Under the pieces are notes generated by a model. That model made no database searches, was not told the DNA's origin, and saw only the letters and a program-made list of their open reading frames with translations. DNA of 64,000 bases from Cypionkella sp. GTDB lineage: Bacteria; Pseudomonadota; Alphaproteobacteria; Rhodobacterales; Rhodobacteraceae. This document shows, piece after piece, positions 1-64,000 of the stretch. The DNA lies in assembly GCF_028290025.1 (NCBI RefSeq), contig NZ_JAQGKQ010000112.1, positions 1 to 64,000 of the forward strand, read 5' to 3'. The translations under genes were made by a program, and so were the position numbers. The stretch's first letter is position 1. Each line of letters starts with the position of its first letter.

Positions 1-803
1 ACGACCAGCCCATCCGCCGGAATCCGTTCCCCGGGCCGAATTTGCACGTGATCGCCGGGCAAAAGCGCGCTGACCTCAACCACCTGCACCGCACCGTCCA
101 CCAACCTGCGCGCAGTTTTCGGAGCCAGCTTCACCAGCCGCGCAATCGCAGCCCCCGCCTGCCCTCGCGCCCGCGCCTCAAGACTACGGCCCAACAAAAT
201 CAACGTAATAATCACCGCAGCCGCTTCAAAATAGACCGCGCGCGAGGCTTCGGGAATAATCCCGGGCGCAAATGTCACCACGCTGGAATAGGCCCAAGCC
301 GCCCCACTACCAACCGCCACAAGGCTGTTCATATCCGGCCCACCCCGCAGCAGCGCAGGAATACCTTTGCGAAAGAATCCAAACCCCGGCCCCAACAGCA
401 CCAGCGTAACCAGCACAAACTCAGCCAACCACAGGCTTTGCGGCGCTATCACCCGGTGCAAAGCCATATGGAAACCGGGGATCAGATGCCCGCCCATTTC
501 CACCACAAACACCGGCAACGTCAGCAGTCCGGCCAGCCAAAACTGCCGCCACAACCCGCGCTGATCCGCCTCATCGTCGCGCTTCACCGCCAATGCCAAC
601 GGAGCCGCCGCGTAACCCGCCTTACTGACCGCAAGCGCCAACGCCGCCACATCGACCAGCTGCGATACCGTCACCTCAGCCCGCCGCGTCACCAGATTGG
701 CCACCGCATCGACCACCCCCGCTTGCGCCTTCAACACCCGCTCCACCCGCCCAGTGCAGGCGGCACACGTCATGCCCTCAACGCTCAAGATCAGCTTTTC
801 CAT
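1..803 (-). CDS. copA: Copper-translocating P-type ATPase, N-terminal part (truncated by window edge)
   Basis: Reverse-strand reading from ATG at 803 gives MEKLILSVEGMTCAACTGRVERVLKAQAGVVDAV..., with a GMTCAAC heavy-metal-associated motif, followed by membrane segments and ATPase-like sequence. Absent from the ORF track because it runs off the window. Confidence 0.93.
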   Translation of the reverse strand, partial: MEKLILSVEGMTCAACTGRVERVLKAQAGVVDAVANLVTRRAEVTVSQLVDVAALALAVSKAGYAAAPLALAVKRDDEADQRGLWRQFWLAGLLTLPVFVVEMGGHLIPGFHMALHRVIAPQSLWLAEFVLVTLVLLGPGFGFFRKGIPALLRGGPDMNSLVAVGSGAAWAYSSVVTFAPGIIPEASRAVYFEAAAVIITLILLGRSLEARARGQAGAAIARLVKLAPKTARRLVDGAVQVVEVSALLPGDHVQIRPGERIPADGLV

Positions 804-830
804 CACGGGTCTCCTTCACCCATTGATATG

Positions 831-856
831 GGGGTTCCAGCGACTGGAAGGTCAAG
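831..856 (-). promoter_or_regulatory. CueR/MerR-type copper-responsive promoter element upstream of copA
   Basis: Reverse strand reads ACTTGACCTTCCAGTCGCTGGAACCCC, matching the CCTTCC-N-GGAA style of CueR operators, immediately upstream of copA. Confidence 0.7.
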
Positions 857-881
857 TCCCAGATAATTCATTTCACGCCCC

Positions 882-906
882 TTGACCTTCCCCCCACTGG
901 AACCCC
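882..906 (+). promoter_or_regulatory. CueR/MerR-type copper-responsive promoter element upstream of copZ
   Basis: TTGACCTTCCCCCCACTGGAACCCC, nearly the same as the copA element but on the opposite strand. Confidence 0.7.
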
Positions 907-934
907 CATCTTGAACGCAGAAAAGGAGCCGACC

Positions 935-1141
935 ATGACCCTACTTTCCGTGCCAGATATGTCTTGCGGCCACTGCAAAGCCTCGGTGACCGAAGCCCTC
1001 AGCGCCCTGCCCGGTGCCTCTGCGATCAACGTCGATTTGACCTTGCGTCAAGTCAGCGTTGCGGGAACCACGCCCGCTGCGTCTATCCTCACAGCCCTCA
1101 ATAAGATCGGCTTTCCGGCGCACATTATCGCAACAACGTGA
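935..1141 (+). CDS. copZ: Heavy-metal-associated domain copper chaperone
   Basis: MTLLSVPDMSCGHCKASVTEALSALPG...; MxCxxC motif; AAAGGAG ribosome-binding site before the ATG at 935. Confidence 0.9.
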   Translation: MTLLSVPDMSCGHCKASVTEALSALPGASAINVDLTLRQVSVAGTTPAASILTALNKIGFPAHIIATT

Positions 1142-1296
1142 AACCAATTGCCTTTAATCTAGGGCAAATCCTATTGCAGCCGACCTAGCTCGGGTATAAT
1201 CGGCCGCAATCCTTCCTTGATCCGGTCCAACCATGGCCGCAAGGCCGGAGCAGTCTATCAAAATGGCAGAAAGCCAACAACGACCGGAGCAGTCCA

Positions 1297-1422
1297 ATGT
1301 CCACCACCAAGCCCGCCCAACAAGGCGGCGCGCCAGCCCCGACCCCGCAACAGCAGGGCGCATCGGGCGGATCAACTCAGCAACAAAGCGGCGTTATATT
1401 CCGCGACTGGGCCTCAATCTGA
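1297..1422 (+). CDS. Candidate 41-aa small protein, Q/G/P/A-rich
   Basis: MSTTKPAQQGGAPAPTPQQQGASGGSTQQQSGVIFRDWASI*; GGAG upstream of ATG; TATAAT box at 1195-1200; hairpin at 1465-1490. Confidence 0.4.
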   Translation: MSTTKPAQQGGAPAPTPQQQGASGGSTQQQSGVIFRDWASI

Positions 1423-1464
1423 GGCGTTTTAGCCAAGAGATGGTCTGAAAGATTTTGCAAGACT

Positions 1465-1490
1465 TAAGGCCAACCATTAGGTTGGCCTTA
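1465..1490 (+). terminator. Hairpin with perfect 10-bp stem, terminator-like
   Basis: TAAGGCCAAC-cattag-GTTGGCCTTA; only a weak T-tract follows. Confidence 0.5.
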
Positions 1491-1507
1491 ATCATTTGCG
1501 AGACACC

Positions 1508-1846
1508 ATGCCCGAACCGATCTCCACTATTCCCAATCTTGGCCCCGCTTCGGAAGCGGCCTTTGCCAAAGCCGGTATCCATACAGCAGAAGAAGTCCGC
1601 AAACTCGGCGCGGACGAAGCTTACCGCCGCCTGCTTGATGCCGGCACCCAAGCCCATTTCATCGGCTATTACGTGCTTCATATGGGATTGCAGGGTCGCC
1701 CGTGGAACGATTGCCAAGGCGAGGAAAAGAAAGCCCTGCGCGTCAAGTTCGATGCGATCAAAGCCGAGCGGATAGGCTCAAAAGCGCAAGGCCGCTCCGA
1801 TTTGGAAGCGGCCCTGCAATTCTTTGGCGTAATTGAGAAGCGTTAA
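1508..1846 (+). CDS. TfoX/Sxy C-terminal domain protein
   Basis: MPEPISTIPNLGPASEAAFAKAGIHTAEEVRKLGADEAYRRLL...; helix-hairpin-helix-like TfoX_C pattern. Confidence 0.8.
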   Translation: MPEPISTIPNLGPASEAAFAKAGIHTAEEVRKLGADEAYRRLLDAGTQAHFIGYYVLHMGLQGRPWNDCQGEEKKALRVKFDAIKAERIGSKAQGRSDLEAALQFFGVIEKR

Positions 1847-1863
1847 CCCGCTCTCACCGCGTC

Positions 1864-2286
1864 TCAGCCGACCAGTTCAAGCCCCGAGAAGAAGAACGAA
1901 ATCTCGCGCGCAGCCGAAGCCTCGCTGTCCGAGCCATGCACCGAATTCTCGCCCATTGACAAAGCAAACTCCTTGCGGATCGTGCCAGCATCAGCATTTG
2001 CCGGGTTGGTAGCGCCCATCACTTCGCGGTTTTTCGCAATCGCGGACTCGCCTTCCAGCACTTGCACGACAACTGGCTCCGAGGCCATGAATTCGCACAG
2101 CTCACCGTAGAAACCGCGTGCCGAATGCTCGGCGTAGAACGCGCCAGCCTGTGCAGGCGACAAATGGATGCGCTTGGATGCGACGACGCGCAGGCCAGCA
2201 TCTTCGAACTTGGCGATGATTTTGCCGGTCAGGTTGCGCTTGGTTGCATCAGGTTTGATGATCGACAGGGTGCGTTCGACGGCCAT
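1864..2286 (-). CDS. ndk: Nucleoside diphosphate kinase
   Basis: [43 protein letters not shown]...; NVHGSDS-like active site (NSVHGSDS). Confidence 0.97.
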
Positions 2287-2464
2287 TTGGCTCTCCATTT
2301 CAAAGGGCGAGATCGCCCGGAATACTCTCCCGCGCCTGCTATCACGGGTCAGTCTGCTTGAAAAGCCGTCAACCACGGCTGCAAGCCCACGAAAAGCACG
2401 GATAATGCTTGGGCTTTTGCCTTCCCCGGTTGACGCCGCCCGCCGCTTAAGGCAAGCCGCGCCC

Positions 2465-4315
2465 ATGCTTAAAATCGAAGACATCACCTATTCCGTCGAA
2501 GGCCGCCCGCTGTTTGAGGGCGCTTCAGCAACCATCCCCACTGGCCATAAGGTTGGCCTTGTTGGCCGAAACGGTGCAGGCAAAACGACGCTGTTCCGGC
2601 TGATTAAAAAGGAACTGGCGCTGGAAAGCGGCGACATTTCCTTGCCCAACCGCGCCCGCATCGGCGGTGTCGCGCAAGAGGTGCCGTCCTCCTCGACCAG
2701 CCTGATCGACACGGTTCTGGCCGCCGATACCGAGCGTGCGGCCCTGCTGTTGGAATCAGAAACCGCCCACGACCCGCACCGCATCGCCGAGATTCAGCAC
2801 CGCCTGAACGACATTGATGCATGGTCCGCCGAGGGTCGCGCCGCAAACATCCTCAAAGGCCTGGGTTTTGACGCCGAAGCCCAACAACGCCCCTGCTCGG
2901 ATTTCTCCGGCGGCTGGCGGATGCGCGTGGCTCTCGCGGGCGTGCTTTTCGCGCAACCCGACTATCTCCTGCTCGACGAGCCGACAAACTACCTCGACCT
3001 TGAAGGCGCTTTGTGGCTGGAAAGCTACCTGCAAAAATACCCGCACACAGTGCTGATCATCAGCCACGACCGCGGGCTTTTGAACCGCTCGGTCACTGGT
3101 ATCCTGCATCTCGACAACAAAAAGCTGACCTATTGGTCCGGCCCCTACGATCAATTCGCCCGCCAAGTAGCTGAACGCCGCTCGGTTTTGCAGGCGGAAG
3201 CCCGCAAACAAGACGCCAAGCGCGCTCACTTGCAGGCATTCGTAGATCGGTTCAAAGCCAAAGCCTCGAAAGCTGCACAAGCCCAGTCCCGCGTGAAAAT
3301 GCTTGAAAAGATGGAGACGATCACCGCCCCCGAGGATGCGAAAAAGGTGGTGTTCACCTTCCCCGTGCCGGAAGAACTCTCACCCCCGATCATCAATATG
3401 GAGGGCGTGGCTGTCGGTTATGGCGGCCCACCGATTCTGAAAAAGCTGTCGCTGCGCATCGACCAAGACGACCGCATCGCTTTGCTGGGCCGTAACGGCG
3501 AGGGCAAATCTACGCTCTCGAAACTTCTGGCGGGCAAACTGGTCGCCTGCGAAGGCAAAATGGTGCAATCTTCCAAACTCCGCATCGGCTATTTCGCGCA
3601 GCACCAAGTCGATGAGTTGGTGATCGACGAAACCCCGCTGCAACACGTCATGCGCCTGCGTCCGGCTGAGGGCCAACCCCGCCTGCGCGCCCGTCTGGCT
3701 GGCTTTGGCCTGATGGCCGACCAAGCCGAAACCGCCGTCGGTCGCCTGTCGGGTGGCCAAAAAGCCCGGCTGTCGCTACTGCTCGCCACCATCGACGCCC
3801 CGCACCTGCTGATCCTCGACGAGCCGACCAACCACCTCGACATGGAAAGCCGCGAGGCTTTGGTGGAGGCTTTGACGGAATACTCCGGCGCGGTGGTTCT
3901 GGTCAGCCACGACATGCACCTTTTGGGGTTGGTCGCGGATAGGCTTTGGCTAGTGAAGGGTGGCGCTGTGACACCTTACACTGAAGATCTGGAGGCATAT
4001 CGCCGTCAGCTTCTGGCAGGTGATGAAGAAGCCAAGCCTGTCAAGGCTGTCGAAAAGCCGAAGAAGGTCAGCCAAGATGAGGTGAAAGCTCTGCGTTCGG
4101 AAGTCAAGAAATCCGAAGAACGCCTCGACAAGCTAAACCAAATGCGCGACCGTTTGGCGAAGAAACTCGCCGACCCCGAATTGTACGAGTCCGCTCGTGC
4201 TGGCGAGCTTGACACTTGGAACAAGAAATACGCCGAAGTGATGGACGCGCTTGATCGTGCCGAGGCTATGTGGGTTGCGGCGCAAGAGAAACTGGAGACA
4301 GCCACCAAACCATGA
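2465..4315 (+). CDS. ABC-F family ATP-binding protein
   Basis: Start [25 protein letters not shown]; two ABC domains with GRNGAGKTT and GRNGEGKST Walker A motifs and [11 protein letters not shown] / [12 protein letters not shown]. Confidence 0.95.
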
Positions 4316-4929
4316 CAACGGCGTTTCTGATCACCGCTTTCGCGACCCTGTTCGTGGTGATCGACCCGCCCGGTTTGGTGCCTTTGTTCATCGCCCTCAC
4401 TCAAGGCATGACTGCCGATCATCGCCGCCGGATGGCGCGGCGGGCTTGTATCATCGCGTTTATCTTGCTGACGCTGTTCGGGCTGTTGGGTGAGGCGCTG
4501 CTGGGCTTTATCGGCATCTCGATGTCCGCGTTTCGCATTGCTGGCGGCATCCTGCTGTTCCTTACTGCGCTGGATATGCTGTTTGAACGCCGCACTCAGC
4601 GGCGGGAGGGTCAGCAGCCTGATCCGGATCACGACCCGTCGGTTTTCCCGCTCGCTACCCCTTTGATTGCCGGACCGGGTGCGATTGCGACGATGATCTT
4701 GCTGGTGGGTAAATCTGGCGATGGTTGGCTTGGGACTGTCGCGGTATTGGGATTGCTGGCGGGGATGATTGTGGCGACGTATTTGTTCCTGCTCGCCTCG
4801 CCGTGGTTTGAGCGGTTGTTGGGGCGGACGGGGACGATTGTGATCACTCGGCTGCTGGGGATGTTGCTCGCGGCGTTGTCGGTGCAGTTTGTGATTGATG
4901 GCGTTAAGGGCACCGGGTTGATCGGATGA
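4312..4929 (+). CDS. MarC family integral membrane protein
   Basis: [33 protein letters not shown]...; ATGA overlap with the upstream gene. Confidence 0.9.
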   Translation: MTTAFLITAFATLFVVIDPPGLVPLFIALTQGMTADHRRRMARRACIIAFILLTLFGLLGEALLGFIGISMSAFRIAGGILLFLTALDMLFERRTQRREGQQPDPDHDPSVFPLATPLIAGPGAIATMILLVGKSGDGWLGTVAVLGLLAGMIVATYLFLLASPWFERLLGRTGTIVITRLLGMLLAALSVQFVIDGVKGTGLIG

Positions 4930-5498
4930 ATGGCGAAGATTTCGGACGGCTGGCTTATCTGGCGCTGCTTTTGGCGGCGGTGGGTGGTTGGGTGATGGTG
5001 GAATATCGGCAGCGGTTGGGTCACGCATTTCGGGTGGCTGCGGCTTGGGGGTTGATCTTTGTCGGCCTCATGGCTGGGTATGGGCTGTGGGCTGATCTGC
5101 GGCGGGATATTCGGCCCGATCAGATTATGGAGGCTGGGCGGGTTGAGATTCCGCGCGACCGGGATGGGCATTATTATCTGCGGCTGAAAGTGGACGGGTA
5201 TGACATGGTTTTCATGGCGGATACTGGTGCGACTGGTATCGTTTTGTCGCCTGAAGATGCGGAGGCGGTCGGGATTGATCTGGCCGGTTTGAATTATCTG
5301 GGCCAAGCTGAGACAGCAAACGGGGTGGTTCGGACGGCTCGGGTTTCGTTAGACAGCGTGGTTTTGGGGCCGTTTGAGGATCAGGGCGTTACGGCTTTTG
5401 TGAATGAAGCGGCGATGCAGGGATCATTGTTGGGGATGGATTATTTGGGGCGGTTTTCGATCCAAATATCGGGCGATAAGATGATTTTGACTCGGTAG
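4926..5498 (+). CDS. Membrane-anchored clan AA retropepsin-like aspartic protease (TIGR02281-type)
   Basis: N-terminal transmembrane segments, then FMADTGATGIVLSPEDAEAVGID; ATGA overlap with marC. Confidence 0.87.
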   Translation: MNGEDFGRLAYLALLLAAVGGWVMVEYRQRLGHAFRVAAAWGLIFVGLMAGYGLWADLRRDIRPDQIMEAGRVEIPRDRDGHYYLRLKVDGYDMVFMADTGATGIVLSPEDAEAVGIDLAGLNYLGQAETANGVVRTARVSLDSVVLGPFEDQGVTAFVNEAAMQGSLLGMDYLGRFSIQISGDKMILTR

Positions 5499-5506
5499 GT
5501 TTTGGT

Positions 5507-5522
5507 GCGCCACGTGTGGCGC
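5507..5522. other. GC-rich inverted repeat between convergent genes
   Basis: GCGCCAC-gt-GTGGCGC, just after the protease stop codon; no T-tract. Confidence 0.35.
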
Positions 5523-5605
5523 GGGGTGTCATTTATAATATATCAATGGGTTACAAACTGCGATTACAGATCGGTTAACCAAGTCACGGTGGCGTGACAA
5601 AATGG

Positions 5606-6070
5606 CTACCTAGCGGCTTTCTCGGTTTTCTTTTCCCACCGACCCGACTCCTCGGACCAGTATTGCGCGGCCAAGCCTGCACTGGTGAGGGTGGTCCACA
5701 GGCGGCGGGCACCTGTAAGTGCCGTTTCGTTTGCGCCATCGAACAGCACCCAGACACGTTGCAGCGCCTCGGCCTCGGTCGGGGTGGTTTCGGCGCCGTC
5801 GATCAGCATCAAACCCTCGGCTGCGTTGGTGATCGCACCTTGACCGAGCAGGATGGGTTGGTCGGCATCATGCGGACCGCCCGCCAAACCGTGCGGCAGA
5901 AAGCTATCTTCGGGACTGAGCCAGAGTGCTGTATCCAGAGTTTGCAGGGCAGCGTCGTCGGTGCCGCGCAGCATGACTTTCCAGCCTGCGGATAAAGCGC
6001 GCGGCAGTATTGTTGCCATGGTTTCCTGCGGCGTCGAGCGGGTCAGGTGGTAAAACATCGCAAGGCTCAT
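5606..6070 (-). CDS. holC: DNA polymerase III chi subunit
   Basis: MSLAMFYHLTRSTPQETMATILPRALSAGWKVMLRG...LWLSPEDSFLPHG. Confidence 0.9.
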   Translation of the reverse strand: MSLAMFYHLTRSTPQETMATILPRALSAGWKVMLRGTDDAALQTLDTALWLSPEDSFLPHGLAGGPHDADQPILLGQGAITNAAEGLMLIDGAETTPTEAEALQRVWVLFDGANETALTGARRLWTTLTSAGLAAQYWSEESGRWEKKTEKAAR

Positions 6071-6116
6071 GGCTGGGCGAGCCTTGCGATTGGCATTGAT
6101 TTAGCGCGGTGCGGGG

Positions 6117-7643
6117 TCATTTCGCCTCGTATGCATCGCGGATCAGACGGTTCAGCGCCATCACGCCCCAGCCTGTTGCCCCCTTCGGCGCAAGCGTGCT
6201 GTCGGTTTTGAGCAAAGCTGTGCCAGCAATATCGAGGTGGCACCACGGAGTATCATCTTTGACAAAGCGGCGCAGGAATTGTGCTGCGGTGATCGAGCCG
6301 CCGTCACGCCCGCAGGAGTTTACGATATCCGCGACGCGGGATTTCAGTTTATCATCATAGCCTTGGCCCATTGGCATCCGCCAAGCGCCCTCACCTTCAG
6401 CGCCTGCGGCCTTCAGGAAAGCGTTGCAGAGCGTGTCATCGTTGGAGAATACGCCGGTATTTTCATGCCCTAAAGCGACGATAATCGCGCCGGTCAGGGT
6501 GGCGAGGTTGATCATGCCGGAAGGTTTGAAGCGTTCTTGCGCATACCAGAGCACGTCGGCGAGCACCAAACGGCCTTCGGCGTCGGTGTTGATCACCTCA
6601 ATGGTGACGCCGCGCATCGACTTTACAACGTCGCCGGGACGCTGCGCGCGGCCATCCGGCATGTTTTCGACGATACCAACAAGGCCGACGACATTGGCCT
6701 TAGCGCCGCGCAAAGCCAATGTTCGCATCACGCCTGCAACGGTGGCGGCACCGCTCATATCCATCGTCATGTCTTCCATGCCGCCCGCAGGCTTGATCGA
6801 GATGCCGCCGGTGTCGAACACCACACCCTTGCCGACAAGCGCGAACGGCGGCTGGTCTTTCGGACCGCCGTTCCACTGCATCACCACCAGCTTGGTAGGA
6901 CTTTCAGAGCCCTGCCCGACGCCGAGCAAAGCGTTCATCCCAAGCTTGGCGAGTTGATCTTCTTCAAGGATTTCAACCTCGAGCCCGAGTTCCTGCATCG
7001 CGGCCAAACGGGCAGCGAAATCATCGGTGGTCAGGATATTGGCGGGTTCATTGACCAGATCGCGCGTGAAGAACACGCCTTCAGCCACCGCAGCCATAGG
7101 GCTTGCTTCGGCGGCGACGGCTTCGGGATTGGCGACCGCAATCGTCACCGGCCCGGGGGCTTTCGGCTGGGTGGATTTATGTGGGCTGAAATCGTAAGCG
7201 CGCATTGCCAGCCCGAATGACACTTCGGCGGCTTCAGGATGCGCTTCTGCGATCAGCAAAGCACCCGCCGGTGTCAGATCGCGCGCCACGGCGGCCCCGG
7301 CCTTGCGCGCCTCTGCCACGGTTGCGCGACGTGGCAGGCGGACCAGCTGCAGCGCGTCGGCAGCAAGACCGGCGGGATAGGCCAGATCGAGGCTTTCGCC
7401 GGGTTTCAAGCGGGCCACGGCTTCGGAGGCCATCGCACGCGCCAAAGCGCCCTTGGTCAGCGCGTTAAGTTTGCGCGCGGCGGGGCTGGTCGGCTTATCA
7501 GCATCAAACAACAGCGCGATGCGGCCAGTTTGCTGGGCCAAACCATCAAGGTCGGTGGCGTGAAACTGAATGGCGATGGGATGGGACAAGGGGGGTTCTC
7601 CGCTGGGGCTGGCCGCATTTTTCGGCAGGCTAAAGCGGTTCAT
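6117..7643 (-). CDS. pepA: Leucyl aminopeptidase (M17)
   Basis: GKGVVFDTGGISIKPAGGMEDMTMDMSGAATVAG and NTDAEGRLVLADVLWYAQ motifs. The start may instead be a TTG at 7589. Confidence 0.95.
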   Translation of the reverse strand: MNRFSLPKNAASPSGEPPLSHPIAIQFHATDLDGLAQQTGRIALLFDADKPTSPAARKLNALTKGALARAMASEAVARLKPGESLDLAYPAGLAADALQLVRLPRRATVAEARKAGAAVARDLTPAGALLIAEAHPEAAEVSFGLAMRAYDFSPHKSTQPKAPGPVTIAVANPEAVAAEASPMAAVAEGVFFTRDLVNEPANILTTDDFAARLAAMQELGLEVEILEEDQLAKLGMNALLGVGQGSESPTKLVVMQWNGGPKDQPPFALVGKGVVFDTGGISIKPAGGMEDMTMDMSGAATVAGVMRTLALRGAKANVVGLVGIVENMPDGRAQRPGDVVKSMRGVTIEVINTDAEGRLVLADVLWYAQERFKPSGMINLATLTGAIIVALGHENTGVFSNDDTLCNAFLKAAGAEGEGAWRMPMGQGYDDKLKSRVADIVNSCGRDGGSITAAQFLRRFVKDDTPWCHLDIAGTALLKTDSTLAPKGATGWGVMALNRLIRDAYEAK

Positions 7644-7865
7644 CGGCAGAGGGAATCGAAAACGGTTGGCTGTGGCCGCAGTAGGCGGGGTTTTTGCGAA
7701 AACTTTTCGAACTCATAGATTGACCGTTGTGAAAAACCGAGCTTGCGCCGTTCTCAATCTGCTGTCCGTCGCCGGAATGAAGCTGGCTTGTGAAATCCAG
7801 ATAGCAGTTTTCCCCGCCGGGTTTTTCGGCTAGGTTTGCGCCAGCAATTTGGAGTTTTGCATTCT

Positions 7866-8984
7866 GTGTCGAGGTTTGACCGCTATCTGCTCTCACAACT
7901 GCTTGCGCTTTTCGGGTTCTTCTCGCTAGTGCTTGTGGGTGTATATTGGGTAAACCGGGCGGTCGGCTTGTTTGATGACCTGATCGGCGACGGCCAGTCT
8001 GCGGTGGTTTTCCTGCAATTTTCGCTGCTGACGCTGCCGAATGTGGTCCGGCTGGTGCTGCCGATTTCGGCCTTCATTGGGGCGGTTTATGTCGCCAACC
8101 GACTGATGTCGGAGTCCGAATTGGTGGTGATGCAGGCGACCGGATTCTCGGCGTTTCGGTTGGCGCGTCCTGTCTGGTATTTCGGACTGATCGTGGCCGC
8201 GATGATGCTGATCTTGATGAATGTGCTGGTGCCAGCCAGTCGCAGCGCGTTGGCGGAACGCTCGGCGGTGATCTCACAAAACGTCTCGGCACGGTTTTTG
8301 AAGGATGGCCAGTTCATTCATCCGACCGATGGCATCACGCTTTATATTCGCGAGATTGCGGCCACGGGGGAGTTGCTGGATTTGTTTTTGGCAGACGACC
8401 GAATACTTGCGACGCGGGCGCTTTATACGGCAAGAAAGGCGTTTTTCGCCAAGACCGATACCGGTCCGAAGCTGTTGATGGTGGACGGCATGGTGCAGGT
8501 TTTATCTGCAAAGGGGCAGCAGTTGTCGGTGACGCGCTTCGCTGATTTCACCTATGATATGGCGGGTCTGATGGCTGCTCCGGGGCCGCGCAAGCGCAAT
8601 ATGGCGGAGCTTTCGACGTATGAGTTGTTGGCTCCGACGCAAGAAGTGGCGACAGAAGTGCGTGAAACCGAGGATAGTCTGCGGTTTGAGGGCCATAGCC
8701 GGATCGCTCAGCCATTTACAGCGGTGGCGGCGGCGCTGATCGGGTTTGCCTCATTGCTGCTGGGGGCGTTCAGTCGGTTTGGGTTTTGGCGCCAGGTTGG
8801 CATTGCGGTGGCGTTGCTGTTGGGGGTGCAGGCGATTGCGACGGTGGCAACCAGTGTGGGCGAGGCTGTGGCGGGGGGCTGGATGCTTGCCTATGCAGCG
8901 CCGCTGATCGGGATTGCGATCGGGGTGTTCGAGCTGTGGTTTAGCCAGAGGCCGCGCCGGGTGGCAAAAATGGTGACAGCATGA
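7866..8984 (+). CDS. lptF: LPS export ABC transporter permease LptF
   Basis: Likely GTG start (VSRFDRYLLSQLLALFGFFSLVLVGVYWVNRAVGLFDDL...); first gene of lptF-lptG-lptD. Confidence 0.93.
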   Translation: MSRFDRYLLSQLLALFGFFSLVLVGVYWVNRAVGLFDDLIGDGQSAVVFLQFSLLTLPNVVRLVLPISAFIGAVYVANRLMSESELVVMQATGFSAFRLARPVWYFGLIVAAMMLILMNVLVPASRSALAERSAVISQNVSARFLKDGQFIHPTDGITLYIREIAATGELLDLFLADDRILATRALYTARKAFFAKTDTGPKLLMVDGMVQVLSAKGQQLSVTRFADFTYDMAGLMAAPGPRKRNMAELSTYELLAPTQEVATEVRETEDSLRFEGHSRIAQPFTAVAAALIGFASLLLGAFSRFGFWRQVGIAVALLLGVQAIATVATSVGEAVAGGWMLAYAAPLIGIAIGVFELWFSQRPRRVAKMVTA

Positions 8985-10066
8985 CGCTGACATTCTATAT
9001 TGCGCGACGGTTTATGCAGATGTTCGGGCTGGTGTTCGGGGTGTTCATGGCGATTTTGCTGCTGATCGACGTTATTGATCAGTTGCGCAAATCCGGGGTG
9101 AGTTTGGGTGGGGCGTTGTATCTGTCGCTGCTCAATGTGCCGGAAAGTTTGTACCAGATCTTGCCTTTGATCATGATTTTAAGCGCGATTGCGTTGTTTT
9201 TGGGATTGGCGAGGTCTTCGGAGTTGGTGGTGGTCAGGGCTGCGGGGCGGTCTGGCTTGCATTTTCTGCTCGCTCCGGTGGTGATGGCTTTGCTGATTGG
9301 CGCGGTGGCGGTGGCGGTTTTCAATCCATTGGTGGCGGCGACCTCGAAAGCTTATGAGCGTGTGGCCGAGCGGCGGGGCCAAGATAGCGCGGTGCTGTCG
9401 CTGTCAAAAGACGGGTTTTGGATGCGGCAGGGCGGTGAGGCTGGGCAGTCGGTGATCAAGGCCGAGCGCAGCGACCCGAGTGGCACGACGTTACAGGTGG
9501 TGACGGTAATCAGCTTTGACCCGCAAGGTATGCCGTTTGAGCGGATCGAGGCGGCTTCGGCTGAATTGCTGCCGGGGGAATGGCTGCTGCATGGCGCTAA
9601 ACGCTGGTCTCTGGTGGACCCGAACCCCGAGCAAACCGCGAAGATGGCGGGCAGCGATATTCATCTGCCCACTGATCTGACGATAGATCGCCTACGGCAA
9701 GGCTTTGGTGCGCCCTCGGCTGTGGCGTTTTGGGCGCTGCCCTCGTATATCAATGCGTTAGAGCGGGCTGGGTTCTCGGCGCGGAATTATCGGGTGTGGA
9801 TGCAAATGGAGCTGGCTTTGCCGGTGTTGCTGGCGGCGATGGTGCTGATTGCGGCTGGGTTCACCATGCGGCACGCGCGGTTTGGCAAAACCGGGCAGAT
9901 GGTGCTGTTGGCGCTGCTCGGCGGATTTTTGATCTTTTTCTTACGCAACTTCGCGCAGGTTTTGGGGCAAAATGGCCAAATTCCTATATTCTTTGCCGCT
10001 TGGAGCCCTCCGATTGCCGCGACATTCCTCGCGCTTGGTTTGCTGCTGCATCTGGAGGATGGCTGA
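8981..10066 (+). CDS. lptG: LPS export ABC transporter permease LptG
   Basis: MTLTFYIARRFMQMFGLVFGVFMAILLLIDVIDQLRK...; ATGA overlap with lptF. Confidence 0.94.
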   Translation: MTLTFYIARRFMQMFGLVFGVFMAILLLIDVIDQLRKSGVSLGGALYLSLLNVPESLYQILPLIMILSAIALFLGLARSSELVVVRAAGRSGLHFLLAPVVMALLIGAVAVAVFNPLVAATSKAYERVAERRGQDSAVLSLSKDGFWMRQGGEAGQSVIKAERSDPSGTTLQVVTVISFDPQGMPFERIEAASAELLPGEWLLHGAKRWSLVDPNPEQTAKMAGSDIHLPTDLTIDRLRQGFGAPSAVAFWALPSYINALERAGFSARNYRVWMQMELALPVLLAAMVLIAAGFTMRHARFGKTGQMVLLALLGGFLIFFLRNFAQVLGQNGQIPIFFAAWSPPIAATFLALGLLLHLEDG

Positions 10067-12213
10067 TGTTTCGCCTTCTGACGTTGATCGCAGCACTATT
10101 GCTCGCCCTGCCCGCTTTGGCTCAGGACGCAGTATCCACGCAAGAACGGGCAACATTGGTTGCTGATGCCTTGCAGATCAAAGATAACTCCACCTTGATC
10201 GCGCAAGGCCATGTCGAGGTTTTCTACCAAGGTCAAAAGTTGACCGCGCAGAGCGTTACCTATGATCAGACCGCAGACCGGCTGCTGATCGAAGGTCCGA
10301 TGGTGCTAAGTGACGGAAAAGGCGCGGTGATTTTGGCCAATCAGGCCGAGATGAGCGCGGATTTTACCCAAGGGGTGCTGACCTCGGCGCGGCTGGTGTT
10401 GCAGCAGCAATTGCAACTGGCAGCGGCAGAGATACAGCGCGTGGACGGACGTTACACCGCGATGCAGCGGGTGGTGGCTTCTAGCTGTAAAATATGTGCG
10501 GGCAGTCCGACGCCGCTGTGGGAAATCCGTGCGCGCCGCGTCGTGCATGATCAGAACGAACGTCAGCTCTACTTCGATCAGGCGCAATTTCGGTTGGCGG
10601 GTGTCCCCGTGATGTACATACCGCGGCTGCGGATACCTGACCCGACGTTGAAGCGGGCTTCGGGCTTTTTGCTGCCATCGCTGCGCAACAGCTCTAACCT
10701 TGGCACCGGGCTGATGCTGCCATATTTCATCAAAATGGGCGAAAGCCGCGATTTGACGGTGACACCGTTTTTCACCACCGATGGCAATCGCACGGTCAAT
10801 CTGCGCTATCGTCAGGCGTTCGCTACCGGAGCAATAGACATTGCGGGCGGGGTTTCGCGCGACGATCTTATGCCGGGTGAGACGCGAGGCTATGTGCTCG
10901 GCACGGGTAAGTTCGCCTTGCCGCGTGGCTTTACCCTCGATTTGCGCGTCGAAGCGGTCAGCGACCCGGCTTACATTCTGGATTATGACTATCCCACCGA
11001 AGACCGGCTGGAAAGTCGCGCCGAAGTCAGTCGCACGCGGCGCAACGAATATATCTCGGGTCGCTTGATTGCGTTTCATTCGATTCGCGAGGGCGAAGAC
11101 AACGCGGCTTTGCCATCACGTATGGCAGATCTAACTTATCACCGCCGCTTTACCTTGGGCGGCTGGGGCGGTGAGGGTGGCTTTGAGTTGCAAGCGCATG
11201 GTCACGAGCGGACTTCGAACGACGCCCTGAATGACAGCAACAACGATGACATCGCAGATGGCCGCGATACGCAACGGGTGTCGCTGCGCGCCGACTGGCG
11301 CAAGAATTACCTGCTGGATAATGGCATGGAGGCGGCAGTGCTGGGCGAGGCAGCAGCCGACTTTTACTTGATCGGGCAAGACGCAGACTATGATGGCAGC
11401 AAAACCAGGCTGCATAGCGCGGTCGGAGCAGAGTTGCGCTGGCCTTGGGTGAAGTCACAGGCCAACGGCGTATCTCAGGTGATCGAGCCGGTGATGCAGA
11501 TCGTCGTGGGATCGCGTTCGGGCACCACCATTCCGAATGAGGATTCGACTCTGGTCGAGTTTGACGAGGCCAATCTGTTTGATCTAAGCCGTTTTCCCGG
11601 AGCGGACGCGGTAGAAAACGGCACGCGGGCTAATTTGGGGGTGAGCTATCTTCGGCTTGACCCGAACGGCTGGACCTTGGGGATGACTGTAGGTCGGGTG
11701 CTGCGCGCCGAAGACACCGGGCAGTTCAGCGAAGGTTCGGGGCTAAGCGGTGTCAGTTCAGATTGGATGGCTGCCTGGCAGTTGAATATAGCCGGCTTTG
11801 ATTTGACCAACCGGCTGTTGTTTGACGATGATCTTGCCATGACCAAAGCGGAGTTGCAGGCGGCCTATACGGCTGACCGTTTCACGCTGGTGACGGGTTA
11901 TGTGCATACCGAGGCAGATGCGGCGGAAAATCGTCGAAAACCGATTTCCGAGCTGACCTTGGCCTCTAGCTATCAATTGACGGATAATTGGGCGGGCCGC
12001 GTCGCCAGCCGCTACGACTTTGAGGCAGAGCGCGCGGCGAAGGCGGGGTTGGGGCTAACCTTCCGCAACGAATGTATGCTGGTCGATCTTTCACTCTCGC
12101 GTCGGTTCACGTCCTCGACTAGTGTGAAGCCGACCACATCTTTCGGGCTTTCGGTGGAACTTTTGGGCTTTGGCGGCAGCTCTACGCCGGGGCCAGCACG
12201 TCAGTGCAGATAG
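10066..12213 (+). CDS. lptD: LPS assembly outer-membrane protein LptD
   Basis: MFRLLTLIAALLLALPALAQDAVSTQERATLVADALQIKDNSTLIAQGHVEVFYQG..., OstA-like N-terminus and beta-barrel sequence. The true start is inside the longer track ORF. Confidence 0.94.
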   Translation: MFRLLTLIAALLLALPALAQDAVSTQERATLVADALQIKDNSTLIAQGHVEVFYQGQKLTAQSVTYDQTADRLLIEGPMVLSDGKGAVILANQAEMSADFTQGVLTSARLVLQQQLQLAAAEIQRVDGRYTAMQRVVASSCKICAGSPTPLWEIRARRVVHDQNERQLYFDQAQFRLAGVPVMYIPRLRIPDPTLKRASGFLLPSLRNSSNLGTGLMLPYFIKMGESRDLTVTPFFTTDGNRTVNLRYRQAFATGAIDIAGGVSRDDLMPGETRGYVLGTGKFALPRGFTLDLRVEAVSDPAYILDYDYPTEDRLESRAEVSRTRRNEYISGRLIAFHSIREGEDNAALPSRMADLTYHRRFTLGGWGGEGGFELQAHGHERTSNDALNDSNNDDIADGRDTQRVSLRADWRKNYLLDNGMEAAVLGEAAADFYLIGQDADYDGSKTRLHSAVGAELRWPWVKSQANGVSQVIEPVMQIVVGSRSGTTIPNEDSTLVEFDEANLFDLSRFPGADAVENGTRANLGVSYLRLDPNGWTLGMTVGRVLRAEDTGQFSEGSGLSGVSSDWMAAWQLNIAGFDLTNRLLFDDDLAMTKAELQAAYTADRFTLVTGYVHTEADAAENRRKPISELTLASSYQLTDNWAGRVASRYDFEAERAAKAGLGLTFRNECMLVDLSLSRRFTSSTSVKPTTSFGLSVELLGFGGSSTPGPARQCR

Positions 12214-12298
12214 TAAATCCCAATGGTCTTAACTGGCACTGGGCCTAAGCAAGTATCAGCGTTATACTGCGCTGGATAAAAGAAACGGACGACGGCAG

Positions 12299-13501
12299 GT
12301 GATCATGGTGCGACCCGCAGGCATACGGATGGTTTTGGCGCTTACGGCGCTGGTTGGCTTGGCTGCACCGATTGCGGCGGGGCCATTCACTCCGGTCAAG
12401 ATTGTGAATGATCAGGCGATCACGCAGTTTGAATACGAGCAGCGCTTGCTGTTCATGCAGCTGTTGCGCCAGCCCGGTGATCTGGAAAAAGCCGCGATGG
12501 ATACGCTGGTGGACGATCGCTTGCGGATGTCAGCGGCCAAGCAGTTTGGCGTCAAGATGTCGCCAGAACGGCTGAAAACCGGGATGGAGGAGTTCGCCTC
12601 GCGCGCCAATCTCACTGCTGACAAGTTCATCGCGATCATCGGTGAAGCTGGCGTGCAGCCGGAGACGTTCCGTGATTTCGTCGAGGCAGGTCTGGTGTGG
12701 CGCGAGATCATCCGTGGCAAATACGCGCCGACGGTGTCGATTTCTGAGACGCAGATCGACCGGGCTTTGGCGAATGGGCGGCCGTTGGTGGCTTTGCAGG
12801 TGCGGTTGTCCGAAATCGTCATTCCAGCGGTTGGGGCTGGCCGCGATGCGGCGTTGCAAAAGGCTGACCATCTGCGGCTATTGCTGCGCGGCGGGCAAGA
12901 CTTTGCGGCTTTGGCGCGGCAAAACTCCAGTGCGGCTTCGGCTGTGCGCGGTGGGGCGCTGGATTGGATGCTGTTGACGCAGCTGAAGCCCGATGCAGCA
13001 GCGGCGGTGCGTGGTTTGGCGCCCGGAGCGGTCTCTGCACCGGTGGTGCTGGACGATAGTGTGGTGATCTACCAGATGCAGGAGCAAAAGCAGGAGCTTA
13101 CAAAGCCTGCGGGCATCGTGGTGGATTATGCGACCTATCTCGTGCCGGATGATGGCACTTCTGCCGCAAAATTGCGCTCGCAAGTGGATACCTGCGCCGA
13201 TCTTTATGGCGCGGCCAAAGGTACCTCGGCGGATCGCTTGACGCGGCAGACCGTGCCGCAGGGCCAGGTGCCAAGCGATATTGCAGGGGCTTTGTCGCTG
13301 CTGGACGCGGGCGAGACTTCGACGGCTGTGACGCGTGGCGGCTGGCGGGTGTTTTTGATGCTGTGTCGCAGGGGTCCGCCGGAAACCGAACTGCCAAGTC
13401 GGGATGAGGTCAAATTGCAATTGACCAACCAGATTTTGGGGGCGCAGGCGGATATTTATCTGGAAGAACTGCGCTCTGAAGCGATGATCCGCACGCCATG
13501 A
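12299..13501 (+). CDS. surA: SurA-like periplasmic peptidylprolyl isomerase/chaperone
   Basis: Signal peptide, then [24 protein letters not shown]...[14 protein letters not shown]; position between lptD and pdxA. Confidence 0.88.
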
Positions 13502-13511
13502 GTTTGCGCGG

Positions 13512-14480
13512 ATGAGGCTTCCGGTTGCGCTGACCTGTGGCGATCCGTCTGGGGTCGGGCCGGAACTGGCGCTTAGCGCGCGGGCGGCGTTGGGGACGGA
13601 GGTGCCGTTGTTCTGGATCGGTGATCCTCGACATCTGGGCGCGGGTGCGTTTCAGCAAATAGCGACGCCTGCCGAAGCCGAGGCGGTGCCCGCGCATCTG
13701 CTGCCGGTGTTGGCGCACCGATTTGCCGGCCGCGCGGTGCCAAGTCAGCCAGCGCCCGCCAATGCGGCAGGGGTAATTGAGGTGATCGAGCGGGCGGTGG
13801 CCTTGGTGCAGGCCGGGCAAGCCGCGGCGGTATGCACGGCACCGATCCACAAGAAGGCTCTCAAGGATGGCGCAGGGTTTGCGTTTCCCGGCCATACCGA
13901 GTTTCTGGCGCATCTGGCGGGGGTTGAGCGGGTGGTAATGATGCTCGCGTCACCACTGTTGCGGGTGGTGCCAGTGACGATTCATATCGCGATTGAAGAC
14001 GTGCCGGGAGCTTTGACGACGGAGCTGCTAGAAGACACCATTCGCATCACGGATGCCGGGTTGCGGCGGGATTTCGGACTGGCGAAGCCTCGGTTGGCGG
14101 TGGCGGGGCTGAACCCACATGCGGGCGAAGGCGGCGCTATGGGGTGGGAGGAGATCAATCTGATTACCCCGGTGCTGGATCGGTTGCGGGCTGAAGGGTT
14201 TGATCTGCGCGGGCCGTCGTCGGCCGATACGATGTTTCACGCGCGGGCGCGCGAAGGCTATGACGCAGCGATTTGCATGTATCACGATCAGGCGCTTATC
14301 CCGATCAAAACGCTGGATTTCGATGGCGGAGTGAACGTGACCTTGGGGCTGCCGTTCGTGCGGACATCACCGGATCATGGCACGGCGTATGACATTGCGG
14401 GCAAAGGTTTGGCGCGGCCGGACAGTTTGATTGCGGCGCTAAGAATGGCGCATCAGATGGCAGCGGCGCGCTTGGGGTGA
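13512..14480 (+). CDS. pdxA: 4-hydroxythreonine-4-phosphate dehydrogenase
   Basis: [21 protein letters not shown]...[11 protein letters not shown]...[16 protein letters not shown]...[15 protein letters not shown]. Confidence 0.97.
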
Positions 14481-14486
14481 ATCAGC

Positions 14487-14520
14487 GGGGGCCAGCCCCC
14501 CGCGCCCCCGGGATATTTGA
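14487..14520. repeat. Dispersed intergenic GC-rich repeat, copy 1
   Basis: GGGGCCAGCCCCCCGCGCCCCCGGGATATTTGA; a related copy at 27476-27513. Confidence 0.65.
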
Positions 14521-14536
14521 GCACAGAGGATGAATT

Positions 14537-15379
14537 ATGGGCACGATTGACGGGTTGCCGCCTCTGCGTGAGGTGATCAGGGCGCATGATCTGGTGGCGA
14601 AAAAGCAGCTCGGGCAGAACTTTCTGCTCGATCTGAACCTGACCGCGAAGATTGCGCGGCTGGCGGGGGATTTGTCGGCTTGTGACGTGCTGGAGGTTGG
14701 CCCCGGCCCGGGCGGGCTGACGCGCGGGCTGTTGGTGGAAGGTGCGCGGCGGGTTTTGGCGGTAGAAAAAGACCCGCGTTGTGTGCCTGCGCTGGAGGAA
14801 ATCAGCGCGGCCTATCCGGGGCGGTTGGAGATTATCAACGCCGATGCGATGGAAATTGACGTGCTGGGGCATTTGAATGCGCCAGTGCGGGTGATCGCGA
14901 ATTTACCTTATAATGTCGGCACCGAGCTGTTGATCCGCTGGCTTACGCCGCAGGTCTGGCCGCCGTTTTGGCAGAGCCTGACGCTGATGTTTCAAAAAGA
15001 GGTGGCCGAGCGGATCGTCGCGAAGCCCCGCACCGAACATTATGGCAGGCTGGCTTTGCTGGTCGGCTGGCGCTGCGACGCAAAGATCGTCATGCATTTG
15101 CCACCCGAGGCGTTTACGCCCGCGCCGAAAGTGCATTCGGCTGTGGTGCATTTCACCCGGTTGGAGCAGCCTCGGTTTCCAGCCGATGAGGTGGTTTTGA
15201 ACCGCATCACCACGATGGCGTTTGGGCAGCGGCGCAAGATGCTGCGCTCTAGTTTAAAGGGAATGGGGCCCGCGATTGAGGCCCAGTTGGTAGCCGCGGA
15301 GATCGAGCCGACCGCGCGGGCTGAGGAGATTTCGCTGGAGCGGTTTTGTGCTTTGGCAAGGATCGTGGCGGCGGGCTGA
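14537..15379 (+). CDS. rsmA: 16S rRNA (adenine1518-N6/adenine1519-N6)-dimethyltransferase
   Basis: [45 protein letters not shown]...[11 protein letters not shown]. Confidence 0.97.
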
Positions 15380-15399
15380 ACACCTTTGCCATTGAGAGC

Positions 15400-15426
15400 A
15401 AAAAGCCCGCTCATGGCGGGCTTTTT
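15400..15426. terminator. Bidirectional rho-independent terminator between rsmA and the DUF4167 gene
   Basis: AAAAAGCCCGC-tcatg-GCGGGCTTTTT, perfect 11-bp inverted repeat with A/T tails between convergent genes. Confidence 0.9.
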
Positions 15427-15468
15427 GGTGACGTGTGTAATTATAAGTCTCTAGCTTACCGGGCAGAA

Positions 15469-16803
15469 TTATTCGGTCGGGTCAGCGTCAACCGGCGAGC
15501 TGTCAGGGACAACCAATTTCCTCTGGCGCGGTGCGCGCGTGGTTTTGGGTGCCACCTCTGCGCTTGGCTGAGCTTCGGCTGCCGGTTTCGCGGCGCGCGG
15601 CGCACGGGTTTTGGCAGGTGCGGCGGCGGCTTGTTCTACCTGCGCCACAACGGCCGCAGGCGATTCGAAGCGTGGAGCTTCTGCGCGGGGTGCTTCTGCA
15701 CGCGGAGTTTCGACACGCGGAGTTTCGACGCTTGGATTTTCGCCATTTCGATTTTCGACACGAGGTGTGTCAACTGTGGCTTCGTCTCGGGCGCTTACAA
15801 AACGTGGCGTCTCAGTGCGAGGAGCCTCGGTGCGTGGCGTCTCGGTGCGAGGAGCCTCAGTGCGAGGAGTTTCGGTGCGCGGTTGTTGTTCAACTCGCGG
15901 CTGTTCGGCGCGTTGTTGTTCGCTACGAGGTTGTTCGTTGCGCTGCTGGTCGTTGCGCTGCTGATCGCTGCGCTGCTGATCGTTGCGCTGCTGATCGTTG
16001 CGGGGTGGGCGTTGCTCGCGGTTTTTGTCATCGCGGGGACGGTTTTCCTGACGGTTGCCGTCTGTACGACGCTGCTGTTCTTGGCGTGGCTGCGCGTTGT
16101 CGCGCGGCTGGTTATTGTGCTGCACGTAATCGCGCTGTTGCGCGTTGTCACGCTGTTGGCCGTCTCGCTGCTGATTATCGCGAGCTTGCCCATCACGCTG
16201 CTGGTTATCGCGGCGGTAATTTTCTTGGCGCGGCTGCGGGCGGCTTGCCTCGGGCAGATCGACAAGAGTGTGTTCGTCTTCATCCACCACGCTGAAACCG
16301 CCGGTGTAGGGCTGTTCTGCCTCGCTGGAATCACTCCGCTCGGGACGGTAATCGCCACGCTCATTGCGGTAGTCTTGCCGATCACGGTTGCCAGTTTGGC
16401 CGCCGCTTTGGCTGTTCTGATTATTTTGGCTGTTGTGATTATTTTGACCGGGCTGATAGTTCTGGCCGGTCTGGCCGTTGTTTTGGCCGTTCTGATTGCC
16501 TTGGCTGTTCTGATTGCCGCCTTGGTATTGCTGGCGGGTCTCTTGTTCAGCAGCCATCTCGCGCGTGGCTTCGGCCAACATGCGGGTGTAATGCTCGGCG
16601 TGCTGGCTGAAGTTTTCAGCCGCCACACGGTCATTCGACCGCTGGGCATCGCCTGCCAGCATCTGATATTTCTCGATAATCTGTTGCGGCGTGCCGCGCA
16701 CTTTGCCTTCGGGGCCGGAGCTGTCGAAGACGCGGTTGATGATATTGCCGAGAGTGCGCGGGCGGTTCGTCTTTGAACGCGAACGGGACTTGGAAGAGCG
16801 CAT
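15469..16803 (-). CDS. DUF4167 domain protein with a long low-complexity Q/N/R and PRTE-repeat tail
   Basis: MRSSKSRSRSKTNRPRTLGNIINRVFDSSGPEGKVRGTPQQIIEKYQMLAGDAQRSNDRVAAENFSQHAEHYTRML... matches the DUF4167 N-terminal domain; adjacent to prmC/prfA. Confidence 0.88.
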   Translation of the reverse strand: MRSSKSRSRSKTNRPRTLGNIINRVFDSSGPEGKVRGTPQQIIEKYQMLAGDAQRSNDRVAAENFSQHAEHYTRMLAEATREMAAEQETRQQYQGGNQNSQGNQNGQNNGQTGQNYQPGQNNHNSQNNQNSQSGGQTGNRDRQDYRNERGDYRPERSDSSEAEQPYTGGFSVVDEDEHTLVDLPEASRPQPRQENYRRDNQQRDGQARDNQQRDGQQRDNAQQRDYVQHNNQPRDNAQPRQEQQRRTDGNRQENRPRDDKNREQRPPRNDQQRNDQQRSDQQRNDQQRNEQPRSEQQRAEQPRVEQQPRTETPRTEAPRTETPRTEAPRTETPRFVSARDEATVDTPRVENRNGENPSVETPRVETPRAEAPRAEAPRFESPAAVVAQVEQAAAAPAKTRAPRAAKPAAEAQPSAEVAPKTTRAPRQRKLVVPDSSPVDADPTE

Positions 16804-16983
16804 CTTGTCCTTTGATCCAGATGGTCCGGGAGAATGCGCCTAATCCACTTAGGATCGTCAGCCCCTTAAGGCTTGGCAGCAATGACCGGGTTTGCGCGTG
16901 TCAGTGCCGAATTGCACCGAATATCGCGTGGAAATGAATAATCACAGGGGGGGCTTGCTGACAAGCAGATTCTTGCAAAACGG

Positions 16984-17853
16984 TTACATTTCGCCACAAT
17001 TATCAGCGTTTCGCGGCTTTTGGGCACAAACAACGCGGTTTCGGCCATCCATGTCTTGCAGCACTCGGATGTTTTCCAGCCCCCGATCTGCAAGCAGCAT
17101 GGATACAACATGGGCTTGGCTTGGCCCGATTTCAAGGATCAGCCGCCCACCAGCCAACAGCCGCGCGGGGGCTTGGGCAGCGATGGCACGGTAGGCATCA
17201 AGGCCGTCGCCGCCGGGGGTGAGGGCGGCGTGAGGCTCCCATTGCAGCACCTCGGGGGCAAGGTCGGGCATCTCAGCGGCTGCGATATAGGGCGGGTTGG
17301 ACACGATCAGGTCGAAGCGGCCGGGGATGGAATTCAGCCAATCGGACTGCAGGAATTGCGCTCGGGGGGTGAGGTTGAGGGTGGCCGCGTTTGTTTTGGC
17401 TACGTCGAGGGCTTTGGCGGACAAATCGCTGCCGACGCCGCTCGCCATTGGCATGTCGGCGAGGCAGGACAGCAGGATGCAGCCGGTGCCAGTGCCAAGG
17501 TCGAGCATTTTCAAGAAAGGGCGGGTCAGGGCCTCGGCGACGAGAATTTCGGTTTCGGGGCGCGGGTCGAGGGTGTCGCGCGTGACTTTGAAGCTGCGGC
17601 CCCAGAACAGGCGCTGGCCGGTGATTTGCGCCACCGGCTGACGATCGAGGCGGGCGGTGATGGCTTTTTCGAATGCGGCTTGCGCCTGATCGGTCATTGC
17701 GTCGGGCAGATGCAGGGTCAGGCGATCAGCGGCGATGCCCATGGCATAGGCGAGCAGCAGGCGGGCGTCGCGCGGAGCATTTTCGATGCCAGCGGCAGTC
17801 AGCCGCGGGATGGCGGCGCGCAGGACTGCTTGCGCCGTCGTAGCGGCCGTCAT
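16984..17853 (-). CDS. prmC: Peptide chain release factor N5-glutamine methyltransferase
   Basis: [19 protein letters not shown]...[15 protein letters not shown]; overlaps the prfA stop. Confidence 0.95.
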
Positions 17854-18905
17854 GCCTCCATCTCGGCCAGTTTGCTGGCTTGGTCATGCGCAACCAGAGC
17901 GTTGACGACTTCGCCGAGATCGCCCTGCATGATCTGGGCCAGCGAATACAGCGTCAGGTTGATCCGGTGGTCAGTCATGCGGCCTTGCGGAAAGTTATAG
18001 GTGCGGATGCGTTCAGAGCGATCACCGGAGCCGACTTGGCTTTTGCGCTCGGCGGCGCGGGCATCATCGACGCGGGCGCGTTCTAGATCGAACAGGCGGG
18101 CGCGCAAAACCTGCATGGCGATTTCTTTGTTGCGGTGCTGGGACTTTTGCGCTGAGACGACGATCATGCCAGTCGGGATATGGGTGATCCGCACGGCTGA
18201 GTCGGTGGTGTTGACGTGTTGGCCGCCTGCGCCTGAAGCTCGCATGGTGTCGATGCGGATATCCGAGGCGGGGATTTGCAGATCGACTTCCTCTGCTTCG
18301 GGCAGCACGGCGACGGTGGCGGCAGAGGTGTGCACCCTGCCCTGCGCCTCGGTTTCGGGCACGCGCTGGACTCGATGGACGCCGGATTCGAACTTTAGTT
18401 TGGCGAACACGCCTTCGCCTGCGATATGCACCTGCACATCCTTGATGCCGCCGAGTTCAGAGTCTTGCTGTTCCAAGATTTCAAAGGTCCAACCCATTTT
18501 CTCGGAATAGCGCTGATACATCCGGAGCAGATCGGCCGCGAACAAGGCCGCTTCATCGCCGCCGGTACCGGGGCGAATCTCTAGGATCGCCGGGCGGGCG
18601 TCGGCAGAGTCTTTCGGCAGCAAGGCGATTTGCAGACGGGCTTCCATCTCGGGGATGCGGGCTTTCAGCACCGGCATTTCATCCTCGGCCAAGCCTCGCA
18701 TTTCGGGATCGGCGAGCATGATCTCGGCTTCAGCCAGATCATCCAAGGCGCGGCGGTAGGCGACGATCTCATCTGCGACGGGCTTAAGATCCGAATACTC
18801 ACGCGAGAGGTTCGCAATCTCGGCTGGGGATGCGCCTGCGTTGAGTTTTGCTTCGAGAAATTCGAAACGCTGAGTGATTTGGGCGAGTTTTTCTAACGGA
18901 ACCAT
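17850..18905 (-). CDS. prfA: Peptide chain release factor 1
   Basis: GGQ motif in [47 protein letters not shown]. Confidence 0.98.
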
Positions 18906-18976
18906 GGCTGCGGTTTGCAGAGTTCGACGGCTTTGGTCAAGAGCAAGATCGACCTCTGCGCCGCTGCTGCAACGAC

Positions 18977-19576
18977 TTATGGCGTGGTTGCAAGGAAGGT
19001 GGCCTGCGTAGCGGCTTTCCAGATGAAGCCGTCGATTTGGTAAGGCCGACCCAAAGTGTCGCCCGCACTTGCGACCTTCACAACCGACCAGTCATTTTTC
19101 GTCGAAACATCAACCACTTTCATGCCAAGCGAGACTTGGCTCGGCTTCCAGTTGGCGTGGTCGATCAGTATTTCGCGCTCTGACACCACTTGCGAAACAA
19201 CAGCAACATGGCCTTTTGGCAGCTTACGGGTGGACGAGAACGCCATCACCGCACCAACAACCGGATCGTGGCCGCGCGCGAATTTGTCTTTAGCCTGACC
19301 CCACCAAGTACCAGCATTGCCTTTGATTTCCACGCCACTCGCGTCTCGCGCGAAGGGCACGCACCAGACCTTTTGACCCTTGGCGCGTTTGGCCTTCGCG
19401 TTGCCGATGGCTTTCGCGACGAAATTGGGGTTCAAACCGGGCTGGATCAGCTCGGGGTGGGCAGAGAGCATCGTCACTTCCGAACCGTTAGGCACGCACG
19501 CGGCGCTGAGAACCAATACGCCGATGAGAGCGGCAATACGTGGCACAGCGGCCAGAGTGCGGAAGTTTAACGCCAT
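18977..19576 (-). CDS. CHAP-domain putative lipoprotein (amidase/endopeptidase-like)
   Basis: Lipobox-like [31 protein letters not shown]...[23 protein letters not shown] fits the Cys/His/Asn pattern of CHAP domains. Confidence 0.75.
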
Positions 19577-19900
19577 GTGTATGTCCCAAGTCTGTTGTTT
19601 TCGATCTGGCAGCGGTGATTCTTGGTTGGCCCAAGTTGTTGCTGCGTTGCGGCGACAATCACGGTTGCGAGATAAAAATCAACGAACTGAAATATCAGTG
19701 GGCGGCAATCCGCCTCTGTAAGTGGGAAAAACAGGCAGGAAGCGGCATATTGGGAGGGAACCAAGCGCTTCGCTGTGCGTTATGCAAGTCGCTGAACCAG
19801 ATTTAGCCTAATATTTAGGCAAATGCCACATATTAGACCGCGCCCTGCCCTAATCAATCAAGCAAGACGCTGGTCAATTTTTAGCTGACTTCGGGCTCGT

Positions 19901-20866
19901 TTATCGCTGAGTCTTTGCCCAGTGATAGAGACAGATCAGCTCATACCCGACATGCGCGCCGGCAATGGCGGTGGCTCCGGTGGTGTCATAGGGCGGTGAG
20001 ACTTCGACGATATCACCGCCTACCATGTTGACGCCCGCGAGGTCGCGCAGCATGGCGGCGGCTTGCCAGGAATGCAGGCCGCCCCAGACCGGAGTGCCAG
20101 TGCCGGGGGCAACCGAGGGGTCCAGCGCGTCAATATCAAAGGTCAGGTAGGTTTGGTGATCGGCGACGATATCTTTCACCTTCGCCACGGTCGCAGCGGT
20201 GCCGTTTTCATGCACCCAGCGGGCGTCTATCACATTGAAACCCAAGTAATCTTCGGTGGTGGTGCGGATGCCGATTTGCACCGAGCGGGTCGGGTCAACA
20301 TAGCCCTGCTTGACCGCCTTATACATCATGGTTCCGTGGTCGATCCGGCTCATATCGTCATCTGGCCAGAGGTCAGAATGGGCGTCGAAATGGATGACGG
20401 ACAGGGGCCCGAACTTCTCGGCATAGGCGCGCAGGATTGGCAGAGTGATGTAGTGATCGCCACCTAAGGTGATGGTGCCAGCGCCCGCTGCAAGGATTTT
20501 GCGGATATGCGCGGTCAGGGTTTCGGGGAAATCGGAGGTCTTGGCATAGTCGAACGCGCAGTCGCCGTAGTCGATAATGTTCATATCTTCCAGCGGGTTG
20601 GTCGGCCAACCGTAGGGCGGATCGTAGGGCTGCAAAGTTGACGCCTCCCGGATGGCACGCGGGCCAAAGCGGGTGCCGCTGCGGTGGGTAACGGCTTGGT
20701 CAAACGCCACGCCAGTTATGGCGAGGTCCACCCCGGTCAGGTCTTTGGTATAGGTGCGGCGTAGGAAGCTCGTGGCACCCGAGAACGCATTCTCAAAGGC
20801 ATAACCGCGCTGGGCGGTGCGGGTGAACGCGGTGTCGATTTCGGTTTTGGCATCTTCTAGGGCCAT
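19901..20866 (-). CDS. speB: Agmatinase-family ureohydrolase
   Basis: GGDHYITLPILRAY, IHFDAHSDLW, TFDIDALDPSVAPGTGTPVWGG metal-binding motifs. Substrate not provable from sequence. Confidence 0.9.
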   Translation of the reverse strand: MALEDAKTEIDTAFTRTAQRGYAFENAFSGATSFLRRTYTKDLTGVDLAITGVAFDQAVTHRSGTRFGPRAIREASTLQPYDPPYGWPTNPLEDMNIIDYGDCAFDYAKTSDFPETLTAHIRKILAAGAGTITLGGDHYITLPILRAYAEKFGPLSVIHFDAHSDLWPDDDMSRIDHGTMMYKAVKQGYVDPTRSVQIGIRTTTEDYLGFNVIDARWVHENGTAATVAKVKDIVADHQTYLTFDIDALDPSVAPGTGTPVWGGLHSWQAAAMLRDLAGVNMVGGDIVEVSPPYDTTGATAIAGAHVGYELICLYHWAKTQR

Positions 20867-21004
20867 GATTTACTCGCGATTGGTCGCGCTTGCGTCTTTA
20901 TCCACGGCAGAAGCCGGGCCGGAGACGCGCTGATCCGGGGTGATTCAAAGGGACGGCAGCTGGGGTGGGTTGTCAAGGCTGATGCGTTTGGGGCGGTGGA
21001 TGGG

Positions 21005-21045
21005 TCGGAGCCTCCGGTGGGGATATTCGGGCCATTGTGAAGATG
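21005..21045. repeat. Dispersed intergenic repeat, copy 2 (GGAGCCTCCGG type)
   Basis: TCGGAGCCTCCGGTGGGGATATTCGGGCCATTGTGAAGATG; related to 33903-33945. Confidence 0.6.
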
Positions 21046-21110
21046 GGGGCGCTTAGTGGCGAAGCCCTGCGAATCGAAGGTTAACGGGGCGAAATTTGGC
21101 TGGAATCGGT

Positions 21111-21154
21111 GTATGGAAAAGGGCCATTAATTGTATGGGAAACGGCCATATTTT
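21111..21154. repeat. Two tandem 22-bp direct repeats
   Basis: GTATGGAAAAGGGCCATTAATT / GTATGGGAAACGGCCATATTTT, 17/22 identical, upstream of the agmatinase gene. Confidence 0.6.
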
Positions 21155-21205
21155 TCTCGGGTTTTGCTGGTTAATCTAGCGGGCGCTGGGGCGCGCCGCT
21201 ATGGG

Positions 21206-22603
21206 TTAGCCCAAGCGATGGCCCTCGCGCACCAGATCATCGGTGACGCGGCGGATGGATTGCTCCAGCGTATCGACCACGAAATCGACCTCGGCCTCGG
21301 TGATGATCAGCGGCGGCGACATCACGTTCAGATGGCCGATGGGGCGGACCAGCAGGCCGAGTGATTCGGCCACATCTGAGATACGTTTGCTCTCGTTGAC
21401 CGCGTCGGGCAGCAGGTCTTTGGTGGTCTTGTTGGCGACGTTTTCGACGCAGAGCATCAAGCCCTGCCCGCGCACATTGCCAACGAGCGGCAGCTGTTCG
21501 AGCGCCTTCAGGCGGGTGTTGAAATAAGCGCCGACGCGGGTGGCGTTGCCGAGCAGGTCTTCGCGGTCCATGATTTCGATGTTTTTCAGCGCGCAGGCGC
21601 AGCTGACCGGATGGCCGGAATAGGTCAGTCCAGTGGTGAACCAGCGGTGGCCACCTTCCGCCATCGCCGCCCAAATCCGATCCGATAAGATCAGCGCGCC
21701 GAGCGGCAGGTAGCCCGATGTCAGACCCTTGGCGGTGGTGATCATGTCTGGCTGCACACCGAAGGCATCATCCGATGCGAACCAGTGGCCGACGCGGCCA
21801 AAGGCGGTGACGACTTCATCGGCGATGAACAGGATGTCGTGGCGCTTGCAGACTTCCCACATGCGTTTGAGGTAGCCTTGTGGCGGGATGATGATGCCGC
21901 CAGAGGCTTGGATCGGCTCGGCAATGAAGCCACCGATGCGGTCGGCACCGACTTTTGCGATCAGGGCTTCGAACTCGGCGATCAGGTCATCGCAGAATTG
22001 CGCCTCGGTCATGTGATCGGGGCGGCGGTAGGGGTTGGGGCAGGATAGGTGGTGAATGCCTTCGGTCTTGTAGCGAAACTCCTCAATCCGGTCGCCGTTG
22101 CGCTTGCCGACCGATTGGGTGAGGTAAGTCGAGCCGTGGTAGGAGTTTTCCCGCGCGACGATGTCGGTTTTATCGGGGTTGCCACGCGAATGGTGGTAAT
22201 AGCTGACCACGCGCACGGCGGTATCGACGGCGGTGGAGCCTCCGGTGGTGAAATGCACGCGGTTTAGATCGCCGGGGGCGAGTTCGGCCAGTTTGGCGGC
22301 CAGACGGGCGGCGGGATCGTTGGTCATATCGACGAAATGGTTGGCGAAGGCGAGGCGCTCGGCTTGCTCGGCAATCGCATCGGCCATCTCACGACGACCA
22401 AGGCCGATGTTGGTGCACCACATGCCACCGACGGCGTCGAAGTATTCCCGCCCCTGCTCGTCCCACAGTTTCGCGCCCTGCCCGCGACTGATCACCAGCG
22501 AGCCAGCTTTCTGGAACGGCCCGAAATTCGCCCACGGATGCAGCACATGGGCGCGGTCCATCTCGAAGGCGGACGTGTTGGGCGGAGTTGCAGGCGCGTT
22601 CAT
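21206..22603 (-). CDS. Class III PLP-dependent aminotransferase (aspartate aminotransferase family)
   Basis: VHFTTGGSTAVDTAVRVVSYYHHSRGNPDKTDIVARENSYHGSTYL...LFIADEVVTAFGRVGHWFASD...TTAKGLTSGYLPLGA. Confidence 0.93.
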   Translation of the reverse strand: MNAPATPPNTSAFEMDRAHVLHPWANFGPFQKAGSLVISRGQGAKLWDEQGREYFDAVGGMWCTNIGLGRREMADAIAEQAERLAFANHFVDMTNDPAARLAAKLAELAPGDLNRVHFTTGGSTAVDTAVRVVSYYHHSRGNPDKTDIVARENSYHGSTYLTQSVGKRNGDRIEEFRYKTEGIHHLSCPNPYRRPDHMTEAQFCDDLIAEFEALIAKVGADRIGGFIAEPIQASGGIIIPPQGYLKRMWEVCKRHDILFIADEVVTAFGRVGHWFASDDAFGVQPDMITTAKGLTSGYLPLGALILSDRIWAAMAEGGHRWFTTGLTYSGHPVSCACALKNIEIMDREDLLGNATRVGAYFNTRLKALEQLPLVGNVRGQGLMLCVENVANKTTKDLLPDAVNESKRISDVAESLGLLVRPIGHLNVMSPPLIITEAEVDFVVDTLEQSIRRVTDDLVREGHRLG

Positions 22604-22667
22604 TTTGAATCTCCAGTCAATATGATTTGGCCAAGATAGCCAAACCCGGTAAAAAGACCAGAGGGTA

Positions 22668-22677
22668 TTTGATCAAA
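22668..22677. promoter_or_regulatory. TTTGATCAAA palindrome upstream of the class III aminotransferase
   Basis: Perfect 10-bp palindrome about 65 bp upstream of the aminotransferase start; same motif at 24379-24388. Confidence 0.45.
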
Positions 22678-22679
22678 AG

Positions 22680-23093
22680 TTAGAACAGGCGCTGTTTGGC
22701 CTTTGACAGCTTGAAACCATGGCCGCCGAGGTTGCTGCATTCCATGCCGGATTTCTCGGAACTGCAGGTGAACGGGCCTAGCGTGATTGACTTGCCGTAG
22801 CCGAGTTCTAAGCCACCCGGATCTGCCACCGCATCGGACACGCAGGCGAGATAACCCGGGCCGCCAGCATCGACGGCAAAGCTGCTGCCCCAGTCGAATT
22901 CGCAATCTGGTGGAGCGGTGCGGTAGGTCGGGGTCAGGGCGGACATATCGCAGCGGACTTGCGCATAGTCTCCGGTCGAAATAGCGCATTGGATGTTGCC
23001 GGAGGGTGAGTGGAAGGCGAGGTAATCGTCGGCCATAGCTGGGGAGGCGAGCAGAATCAGCGCAAGGGTTAGCGGGATATGGCGGCGGATCAT
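22680..23093 (-). CDS. Small secreted protein of unknown function (DUF6636-like)
   Basis: Signal peptide MIRRHIPLTLALILLASPAMADDYLAFHSPSGNIQCAISTGDYAQVRCDM; six cysteines. Confidence 0.65.
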   Translation of the reverse strand: MIRRHIPLTLALILLASPAMADDYLAFHSPSGNIQCAISTGDYAQVRCDMSALTPTYRTAPPDCEFDWGSSFAVDAGGPGYLACVSDAVADPGGLELGYGKSITLGPFTCSSEKSGMECSNLGGHGFKLSKAKQRLF

Positions 23094-23174
23094 AACGGCT
23101 CCTTTGAAACGGATTGAGCCAGCCTAGCGCAGCCGATGGGGGCGGCGCTAGGTCGTTGTAATCGGCAGGTCGGA

Positions 23175-24353
23175 TCAGTTCAAAGGCTGAGCGCGCTCTA
23201 CCAAGCGGGCGAAGAATGAGGCTCCGATGGGGGCGGCTTCATCGTTGAAATCGAACGCCGCGTGATGCAGGCCAGCGCCGGGGCCGGTGCCCATGAACAG
23301 GTAAGCGCCTTTGCGGGCCTCTAGCATATAGGAGAAATCTTCCGAACCCATTTCGCGCACCGAATTACCCTCGACCGAGGTCTCGCCGACGATTTCGGCA
23401 GCAACTTCAACGGCAAAGGCGGCTTGGTCGGCGTGGTTAATGGTGGCGGGATAGCCCCAATCGTAGTCAATCCGGGCTTGCACACCGTAAGCCGCCGCAT
23501 GGCCTTCGACGATTTCGTGGAAGCGCTTTTTCAAGAGCGCGCGCACCTCCGGCTTGAAGCAGCGGATGGTGGCGGCGAACATGGCTTCTTCGGGGATGAT
23601 GTTGGAAGCCGTGCCGGAGTTCACCATGGTGACCGACAAAACCGCCTCGTCCAGCGCATAGATATTGCGCGGAATGATGGTTTGGATTGCCGAGATCATC
23701 CCGACCAAAGCCACAATCGGATCGACGCAATCATGCGGGGTGGCACCGTGGCCGCCTTTGCCTTTGAGGTAAACATAGGCGGTGTCCACCGAGGCCATCA
23801 GTGCGCCGGGGGTGGTCAGGAAATGCCCGAACGGCACGTTGGGGGCGTTGTGGATGCCGTAGACTTGCTCGACCGCGAAACGGTCCATCACGCCTTCATT
23901 CACCATCACCATACCGCCCGCGCCGTCTTCCTCGGCGGGTTGGAAGATCAGCGCCACGCGACCCTTAAAGCGGCGTGTTTCGGCGAGATATTTTGCGGCC
24001 CCCAGCAGCATGGTGACATGGCCGTCGTGGCCGCAAGCGTGCATTTTACCGGGGATGGTGGAAGCATATTCCGCCCCAGTGATCTCTTGGATCGGCAGCG
24101 CGTCCATATCGGCGCGCAGGCCGATGGTGGGGCCGCCCACTTTAGCATCGTAATCTTGGCCGTTGATGATCGCGACGATGCCGGTTTTGGCGATGCCGGG
24201 GTGAATCTCATCGACGCCGATCTCTTTCAGACGATCAACGATATAGGCCGCCGTGGTAAAGCAATCGAAAGACAGTTCAGGATTCGCGTGCAAATGCCTG
24301 CGCCAGCCCTTCATTTCCTCGGCATAAGCAGCGATACGGTTGAGGACGGGCAT
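23175..24353 (-). CDS. M20 family aminoacylase/amidohydrolase (hippurate hydrolase-like)
   Basis: LRADMDALPIQEITGAEYASTIPGKMHACGHDGHVTMLLGAAKYLAE; IFQPAEEDGAGG. Confidence 0.94.
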   Translation of the reverse strand: MPVLNRIAAYAEEMKGWRRHLHANPELSFDCFTTAAYIVDRLKEIGVDEIHPGIAKTGIVAIINGQDYDAKVGGPTIGLRADMDALPIQEITGAEYASTIPGKMHACGHDGHVTMLLGAAKYLAETRRFKGRVALIFQPAEEDGAGGMVMVNEGVMDRFAVEQVYGIHNAPNVPFGHFLTTPGALMASVDTAYVYLKGKGGHGATPHDCVDPIVALVGMISAIQTIIPRNIYALDEAVLSVTMVNSGTASNIIPEEAMFAATIRCFKPEVRALLKKRFHEIVEGHAAAYGVQARIDYDWGYPATINHADQAAFAVEVAAEIVGETSVEGNSVREMGSEDFSYMLEARKGAYLFMGTGPGAGLHHAAFDFNDEAAPIGASFFARLVERAQPLN

Positions 24354-24378
24354 AGCGATCTCCTGATTTGGCTTGGCC

Positions 24379-24388
24379 TTTGATCAAA
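24379..24388. promoter_or_regulatory. TTTGATCAAA palindrome in the M20/mazG divergent intergenic region
   Basis: Perfect 10-bp palindrome between divergent starts at 24353 (-) and 24411 (+). Confidence 0.45.
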
Positions 24389-24410
24389 TCTTATCTGGAA
24401 GGGATCGGCA

Positions 24411-25262
24411 ATGCCCCTGCCCCATTCTGACGACGCCGCCAACCAACTTTTGCGCGACCCGGACGGCGGCATTGATCGCCTGCTAGAGATTATGCGGCGG
24501 CTGCGCGACCCGGTTTCGGGTTGCCCTTGGGATATCGAGCAGGATTTCGCCGGCATCGTGCCCTACACGATTGAGGAAGCGCACGAGGTTGCCGATGCGA
24601 TTGAGCGGCAGGCGTGGAGCGAGTTGCCGGGTGAGTTGGGCGATCTGCTGTTGCAGGTGGTGTTCCATGCCCAGATGGCGACGGATCGGGGCATGTTCGG
24701 CTTTCAGGACGTGGTGCGGGCGATTTCCGACAAGATGGTGGCGCGGCATCCGCATGTGTTTGGCAGCGAGAGCCGCGACAAAACGCCCGAGCAGCAGACG
24801 GTGGATTGGGAGAAGATCAAGGCGGCGGAGCGTGGAAAGCTGGATATTCAGGCGCGAGTGCTGGATGGCGTGGCGTTGGGTCTGCCGGGATTAACGCGGG
24901 CGGTGAAGCTGCAAAAGCGGGCGGCGCGGGTGGGGTTTGATTGGCCCTCGACTGATGAAGTGGTCGCTAAGATCGCTGAGGAAGCGGCGGAGTTGGTGGA
25001 GGCGCGCGATCAGTTGACGCAGGCTGAAGTTACCGAGGAGTTTGGCGATTTGTTGTTTGTGATGGCCAATTTGGCGCGGCATCTTGATGTTGACCCTGAA
25101 GCTGCGTTGCGCGCTGCCAATGCGAAATTCTCCCGGCGGTTTGGGCGGATTGAAGATTGGCTGGCCGAGGCTGGTAAAGCGCCTGCCGACAGCGATCTTG
25201 CCGAAATGGATGCGCTGTGGAATCGCGCCAAGGCTGAGGAAAAGGCCGCTAAGGCGCGGTAG
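24411..25262 (+). CDS. mazG: Nucleoside triphosphate pyrophosphohydrolase MazG
   Basis: LRDPVSGCPWDIEQDFAGIVPYTIEEAHEVADAIERQAWSELPGELGDLLLQVVFHAQMA. Confidence 0.96.
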   Translation: MPLPHSDDAANQLLRDPDGGIDRLLEIMRRLRDPVSGCPWDIEQDFAGIVPYTIEEAHEVADAIERQAWSELPGELGDLLLQVVFHAQMATDRGMFGFQDVVRAISDKMVARHPHVFGSESRDKTPEQQTVDWEKIKAAERGKLDIQARVLDGVALGLPGLTRAVKLQKRAARVGFDWPSTDEVVAKIAEEAAELVEARDQLTQAEVTEEFGDLLFVMANLARHLDVDPEAALRAANAKFSRRFGRIEDWLAEAGKAPADSDLAEMDALWNRAKAEEKAAKAR

Positions 25263-25375
25263 CCCGCTGCCAATGATGCCCTGCCCCCACAGCAAAGTGT
25301 TTTGCTCGGACATTGACCGCAGCGGGGGAACGGGCTTTAACGGCGGGCAACCAACCTGACGATAAGGACCAACCG

Positions 25376-26410
25376 ATGCGCCACCTGCCCGTTGCAGCCC
25401 TTGCGCTGATCAGCACCGTTTTGCCCGGATTGACTGGGCCCGGATTGACGGGTGCAGCTTTGGCGGAGGAGGTCAATATTTACTCGCATCGTCAGCCCGA
25501 GTTGATCCAGCCGCTGATCGACGCTTTCACCAAAGAAACCGGTATCGAGGTTAACGTCGCATTCGTCGATAAGGGCATGGCGGAACGTTTGGTGGCCGAG
25601 GGTAATCGCTCCCCTGCCGATCTGATTCTGACCGTGGATATTGCGCGGCTGATGGAAGTGGTAAAGGCGGGCGTGACGCAGGAGATCGACTCGCCCGTGC
25701 TAGAGGCGAATATCCCGGCGGGCTTTCGTGATCCGGGCAAGCATTGGTTTGGGCTCACCAGCCGTGCTCGGGTGGTTTATGTAAGCAACGAGCGGATCAA
25801 GCCGGGCGATGTGACGACTTACGAGGATTTGGCTGATCCGAAATGGAAGGGCCGGATTTGCACGCGTCCGTTCACCTCGGATTACAACGTGGCTTTGACG
25901 GCGGCGGTGTTGGCGCATCACGACGCGGCTTATACGAAAACCTGGTTGGAGGGCATCAAGGCCAATCTGGCGAAGAAACCTACCGGCGTGGACCGCGATC
26001 AGGTCAAGGCGATCTGGTCGGGCGAATGTGATATCGCTTTGGGCAACACCTATTATCTTGGCCAGATGCTGAATGATGACGAGGATAAGCAATATGCCGA
26101 GGCCGTGCATATCGCCTTTCCGGTGTTTGAAGGCGGCGGTACGCATATGAATATCTCTGGCATCGCGATGACCAAGGCGGCACCAAACCATGCGGCGGCG
26201 TTGAAGCTGATGGAATGGCTGTCGTCGGAGGAAGCGCAGCATATCTACGCCGAGACGAATTATGAGTTTCCGGTGGAGCCGGGTGTGGAGCGGTCGGCGC
26301 TGGTGAAAAGCTGGGGTGAGTTTACGCCGGACAATCTGACGCTCGCCGAGGTTGCCGAGCAGCGGCCTGAGGCGTTGAAGCTGATCGAAGAGGTTGATGT
26401 CGATAACTGA
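25376..26410 (+). CDS. Fe(3+)-type ABC transporter substrate-binding protein
   Basis: Signal peptide, then EEVNIYSHRQPELIQPLIDAFTKETGIEVNVAFVDKGMAERLVAEGNRSPADLILTVDIARL; FbpA/FutA-like. Confidence 0.9.
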   Translation: MRHLPVAALALISTVLPGLTGPGLTGAALAEEVNIYSHRQPELIQPLIDAFTKETGIEVNVAFVDKGMAERLVAEGNRSPADLILTVDIARLMEVVKAGVTQEIDSPVLEANIPAGFRDPGKHWFGLTSRARVVYVSNERIKPGDVTTYEDLADPKWKGRICTRPFTSDYNVALTAAVLAHHDAAYTKTWLEGIKANLAKKPTGVDRDQVKAIWSGECDIALGNTYYLGQMLNDDEDKQYAEAVHIAFPVFEGGGTHMNISGIAMTKAAPNHAAALKLMEWLSSEEAQHIYAETNYEFPVEPGVERSALVKSWGEFTPDNLTLAEVAEQRPEALKLIEEVDVDN

Positions 26411-26442
26411 TCGGAAAGCCCGATCTTTTTAATTCAAGGATT

Positions 26443-26470
26443 GGTCGCCGCAGGCGGCCTTTTCTTTTTT
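26443..26470 (+). terminator. Rho-independent terminator after the substrate-binding protein gene
   Basis: GGTCGCC-gca-GGCGGCC followed by TTTTCTTTTTT. Confidence 0.8.
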
Positions 26471-26527
26471 GACCATGTGGACAAGCCCGGTTGAATGACG
26501 TTTGTTCGGCACAAACAGGAGCAGCGC

Positions 26528-27475
26528 ATGACACATCAGCCCCGCAAGATTATCATCGACACCGATCCCGGCCAAGACGACGCATTCGCAATTCTGTTGG
26601 CGCTGGGCAGCCCGGAAGATCTTGAGGTATTGGGCATCGTCGCGGTGGCGGGCAATGTGCCGCTGGCTTTGACGCAGAAGAACAGTCGGATGATTTGCGA
26701 GTTGGCTGGTCGCTCGGATGTGAAGGTGTATGCGGGTTGCGATCGGCCTTTGAAGCGCAAGCTGGTGACGGCGGAGCATGTGCATGGCAAAACTGGGCTG
26801 GACGGGCCGGTGCTGCCCGATCCGGTGATGCCGTTGCAAGATCAACATGGCGTCGATTTCATCATTGAGACATTGCGGCGCGAACCCGGCGGCACGGTGA
26901 CTTTGTGCCCGCTCGGGCCGCTGACCAATGTGGCGCAGGCGTTTTTGCAGGCGCCGGATGTGGTGGGCCGGGTGCAGGAAATCGTGCTGATGGGCGGGGC
27001 TTATTTTGAGGTCGGCAACATCACTCCGGCGGCGGAGTTCAATATCTATGTGGACCCTGAAGCGGCGGAGATCGTGTTCAAATCAGGCGTGCCTTTGGTG
27101 GTGATGCCGCTGGATGTGACTCATAAAGTTTTGACGACGAAACCTCGGGTGCAGGCTTTGCGGGATATGGGGACTGAGGTGGGGCGGGTTTCTGCGGCTT
27201 GGGCGGAGTTTTTTGAGCGGTTCGATTTGGCGAAATATGGCTCTGAGGGTGGGCCGCTGCATGATCCGACTGTGGTCGCGTATCTGATCAAGCCGGAGTT
27301 GTTTTCGGGGCGAATGATCAACGTCGAGATCGAGACTCAGTCAGAGCTTACTTTGGGGATGACTGTTGCGGATTGGTGGGGCGTGACGGACCGCGCGAAG
27401 AACGCGCTGTTTATCGGCGATGTCGATGCGCAGGGGTTTTATGATCTGCTGACGGAACGGTTGGCGCGGTTGTGA
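26528..27475 (+). CDS. Inosine/uridine-preferring nucleoside hydrolase
   Basis: KIIIDTDPGQDDAFAILLALGSPEDLEVLGIVAVAGNVPL...GPLTNVAQAFLQAP...AAEFNIYVDPEAA. Confidence 0.95.
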   Translation: MTHQPRKIIIDTDPGQDDAFAILLALGSPEDLEVLGIVAVAGNVPLALTQKNSRMICELAGRSDVKVYAGCDRPLKRKLVTAEHVHGKTGLDGPVLPDPVMPLQDQHGVDFIIETLRREPGGTVTLCPLGPLTNVAQAFLQAPDVVGRVQEIVLMGGAYFEVGNITPAAEFNIYVDPEAAEIVFKSGVPLVVMPLDVTHKVLTTKPRVQALRDMGTEVGRVSAAWAEFFERFDLAKYGSEGGPLHDPTVVAYLIKPELFSGRMINVEIETQSELTLGMTVADWWGVTDRAKNALFIGDVDAQGFYDLLTERLARL

Positions 27476-27513
27476 GGACCGGGGGCCAGCCCCCGGACCC
27501 CCGGAATATTTAT
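27476..27513. repeat. Dispersed intergenic GC-rich repeat, copy 3
   Basis: GACCGGGGGCCAGCCCCCGGACCCCCGGAATATTTATG; matches the 14487-14520 element. Confidence 0.65.
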
Positions 27514-27565
27514 GCCAATGTGAAATTGTAAGGTGGTGTCGCGCGTGTCGGGGTTTAGGGCGTGC

Positions 27566-28252
27566 CTACCCCAGAGCGTAGCCCGCGCCGCGCACTGTTC
27601 GTAAGGGGTCATCCCCGCCGAAGGTGCAGAGCGATTTGCGCAATCGGCCGATGTGGACATCTACGGTGCGGGTATCAACGTAGATGTCGCGGCCCCAGAC
27701 CCGGTCCAGCAGCGACTCGCGCGAAAATACCCGGCCGGGTTTCTCCATGAAGGTCGCGAGCAGGCGAAACTCGGTGGGGCCAAGTTTCAAAACTTTGTCG
27801 TCGCGGTAAACGCGGTGGGTTTCGGTATCGAGCCGGATATCGCCCCATTCGAGCAGAAGACCAGCGGTGGCGGGACGCACACGGCGGAGTTGCGCACGCA
27901 GGCGGGCCATCAGCTCGACCACGGAATAGGGTTTGATGACGTAATCATCGGCGCCGGTTTCCAAGCCCCGCACCTTATCAACTTCTTCCGATCGCGCCGA
28001 GAGCATGATGATCGGGATGCCACGGGTTTCGGGGCGGGCTTTTAAGCGGCGACACACCTCTATCCCCGACACCAAAGGCATCATCCAATCAAGCAAGATC
28101 AGATCGGGAGCCTCCTCCGCGATCAGCGATAGAGCGTCTTCGCCATTGTCCGCGGTGCGGACCTCGAAGCCTTCGGCTTCAAGGTTGTACGAAAGTACGG
28201 CACGTTGCGCTGGTTCGTCTTCGACCAGCAGAACGGATGGGCGCGGTGCCAT
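27566..28252 (-). CDS. phoB: Phosphate regulon response regulator
   Basis: VLLVEDEPAQRAVLSYNLEAEGFEVRTADNGEDAL...LILLDWMMPLVSG; winged-helix C-terminus VYRDDKVLKLGPTEFRLLATFMEKPGRVFSRESLLDRVWG. Confidence 0.96.
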   Translation of the reverse strand: MAPRPSVLLVEDEPAQRAVLSYNLEAEGFEVRTADNGEDALSLIAEEAPDLILLDWMMPLVSGIEVCRRLKARPETRGIPIIMLSARSEEVDKVRGLETGADDYVIKPYSVVELMARLRAQLRRVRPATAGLLLEWGDIRLDTETHRVYRDDKVLKLGPTEFRLLATFMEKPGRVFSRESLLDRVWGRDIYVDTRTVDVHIGRLRKSLCTFGGDDPLRTVRGAGYALG

Positions 28253-28953
28253 CAGGCATTCCCCCCCGCGAGTTCGGCTTTCGGGCGATCTTCATCTGGC
28301 AGCGAGCCGGTGGCGAGATAGATTACCTGCTCGGCAATCGTGGTGGCATGGTCGCCAACGCGCTCGATGTTTTTGGCGATGAAATGCAGGTGCATACAGG
28401 CGGAGATGTTGCGGGTGTCTTCCATCATATGCGTTAGAAACTCGCGGAACAGCGCGTTATACATCTGGTCAACCTCTTGATCACGCAGGCGAACTTCGGC
28501 GGCCAGACCTGCATCGCGCGAGACGAACGCATCGAGCGCATCCTTCAGCAGCAAGCCGACTTGACGCGCCATGCGGCGGATCGAGCCTGCGGCACCGGGG
28601 ATTTGCGACATGGTGCCAAGCACCAGCGCACGTTTGGCGAGGTTCTTGGCATAATCGCCGCAACGCTCCAAGCTGGAGGCGATTTTCATCACGGTCAGCA
28701 CGGTGCGCAGATCAGTGGCGATGGGTGCGCGCAAGGCGATCAGGCGAGCGCATTCAGCGTTGACCGACTCTTCCAGCAAGTCGATGGCTTTATCGCCTTG
28801 GCGGACGTGTTCGGCCAAAGCTTCGTCTTGGGTTTCCAAGGCTTTGGCAGCGTCCGAAAGGGCCGCTTCGACAAGGCCACCCATTTTCATAATCATCGCC
28901 TGCACGGCTTCCAGATCACGATCAAAGGCACGGGTGATATGTTCATTCAGCAT
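28252..28953 (-). CDS. phoU: Phosphate signalling complex protein PhoU
   Basis: MLNEHITRAFDRDLEAVQAMIMKMGGLVEAALSDA...LERCGDYAKNLAKR...NIERVGDHATTIAEQVIYL. Confidence 0.97.
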   Translation of the reverse strand: MLNEHITRAFDRDLEAVQAMIMKMGGLVEAALSDAAKALETQDEALAEHVRQGDKAIDLLEESVNAECARLIALRAPIATDLRTVLTVMKIASSLERCGDYAKNLAKRALVLGTMSQIPGAAGSIRRMARQVGLLLKDALDAFVSRDAGLAAEVRLRDQEVDQMYNALFREFLTHMMEDTRNISACMHLHFIAKNIERVGDHATTIAEQVIYLATGSLPDEDRPKAELAGGNA

Positions 28954-28964
28954 ATGATTGTTCC

Positions 28965-29759
28965 TTAACCGATCCGGCCAGAGATATAGGATTCCGTGCG
29001 GGGATCTTTGGGATTGGTGAAGATCTGCCCGGTTTCGCCGAATTCCACAAGGTTGCCGAGGTGGAAGAAGGCGGTGCGTTGGCTGACGCGCGCGGCTTGC
29101 TGCATCGAGTGGGTGACGATGACCACCGAGAATTGGCTGCGGAGTTCGTCGATCAACTCCTCAACCTGTGCGGTGGCGATTGGGTCGAGGGCCGAGCAGG
29201 GTTCGTCCATCAGCAGAACCTCGGGTGAGGTCGTGATGGCGCGGGCGATGCAGAGGCGCTGTTGTTGGCCGCCGGAAAGGCCAGTGCCGGGGGCTTGTAG
29301 GCGGTCTTTCACCTCGTTCCACAGGGCGGCTTTGCGCAGGCAGGACTCAACAATGGCGTCAAGTTCGGCTTTGTTGCGGGTCAGGCCGTGGATTTTCGGA
29401 CCGTAAGCGACGTTGTCATAGATCGACTTCGGGAACGGGTTTGGCTTTTGGAACACCATGCCGATGCGGGCGCGCAGTTGCACCGGATCGACGCGGGGAT
29501 CGTAAATGCTTTCGCCTTCCAGCGTGATAGAGCCTTCGACGCGGCAAGACGGAATGGTGTCGTTCATCCGGTTCAAACAGCGCAGGAAGGTGGATTTACC
29601 ACAGCCTGACGGGCCGATGAAGGCGGTGACGGTTTTGTCCATAATATCGACATCGACATCTTTGATGGCATGGTTGGTGCCATAATAGACCTGCGCTTTG
29701 CGGGCCTCTATCTTGATGGTCTGGGTGTCCACGCGGGTCTCCAATCGTTGGTCTTTCAT
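28965..29759 (-). CDS. pstB: Phosphate ABC transporter ATP-binding protein
   Basis: [49 protein letters not shown]...[15 protein letters not shown]. Confidence 0.98.
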
Positions 29760-29769
29760 GTGTTTTCCC

Positions 29770-31140
29770 TTACCAGCGGCGTTCAAATTTGCGGCGGAAG
29801 TAGATCGCCACGGCGTTCATCGCGATCAGGAAAACCAGCAGCACGATGATGGCCCCTGAGGCGCGCTCGACAAAGCCGGGGTCGCCGCGTTGGGTCCAGT
29901 TGTAGATTTGCACCGGGAGCGCCGAGGCGGGGTCGAATAGGCCCTCGGGCGGTGCGCCGGGGAAGTCGCGCACGAAGGCGACCATGCCGATCAGCAGCAG
30001 CGGTGCGGTTTCGCCCAAGGCTTGCGCGAGGCCGATGATGGTGCCGGTGAGAATACCGGGCATCGCGAGCGGCAGCACATGGTGAGTGATGGTTTGCAGA
30101 CGGCTCGCGCCAATCCCCAAGGCCGCGTCGCGGATGCTCGGCGGCACGGCTTTGAGGGCGGCGCGGGTCGGGATGATGATGCGCGGCAGCGTCATCAGCG
30201 TCAGCACGAGGCCGCCGACGATGGGGGCAGATTGCGGCAGGCCAGCGAAGTTGATGAAAATCGACAGGCCGAGGATGCCGTAAACGATAGAGGGCACGGC
30301 GGCGAGGTTGGCGATGTTCACCTCAATCAGGTCGGTGAAGTTGTTTTTGGGCGCAAACTCTTCGAGATAGACTGAGGTGGCGACACCGATCGGCAGCGCC
30401 AAGGCCAGCACTACGAACATCATATACAGCGAGCCTACGATGGCGACACCAAGGCCAGCGGCCTCGGGGCGTTTGTCGGAGGCGTCGGGCATGGTCATAA
30501 AGCCCGTGTTGAAGCTGGTGCTGAGCACGCCTGCGGCTTTGAGTTTATCCGCCATGGCGAGTTGCTCGGGCGAGGTGTTTTTGTCCAGAGCCGCAGATTC
30601 CATGGAAACCCGGCCTTTGTAGTAGCCGTCGATACGGCCCGAGGCGAGCAACGTGAAGTTGATCGTGGTGCCGATGAGTGAGGGGTCTGCCAGCACGCGG
30701 TTGCGCAGGGTGGCGGGGGATTCCTCAGATATCATTTTGGCGAGGGCTTTGGCATCCATGCCACCAAGGTCGATACCTTTGGCGGTAATTTCGGCACCCA
30801 GCGACGCCGCCAGCAATTTGCCATAGGCGACAGTGGTGGCTTTAGAAAGGTCCGCCGGATCGCGCTTGCCGCCTTTATCAAGGAGGGCAGCATCCAGAGT
30901 TACTGGGATGGTCATGAAGGTCTGCCGGAAGGCTGGCAGGCCATTGCCGAAGATCGAAACCAGCAGCCAGACGAGGGCCAGTAGGGCTACCACGATGGCC
31001 GACAACCCGTAAGCGCGGAAGCGTTTCTCGGTGGCGTTGCGGGCTTTGGTGCGCGGGTCTTGCAGCAGCAAAGACGCGCGGGTGTCGATGGCGGCGCGGG
31101 GGTGCAAAGGCGAGCCTTTAAGTGAGATTGGGGCGGTCAT
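29770..31140 (-). CDS. pstA: Phosphate ABC transporter permease PstA with extended N-terminus
   Basis: PstA C-terminal permease ([48 protein letters not shown]...) after an extracytoplasmic insert. Confidence 0.95.
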
Positions 31141-32585
31141 TCGTATTGCTCCCGGTATTTACGCACAATCACCAGGGCTACGATGTTCAGCGCCAAGGTC
31201 AGGCAGAACAAGGTGAGGCCAAGCGCGAAGGCGACCAAGGTTTCAGGGCTGGCAAATTCGGTATCACCAGTCAACTGGCTGACGATTTTCACCGTAACGG
31301 TTGTCATCGCCTCAAACGGGTTCATCGAGAGTTGGGCTGCGGCCCCTGCCCCCATCACCACGATCATCGTCTCACCGATGGCGCGGCTTGCGGCGAGAAG
31401 AACTGCGCCGACGATGCCGGGAAGGGCTGCGGGGATCACCACTTGTTTGATGGTTTCCGAAGGGGTGGCACCGAGGCCGAGCGAGCCATCACGCAAGCTT
31501 TGCGGCACGGCGTTGATGATGTCGTCTGACAGCGAGGATACGAACGGGATCACCATGATGCCCATCACGAGGCCAGCGGTCATCACTGAGGACGACGAGT
31601 TGCCAAGGCCCAAGGGCGAGGCGAAGTAGTCGCGTAGCAGGGGGCCGACGGTGACAAGGGCGAACAACCCGTAGACGATGGTCGGGATGCCGGCGAGAAT
31701 CTCGATGGCGGGTTTCACCCAAGCGCGGGTGGAGCGGGATGCGTATTCGGCCAAGTAAATCGCGGACATCAGGCCGATTGGCACGGCAACGACCAAGGCG
31801 ATCACCGAGACGTAAAGCGTGCCCCACAACAGCGGCAGGATGCCAAGTTGCGAGCCGCCGCCGAACTGCGGTTTCCAGACGGTCGAGAAGAAAAACTCGG
31901 AGGCCGGATAAAGCCGGAAGAAGTGGATCGACTCAAACAGCAGCGAGGCGACGATCCCAACGGTGGTCAGCACCGCGATCAGGCTGGAGGCCATCAGCAG
32001 CCACATCGCGAATTGCTCGGTGGCGTTGCGGGCGCGGTATTCGGGTTTGATCCGGCTTAGACCGAACGCCAGTCCTGCCAGCGCCAAGACCAAAGCCGCG
32101 ATAGTCATTGCCAGTCGCGATGTGTCGCCAGACGAGCGCAGCGCCGCGGTTGCAGCCAAGGTGGACGGGGTGGGTTCGGTTTCTAGCACCACGCCTGCGG
32201 TGTTCAGCGCAGCTTTCAGTGCGGTTGGGCTGGCGAGCAACGGCGTTACGTCTTGGCCACGCGCGGCCAACATATCCAGACCAGCGGCGACACGGCGCAC
32301 ATCGGCCATCACCAGCTCGGCTGATTTGCCCGCCGGCAGTTCGGCCGGATTGATCAGGTTGAGGGCTTTGGTCTCCAGAAACAGCGGCTGGGCCAGCAGC
32401 CAAGCCGCGATCAAAAAGAACGCGGGCACAGCGGTCAGAAGTGCGGTGATGCGGCCATAGAACGGCGGCAGTGAGTGCAATTTGCGAATGTCACCTTCGA
32501 CCTGTGCGACTGCCTTGCGGCGGCCGATCACATAGCCAGCAACGGCGAGGGCGAGAAGTACAAGGAGGAGAAGGCCGAGGCTCAT
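31137..32585 (-). CDS. pstC: Phosphate ABC transporter permease PstC with extended N-terminus
   Basis: FSTVWKPQFGGGSQLGILPLLWGTLYVSVIALVVAVPIGLMSAIYLAEYAS...; overlaps pstA start. Confidence 0.95.
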   Translation of the reverse strand: MSLGLLLLVLLALAVAGYVIGRRKAVAQVEGDIRKLHSLPPFYGRITALLTAVPAFFLIAAWLLAQPLFLETKALNLINPAELPAGKSAELVMADVRRVAAGLDMLAARGQDVTPLLASPTALKAALNTAGVVLETEPTPSTLAATAALRSSGDTSRLAMTIAALVLALAGLAFGLSRIKPEYRARNATEQFAMWLLMASSLIAVLTTVGIVASLLFESIHFFRLYPASEFFFSTVWKPQFGGGSQLGILPLLWGTLYVSVIALVVAVPIGLMSAIYLAEYASRSTRAWVKPAIEILAGIPTIVYGLFALVTVGPLLRDYFASPLGLGNSSSSVMTAGLVMGIMVIPFVSSLSDDIINAVPQSLRDGSLGLGATPSETIKQVVIPAALPGIVGAVLLAASRAIGETMIVVMGAGAAAQLSMNPFEAMTTVTVKIVSQLTGDTEFASPETLVAFALGLTLFCLTLALNIVALVIVRKYREQYE

Positions 32586-32686
32586 GGGGATCCTGCCGAT
32601 GAGAGGGAAAGGCTTGGGAATGTCGCGCAGAGGGGCGCTGGGAGTGAAAGCGGCGCGAGGTGTCTCGCGCCGCTTCCAGCTTTAGA

Positions 32687-33754
32687 TTATTGCAGTGGGC
32701 CCATTACGGTTTCGGCTTCTACAGCCGCTTGGGTTGCTGCGAGTTCTGGATCGGGAACCAAGCCGTAGTCAGCCAAAGCGCCGCCCGGGCCAGCCATATC
32801 GTCAGAGACGAAGAAGGCGATGTATTCTTTCAGGCCGGGGATCACGCCGATATGGGCTTTCTTGACGTAGAAGTAGAGCGGGCGCGATACTGGGTATTCG
32901 CCTTTCGAGATCGTCTCAACCGACGGCACGATGCCGTTGACGGTGGCAACTTTCAGCTTGTCGGTGTTGTTTTCGTAGAACGACAGACCGAACACGCCGA
33001 CGGCGTTTTTGTTGGCAGCGATACGGCTGAGCGTTTCGGTGTAGTCGCCGTCGATATCAACCGCTGTGCCATCCGAACGGGTGGTGAAGCACTGCTTTTC
33101 AGCGTCTTTTTTCTTGTCAGCTTCTTCAGCAGCAGTCGAGGCCGCCAAGAACAGATCGTAAGCGCCGTTGGTTTTGCAACCTTCCAGCAGAACCTTGGTG
33201 TCGAACACTTCACGGGTGCCGTGCTTGGTGCCGGGGATGAAGGTCAGGATGTCTTGTGCTGGCAAAGCGGCATTGGCGTCAGCCCAGGTTTTAGCGGTGT
33301 TGGCAACCAGAGCGCCGTCTTTGGCAACGGTGCCGCCGATTGCGTTGAACACATCAACCGGGGTCAGCACGAAATCCGGGCCGTTGATGTCGGAAGCGAA
33401 CACGATGCCATCATAGCCAATGCGGACTTCCATGATGTCGGTGACGCCATTGGTTTTGCACAGGTCGATGTCGGATTGGCTGATGCGCGAGGACGAGTTC
33501 GCGATGTCGATGGTCGACTCGCCCACGCCTTCGCACAACTTCTTACGGCCAGCGCCCGAACCGCCACCTTCAACGACCGGGGTCTTGAATTCGCCGTTTT
33601 CGCCGAACGCTTCAGCCACGATCGTGGCGTAAGGCAGCACTGTCGAGGAGCCTGCGATTTGCAGCTGGTCACGCGCCGAAGCGATGACAGTCGATGCAGC
33701 AAGGATCGCTAGCGCGGAAGGGATCAGTTTGATCAGAGACATTATGCTCTCCAT
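32687..33754 (-). CDS. pstS: Phosphate ABC transporter substrate-binding protein
   Basis: Signal peptide; RDQLQIAGSSTVLPYATIVAEAFGENGEFKTPVVEGGGSGAGRKKLCEGVG; first gene of the pst operon. Confidence 0.95.
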   Translation of the reverse strand: MESIMSLIKLIPSALAILAASTVIASARDQLQIAGSSTVLPYATIVAEAFGENGEFKTPVVEGGGSGAGRKKLCEGVGESTIDIANSSSRISQSDIDLCKTNGVTDIMEVRIGYDGIVFASDINGPDFVLTPVDVFNAIGGTVAKDGALVANTAKTWADANAALPAQDILTFIPGTKHGTREVFDTKVLLEGCKTNGAYDLFLAASTAAEEADKKKDAEKQCFTTRSDGTAVDIDGDYTETLSRIAANKNAVGVFGLSFYENNTDKLKVATVNGIVPSVETISKGEYPVSRPLYFYVKKAHIGVIPGLKEYIAFFVSDDMAGPGGALADYGLVPDPELAATQAAVEAETVMGPLQ

Positions 33755-33819
33755 TAATTCCCGAGGGCTGCCCGGATGGCCTGCCCTTCGCCGCCCCGTC
33801 TAGGCGGGATATCCTATGG

Positions 33820-33852
33820 TTTTGCGACAGTTTTGTAACAGTTATATGACGG
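33820..33852 (-). promoter_or_regulatory. Pho box array upstream of pstS (three 11-bp phased repeats)
   Basis: Reverse strand CCGTCATATAA CTGTTACAAAA CTGTCGCAAAA, contiguous 11-mers of the PhoB-site type. Confidence 0.8.
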
Positions 33853-33902
33853 GGTGGCTCGGGGGATGGGAAACGGGCTGAAATGCGACGGTAGCGGGGA
33901 TC

Positions 33903-33945
33903 GGGGAGCCTCCGGCGGGAGTATTTAAGCCGGTATGAATGGCTA
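33903..33945. repeat. Dispersed intergenic repeat, copy 4 (GGAGCCTCCGG type)
   Basis: GGGGAGCCTCCGGCGGGAGTATTTAAGCCGGTATGAATGG between phoR and pstS. Confidence 0.6.
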
Positions 33946-33960
33946 GGCGGGGATTCTTGG

Positions 33961-34989
33961 TTAACGGGGTTCGTAGGGCAGCAGCACCGAGAATCGGCTG
34001 CCTTTCCCTTTGGCGCTTTCGATTATCAGGCGGCCTCGGTGGCGGTTGACGATGTGTTTGACGATGGCGAGGCCCAAGCCGGTGCCACCCTTCTCGCGCG
34101 ATCGGTGGCCGTCGACTCGGTAGAAACGTTCAGTCAGGCGCGGGATGTGCAGCGGGTCAATGCCCTCACCTTGATCAGAGACCGAAATCCGCAACTGCTG
34201 ACCGCGCGGGCCTTTTTCCATGTTCAGCGCGACGCGGACTTGAGAGTCGGCTCGGCTGCCATATTTTACCGCGTTCTCGACCAAATTGGTCAGCACTTGC
34301 GTCATCTGATCATGGTCAGCGCGAATCATCAGCGGCTGATCTGCTCCCTCTATGACAATCTTGACGCGCGCAGCTTCGGCGACCGGGCGCAGGCTGGCGA
34401 CGGAGGCTTGCAAAAGTCCGGCGATATCAAGTTCGTCCGAAGGCACCACGCGTTCTTCCGACTCAACCCGGCTGAGATGCAGCAGATCGCGCACCAGACG
34501 GTTCATCCGCTCGGCTTCGCTCGCCATAATCGCCAAAAACCGCTCGCGCGCCGGGGCGTCATTGCGGGCGGGACCGCGCAGGGTTTCGATGAAGCCCAGC
34601 AAAGCAGTCAGTGGCGTGCGCAGTTCGTGGCTGACATTGGCGACAAAATCGCGGCGCATCTGGTCCATCTGCTCCCATGCCGAGCGATCCTCGAAGGCGC
34701 AAAGCACACCCTGCGGCACCGGGCTGACCGTGACCTCATAGACCGTATCTTGGGCCGCGCCCGCGAGTGTCAACCGCACACGGCCACTTTGACCGCGCAG
34801 CAGGGCCTGCGAAATCGCCTGCAAAAACTCGGGCTGCCGAAAGCTAAGCGCATGGTGACGATCCAATATCGCCGGACCAAACAGAGCCGTGGCCGCCGCG
34901 TTGGCCTGCACGATCCGCTCATCCGCGCCGATCAGCATCACCGGCAGCGGCAAGCCGCCCAGCAACGCCCGTAATGCCTCGTTATCCAT
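33961..34989 (-). CDS. phoR: Phosphate regulon sensor histidine kinase PhoR-like, no apparent transmembrane segment
   Basis: N-terminal PAS-like region, FVANVSHELRTPLTALLGFIETLRG H-box, N/G boxes; adjacent to pstS. Confidence 0.9.
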   Translation of the reverse strand: MDNEALRALLGGLPLPVMLIGADERIVQANAAATALFGPAILDRHHALSFRQPEFLQAISQALLRGQSGRVRLTLAGAAQDTVYEVTVSPVPQGVLCAFEDRSAWEQMDQMRRDFVANVSHELRTPLTALLGFIETLRGPARNDAPARERFLAIMASEAERMNRLVRDLLHLSRVESEERVVPSDELDIAGLLQASVASLRPVAEAARVKIVIEGADQPLMIRADHDQMTQVLTNLVENAVKYGSRADSQVRVALNMEKGPRGQQLRISVSDQGEGIDPLHIPRLTERFYRVDGHRSREKGGTGLGLAIVKHIVNRHRGRLIIESAKGKGSRFSVLLPYEPR

Positions 34990-35162
34990 CGCCTGCCCCC
35001 AGTTTTGCTTTGTGTAGTCTGACGGCGGCATTTGCACCAGTTCGGGCTTGCCCGCGCGCGCGTGATTGACGTATCATTACGCGAGTTTAGTAACAACAAT
35101 TCACGCTTCGGCTGTAGAGTGCGCTTTGGCACCCATCCTCGGCGTTTGAGGTGGGAGGCTTG

Positions 35163-35534
35163 ATGCCACCAATGTCCGAATCCGATCAAAGAATTGGCCA
35201 TGGAAATGGGCCGCAGTATCGGCGCATTCTCTATCTTGCGGGCGGTGAGCATGCGCCGATCTCGCAGGACGCGCTGATTTTCACCATACCATTCGCGCAG
35301 CTGTCCGCCGAGGAATTGGCGCGGGTTTCGCCCGATACTGTGGTGTTTCCGTTGTTTACCGCCAATCTGGATGCGACGGTCATTCTGACGGAACTGAAGG
35401 CTCTGGGCTATCGCGGGCGTTGTCTTGTGTTGACGCCGCGCTTGCCGAAGCCGCATCTGATCGAGGCCGAGCTGCGCGGCTGTGGTGGTGCAATGCAGAT
35501 CGAGCTTTTGACCACAGACGCACCGATGGGATGA
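35163..35534 (+). CDS. Hypothetical protein, possibly receiver-like fold
   Basis: MPPMSESDQRIGHGNGPQYRRILYLAGGEHAPISQDALIFTIPF...ELKALGYRGRCLVLTPRLPKPHLIEAELR; GGGAGG RBS before ATG 35163. Confidence 0.65.
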   Translation: MPPMSESDQRIGHGNGPQYRRILYLAGGEHAPISQDALIFTIPFAQLSAEELARVSPDTVVFPLFTANLDATVILTELKALGYRGRCLVLTPRLPKPHLIEAELRGCGGAMQIELLTTDAPMG

Positions 35535-35694
35535 ACGTTAGTAAGCTTTGCGGCGCGAGCAGTGACGCGGTGCCCGTTGGCGGAATATCAGCGGTCGATT
35601 TGACCAAGCGGCTGATTACGACGCCGAGGTAAGCCGCTTCATCGCGACGCGGATTAAGCGTGTTACGCCGCGATGTCGCTTCTAGCCACCGATT

Positions 35695-36507
35695 TTAGAC
35701 GGCACTGTCGCGCTGATAAATCCAGTCGTGATCGGAGTCATTTTGAAACCGCCAGTTGCGGCGCGGGCCTGCCATGACGTTGAGGTAATACATCTCGTAG
35801 CCATAAGGCGCACCGCAGGGGTGATGGCCTTTGGGCACCAATGTGACGTCGTGGTTTTTCACCGCCATCACCTCGTCCAGCGAGCCATCTTCGGTATAGA
35901 CGCGCTGAATGCCAAAACCCTGCGCCGGGTTGAGCCGCATGTAATAGGTTTCCTCCAGATAGGTCATCCGCGGAAAATCGTCTTCATCATGGCGGTGGCT
36001 GGGATAGGAGGACCAGTTGCCTTGCGGTGTGAAGACTTCGGTCACCAGCAAACTGTCAGCAACATCAAGGGCTTCCATGGCGATGTTGTTTACAAAACGA
36101 GTGTTGGCTCCGATGCCGCGCTGGGTCAGTGTGATGCCAGCGGGGCCAATTTGCGCGGCGGCATGGCCGGATTTTCCCGGTGCAGCGCAGACGGCCAGCG
36201 TGCAGGCTGTGGTGGCTGTGGCATTCCAATCGCTGTCGTTTGGCACATAAAGACAATGGGGCGGCGTCTTCTCAAACACGTCCATGCGGTCGCCCAAAAC
36301 GCCCCAATCCTGGCCTGCGGCTTGAATACTGGCCTTGCCTTCGACTAAAACGAGGATGACTTCGCGATCACCGGTCAGTTCGGCCGCAGTTTCACCCGCA
36401 GCCAACCGATACAGCCCGAAGCCGACGTAGCCCCAACCGGCGTTCTGCGGGGTGATGTCATGTACCTTGCCGGAAACACCGTTAGGTTTGCGCAAAAGAT
36501 CGGCCAT
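35695..36507 (-). CDS. iolB: 5-deoxy-glucuronate isomerase
   Basis: NAGWGYVGFGLYRLAAGET...YPSHRHDEDDFPRMTYLEETYYMRLNPAQGFGIQRVYTED...VPKGHHPCGAPYGYEMYYLNVMAG. Confidence 0.96.
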   Translation of the reverse strand: MADLLRKPNGVSGKVHDITPQNAGWGYVGFGLYRLAAGETAAELTGDREVILVLVEGKASIQAAGQDWGVLGDRMDVFEKTPPHCLYVPNDSDWNATATTACTLAVCAAPGKSGHAAAQIGPAGITLTQRGIGANTRFVNNIAMEALDVADSLLVTEVFTPQGNWSSYPSHRHDEDDFPRMTYLEETYYMRLNPAQGFGIQRVYTEDGSLDEVMAVKNHDVTLVPKGHHPCGAPYGYEMYYLNVMAGPRRNWRFQNDSDHDWIYQRDSAV

Positions 36508-36549
36508 GTTCTTTTCTCTTTCTCAAATGCCAGTTTGATCGCACGAGGA

Positions 36550-38373
36550 TCAGTCCACAAGCCGTTGATCTTTTTGTTTTTCTTCGTAACTGACGCGCGC
36601 CTGATTAACCTCAGCCCGCGCCGAGACGGCAGGCACGCCAACATCCCACCAGCTGCCGCCGGCATCGGTACCGGGCCATGGATCGGTATCAATCACAATA
36701 ACTTGCGGGATTTTAGCACCCTTGGCAGCGGTGAGGGCTGCTTCAAGCTCTGCAATCGTGCTGACTTTCACGGCATGTGCGCCCATCGCGGCGGCATGGG
36801 CGGTAAAGTCGATGTGGCTGGGGTTAACGTGGTGGGACTGGTCCAGCAGATTGTTGAACCCTGCCCCGCCGGTGGCTTTTTGCAGGCGGTTGATACAGCC
36901 ATAGCCGCGATTGTCGGTGATCAATACGGTAAAGCCGATGCCCATCATAACGGCCGTCGCGAGTTCGGAATTGGCCATCATATAGCTGCCATCGCCGAGC
37001 ATGCAGATCACATCGGCATCAGGCCGCGCCATTTTAATGCCTAAAGCTCCGGCAATTTCGTATCCCATGCAGGAAAAACCATACTCCATATGATAGCCGC
37101 CCGCGGGCGCGTCCCATATTTTGTGAAGCTCTCCCGGCATCGTGCCAGCCGCTGACATCACCACGCTGGCCTTGGTGGCGGTACGCTGCACGGCGCCGAT
37201 CACCTGCATATCGCTCGGTAGCGCGTTGCTCGTCGGTGCGGCTTTAACCGCAGCAGTGGCCGCAGCCCAATCAGCCTGCAGACTAAGGATAGAGGGCCAC
37301 TTCTGATTTCCTAGTGACTTTCCAATAGCTTGCAAGGCCACCTTCGCATCCGAGGTTAAGTTAATCGCGCCGTGTTTGTAAGAATCATAGGCCGCGACGT
37401 TGATCGACAGTATCTGGCGGGTCGGATTTTTGAACAGAGTCCATGAGGCGGTGGTGAAATCCTGAAACCGGGTGCCAAGCCCGATCACCAAATCGGCGTT
37501 TTCGCAGACGGTGTTGGCGCTGGCAGCGCCGGTCACGCCGACCGGCCCGAAGTTCAAAGCGTGGTCGTGATCAAGGCTGGATTTGCCCGCCTGAGTTTCA
37601 ACAACCGGGATGTTATGAGCGCTGGCAAAGGCCGCGAGATCTGCCTCGGCACCCGAGTAGATCACCCCACCCCCTGCTACGATCACCGGGTTTTTCGCTG
37701 ACTTGATCGCAGCAATCGCCTCGGCCAATTCATCAGCATCGGGTTCGGGGCGGCGGATTTTCCAGACCTTCGGCGTGAAAAAAGCTTCAGGGTAATCAAA
37801 GGCTTCAGCCTGCACATCCTGACAGAAGGCCAAGCAAACCGGGCCGCAATCGGCGGGGTCGGTCAAGACGCGAAAGGCACGCGGCAGCGCGGTCAGGATA
37901 TGTTCCGGGCGGGAAATCCGGTCAAAATAGCGACTGACCGGGCGGAAGCAATCATTGACGCTGACCGTGCCGTCGTTGAAATCTTCAAGCTGCTGCAGAA
38001 CGGGATCTGGTGCGCGATTGGCAAAGACATCGCCCGGAATAATCAGCAATGGCAAGCGGTTGGCAAAGGCCACACCCGCCGCCGTCACCACATTCAGCGC
38101 GCCCGGCCCGATAGATGTCGTCACCGCCATCGCACGGCGACGCTTTTTCGCCTTGGCAAAAGCAATCGCAGCATGGGCCATGGTTTGCTCGTTATGGCCA
38201 CGCCACGTCGGTAGGCTGTCGCGCACACCGTGCAAAGCCTCGCCAATTCCAGCGACATTGCCATGACCGAAAATCGCCCAAACGCCTTCAATAAACCGCT
38301 CACCCTCGTCGGTCATTTGGACAGAAAGCCAACGCATCATGGCTTGGGCTGCTGTTAAGCGGATGGTTTTCAT
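36550..38373 (-). CDS. iolD: 3D-(3,5/4)-trihydroxycyclohexane-1,2-dione hydrolase
   Basis: TPP-enzyme fold; MKTIRLTAAQAMMRWLSVQMTDEGERFIEGVWAIFGHGNVAGIGEAL; neighbours iolB and iolC. Confidence 0.96.
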   Translation of the reverse strand: MKTIRLTAAQAMMRWLSVQMTDEGERFIEGVWAIFGHGNVAGIGEALHGVRDSLPTWRGHNEQTMAHAAIAFAKAKKRRRAMAVTTSIGPGALNVVTAAGVAFANRLPLLIIPGDVFANRAPDPVLQQLEDFNDGTVSVNDCFRPVSRYFDRISRPEHILTALPRAFRVLTDPADCGPVCLAFCQDVQAEAFDYPEAFFTPKVWKIRRPEPDADELAEAIAAIKSAKNPVIVAGGGVIYSGAEADLAAFASAHNIPVVETQAGKSSLDHDHALNFGPVGVTGAASANTVCENADLVIGLGTRFQDFTTASWTLFKNPTRQILSINVAAYDSYKHGAINLTSDAKVALQAIGKSLGNQKWPSILSLQADWAAATAAVKAAPTSNALPSDMQVIGAVQRTATKASVVMSAAGTMPGELHKIWDAPAGGYHMEYGFSCMGYEIAGALGIKMARPDADVICMLGDGSYMMANSELATAVMMGIGFTVLITDNRGYGCINRLQKATGGAGFNNLLDQSHHVNPSHIDFTAHAAAMGAHAVKVSTIAELEAALTAAKGAKIPQVIVIDTDPWPGTDAGGSWWDVGVPAVSARAEVNQARVSYEEKQKDQRLVD

Positions 38374-40268
38374 AGATTTTCTCCTCGGGCGGCGTCCCAG
38401 ATACCGCAGAGGCGGCGGAAGTTTTCGGCCATCGTGGCCACGGCTGTCGCGTCGTCAATTTTTCCGGCAATCCACTGGCGACCGACATCGGCGTGGATGG
38501 TGCGGCCCACCGCGAAACCTTTGACCAGTGGAAACTCGGCGGCAAGTTTAAAGGATGATGCCAGTTCTGCCTCGGTTTGGCCAAGCCCCAAGATCACGAT
38601 GCCTTGGGTATGTGCATCGCGCAAGGTGATCGCATCGCAGGTCGCAGCCCAAGCGGCACGGGTCTGCATCGGCTCTAGTTTCCACCAATCTGGGCAAATG
38701 CCGATGTCATAAAAGCGGCTGATCAGCTTGGCGTTGGTGTGATCATCGACGGGACCAACTTTCGATGGAATGATTTCAAGCAGCATTTCCAAACGGTTAC
38801 GCCGACACGCATGGAACAGCCGGGTGATCACCGCTTCCTGCTCGGCTTGCATTTCGGGTTGATCATCGGGGTGACAGAAGCACAGGACCTTGACCACGTT
38901 CTCCAGCGCCCATTCGGAAAGACCGCCAAAATCGGGGCCAATCTCAGGCTCCAGCGTCAACGGGCGAGAGCCGGGCCATTCCACCGGGCGGCCGATCCAC
39001 AGACCCTGGCCCGAGGCTTTGTGAAGCGCCGATTTGCCGAGGCGGTTGTCGCAAAGCAGGCCGTAGCCATCGCGGCCTTGCGCAACTTCCACTGTAGCTT
39101 CGAGGCACAACTCTTTGAAGCGAGCTATATTTTCAGGATTCGCGCCGGGAATTTCTTCAAGTTGTGAGCGATGGTCGTAGGCGAAGGCGCGCACTTGCGT
39201 CCACTGTTTGCGGCGGTTGGTGGACCAGTGAATCTGCTCTAACTCGGCATCTTTGCGCAAGGCCGGGGTTTTGACGCCGCGCTCTAGGAAGAAATTAAGT
39301 TCCTCGAGTGACGGATAAGCTGGGGTGCAGCCGTGGCGAGACACCGCAAATGCGCCGCAGGCGTTGGCGTATTTCAGTGCGACGGGCCATTTTTCGCCAT
39401 CAAGCCAGCCTTTGGTGAGGCCCGACATGAAGCCGTCGCCTGCGCCGAGCACATTGAAGACTTCAATGGGAAAGCCGGGGCCGGTTTGGCCATGATCAAG
39501 GCTGTCGGGAATTGCGCCCTCAAAGGCTGCGGCACCTGCGGCACCGCGTTTGCACACCAGCGTGGCGTTCGAAACTTGACGGACAGCGCGCAAGGCTTCG
39601 ATGGTGTTGGTCGAGCCGCCTGCGATGTGGAATTCTTCTTCGGTACCGACTATCAGATCGAAATAATGTAAGTTGGACTGCAACTTAGCGGTTACAGCCG
39701 TGGATTCTATAAAACGGCTTTCACCGTCGCCATGGCCTGCCAGACCCCACAGATTGGGGCGATAGTCGATGTCTAACGCGGTTTTCGCACCATGTTTGCG
39801 CGCCAATTGCAACGCCTTCAGCACGGCGGCTTCGGTATTGCTGTGCGACAGATGCGTGCCGGTGACGATGATTGAGCGGGTGGAGGCGATGAAATCTTCC
39901 TCGATATCGTCTTCGCACAGGGCCATATCAGCGCAGTTTTCACGGTAGAAAATCAGCGGGAACTGGGTTTCATCGCGGATACCTAGGATCACCAAGGCCG
40001 TCAGGCGCGTCGGATCGGTTTTCACCCCCTGTACATTGACGCCTTCGCGCAGCAATTCTTCGCGAATAAAGCGGCCCATATGTTCGTCGCCGACCCGGGT
40101 GATCAGGGCCGATCTCAGCCCCAAACGCGCGGTGCCTGCCGCGATATTGGTCGGAGAGCCGCCGATGTATTTCTGAAAACTCGCCATATCTTCCAGCCGA
40201 CCGCCGATTTGCGCGCCGTAAAGATCGACCGAGGATCGGCCAATGGTGATGGTGTCGAGCGTTTTCAT
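38370..40268 (-). CDS. iolC: Bifunctional 5-dehydro-2-deoxygluconokinase / DUF2090 aldolase-like (IolC-IolJ fusion)
   Basis: PfkB kinase N-terminus (GRSSVDLYGAQIGGRLEDMASFQKYIGGSPTNIAAG...NVLGAGDGFMSGL) plus about 300-aa C-terminal DUF2090-like region. Confidence 0.93.
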   Translation of the reverse strand: MKTLDTITIGRSSVDLYGAQIGGRLEDMASFQKYIGGSPTNIAAGTARLGLRSALITRVGDEHMGRFIREELLREGVNVQGVKTDPTRLTALVILGIRDETQFPLIFYRENCADMALCEDDIEEDFIASTRSIIVTGTHLSHSNTEAAVLKALQLARKHGAKTALDIDYRPNLWGLAGHGDGESRFIESTAVTAKLQSNLHYFDLIVGTEEEFHIAGGSTNTIEALRAVRQVSNATLVCKRGAAGAAAFEGAIPDSLDHGQTGPGFPIEVFNVLGAGDGFMSGLTKGWLDGEKWPVALKYANACGAFAVSRHGCTPAYPSLEELNFFLERGVKTPALRKDAELEQIHWSTNRRKQWTQVRAFAYDHRSQLEEIPGANPENIARFKELCLEATVEVAQGRDGYGLLCDNRLGKSALHKASGQGLWIGRPVEWPGSRPLTLEPEIGPDFGGLSEWALENVVKVLCFCHPDDQPEMQAEQEAVITRLFHACRRNRLEMLLEIIPSKVGPVDDHTNAKLISRFYDIGICPDWWKLEPMQTRAAWAATCDAITLRDAHTQGIVILGLGQTEAELASSFKLAAEFPLVKGFAVGRTIHADVGRQWIAGKIDDATAVATMAENFRRLCGIWDAARGENL

Positions 40269-40323
40269 GGGCAGGCTCCTCCGAGGGCAGACGCGGCGGC
40301 GAGACTGAGTCTCGCGGATATTT

Positions 40324-40339
40324 TGGAATAATTATTCCA
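40324..40339. promoter_or_regulatory. Candidate IolR/RpiR-family operator at the iolCDB promoter
   Basis: TGGAATAATTATTCCA, perfect 16-bp palindrome (GGAA-N6-TTCC), between iolC and its regulator gene. Confidence 0.7.
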
Positions 40340-40385
40340 TTTTGGAGTGAAGCAAAAGCGTTTTCTTTGGCGGCGTCACCGTAGC

Positions 40386-41213
40386 TTACCCGCGCGCCGA
40401 ACCCACCGCGACGGCCAGTGCAATCGCCAGTGCGAGGGTCGCCGATAGCGAGCGGAACGCACCAAAATCCACCTCTGGGACGGTTAGAATCGCATCGCCT
40501 GCACGGGCGAGAGGGCTGGTGATACGGTCGGTCAGCGCCACCACCGGCAGGCCCTGATCGCGAGCGTGTTGCGCCAAAGCGATGGTTTCGTCAGAATAGG
40601 GCGCAAAGGTAATTGCCAAAACCGCATCGCCGGGACGTAGAGCGTGGCGGTGATCAAGCTTGCCGGTACCTTCGTGCAGCATGGCGGGAACCGACATCTT
40701 GTCAAACACATAGGCGAGATATGCAGCCACCGGAAAGGCACGGCGCAGGCCGATTATATGCACGGTATCGGCGGCGGCGAGCAGCACTACGGCTTGCGCC
40801 AACGCAGCCTCATCCGCGGATTTCGCCAATGCCTCCAGCGACAAACGGCCGGCTTCAATGAATTCGCCTAGCAATGCCGAAGGGGTGCCAGCGCCGGTTT
40901 CCTTCAGATTTTTCAGGCGCGTAGAATAGTCGGGGAAACCCGGCGCATAGGCATCACGGAACAGCTTTTGCATCTCGGAAAAGCCAGAATAGCCCAAAAT
41001 TTGGCAAAACCGCATCAGGGCAGAAGGCGGCACATCGGCACCCGCGGCAAGTTCGGCGACGGTGGATACCGCAATGCGGTCGATATTGGCGGCAATATGA
41101 TCGGCACATTGGCGCAATCGCCGCGGCAGGCCCTCGGAAATTCCAGACAAACGCTCGCGGAATTCCTCGATTGTGGTTGGCGCTGCAAGGTCTGCGGTGT
41201 CAAGTGTGGTCAT
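40386..41213 (-). CDS. MurR/RpiR family transcriptional regulator, probable inositol catabolism regulator
   Basis: N-terminal HTH_6 (LPRRLRQCADHIAANIDRIAVSTVAELAAGADVPPSALMRFCQILGYSGFSEMQKLFRDA) and SIS domain; adjacent to the iol genes. Confidence 0.9.
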   Translation of the reverse strand: MTTLDTADLAAPTTIEEFRERLSGISEGLPRRLRQCADHIAANIDRIAVSTVAELAAGADVPPSALMRFCQILGYSGFSEMQKLFRDAYAPGFPDYSTRLKNLKETGAGTPSALLGEFIEAGRLSLEALAKSADEAALAQAVVLLAAADTVHIIGLRRAFPVAAYLAYVFDKMSVPAMLHEGTGKLDHRHALRPGDAVLAITFAPYSDETIALAQHARDQGLPVVALTDRITSPLARAGDAILTVPEVDFGAFRSLSATLALAIALAVAVGSARG

Positions 41214-41296
41214 ATATTTGCGATCATTAGGACGGGCATTCAGGCGAAAGCGATCAACTGAGCCGGTTTCCGGCATTTGCGCCAAAGCTAACGGAA

Positions 41297-41312
41297 TGGA
41301 ACAAACATTCCA
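41297..41312. promoter_or_regulatory. Candidate IolR/RpiR-family operator upstream of the regulator gene
   Basis: TGGAACAAACATTCCA, same GGAA-N6-TTCC spacing as 40324-40339. Confidence 0.65.
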
Positions 41313-41316
41313 ACAG

Positions 41317-41820
41317 TTATTTCGCTGGCTTCGGGTAGAGTCGCGCCAAAGCCTCAACCACCGGGGGCGTGACGAATTTTGAGATATCGCCTCCGAGCCG
41401 TGCGATTTCCTTCACCAGTTTCGAGGCGATGGCCTGCCTGCGTGCGTCGGCCATCAGGAACACGGTTTCCACCGAAGCATCCATCGCGCGGTTCATGCCA
41501 ACCATCTGAAACTCATACTCAAAATCCGCAACCGCACGCAGGCCGCGCACGATCACGCTGGCACCAACATCACGAGCGCAATCGATCAGCAGGTTTTCAA
41601 ACGGGTGCACGATGATCTCACCACCGGTTTTGGCAACGATACCTGCACATTCATCTTTGACCATTTTCACGCGTTCTTCGAGCGTGAAGGCCGGGCCTTT
41701 GCCATCGTTGATCGCGACGCCAATGACGAGGCGGTCCACAAGCGCCATGGCGCGTTGGATGATGTCGACATGGCCCAGAGTGATCGGGTCAAACGTGCCG
41801 GGGTAAAGGCCAATGCGCAT
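41317..41820 (-). CDS. coaD: Phosphopantetheine adenylyltransferase
   Basis: MRIGLYPGTFDPITLGHVDIIQRAMALVDRLVIGVAIN...VIVRGLRAVADFEYEFQMVGMNR. Confidence 0.97.
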   Translation of the reverse strand: MRIGLYPGTFDPITLGHVDIIQRAMALVDRLVIGVAINDGKGPAFTLEERVKMVKDECAGIVAKTGGEIIVHPFENLLIDCARDVGASVIVRGLRAVADFEYEFQMVGMNRAMDASVETVFLMADARRQAIASKLVKEIARLGGDISKFVTPPVVEALARLYPKPAK

Positions 41821-41841
41821 GGGAGGCTCCTCGCGTAAGTC

Positions 41842-41870
41842 CCCGACGCACAATGATATTGCGCGTCGGG
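41842..41870. repeat. Imperfect palindrome, tandem copy A
   Basis: CCCGACGCACAAT-GAT-ATTGCGCGTCGGG, 12/13 arm pairs. Confidence 0.65.
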
Positions 41871-41886
41871 ATGCAACCGAATTTAT

Positions 41887-41909
41887 GGCACGCAACGATA
41901 TTGCGTGCC
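41887..41909. repeat. Palindrome, tandem copy B
   Basis: GGCACGCAA-CGATA-TTGCGTGCC, perfect 9-bp arms, same centre as copy A. Confidence 0.65.
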
Positions 41910-41944
41910 CGGATGCAAGTGAAATCCGGAAGCGGCTTTCGCGC

Positions 41945-42379
41945 TTAGTAGCCCTTGATCATGCCTTCGAGAGCGTCTTTCTCCATACTCAGTTCGGAAA
42001 GCCGGGCTTTCACCACGTCGCCGATGGAGATCAGGCCGACCAGTTCATCGCCCTCGACCACAGGAATATGGCGAAAACGACCGTCGGTCATCTTTTGCAG
42101 CACTTCATTGGCATTGTCGCCGCGCCCGCAGGAGACGACTTTGGCGGTCATAATGGTATCGACGTTGTCGTTCAAGCACGCGCCGCCACGACGGCCAACC
42201 TCACGCACGATGTCGCGTTCTGAAACGATTCCGGCGAGCTTTTTGCCGTCAGGTGAGATCACAACCGCGCCGATGCGACGGGCTGACAGCACTTCAGCGA
42301 TGCGGCTGATGATGGTTCCGGGCGGTAATGTGACGACGCCGTCATCCGATTTCGATTTCAAGATTTGACTGACTAGCAT
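41945..42379 (-). CDS. CBS domain-containing protein
   Basis: Two CBS motifs: VVTLPPGTIISRIAEVLSARRIGAVVISPDGKKLAGIVSERDIVREV and VDTIMTAKVVSCGRGDNANEVLQKMTDGRFRHIPVVEGDELVGLISIGDVVK. Confidence 0.94.
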   Translation of the reverse strand: MLVSQILKSKSDDGVVTLPPGTIISRIAEVLSARRIGAVVISPDGKKLAGIVSERDIVREVGRRGGACLNDNVDTIMTAKVVSCGRGDNANEVLQKMTDGRFRHIPVVEGDELVGLISIGDVVKARLSELSMEKDALEGMIKGY

Positions 42380-42430
42380 CGGTATCCTCCCTAACTGTCG
42401 TTACCAGCGTCAGGGTAGCGCAAGATTCTG

Positions 42431-43318
42431 TCAAGGCAATGCTTCAAGTCTTTGCATTTCCTTCTTAACCTCTACTATAAGTTGTCCCGCGAAGCGGTTG
42501 AGCCGTTCAACGCGGCCGTCATCGGCGTGGCGGATCAGCCAGAAAGCGCGGGTCAGATGGATCTGCTCGCGTAAGATGCGTTGCAGTTCGGGGGCTGCGG
42601 CAAGTGCGAAATCATGCACCACACCGATGCCCGCGCCGTGCCGCAGGAAGTTAAGCTGTACCGAGACGGAGTTCGAGGCGAGCGGTGGGGCGGAGGCGCC
42701 GATTTCGGTCAGGTAGTCGAGTTCCTTGTCGAAAATCATGTCGGAGATATAGCCGACGAGGCGATGGGATTGCAGGTCAGCGCGGGTGAGGATCGGCGGG
42801 TGTGCGGCGAGGTATTCGCGAGAGGCGGCGAGGTGCAGGTGGTAATCGGTCAGCTTTTGCACGGTCAGGCGGCCAGCCTCGGGGCGGCTGACGGCGATCG
42901 CCATGTCGGCTTCGCGCTTTGAGAGGTTAAACACCCGCGGCAGGGCGACGATTTGCACCTCAAGCCCCGGATTGGCGTCGCAGATGCGGGCGATGACTTG
43001 CGGCAACAGGTAGTTGGCACAGCCGTCTGGCGCGCCGATGCGGATTTGGCCGGTTAAACCCTCGGGGCCGCTGAGGGCTTCGGATGCGCCGTCGATGGCG
43101 GCTTCGGTGCGTTCGGCGTGGGTTAATAGCCGGGTGCCTTGTTCGGTCAGGCTGTAGCCTTGCGGGGTTTTGGCGAATAACCGCGCGCCGATGGCTTCCT
43201 CCAGTCGAGCGATACGGCGGCCTACAGTGGCAGGGTCGATTTTCAACCGCCGCCCTGCCCCGGACAGGCTTTCGCTGCGCGCGACTGCGAGAAATACGCG
43301 GAGGTCGTCCCAATCCAT
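42431..43318 (-). CDS. LysR family transcriptional regulator, divergent from mmsA
   Basis: MDWDDLRVFLAVARSESLSGAGRRLKIDPATVGRRIARLEEAIGARLFAKTPQGYSLTEQG HTH. Confidence 0.93.
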   Translation of the reverse strand: MDWDDLRVFLAVARSESLSGAGRRLKIDPATVGRRIARLEEAIGARLFAKTPQGYSLTEQGTRLLTHAERTEAAIDGASEALSGPEGLTGQIRIGAPDGCANYLLPQVIARICDANPGLEVQIVALPRVFNLSKREADMAIAVSRPEAGRLTVQKLTDYHLHLAASREYLAAHPPILTRADLQSHRLVGYISDMIFDKELDYLTEIGASAPPLASNSVSVQLNFLRHGAGIGVVHDFALAAAPELQRILREQIHLTRAFWLIRHADDGRVERLNRFAGQLIVEVKKEMQRLEALP

Positions 43319-43523
43319 CACGTTCGCCTTTCGCGTGTATCTTCCTAAGTGGTATGCTCTTGCGTTTTCACCAATTGCGAAGCCACTTTTCCACCATATG
43401 TTGTGGCCCGCAGCGGAACCCGCAAACTCCATACTGCAAAATTGCAAAACATATTTGAAAACTTACCTCTACCTTCCGCAATTTCGCAAGGCTATTGTGG
43501 CGGCAACTCATGGGAGAGATGTG

Positions 43524-45023
43524 ATGAAAGAGATCGGTCACTGGATCAATGGCCAGCTGGTTGCGGGCACTTCGGGCAAGTTTGCTGACGTTTTTAACCC
43601 CGCGACGGGCGAAGTGCAGGCGCGGGTGGCTTTGGCTTCGAAGGCCGAGCTGGATGCGGCCACCGCCGATGCGGCGAAGGCTCAGGTGAAGTGGGGTGCC
43701 ACAAATCCACAGCGCCGCGCGCGGGTTATGATGGCGATGGTTGGCCTGCTGAACCGCGATATGGAGAAGCTGGCCGAGGCTTTGTCGGTTGAGCATGGCA
43801 AGACCATCCCGGATGCCAAGGGCGACATTCAGCGCGGGCTGGAAGTGATCGAGTTTTGCATCGGTGCGCCGCATTTGCTGAAGGGCGAGTTCACCGATTC
43901 TGCTGGCCCCGGCATTGACATGTATTCGATGCGCCAACCAATTGGGGTTGCTGCGGGGATTACTCCGTTCAACTTTCCGGCGATGATTCCGATGTGGAAA
44001 ATGGGCCCGGCGCTGGCCTGTGGTAATGCATTTATCCTCAAACCGTCCGAGCGTGCGCCGACGGTGCCGTTGATGCTGGCGGCTTTGATGAGGGAAGCTG
44101 GCCTGCCCGATGGCGTGTTGCAGGTGATCAATGGCGACAAGGAATCGGTCGATGCGATCCTTGATAATGAGACGATTTCGGGCGTCGGTTTCGTGGGTTC
44201 TACTCCGATCGCGCAATATATCTACGCGCGCGGCACGGCGAACGGTAAGCGGGTGCAGTGCTTTGGTGGTGCGAAAAACCACATGATCATCATGCCGGAT
44301 GCCGATTTGGATCAGGCGGCGGATGCTTTGGTCGGTGCCGGTTACGGTGCTGCTGGCGAGCGTTGCATGGCGATTTCGGTGGCGGTTCCGGTTGGGCAAG
44401 CGACGGCGGATGCTTTGATTGAGCGGCTTATTCCTCGGATTGAGAAGCTGAAGGTTGGGCCATATACCGCTGGTAATGATGTCGATTACGGCCCGGTTGT
44501 GACGGGGGCTGCCAAGGCTAACATCCTGAGATTGATCGAGTCCGGTGTGGCTCAGGGCGCAAATCTGGTGATTGATGGCCGCGATTTCAAACTGCAGGGC
44601 TATGAGGACGGCTTCTTCGTTGGGCCGCATCTGTTCGACAATGTGACCACCGATATGGAGATTTACCGCAAGGAAATTTTCGGGCCGGTGCTGTCGGTGG
44701 TGCGGGCCTCGACCTACGAAGAAGCCCTCGGCATGGCGATGGACCACGAATATGGCAACGGCACCGCGATCTATACCCGTGACGGCGACACCGCGCGCGA
44801 CTTTGCAGCGCGGATTAATGTCGGGATGATCGGGATCAACGTGCCGATCCCGGTGCCTTTGGCGTATCACACCTTTGGCGGCTGGAAGAAATCCTCGTTC
44901 GGCGATTTGAACCAGCATGGGCCGGATGCTTTCCGGTTTTACACCCGCACCAAAACCATTACGGCGCGCTGGCCGTCGGGCATCAAAGAGGGCGGCGAGT
45001 TTAACTTCAAGCAGATGGAGTGA
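43524..45023 (+). CDS. mmsA: CoA-acylating methylmalonate-semialdehyde dehydrogenase
   Basis: MKEIGHWINGQLVAGTSGKFADVFNPATGEVQARVALAS...GAKNHMIIMPDADLDQAADALVGAGYGAAGERCMAIS. Confidence 0.96.
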   Translation: MKEIGHWINGQLVAGTSGKFADVFNPATGEVQARVALASKAELDAATADAAKAQVKWGATNPQRRARVMMAMVGLLNRDMEKLAEALSVEHGKTIPDAKGDIQRGLEVIEFCIGAPHLLKGEFTDSAGPGIDMYSMRQPIGVAAGITPFNFPAMIPMWKMGPALACGNAFILKPSERAPTVPLMLAALMREAGLPDGVLQVINGDKESVDAILDNETISGVGFVGSTPIAQYIYARGTANGKRVQCFGGAKNHMIIMPDADLDQAADALVGAGYGAAGERCMAISVAVPVGQATADALIERLIPRIEKLKVGPYTAGNDVDYGPVVTGAAKANILRLIESGVAQGANLVIDGRDFKLQGYEDGFFVGPHLFDNVTTDMEIYRKEIFGPVLSVVRASTYEEALGMAMDHEYGNGTAIYTRDGDTARDFAARINVGMIGINVPIPVPLAYHTFGGWKKSSFGDLNQHGPDAFRFYTRTKTITARWPSGIKEGGEFNFKQME

Positions 45024-45046
45024 TCTGTTTTAGGATCTAGAATGAC

Positions 45047-45077
45047 AAAAGGGCGGGAAATGATCCCGCCCTTTTTT
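45047..45077 (+). terminator. Rho-independent terminator after mmsA
   Basis: AAAGGGCGGGA-aatga-TCCCGCCCTTTTTT. Confidence 0.92.
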
Positions 45078-45103
45078 CTTAGTTTCGACCGGGTATCAGC
45101 GGC

Positions 45104-46534
45104 TTACTTCGCGCCCATCCGCAGGACGTAGTAGACCGCCCCACCGATGCCAACACCGAAGAACCAGCCGTAAGTGCCCCACCATGCGGGCAACAGGGTG
45201 GTGAAGGTTGGCAGGATCGACGAGAACACCATGCCGATGCCCAAGGCGACGAAGGCTTTGACGTGCCAGCCGCCTTCGAACCGGAACTCGCCGTTTTCTT
45301 GATAAAGCGCGTTAACGTCGATTTTACCTTTACGGATCAGATAGTAGTCAACCATCATAATCCCGAAAATCGGCCCCATGGTGGAGCCGATGAAGTTAAC
45401 GAAATGCGCAGCTCCGGTTTCCCAAGGTGCCCAAGGATACAAGATCAACGCGATGGCGGCCGCGATGTAACCGCCGCGTTTGAAGCTGATGTGGCGTGGG
45501 AACACGTTGGAGAAGTCGAACGCTGGCGAGACGAAGTTGGCAACCACGTTGATGCCCAAAGTGGCGACCGCGAAAGTCAAAGCGGCTAGGGCTGCGAGGA
45601 ACCAGCTATCGAATTTGGCGCTGATTTGTTCGGGATGCAGCAAGACTTCGCCGTAAACGGTGAAGGCGGCGGTGGTGGTGATACCTGCGACGAGGCAGAA
45701 CGCCAGCAGGTTGATCGGCAGGCCCCAGAGGTTGCCTTTGCGCAAGGCTTGCTCGCTGGTGGCGTAGCGCGAGAAGTCGCAGAAATTGAGGTAAAGTGCG
45801 GCGAAATAGGTAATCCAAGTTGCCGCAACAGCAGCCAAAGCGGCAGCAGAGCCGGGCACTCCCGGGACGCCCGCATCAGCGGTGGCTTTCAGCAAAACGT
45901 CTTGCGGGATTTCCGCGCCGAACGAGAAGCTGCCAGCTTTCACCACAAGGTAAATCGCGAGCAATAGCATAGCGATCCAGACCGCCGGGCCAGCCCAGTC
46001 TTGGAACTTGCGCACGGTTTCCATGCCGCGCTGGATGATCAGCAGTTGCAGCGCCCAAACGATGAAAAAGCAGATCACTTCAAGCGTCGAGTGGCCGAGC
46101 AGGTGGTTGGTTTGGTGCAACTCCAACATGCCGGGGCTGCGGATCAGCAGGGCGACGATGGCTCCCGAGGCCGCAGAAGTTTGCGCGCCATACCAGAAAC
46201 AGGCGACGATCGCCCGCACCAAAGCCGGAGCGTTGGCGCCAAAAGTGCCGAAACTTGCCCGCGCCAACACCGGAAACGGCACGCCGGTGCGCACGCCCGC
46301 GTTGCCGACCATGCTCATCAGCACGAAAATCACCAAAGATCCGGCACCGATGGCGATGACGAAATTGACGAAACTGCCGCAGAGCAGAAACAAGCTGGCG
46401 GCAAGATAGTAGCCCCAAAGGCTGTGGACGTCAGAGGTCCAGACGTTGAAAATCGAGAACGCGCCCCATTTTCGATCAGTTGCGGGCGCCAGATCCTCGT
46501 TATGGAGCGAGGGTGACGGGTTGGTGAGTTGCAT
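45104..46534 (-). CDS. NCS1 family nucleobase:cation symporter
   Basis: DRKWGAFSIFNVWTSDVHSLWGYYLAASLFLLCGSFVNFVIAIGAGSLVIFVLMSMVGNAGVRTGVPFPVLARASFGTFGAN. Confidence 0.92.
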   Translation of the reverse strand: MQLTNPSPSLHNEDLAPATDRKWGAFSIFNVWTSDVHSLWGYYLAASLFLLCGSFVNFVIAIGAGSLVIFVLMSMVGNAGVRTGVPFPVLARASFGTFGANAPALVRAIVACFWYGAQTSAASGAIVALLIRSPGMLELHQTNHLLGHSTLEVICFFIVWALQLLIIQRGMETVRKFQDWAGPAVWIAMLLLAIYLVVKAGSFSFGAEIPQDVLLKATADAGVPGVPGSAAALAAVAATWITYFAALYLNFCDFSRYATSEQALRKGNLWGLPINLLAFCLVAGITTTAAFTVYGEVLLHPEQISAKFDSWFLAALAALTFAVATLGINVVANFVSPAFDFSNVFPRHISFKRGGYIAAAIALILYPWAPWETGAAHFVNFIGSTMGPIFGIMMVDYYLIRKGKIDVNALYQENGEFRFEGGWHVKAFVALGIGMVFSSILPTFTTLLPAWWGTYGWFFGVGIGGAVYYVLRMGAK

Positions 46535-46847
46535 CGTGCTGTCCCTATTCTATGGCGCAGATACGTTAACGAAACGCCAAAAGCGCCCGTGTATTTGCGA
46601 AACCGTGATGGCCTTTGTGGCCCTATGTTGGTTTACCGATGGCAAGATGCTGTCGGTCGCAGGTCTGATCTTCTGTGGACCAAATCCCACGCGCAACCTG
46701 CGCCTGATCGCGCTTGCGCACAATTAGGCTAATTTCAAATGGACCTTTCGGAAAATATTGAAAATGTTTCGGCGCAGGATTGAGAATGCACCGATTTTAG
46801 GCGAAAATAAAATGGTTGTAGGCGACAGTAAGACCTGCCGAGCGGAG

Positions 46848-49712
46848 CTATTCAGCCGCCGCCCGCCGTGGTTTCAGCAGATCGCGTAGATATTGCCCAG
46901 TGTGGCTATGCGTGGCCTTACCGATGGCCTCCGGCGTGCCAACCGCAACGATCTCACCACCGCCATCGCCGCCCTCGGGTCCAATGTCGATCACCCAATC
47001 GGCGGTTTTAACCACGTCGAGGTTGTGTTCGATCACCACCACCGTGTTGCCCTGATCGACCAATTCATGCAGCACTTCCAATAGCTTGCGCACATCCTCA
47101 AAGTGCAGACCGGTGGTCGGCTCATCAAGAATGTAGAGCGTGCGACCGGTAGCGCGGCGGCTAAGTTCCTTTGAAAGCTTAACCCGCTGCGCCTCACCAC
47201 CTGAAAGCGTCGTCGCCTGCTGGCCGACCTTGATATAGCCCAGACCGACCCGGCACAATGCATCCATCTTCTCCCGAATGCTCGGCACCGCTTGAAAAAA
47301 GGCCTGCGCTTCTTCACACGTCATATCAAGAACGTCGGCTATGCTCTTGTTTTTGAACTTAACTTCCAAAGTTTCACGGTTATAGCGGTGACCCTTACAA
47401 GTTTCGCATGTCACATAAACATCGGGCAGGAAGTTCATCTCAATCTTCAAAACGCCGTCACCCTGACACGCTTCGCAGCGGCCACCCTTGACGTTAAAGC
47501 TGAAACGCCCCGCCATATAGCCACGCGCTTTCGCCTCGGGCAGCCCTGCAAACCAATCGCGGATCGGGGTAAACGCGCCCGTATAAGTTGCCGGGTTAGA
47601 GCGCGGCGTGCGACCAATCGCGCGTTGGTCAATGTCGATGACCTTGTCGAGATGCTCAAAACCCCGGATCGTCTCACACGGAGCGGGCGTTTCATGCGCG
47701 CCGTTCAGCCGAGTTGCAGCGGTTTTGTACAAGGTTTCGATGGTCAGGGTGGACTTGCCGCCGCCCGAAACGCCTGTGACGCAAACGAACATCCCCAGCG
47801 GAAATTCGGCGGTGACATTCTTCAGATTGTTGCCCGTAGCGCCAACAACAACCAGCTTTTTGCCGCTGCCCTTGCGCCGGATTTTGGGAACTGTGATCTC
47901 GCGCGCGCCGGAAAGATACTGCCCCGTCAAGCTGTTAGGGTCGGCGGCGACCTGCGCCGGCGTGCCGTGGCTGACCACAACGCCGCCATGCACCCCGGCC
48001 CCCGGCCCCATGTCGAACACGTAATCCGCCTCGCGGATGGCATCTTCATCATGCTCGACCACCAGCACCGTATTGCCCGCGTCGCGCAGGTTTTTCAGCG
48101 TTGTCAGCAAGCGATCATTGTCGCGCTGGTGCAGACCAATCGAGGGCTCATCGAGCACATAAAGCACTCCCGTCAGGCCAGAACCAATCTGGCTGGCAAG
48201 CCGGATGCGCTGGGACTCGCCGCCCGAGAGCGTGCCCGCGTTACGCGACAGCGTCAAGTAGTTCAGGCCAACGTTAACCAAAAACCCAAGCCGTTCGCGG
48301 ATTTCCTTTAGGATTGCCTTGGCAATTTCGTTCTTCTGCTTGGTCAGATATTCCGGCGCGGCGCTAATCCACGCATGTGCCTCGGAAATCGACATCTGCA
48401 CCACCTGCCCCGCATGCAAACCGCCGATTTTCACCGCCAGTGCCTCGGGTTTCAGACGGTAGCCGCCGCAAGCGCCACAGGGGCGATTGTTCTGAAACCG
48501 CTCCATCTCCTCACGGCTCCAAGAGCTATCCGTCTCGCGGTAACGGCGTTCCATATTGGGAATGACGCCTTCAAAAACGCGGGAAACTTGGTAAACCCGG
48601 CCGCCCTCGTCATAGCGGAATAGAATTTCGTCCCCACCCGAGCCGCGCAGGAATACCTGCTTGACGTTCTCGGGCAAATCCTTCCATTTTGTTTTCTTAT
48701 CAAAGCCGTAGTGCTTTGAGATCGCCTCTATGGTCTGGGTAAAATACGGGCTTTTCGACTTTGCCCAAGGTGCGATTGCCCCGCTGAGCAGGGTTAATGA
48801 CTGATCCGGCACGACGAGGCGTTCGTCAAAAAACAGCTCCATCCCCAAGCCATCGCAGACCGGGCAAGCACCGTAAGGGGCGTTAAACGAGAACAAGCGG
48901 GGTTCGATTTCGGCGATGGTAAAGCCTGAGACCGGGCAGGCAAATTTCTCGGAATAGGTGATGCGCTGCGGATCGCCTTCGCCCTCGGCTGGTGCGGTTT
49001 CAATCACCGCAATGCCATCTGCGAGGTTCAAAGCGGTGCGGAAACTGTCGGCGAGACGGGTTTCCAAGCCTTCACGCACCACAATTCGATCCACCACAAC
49101 GTCGATGTTATGACGGAATTTCTTGTCGAGAACGGGCGGTCCCTCGAGCTCATAGAACTCGCCATTAACCTTAATGCGCTGGAAGCCCTGCTTGCGCAGA
49201 TCGATAAATTCCTTGCGATATTCGCCTTTGCGGTCGCGAATAATCGGAGCGAGCAGGTAAGCGCGGCTGCCCTCGGGCATCGCCATCACCGCATCGACCA
49301 TGTCCTGCACCTGCATCGCGGTGATCGGCAGACCCGTCGCGGGACTGAACGGCGTACCGACGCGGGCGAACAAAAGGCGCAGGTAGTCATAAATCTCGGT
49401 CACTGTGCCGACCGTGGAACGTGGGTTTTTCGAGGTGGTTTTCTGCTCTATCGAGATCGCGGGGCTCAGGCCGCTGATGTGATCGACGTCGGGTTTCCCA
49501 GCCATATCAAGGAATTGCCGCGCGTAGGCAGACAGGCTTTCGACGTAGCGACGCTGGCCTTCGGCGTAGATCGTGTCGAACGCGAGGCTCGATTTGCCCG
49601 AGCCAGACAGCCCGGTGATCACCACAAACTGATCGCGCGGAATATCCACATCGACGTTTTTCAGGTTATGCTCGCGCGCGCCGCGCACTTCGATGAACTT
49701 TTGCTCAGCCAT
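46848..49712 (-). CDS. uvrA: Excinuclease ABC subunit A
   Basis: [68 protein letters not shown]; CxxC zinc motifs. Confidence 0.99.
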
Positions 49713-49775
49713 GACCCACCCCATTCGACGCCGTATAGATAGGGTGAACCGCGTGAGTCTCCAACCGCAAAATGT

Positions 49776-49790
49776 GAACGAAGTGTGAAC
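49776..49790 (-). promoter_or_regulatory. Alphaproteobacterial LexA (SOS) box upstream of uvrA
   Basis: Reverse strand GTTCACACTTCGTTC = GTTC-N7-GTTC, 64-78 bp upstream of the uvrA start. Confidence 0.85.
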
Positions 49791-49820
49791 AATTTGTGCG
49801 GTGCGGCATATTTTGTTGCC

Positions 49821-50987
49821 TTAGTGCGAGAAATTAACCCTGCGCCGGGCCTGCCAAGCATGAATGACTATGCCCAAGCTGGAAAAGCCGATCAGGAAAA
49901 CCACAAATCCAGTGGCTCCGGCTTTGGCTAGGATCAGCGCCAGCAAGGGCGTGCCGATGGTTGTGCCAAGATTGCCAAGTTGTGCGATCGCACCTGCACC
50001 GCGGGCGCGGTCCTCGGCGGTAGGGTTGATTTGCGCGAGGCTGGCGAAACTAGCACCCTGCACCACGCCCAATGCAGCCGCCATCAACAGCGCAAATCCG
50101 GCCTCGGACGCACCCTGCCCCCATGTCAACCAGAGGCCGAGACTGGCGAGAATTGCGACTGCGAAACCTGCTTGCACGAGGCGGAAAGCGGGGATTTTTG
50201 CCAGCAGCCAGACGCCGAGAGTCATGGATACGGTGATCGACACCAAGGGCATGAACACGCCGATGAACGGCCCCCAACCGGGGGTGACCACGGCGGGAAG
50301 TAAGGTTAGGATCGCGACGTAAGTCACTGTATAACAAACAAAACCCATGGCAGGGGCGGCGATATAGGGTGAGGCGTAGATGGCGACGTGCTGGACAAGC
50401 AGGTTGCCTTGTCCCTGTATTAGGCGATGCGCGGGGTCGCGGGGCATAAGCGCAAACAGCGCGGCAAAGCACAGCAGCAGCCAGATGCCGTGCAGTTGAA
50501 AAAGCGCGCCGGGGCCGTGCAGCGCGATCAAACCGGGTGCAAAATAGGCCAGCGCCGCGTAGGTGACGCCGAAAAACGACGACCACAGCGTCATCGCCAA
50601 ACCCTGATGCCGCTGTGACGTGACGCCCGCAATCGCGGTAGGGCCAACGACCACGATGGTCAAATGCGACACGCCTTCCAACACGCGGGTTAGCATCATC
50701 AGCGGATAGCTGGGGAAATTCGATTGGATCAAGCTGACGGCTGCGCCCATTGCCAAGGCCGAGAGGATGGCGCGGCGGGGGCCAATTTTCGCCACCAACA
50801 GCCCCGCTGTGGTGCCGAAAATCAGCCCAACGATGCCGACAATCGACACCATCAGCCCAATACCGACGCCAGCATGTGCGGCATAGGTGGTTTGAAGCGT
50901 TTGATATAGAACGGATATTTTGCCGAACTGCGCTGCCGCCCCCAAACCAGCCGCCCAAAGCGCCAGAACGGTTAAAACGGCGCGCAT
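49821..50987 (-). CDS. MFS transporter
   Basis: Twelve-helix-like hydrophobic pattern; MRAVLTVLALWAAGLGAAAQFGKISVLYQTLQTTYAAHAGVGIGLMVSIVGIVGLIFGTTAGLLVAKIGPRRAIL. Confidence 0.88.
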   Translation of the reverse strand: MRAVLTVLALWAAGLGAAAQFGKISVLYQTLQTTYAAHAGVGIGLMVSIVGIVGLIFGTTAGLLVAKIGPRRAILSALAMGAAVSLIQSNFPSYPLMMLTRVLEGVSHLTIVVVGPTAIAGVTSQRHQGLAMTLWSSFFGVTYAALAYFAPGLIALHGPGALFQLHGIWLLLCFAALFALMPRDPAHRLIQGQGNLLVQHVAIYASPYIAAPAMGFVCYTVTYVAILTLLPAVVTPGWGPFIGVFMPLVSITVSMTLGVWLLAKIPAFRLVQAGFAVAILASLGLWLTWGQGASEAGFALLMAAALGVVQGASFASLAQINPTAEDRARGAGAIAQLGNLGTTIGTPLLALILAKAGATGFVVFLIGFSSLGIVIHAWQARRRVNFSH

Positions 50988-51008
50988 GGGTTACCCTTTC
51001 GGCTAATT

Positions 51009-51230
51009 TCACAGATCGGATAAAATCATCGCCCTTATCCGGGTGGCTTTTTCAAAATGGTCCAGCTTATGAGTCTTAATCCACCAAGTCGCGGCCTCTA
51101 ACAGAGCCTCGGGATCATCGTTTTTGTTGGCGAAGAATGCATAGAACGACAGCCCAACGCCGTCGCCCTTTTTTGCAATTTTGGTGTCACACACCGCCAG
51201 CGCCCTTTGTCTTGAAGCTGGCCGCATCAA
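51009..51230 (-). CDS. Small conserved protein (DUF6500-like), coupled to lpdA
   Basis: MMRPASRQRALAVCDTKIAKKGDGVGLSFYAFFANKNDDPEALLEAATWWIKTHKLDHFEKATRIRAMILSDL; start overlaps the lpdA stop. Confidence 0.7.
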   Translation of the reverse strand: MMRPASRQRALAVCDTKIAKKGDGVGLSFYAFFANKNDDPEALLEAATWWIKTHKLDHFEKATRIRAMILSDL

Positions 51231-52621
51231 AAATGCAAAGCGCGACCGTAGGCGTCCAGCACGGATTCGTGCATCATTTCCGACAGAGTTGGATGCGGGA
51301 ACACGGTGTTCATCAGGTCTTCTTCGGTTGTCTCAAGCCCGCGCGCGACGACATAACCTTGGATCAGCTCGGTCACTTCGGCGCCGATCATATGGGCGCC
51401 GAGCATTTCGCCGGTTTTGGCGTCGAAAATGGTTTTGATGAAGCCCTCAGCCTCGCCCAAGGCAATCGCTTTGCCGTTGCCGATGAAGGGAAAACGGCCG
51501 ACTTTGATCTCATAGCCCGCCTCTTTGGCGCGGGCTTCGGTTAGACCAACGCTCGCCACTTGCGGGTTGCAATAGGTGCAGCCGGCGATGGAGTTCGGCT
51601 TGATCGGATGCGGATGGCCGCCCGCGATCAGTTCGGCAACCATCACGCCTTCGTGGCTGGCTTTATGCGCAAGCCACGGCGCGCCGGCAATGTCGCCGAT
51701 TGCATAAAGCCCTTCGACGCCAGTGCGGCAGAATTCATCCGTCACGACATGAGTGCGGTCGATTTTTACGCCCAAAGCCTCTAGCCCAAGGTTTTCGGTG
51801 TTGCCGATGATGCCAACGGCGGAGATTACCGTGTCAAATTCTTGCGTCGTGGTGCCGTTGGCATCTTCGAGATGCGCCACCACTTTGCCCGGTGAGCGAT
51901 CCAGTTTCTTCACCGTGGTTTTTTCGAGAATCTTCATTCCTTGTTTGACAAAAGCTTTCGTCGCGAAGGCCGAAACCTCTGCATCCTCTACCGGCAGCAC
52001 GCGGTCCATCACTTCGACGACGGTGGTATCCGCGCCCAAGGTATTGAAGAAGCTGGCGAATTCGATACCGATGGCACCCGAGCCAATCACCAGCAGCTTT
52101 TTCGGCATCCGTTTTGGCTGCAAAGCGTGGCGGTAGGTCCAGACCAGATCGCCGTCAGCCTCAAGCCCGGGAAGTTCGCGGGCGCGCGCTCCGGTGGCGA
52201 GGATGATCGACTTCGCGGTCAACTCATCGGTGCCTTTGTCGGTTTTCACCGACACGGTGCCGACTTTCGGCAGGGTCGCAACCCCCATGAACACGGTAAT
52301 TTTGTTCTTTTTCATCAGGTGGCCAATGCCGCCGGAAAGCTGCTTGGCGACGCCGCGAGAGCGGGCGACAACGGCGTTCAGATCGAAATTGGCACCCGTC
52401 ACCGACAGGCCGAATTCTTTGGCGCGGTGCATGAGGTGAAAAACTTCTGCGCTTCGCAGCAGCGCCTTGGTCGGGATACAGCCCCAGTTCAGGCAGATGC
52501 CGCCGAGGTTTTCCCGCTCGACAATCGCCACGTTTTGGCCGAGCTGCGCTGCCCTGATGGCCGCGACATAGCCTCCCGGACCCGAGCCGATTACGATCAC
52601 GTCAAAATTTTGCGCAGCCAT
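51227..52621 (-). CDS. lpdA: Dihydrolipoyl dehydrogenase
   Basis: DVIVIGSGPGGYVAAIRAAQLGQNVAIVERENLGGICLNWGCIPTKALLRSAEV redox-active disulphide motif. Confidence 0.97.
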   Translation of the reverse strand: MAAQNFDVIVIGSGPGGYVAAIRAAQLGQNVAIVERENLGGICLNWGCIPTKALLRSAEVFHLMHRAKEFGLSVTGANFDLNAVVARSRGVAKQLSGGIGHLMKKNKITVFMGVATLPKVGTVSVKTDKGTDELTAKSIILATGARARELPGLEADGDLVWTYRHALQPKRMPKKLLVIGSGAIGIEFASFFNTLGADTTVVEVMDRVLPVEDAEVSAFATKAFVKQGMKILEKTTVKKLDRSPGKVVAHLEDANGTTTQEFDTVISAVGIIGNTENLGLEALGVKIDRTHVVTDEFCRTGVEGLYAIGDIAGAPWLAHKASHEGVMVAELIAGGHPHPIKPNSIAGCTYCNPQVASVGLTEARAKEAGYEIKVGRFPFIGNGKAIALGEAEGFIKTIFDAKTGEMLGAHMIGAEVTELIQGYVVARGLETTEEDLMNTVFPHPTLSEMMHESVLDAYGRALHF

Positions 52622-52696
52622 CTTTCCCTCCTCAGAAAAAGTAGTTTGCCCTTAAACTATATTTGAAACGCGAGCAACGCTGCCAGTGCTGCGGGC

Positions 52697-53284
52697 CTAT
52701 GCAGGGCTTGCATGGCTGGCTTTCAAGGCGGCAACCACGGTCGGATAGCCGCCCGCTTTCAGGAAATCGAGTTCTTCTGCGGTGCTTTCGCGGCCCAAAG
52801 CGGCGTTTCGGGGCGGGAAACGGCCGAACTGCGCGATGATTTCGCGATGCGCTTTGGCGTGTAGCGCCATTTCGGGATCGGACGACATGCGTTCGGTCAG
52901 CAGGGCCACCGCCTGATTTTGGTCTGCCATGTCTTCGGAATGTTCAAACGGCAGGTAAAAAAACTGCCGCTCCGGTTCCGGTGCGTCCAAATCCCAACCC
53001 TCGGCCACGGCCTTTTTCGCGGCGGCGAGGGCTTGCGGATCGGTGGCGAAGGCTTTGGCAGTGTCGCGGTGCATGTTGCGAGAAAACTGGTCGCAGATGA
53101 TCAGATAGGCCAGCGTGCCGACGGTGCCTTCGACCCAATGCTCTAGCCCGCCATCAAAAGCCGCCTGCCAGATTTCGCCAAAACGCTCCGCAATCGTGGC
53201 ATCAAGTTCAGCGCCGCCCGCGTACCAGCCTTCGGGGCCAACCTCGCCCAGCCAATAGTCAAGAATCTCAATCGGCTCAGACAT
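52697..53284 (-). CDS. DUF924 family protein
   Basis: EILDYWLGEVGPEGWYAGGAELDATIAERFGEIWQAAFDGGLEHW...LIICDQFSRNMHRDTAKAFATDPQAL. Confidence 0.92.
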   Translation of the reverse strand: MSEPIEILDYWLGEVGPEGWYAGGAELDATIAERFGEIWQAAFDGGLEHWVEGTVGTLAYLIICDQFSRNMHRDTAKAFATDPQALAAAKKAVAEGWDLDAPEPERQFFYLPFEHSEDMADQNQAVALLTERMSSDPEMALHAKAHREIIAQFGRFPPRNAALGRESTAEELDFLKAGGYPTVVAALKASHASPA

Positions 53285-53347
53285 AGGGCATTCCTCTTTG
53301 ATCTAGGGTGGCAGGTTCGCAGGCGGCTCGCAACCGCTTTGGGGCCT

Positions 53348-54574
53348 TCAACGGCGGGGTTCTTCTTGCAGCACGGCATCAACCGTTAAGGCCGAAGCTG
53401 TCGGCGTCAGGCCCGCGTAAGTGTTGGTTTGCACTGGGGCCTCGCGCTTGCCCATCCGGTAGGCGGCATAGCCCGCAAGCGCCGCAAAGAAGCCGCCGAT
53501 GATCAGGAAATAGCCTTTCGGGCCGATCAAGCCCATCAAACCGCCCGCCAACAACGGGCCAAAGATCGCGCCAAAACCGTTGAGGAAGATCAGGCCAGCC
53601 GAGGCGCCGGGCATATCTTCTTTCGAAAGGTAGTCGTTGGTGTGGGCAATCAGCAGCGAATACAATGGGTTGATGATACCACCTAGCAGGGCCGCCACGA
53701 CGACCTCTAGCACGAAGGGCAACGGAACTGCGGCGGCGACGCCCATCACCGCGGCTCCTGCGGCTGACATCCACAGGATCAGCAGGCGGCGGTCGTGACG
53801 ATCAGACAACCAGCCGACCGGGTATTGCAGCACGAGGCCGCCGACATACATCGCGGCCACAAAAACTGCGATCTGGCCGATGCTCATCGCCGACATAGCG
53901 CCATAGACCGAGGCCATGCCGAACATCGCGGCGAAAACTCCACCTGTTAGCAGCATTCCCGCGCAGCCGAGCGGCGAGGTGCGGAACAGTTGCGCAAAGC
54001 TCATGCGTTTGATGGTGTCGAAGGTTGGCGCTGGGGTGTCGGCGAGCAGGATCGGCATGAAGGCCAGTGAGACCAGCACGGATGGTATGATGAACAGACC
54101 GAAGCCGCTGGGGTCGCCCATAGCGAGCAGACCTTGGCTGGCGATGATGCCCAGCATTTGCACGATCATGTAGGCCGACAAAGCTTGACCCCGGGTTTCA
54201 TTGCTGGCTGTGTTGTTCAGCCAGCTTTCGGCGGTGACATAGATGCCCGAGAAACAAAATCCGATCAGCACGCGCATCACCGCCCAAGCCTGCCAATCCA
54301 GCATCAGCGGATACAGCACCAGCACGGCGGAAATCATTGATCCCATTGCGGAAAACACCCGCACATGGCCGACGCGACGGATCATCTCGGGGGCCATACG
54401 AGAGCCACCAAGGAAGCCCAGAAAGTAGGCTGACATCACGATGGAAAGCTCAAACGTGCTGAAACCTTCGAGCGCGCCCCGGATGCCCAGCAGCGAGCCT
54501 TGCACCCCGTTGCCGACCATCAGCAGCATGACGCCCAGCAGCAAAGGCCAGGATTGGGCGAGAACTTTCAGCAT
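53348..54574 (-). CDS. MFS transporter (YcaD-like)
   Basis: MLKVLAQSWPLLLGVMLLMVGNGVQGSLLGIRGALEGFSTFELSIVMSAYFLGFLGGSRMAPEMIRRVGHVRVF. Confidence 0.9.
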   Translation of the reverse strand: MLKVLAQSWPLLLGVMLLMVGNGVQGSLLGIRGALEGFSTFELSIVMSAYFLGFLGGSRMAPEMIRRVGHVRVFSAMGSMISAVLVLYPLMLDWQAWAVMRVLIGFCFSGIYVTAESWLNNTASNETRGQALSAYMIVQMLGIIASQGLLAMGDPSGFGLFIIPSVLVSLAFMPILLADTPAPTFDTIKRMSFAQLFRTSPLGCAGMLLTGGVFAAMFGMASVYGAMSAMSIGQIAVFVAAMYVGGLVLQYPVGWLSDRHDRRLLILWMSAAGAAVMGVAAAVPLPFVLEVVVAALLGGIINPLYSLLIAHTNDYLSKEDMPGASAGLIFLNGFGAIFGPLLAGGLMGLIGPKGYFLIIGGFFAALAGYAAYRMGKREAPVQTNTYAGLTPTASALTVDAVLQEEPRR

Positions 54575-54661
54575 CAAAGGCTCCGGTTGCGGCGGCAAGG
54601 TAGCATGATAGCGCTTGCTGGGTGATTTATTTGCGACAAATGGCGTCGGTGGCGCGGCACG

Positions 54662-55693
54662 CTATGGGATCAGCAGCGAGGCATCGCCGTAAGAGAAGAA
54701 GCGATACTGCTTGGCGACCGCATGGGCGTAGATGCGGTCCATCCGCGCCTTGCCCATCAGGGCGGAGACCAGCATCAGCAGCGTCGATTTCGGCAGGTGG
54801 AAGTTGGTCATCAGCGCATCGGCGACGCGGAACTGATAGCCGGGATAGATGAAGATATCCGTGGTGCCCGACCAAGGCTCCAGCCGCCCTGACACCGCCG
54901 CCGATTCAATCAACCGCAGCGCCGTGGTGCCGACTGGGATCACCCTGCCCCCGGCGGCTTTGGTGGCATTGATCTCGGCTGCGGCTTGCGGGCTGACCTC
55001 GCCCCATTCGGCGTGCATTTTATGGGTGGTGACGTCTTCGACCTTGACCGGCAGGAAGGTGCCTGCGCCGACATGCAGGGTGACTTCGGTGAACTGCACG
55101 CCTTTGGTTGCGAGGGCTGCGAGTAGGTCGGCGTCGAAGTGGAGGCTTGCAGTGGGGGCGGCGACGGCGCCTGCGTGGCGGGCAAATACGGTTTGATAAT
55201 CGGTGTTGTCCTGCGCATCGGCGGCGCGTTTGGCGGCGATATAGGGTGGCAGCGGCATAGCGCCTGCAAGGTTTAAGGCGGCGTCGAAATCGTCGCCCGT
55301 CAAGTTAAACTCCAACCGCAGATCGGTTTCGGATTTAGCTGCGACGGTGGCGGAAAGCTGATCGGAAAACCGGATCACCTCACCGACGTTCACCTTGCGC
55401 AGCGGTTTGGCCAATGCCCGCCAGCCTTGCGCTTGCGGTTCCAAGAGGGTGATCTCAATCTTGGCTACGGTGTCGCCGCGCTGGCGTTGGCCGAACAGCC
55501 GCGCGGGGATGACGCGAGTGTTGTTCAGCACAAGCCGATCACCGGAGTTGAATATGTCGATCAGACCAGAGACATGCAGATCGCGGATGCTGTCACCTTC
55601 CGCCAGCAACAGCCGAGCCGACGTGCGTGGCCGTGCTGGACGGGTGGCGATCAGCGCCTCGGGCAGGTCAAAGTCGAAATCTGACAGCTTCAT
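54662..55693 (-). CDS. queA: tRNA preQ1(34) S-adenosylmethionine ribosyltransferase-isomerase
   Basis: [70 protein letters not shown]. Confidence 0.98.
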
Positions 55694-58600
55694 CCGCCAC
55701 TTCCTTCTGGAGGCCGCGTTCCGATCACCGGCGCGGGGCTGCGGAAAATCTCGCGGAACATCCCCGGCGTCAGGATCGACAACGGGTTGACGCTGACTTG
55801 CGGATCTTTGGCGGTGCCGTTCAGCGCATAGTTGAAGCCAAACAGCCCCTCGCCGCGCCGGGTCAGCACTGATCCAATGCCGTTCAGCATGTAAATCGGC
55901 GAGATCGTGCCCTGCATGAACAACTCGGCAGTTGAGGTTTTGTAAACTCCCGCCATCGACACGCCGAGCGACGCCCCCACCGCCGAGCCGTGATGCACCT
56001 GCACCGCATTCGGCGTCAGCAGAAATGCGGCTTCGACATCGTTGAACAGCAGACCTTCGCCGTTTAGCTGCTCAAGTATTCCCACCACCGAAATCGCGTT
56101 CAAGAGTTCGGCCAGTACGTTGGTGTTCAGCACCCGTAGGGAGCCTATTTTGACAACGCCGTCGTAGCTACCCGCTTCGGGACGCGGTTGCAGCGTCACA
56201 TCCAAAGCGCCGCCGCGTGCCGAGGCAAAGATTCCCGCTGCCGACAGCACAGAGCCCGCATCATCAGACAGCACTCGCACCGCAGTGCCGTTGCGCGCGG
56301 GCACAACCGTGCCTTTGATCTTTGCCTTGCCGTTGACGCTGGCGATGAAATTGCCGTTCAGCCCGCCCGACAATGTGAAATCGCCACGAAAGCCGTTCAG
56401 CGCGATGGTTTCTGACACGCGCAGACTGTCGAGCCGCAGATCGAGCGGGCTGCCACCGACCTTGCCGCTGGATTTACGATCCGATGAGGCGGGCATCCGG
56501 CGCATATCGACGGTGCCGCCAGTCAGCGCCAGACCCACCGATTTGCCCACTCCGCGGCCGCGAATTTCCACTGGCGCGTCCAGCCAATCATTCAAACGCA
56601 CCCGATCAAAGCGCGCCACATCGAGACCACCCCCAGCCTTCATCGTAACCGATCCGGCGGCGTCCAGCCCTGCCGCTTTCAACGCGATGCTTTCCACCAA
56701 TGGCGGTTTGCCAAGGCGCACCTCGGCGGTCAACTGGCCACGGGCGTTTTTCGGCTTTGACCAGCCAACCTCGGGAATGGTCAGGCCGATACCGCTCAGA
56801 TCAGAGGTCAGCGACAGATGCCCCGGCTTGTCGCGCTGTAGCGCGATTTTGACCTGACCCCGGCCCTGCCCCGACACCATGCCATCGGGCAGACCCAGCC
56901 CAAACTCTGATGCCGTTGTCTGAGATAGCGTAACCGAACCCTCAATATTCGCCTTGCCCTTTTGCTCGAGTGCAAAGCCCTGCCGATAGGTCACATCAAA
57001 CGGCACAGCGCCAATTTGGCCAGCGCCGGCGATGGTAAGGCCGGTGGTATCGGCAGACACCGCCATAGTCTCAGCCGTGATCGTGCGGCCCGGCACCACA
57101 GTATCAGATGAGAACCCCGACACTGTGCCCGCCACCTGATACTGCACGTCTTTCAGCGCGATCTTTTTTTGCAACGGCATTTTCAAGTGCGTTTCTATCG
57201 CGGCGGTGCCCTTGCCCAACGTCACCGGCTGATCCGCCTTTGACATGAAGTGAAATGGCGGTTGATCCAGCAGTGACAACGCGGCGGTCAGGCTCGATTG
57301 GGTCTTGAGCGTCATCTCGGCCATTGCCGGGCGCTTGGTCACATCGGGGATCGCGAACACTGAGCCTGCCACATTGATATCGCCCCCTTCCGGCGGCGTC
57401 ACCGTGCCGCTGGACATCACCATCGTATAGGTCTGGCCATCTACCGAGGCATAGCCGTCACCCGCCTTGATCGGCGGCAGCGTTGCCAGAAACCGCACAT
57501 CGGCGTCGTTGAAATTATAGCCCAGATGCAGGCGGGGTGCTGCCCCCGGCTCTATCCGCAAGGCCGCCCGCACATCGGTCAGCGAGCCACTGAGTACATT
57601 CTTATCCACCCAAAGCCGGGTGTTCGGCAGCAGCGTCACCGGCCACAATGCCACCAGACGATCATGTTGTATCTCGTTCAACGCCAGATCAACCGAGGCG
57701 CGCCAGCCCAACTGATCGGCACCGACCTTGCCCGAGGCCGTCAGCCGCCGACCAGCTTCGGTCAACGCGAGTTGCCCCATCTCTAGCGTGAACGGTTGCA
57801 GGCGCATCCGCATGTCCAACGCGCCGTGACTGAACTCCACAGGTTCCTCAAACAAGCCTTCGGGATCAATCATCACCTGGCTGAACTCTAACTGGGTGAG
57901 GTAGGCATCCGGCACTTCGCCGGCAAGCGCGCCGGTGATACGGCTGCCATCGGCGCGCACCAAGTAACTGTGACCCTTGGCTGCCACCCGCAACGTAGCG
58001 CCTTGCACCGACAAGCCAGTCAGATCAATGCGGCCTTGGGCTGGGTCGAAATGCAGCGCCATGCTGACACTGTCAAAGGCGATCGGCTGTGCCTCGGGAC
58101 TGGGCTGCAAGGCACCCGCGCCGAAACTAAGCGACGCATCAAGCTCCGCGATTCCAGTGGCGCTGAGGGTGGTGTGGATCTCACCCGATATTGGCGCATC
58201 CACCAGCCCGGCCCAAGCGAAGGGGGCGGCGAGGGCTGCGACATCTTTGGCGGCAATGCCTTCGATCTGCGCCGAAATCCGCGCCTGATCGTCGGTCTTT
58301 TGCGAGACGATGGTCAGCACTGCCCGGGCGGAGGCGGCACCGCTGATCAGCGACAGGCTGACTTCGGCCGCCACTTCAGTCGCGCGATTGTCCAACAGCA
58401 AACGGCCATCGCCGAAATCAAACTGCCGACCCGAGCGTTGGTCTTGCAGGGTCATCGTCAACGCCTCGGCCTCAATCGTCTTCAGGCTGGCGGCACCGGG
58501 GCTGGCAAAAGCCCGGTCTATCGCGTCGAACAACTCGGGCAGATTGCGGATTTTCGGCTGCATTCCGGTGCCGCCCAAAGACAAGTCAAAATTGCCGTCG

Positions 58601-59268
58601 CGGTCGCGACTGACTTGCAGATGCGCGCCGACCAATTTCAGGCTGCGGGCGCGAAACTGACCGTGCAACAATGCGCCGGGATCGAGCGTCATCCGCAGGT
58701 CAGGTAGCGTCAGCAGCGCCTGCCCGCTGGATTTCAGCAGCCGAAGATCGTCGAGGCGCAGGCGCGGCACCCAATCTTCGACGGTAATCTCTACGCCGCC
58801 CACCGCCAAAGCCGACTCGGGAAGCGACTTCGCGAGCGCTGCGTTGGCGCGCTGTTCGATCTCGGCCACCACCCAAACCGGCATCGGGATCGGTTTGCCC
58901 GATAGCCCGAGGCCAGCAAAGATCACCCCGAAGAACAACAGCAAGAAGAACAACCGCCACGCAAGGCCGGTGCGATGGCGTTTGGGAGGCTTGGCGGCGG
59001 TCGGAGTATTGCTGATTTGCGGCTCAAGCGTAGCCCCTAGATCGGAGGGCTGAGGTTTGGAAGCGAGGCTTGCGGAAACTATCGCTTCAAAGGTTGGCGG
59101 TTGCGCAATCTTGGGTGCGGCATTGGATGCGTTCTCGGCTTCGGCCTCGGAGGCGGCGATGGGCTTTGCAACGGCTTCGGTAGGCTGCGAAGTTCTGGTC
59201 ACAGCAAGGTCGGCATTGTTCGGCTTGAACCCACCCTCGCTCTGCCCTTCGCTCACCATTGATCTCAC
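55690..59268 (-). CDS. Large AsmA/YhdP-like (DUF3971) membrane-anchored protein
   Basis: About 1190 aa; single N-terminal transmembrane segment ([23 protein letters not shown]), long beta-rich region, C-terminal [26 protein letters not shown]; overlaps queA start. Confidence 0.85.
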
Positions 59269-59427
59269 GCCTTTCCACAGCCAAATCTGGCCATAACTCG
59301 GCCCGTAACCCGGCCAAAAACTCGGCCGGGATCACCGACGCTAACCGTTGCAGGGCACTTGCCTTTATCTTTGCCTGAAGGCAACTAGATCGCAAAGGGT
59401 CGATCCCTTCAAGGCAAGGAGCCGCCC

Positions 59428-59889
59428 ATGATTGAGATAGGTCAAATCGCCCCAGATTTTACCCTGCCCCGCGACGGTGGTGGCACGGTTACGCTGTCAG
59501 AATTGCGGCCGAACCGCGTTGTGTTGTTCACCTACGGCGGTGACGGCACGCCGACTTGCACCAATGAAGTGATGGATTTCAACGCCTTACAGGCGGAGTT
59601 CGCCAAGGCGGGTTGTGTGGTGCTGGGACTGTCGAAAGATAGCGCCAAAAAACACGATAAGTTCATCGCCAAAATGGGCATCACCCTGCCGCTCGCCTCG
59701 GATGATGGCGGACATGTGATGCAGGATTGGGGCGCATTCGGTGAAAAGCTGTTTTTCGGCAAGCTGGTGCAGGGTGTGCTGCGATCGACCTTTCTGATCA
59801 ATGGCGATGGCACTGTGGCGAAGACCTGGAAGGTCGATAAGGTGAAGGGTCATGCCGCACAGGTTTTGGCAAGCGTGCAGGCGCTTTGA
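59428..59889 (+). CDS. bcp: Peroxiredoxin (Bcp/thiol peroxidase-like)
   Basis: MIEIGQIAPDFTLPRDGGGTVTLSELRPNRVVLFTYGGDGTPTCTNEVMDFNALQAEFAKAGCVVLGLSKDSAKKHDKF. Confidence 0.9.
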   Translation: MIEIGQIAPDFTLPRDGGGTVTLSELRPNRVVLFTYGGDGTPTCTNEVMDFNALQAEFAKAGCVVLGLSKDSAKKHDKFIAKMGITLPLASDDGGHVMQDWGAFGEKLFFGKLVQGVLRSTFLINGDGTVAKTWKVDKVKGHAAQVLASVQAL

Positions 59890-60713
59890 TGCTGTCACTG
59901 GCTCAGATGGCGGTTGAGGTTTTGACCACCGCCGATGGTCGCGCAAAAACCGCATTATCGCACCAACACGCAGCAAGCTGGCGCGCGGCGCGCACTGCGG
60001 CTGCGCCGTTGGAAATCGGTCACGCGACGCCGCCCCAGCGCCCTGCCCGGCCGGAAAAGCCCGAATTGCTCGACCCGCGCGATGTGCCGCGTCGTGGCCC
60101 CGGAACACCGCAAGGCCGCATCGCTTTGCTCCATGCTGTTGCGCATATTGAACTCAACGCCGTCGATCTGCACTGGGATATCATCGCGCGGTTTACCGAC
60201 ACACCGATGCCGCTCGGGTTTTACGACGATTGGGTGCAGGCGGCGGATGACGAATCAAAGCACTTCAACCTGCTCTGCGATTGCCTTGAAGCGATGGGCA
60301 GCCATTATGGCGCTTTGCCCGCCCATGCCTTCATGTGGCAAGCCGCCGAGGATACCGCGACAGACTTGCTCGGGCGCTTGGCCGTGGTGCCGATGGTGCT
60401 GGAAGCGCGCGGGCTTGATGTGACGCCGGGAATGATCGCGCTGTTCACGCAAGCCAAAGAAACGCAGGCGTTGGCCGCGTTGAATATCATCTACACCGAG
60501 GAAGTAGCCCATGTGGCCTATGGCTCGAAATGGTTCAATTGGCTGTGTGGGCGCGCCGGGGATGATCCGAAAGAGGTATTCCATACGCTGGTGCGGCGTT
60601 ATTTCCACGGCAACCTGAAGCCACCCTTCAACGACGAGAAGCGCGCCGAGGCTGGTATGCCACTGGACTTTTACTGGCCGCTGGTGGACGCCATGGGAGG
60701 CCCAGCTTCGTAG
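59886..60713 (+). CDS. Ferritin-like domain DUF455 protein
   Basis: IALLHAVAHIELNAVDLHWDIIARFTDTPMPLGFYDDWVQAADDESKHFNLLCDCLEAMG...YTEEVAHVAYG; ATGA overlap with bcp. Confidence 0.92.
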   Translation: MMLSLAQMAVEVLTTADGRAKTALSHQHAASWRAARTAAAPLEIGHATPPQRPARPEKPELLDPRDVPRRGPGTPQGRIALLHAVAHIELNAVDLHWDIIARFTDTPMPLGFYDDWVQAADDESKHFNLLCDCLEAMGSHYGALPAHAFMWQAAEDTATDLLGRLAVVPMVLEARGLDVTPGMIALFTQAKETQALAALNIIYTEEVAHVAYGSKWFNWLCGRAGDDPKEVFHTLVRRYFHGNLKPPFNDEKRAEAGMPLDFYWPLVDAMGGPAS

Positions 60714-60915
60714 TTTTCGGCGGATTGCCGCCGATATTGGCGAGATTCCGCCCCTCTCACGGCAGCATTTGCCAAATTTCTTGCGGGATTGGCTACCGCT
60801 GGCTAATCAGTCGGAGCCTGATCTAGCCGCAGCCGCCTAGTCTGCCTAGCCCGATAGGCTCAAAATGCGGGGCTATCTGCCGCCGCTTTGTGCGAAAAAA
60901 GAACCGGAACATGCC

Positions 60916-62247
60916 CCTGTGCTGACACGCCTCTCTTATCGGATACACACTACGCTGGAACGGTATCTGCCGGAACAGCGGTTGTTCCTGAAGTCTGAAA
61001 CCGAGACGCGCTTCATCCGGCTGCGGCCAAGCACGCAAGCGATTGCGGTGGTGTTCGGCTCTCTGGCGCTGGCGTGGACGATTCTGGCGACCGCAATTTT
61101 GCTGATGGATTCGATCTCGGCGGGCACTTCGCGCCAGCAGGTCGCGCGGCAACAGGCGCTCTATGAACAACGTTTGAACGATCTGTCTGCCGACCGTGAT
61201 CTGCGCGCCGATGAAGCGGCCTCTGCGCAGGGGCGGTTCAACCTTGCGCTTGCACAAGTATCCCAGATGCAGGCCCGCCTTTTGGCCTCGGAAGATCGTC
61301 GGCGCGAATTGGAAACCGGCATTGATGTCATTCAGAACACCCTGCGCGGCGTGATCAAGGAACGCGATGCTGCGCGCGAGCAGGTGGCCTCGCTATCGAC
61401 CGCACCTACGGCGGGCCGGACTGAAGCTGAAAAGCTTGCCGATGCCGATGCCACGCTGGAAATGATGACCGCAAGTTTGGGGGCAACCGCAAGCGAGCGT
61501 GACACAATGGAGGCGCAGGCAGCTAAAGCCGATGAACGCACCGCCAAGGTCAATCAAGAAAAACAACAGCTTGAAACTCGTAATGACGCGATTTTTGCGC
61601 AACTTGAAGAGGCGCTGACTGTCTCGGTGGAACCGTTGGACAAAATGTTCCGCGATGCGGGTCTGTCGCCAGACGATCTGCTGTCAGCCGTGCGCAAGGG
61701 TTATAGCGGCCAGGGCGGCCCGCTGACGCCGATCTCGCTTTCCACCTCGGGCCAGGCGGCCTCGATGGATGAGACCCGGGCGAACGCGATTCTGAAAAGC
61801 CTCGACAATATGAATATGTACCGCATCGCCGCCTTCAAAGCGCCGTTCGGGATGCCAGTGAAAACCGCGATCCGCTATACCTCGGGCTTTGGCGGCCGCA
61901 ACGACCCGCTGGGGCGCGGCTATCGTCGGCACGAGGGTCAAGATATGGCAGGCGATTACGGCTCGCCAATTTATACCACCGCTGACGGGGTTGTGACCTA
62001 CGCGGGATGGGAAAACGGTTATGGTCGGCTGATAAAAGTGAAACATGCCTTCGGTATCGAAACCCGTTACGGCCATCTTTCGCAGATCAGGGTAGAAGTT
62101 GGTCAAAAGGTATCGCGCGGCGACCGTATCGGTGATATGGGCAACTCGGGCCGCTCGACTGGCACGCATCTTCACTATGAGATCCGTATCGGCGGATCAG
62201 CTATAAATCCGATGACCTTTATAAAGGCAGCGAACAATGTTTTCTAA
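60916..62247 (+). CDS. M23 family metallopeptidase with N-terminal transmembrane and coiled-coil region
   Basis: Likely GTG start VLTRLSYRIHTTLERYLPEQRLFL; C-terminal GRNDPLGRGYRRHEGQDMAGDYGSPIYTTADGVVTYAGWENGYGRLIKVKHAFGIETRYGHLSQI...GNSGRSTGTHLHYEI. Confidence 0.93.
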   Translation, partial: PVLTRLSYRIHTTLERYLPEQRLFLKSETETRFIRLRPSTQAIAVVFGSLALAWTILATAILLMDSISAGTSRQQVARQQALYEQRLNDLSADRDLRADEAASAQGRFNLALAQVSQMQARLLASEDRRRELETGIDVIQNTLRGVIKERDAAREQVASLSTAPTAGRTEAEKLADADATLEMMTASLGATASERDTMEAQAAKADERTAKVNQEKQQLETRNDAIFAQLEEALTVSVEPLDKMFRDAGLSPDDLLSAVRKGYSGQGGPLTPISLSTSGQAASMDETRANAILKSLDNMNMYRIAAFKAPFGMPVKTAIRYTSGFGGRNDPLGRGYRRHEGQDMAGDYGSPIYTTADGVVTYAGWENGYGRLIKVKHAFGIETRYGHLSQIRVEVGQKVSRGDRIGDMGNSGRSTGTHLHYEIRIGGSAINPMTFIKAANNVF

Positions 62248-62746
62248 AAGCCGCATCAACGAACCGGGCCCAAAAGCGGGCGAAACTGATAAGCCCAAAG
62301 CGCCGGAGGCACCTGTGACGAAACCTTCAACCGAATTCAGCCCCTCGGCGCCCAAGGGCAAAGTTGCGGCTTCGGTGCTATCCGCAGATCTGACCGTGGT
62401 GGGCAATCTGCGCACCACTGGCGATATTCAGGTCGAAGGCACAGTTGAGGGCGATATCCGCGCGCATCTGCTAACCGTAGGCGAAACCGCCACCATCCGT
62501 GGCGAGATTGTAGCCGATGATATCGTGGTCAATGGCCGGGTTATTGGCCGGGTACGCGGCTTGAAAGTGCGGCTGACCTCGACCGCGAAGGTCGAAGGCG
62601 ACATCATTCACAAGACCATCGCCATTGAGAGCGGCGCGCATTTTGAAGGCTCGGTGCAGCGTCAGGATGATCCGTTATCGACGGGTCGCACGCCAGCACC
62701 GGTTAGCCGGATTGTGCAAGCTCCGGCGTCTAGCGAAGAATCCTAA
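62237..62746 (+). CDS. Bactofilin family polymerising protein
   Basis: ASVLSADLTVVGNLRTTGDIQVEGTVEGDIRAHLLTVGETATIRGEIVADDIVVNGRVIGRVRGLKVRLTSTAKVEGDIIHKTIAIESGAHFEGSVQR. Confidence 0.95.
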   Translation: MFSKSRINEPGPKAGETDKPKAPEAPVTKPSTEFSPSAPKGKVAASVLSADLTVVGNLRTTGDIQVEGTVEGDIRAHLLTVGETATIRGEIVADDIVVNGRVIGRVRGLKVRLTSTAKVEGDIIHKTIAIESGAHFEGSVQRQDDPLSTGRTPAPVSRIVQAPASSEES

Positions 62747-62772
62747 GCCTCAGACAAGTGACCGAGATTGAG

Positions 62773-64000
62773 ATGACCGCACGGGTATCGGGGGCAACCT
62801 TGGTGCCCGTTGCTATTTGTGCGCCCGAACATCGGCAAGCGATTCTGTGGGCGGCGATATTGGCCTCGTCGATGGGGTTTATAGACTCGTCAGTGACGGC
62901 GAACGCTTTGCCAGCAATGCGCGCGTCGCTGGCGGCGAGCCTGCCGCAAGCGCAATGGTTCAGCGGGATTTACCTGTTGGCGCTAACCTCGCTGATCTTG
63001 GTCGGTGGCGCGTTGGGGGATCGCTTTGGCACGGCGCGCGGCTTTGGCATGGGCATTATTCTGTTCGTGGTCAGCTCGTTAGGTTGCGCGCTGGCGATCA
63101 GTCCTGCGACGATGATCGTGGCGCGCGGTTTGCAAGGTGTCGCGGCTGCGCTGATGGTGCCGGGGTCGATGGCGATTATTGGCCGGGCCTTCCCACGCGA
63201 AGAACGCGGTGCCGCCTTGGGGCTGTGGGCTGCGGCATCTATTGCCACGGCTTCGGCAGGACCGATCTTGGCGGGGCTGTGCTTGATGGTCGATCCGGTG
63301 TCTGGCTGGCGCTGGATTTTCGCGCTGAACCTGCCGCTGGGCGGGATTTCGCTGTGGCTGCTGGCGCGATTTGCGTTGGCCGATCAGGGCCGCCCCGGTG
63401 TTCCGATTGACTACATCGGTGCAGCCTTGGCGACTTTAGGCTTCGGTCTGGTCGCCTATGGTCTGAGCGCCGAAACCGGAGAATCGCTGGCGCTGATGGC
63501 GGTAGGCTTTGCGGTTCTGGCGGCGTTCATCGTATGGGAAGCGCGCTGCCCTGCGCCAATGATCCGGCTCAGCATGTTCCGGGTGCGCAGATTCTCAGCC
63601 ATCAACCTCGCGACGTTCCTGTTGTATTTCGCGGTGACGGGCATCGGGTTCTACCTGCCGATGACCGCTGTTTCGGCTTGGGGCGCGGATGCTTTGGCGA
63701 TGGTAGCGGCCTTCCTGCCGGGCGCGCTGATGATCGCTACGCTCTCGACCCGAATGGGCAAGCTGGCGGATCGGCTTGGCCCGGCGCGGTTTTTGGTCTG
63801 CGGCGCTGTGTTGGTGGCTTTGTCGCAAGCAGGCTTGGCGATGACCGCGCATGAGGCGCTTTATTGGACCCGCGCCGTGCCGCTGATGTGGCTGTCGGGG
63901 TTTGGCATGGCGCTGCTGGTGGCACCGCTGACGACGGTCGTGATGACTTCTGCTACCGACGCCGATCAAGGGGCCGCGTCTGGGATTAACAACGCCGTGG
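62773..64000 (+). CDS. MFS transporter (DHA2/EmrB-like), truncated by window end
   Basis: Manual reading from ATG 62773: MTARVSGATLVPVAICAPEHRQAILWAAILASSMGFIDSSVTANALPAMRASLAASLPQAQWFSGIYLLALTSLILVGGALGDRFG...; absent from the ORF track, which lists other frames here. Confidence 0.9.
   Translation, partial: MTARVSGATLVPVAICAPEHRQAILWAAILASSMGFIDSSVTANALPAMRASLAASLPQAQWFSGIYLLALTSLILVGGALGDRFGTARGFGMGIILFVVSSLGCALAISPATMIVARGLQGVAAALMVPGSMAIIGRAFPREERGAALGLWAAASIATASAGPILAGLCLMVDPVSGWRWIFALNLPLGGISLWLLARFALADQGRPGVPIDYIGAALATLGFGLVAYGLSAETGESLALMAVGFAVLAAFIVWEARCPAPMIRLSMFRVRRFSAINLATFLLYFAVTGIGFYLPMTAVSAWGADALAMVAAFLPGALMIATLSTRMGKLADRLGPARFLVCGAVLVALSQAGLAMTAHEALYWTRAVPLMWLSGFGMALLVAPLTTVVMTSATDADQGAASGINNAV

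Follow-up and report, generated by a model that had tools for sequence, protein, structure and literature searches.

The motif GGAA-N6-TTCC was defined, and IolR named, in Caulobacter by Boutte et al. 2008 (PMC2597717). In that species deletion of iolR derepresses idhA, ibpA and iolC, mutation of one motif derepresses iolC, and the iolR transcript does not respond to inositol; the motif was also seen in other Alphaproteobacteria (PMC2597717). For Sinorhizobium, the part of the Kohler 2011 model that is described in PMC8877191 has sites at both iolR and iolC and release of the regulator by 2-deoxy-5-keto-D-gluconate 6-phosphate. An iolR mutant of Ensifer aridi shows raised transcription of iolR but not of iolC (PMC8877191). 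Here we describe a related arrangement in a stretch of 64,000 nucleotides from Cypionkella sp. (the window), where two 16-bp palindromes flank a gene for an RpiR-type regulator. With high confidence we regard both palindromes as operators of the regulator encoded between them, predicted to be an IolR that represses iolR, iolC and iolG. Since both the motif and IolR are already defined in Caulobacter and Sinorhizobium, the locus represents a well-supported further case of the described IolR type.

The iol locus and its two palindromes

The minus strand carries, in order, coaD, an operator, the rpiR-type gene, a second operator, iolC, iolD and iolB. The features are as follows.

41317..41820, minus strand: coaD, same-strand neighbour upstream of iolR (TIGR01510, 186 bits, above cut-off)
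41297..41312, no strand: predicted IolR operator at iolR, TGGAACAAACATTCCA (TGGAATGTTTGTTCCA on the coding strand); exact sequence, with conservation of the upstream site in relatives
40386..41213, minus strand: iolR, 275-aa RpiR-type regulator (HTH_6 and SIS, both Pfam matches above cut-off; orthologues at iol operons)
40324..40339, no strand: predicted IolR operator at iolC, TGGAATAATTATTCCA; exact sequence, with conservation of the downstream site in relatives
38370..40268, minus strand: iolC, 5-dehydro-2-deoxygluconokinase fused to a DUF2090 aldolase-like domain (NCBIfam NF047869.1, 706 bits, and TIGR04382, 403 bits, above cut-offs)
36550..38373, minus strand: iolD (NCBIfam TIGR04377, 888 bits, above cut-off)
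35695..36507, minus strand: iolB (NCBIfam TIGR04378, 332 bits, above cut-off)

The regulator has the N-terminal HTH_6 domain (PF01418, 38.4 bits, cut-off 28.3) and C-terminal SIS domain (PF01380, 67.4 bits, cut-off 25) of the RpiR/MurR family, and its gene lies immediately 5' of iolC-iolD-iolB, as it does in relatives with an alphaproteobacterial IolR. TGGAATAATTATTCCA is a perfect palindrome within the rpiR-iolC gap, its end 55 bp from the iolC ATG (40268). In TGGAACAAACATTCCA the 5-bp arms are perfect and the centre is imperfect. This operator is situated between coaD, whose stop codon lies 4 bp away, and the rpiR-type gene, whose ATG (41213) is 83 bp from the operator end.

A first-pass annotation of this DNA had placed matching 16-bp sites at 40324-40339 and 41297-41312, one at the iolC promoter and one at that of the RpiR-type gene. 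Both sequences are exact at these coordinates, and both sites are intergenic and 5' of their respective genes. The same annotation gave GGAA-N6-TTCC as the type of site bound by rhizobial IolR, and the literature bears this out (PMC2597717, PMC8877191), but the motif is too loose for scanning, for which TGGAA-N6-TTCCA is needed. GGAA-N6-TTCC has three matches in the window against 1.13 expected, a number reached in 11 of 100 shuffles. Alone it is uninformative, because its 50 matches across the genome compare with 41 for the reversed control. The genome scan with TGGAA-N6-TTCCA that the annotation had proposed found four places in the 4.3-Mb assembly, against one for the reversed control. Two are the reported window sites. 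The other two were rejected as operators, being within the unrelated coding sequences of a fabH-like gene (contig C41) and a PAS-type regulator (contig C89). The whole-genome scan is pattern matching only, and matches with two mismatches are those among the matches listed. Further candidates rejected were AGGAATATGTATTCCA at C2:114032, within a large polyketide-synthase-like reading frame, and a match at C15:15952, positioned between two convergent genes. Within coaD itself, AGGAACACGGTTTCCA at 41456-41471 (the third 14-mer of the window, 41457-41470) has one arm mismatch and also occurs in the sister species; this is probably coding conservation and less probably an auxiliary site.

Conservation, promoter geometry and mode of control

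Relatives were sampled from 298 genomes of the same family together with named genomes and plasmids, and conservation was counted over 114 loci at which a relative of the regulator is encoded, some of them near-duplicates. The site upstream of the regulator is exact at 92 of the 114 loci and has one mismatch at 12 more; the downstream site is exact at 80, with one mismatch at 20 more. When identical contexts are merged, 89 upstream and 85 downstream sequences with the site remain. Exact arms occur at the N6 spacing only, with none at N2-N5 or N7-N11 in the regions of the 114 loci. The consensus centres differ, being TGGAATATTYGTTCCA at the iolR operator and TGGAATAAAWATTCCA at the iolC operator. 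The same operator with the same gene order is present in Rhizobium, Thalassospira, Nitratireductor, Sinorhizobium, Aureimonas, Asticcacaulis and Sphingobium records. A search of the class with TGGAATAWWTATTCCA matched 7 of 385 genomes and was uninformative. On this comparative sequence evidence from about a hundred related bacteria, the palindromes are very probably real switch sites of the described IolR kind.

Conservation also outlines a promoter at each gene, and is the basis for both assignments because a generic sigma-70 scan of the region yielded no promoter.

41285..41313, minus strand: predicted iolR promoter, with -35 TTGGAA (41313-41308), a 17-bp spacer and -10 TAGCTT (41290-41285)
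40350..40367, minus strand: conserved block 5' of the iolC operator, AAAGAAAACGCTTTTGCT, with CTT conserved at a fixed distance from the operator

In coding-strand view, the TTGGAA of iolR overlaps the left arm of the operator, and in operator-aligned sequences a TA follows it by 16-18 bp in 75 of the 89 distinct relatives. On the iolC side, 82-92% of the 85 distinct operator-aligned relatives have CTT at -19 to -17. The block at 40350-40367 is probably the -35 region, preceded by A-rich sequence, and the position of CTT upstream of the operator would place the -10 within the operator. In some species the same block contains a GAAA-N4-TTTC-like inverted repeat, which may be a second protein site. 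The geometry suggests that the rpiR operator overlies the -35 box and that the one at iolC overlies the -10 region, and promoter overlap at both genes would fit repression through steric blocking of polymerase. An activating or dual role of IolR at iolC, in place of simple repression, would be in keeping with the Ensifer aridi mutant, where iolC did not rise (PMC8877191), and with the conserved difference between TGGAATATTYGTTCCA and TGGAATAAAWATTCCA. However, we consider this improbable given the apparent position of the iolC operator downstream of the -35-like block and over the -10 region, which suits repression, and given the derepression of iolC in the Caulobacter iolR deletion (PMC2597717).

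The regulator and its further targets

The window protein is 62-93% identical to iol-locus regulators of Cypionkella, Cereibacter, Pannonibacter, Rhizobium, Nitratireductor and Thalassospira, with which it shares a tree group, and orthologous genes stand first at iol operons across the Alphaproteobacteria. Identity is 38% to the iol-locus protein of Sinorhizobium sp. K101 and 37% to that of Asticcacaulis, these being the proteins compared and not the characterised Caulobacter and S. meliloti IolR themselves. Both belong to neighbouring (sister) clades and have the same site type at the same places. By protein comparison, the window protein is in an IolR subclade separate from Sinorhizobium-type and Caulobacterales-type proteins (37-38% identity).

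The genome encodes two RpiR paralogues, on contigs C26 and C57, that are 28-32% identical to the window protein. As RpiR relatives that adjoin inositol-type genes, namely iolE and iolD paralogues, these would be candidates if another regulator bound the sites and the local gene controlled something else. This is very improbable, as the C26 and C57 clusters contain no IolR-type operator (TGGAA-N6-TTCCA with 0-1 mismatch), the operators flank and co-occur with orthologues of the local regulator over about a hundred loci, and the two paralogues pair together in the tree outside the window-protein clade.

A third predicted target of the local IolR lies elsewhere in the genome. The best iolG match in the assembly is on contig C22, separate from the window contig, and carries TGGAATATCAGTTCCG about 40-42 bp 5' of the ATG; a weaker symmetrical TAGAATATACGTTCTA is found, among the matches listed, about 116 bp upstream of TGGAATATCAGTTCCG. 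The sister species (G248) has TGGAATATCAGTTCCG unchanged as its first iolG site and a perfect TGGAATAAAAATTCCA as its second; iolG of a further relative (G122) has TGGAATATACGTTCCG and the SDR-iolG operon of another (G105) has TGGAATAGAAGTTCCG. The palindromes at the iolR, iolC and iolG promoters follow GGAA-N6-TTCC, as for other alphaproteobacterial IolR proteins. That the palindromes are chance or structural repeats, as the lack of enrichment of the looser 14-mer might imply, has a negligible probability and is already refuted by the comparative data, given the rarity of the 16-mer, conservation at N6 only and the independent iolG site.

The first-pass annotation held that its reading would fail if further sites near iolG, iolE or inositol transporter genes were lacking, an outcome avoided because iolG carries TGGAATATCAGTTCCG. 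The expectation was borne out for iolG, and in this assembly (89.8% complete) we saw no perfect site beside a transporter or beside the two iolE copies. In the same assembly the transporter-site search returned only TGGAACGAAAATTCTA, with one mismatch, on contig C17 (C17:24553-24568; L232 19554-19569). The name IolR, also proposed there, is supported by the HTH and SIS domains, the iolC-iolD-iolB context, the conserved operators and the iolG site. Its prediction of iolC repression plus autoregulation fits the conserved operators at both promoters, and autoregulation differs between published species.

The putative IolR-like TGGAACGAAAATTCTA has an ABC sugar transporter operon on one side and, on the other, a divergent LacI-type gene. 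In the relative G105, a perfect TGGAACATAAATTCCA (L219 3801-3816) is found just 5' of a LacI-type gene, with iolG-like and iolE-like genes a few kb away, and from this site IolR may control secondary LacI regulators.

In the sister species iolE sits between iolD and iolB, in the order iolC-iolD-iolE-iolB. The window has only 42 bp (36508-36549) separating iolD from iolB, and about 1 kb with iolE is missing. The sister IolE, searched against the whole assembly, matched only paralogues of 35-36% identity, on C26 and C57; the loss of iolE is provisional because this is a draft assembly of 118 contigs that is 89.8% complete. The C26 and C57 loci (L022, L023) are paralogous clusters in which iolD-like and iolE-like genes are grouped with SDR, dehydrogenase and aldolase genes. 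Each cluster encodes an RpiR regulator of its own, and these two regulators are 74% identical.

Predicted mechanism and comparison with described systems

By analogy with described systems, the mechanism would be repression with autoregulation, and the published species differ in details. When inositol is not being broken down, IolR would occupy the -35 box of its own promoter and the -10 region of the iolC promoter, with iolG as its third target, and bound IolR would block RNA polymerase. When the pathway is active, a phosphorylated intermediate made by IolC would bind the SIS domain and release IolR from the iol genes; literature on other species suggests that this effector is probably 2-deoxy-5-keto-D-gluconate 6-phosphate. 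Counting against this model are the Ensifer aridi iolR deletion without a rise in iolC, the inositol-insensitive iolR of Caulobacter, the low identity (about 37-38%) to the Sinorhizobium and Caulobacterales-type proteins and the lack of a perfect transporter or iolE site in this assembly.

A tentative extension, which we think doubtful, is that the two operators are tuned differently in a conserved manner, that of iolR having an asymmetric centre and -35 overlap and that of iolC a symmetric centre and -10 overlap, giving graded or differently timed control, within a patchwork pathway whose missing IolE step would need to be supplied by clusters outside IolR control. If true, such tuning would allow one repressor to exert graded or differently timed control over itself and the pathway.

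Our analysis extends the described IolR regulon, with strong comparative support, to a Cypionkella-like member of the Rhodobacteraceae. With the tighter 16-bp consensus and predicted promoter overlap, genomes can usefully be scanned for IolR targets, for which GGAA-N6-TTCC is too loose. Understanding of the IolR system is otherwise unchanged, and the finding is correct but ordinary.

The locus resembles that of Caulobacter crescentus IolR (CC1297; PMC2597717) in its RpiR-type iol regulator, in the palindrome and its spacing, and in having sites at iolC and at the inositol dehydrogenase gene. However, Caulobacter has two motifs at the iolC promoter, where here there is one, its IolR targets include the ABC transporter operon ibpA-iatA-iatP, and its iolR is not inositol-regulated. 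Here one site is at iolR itself and two, one of them weak, are at iolG. With Sinorhizobium meliloti and Ensifer IolR, as far as they are described in PMC8877191, the locus shares an RpiR-like repressor, sites 5' of iolR and iolC and the order iolR-iolC-iolD. In that account iolY precedes iolR, whereas here coaD does; the protein subclade also differs (~38% to a Sinorhizobium iol-locus IolR), and the operon here is without iolE. Predicted IolR loci also occur in Rhodobacterales and on rhizobial plasmids (Cypionkella, Cereibacter, Rhizobium daejeonense and others), with an orthologue of 62-93% identity and the same two operators or close variants. The annotated rhizobial loci keep iolE, and otherwise there is no essential difference between these predicted loci and the window locus.
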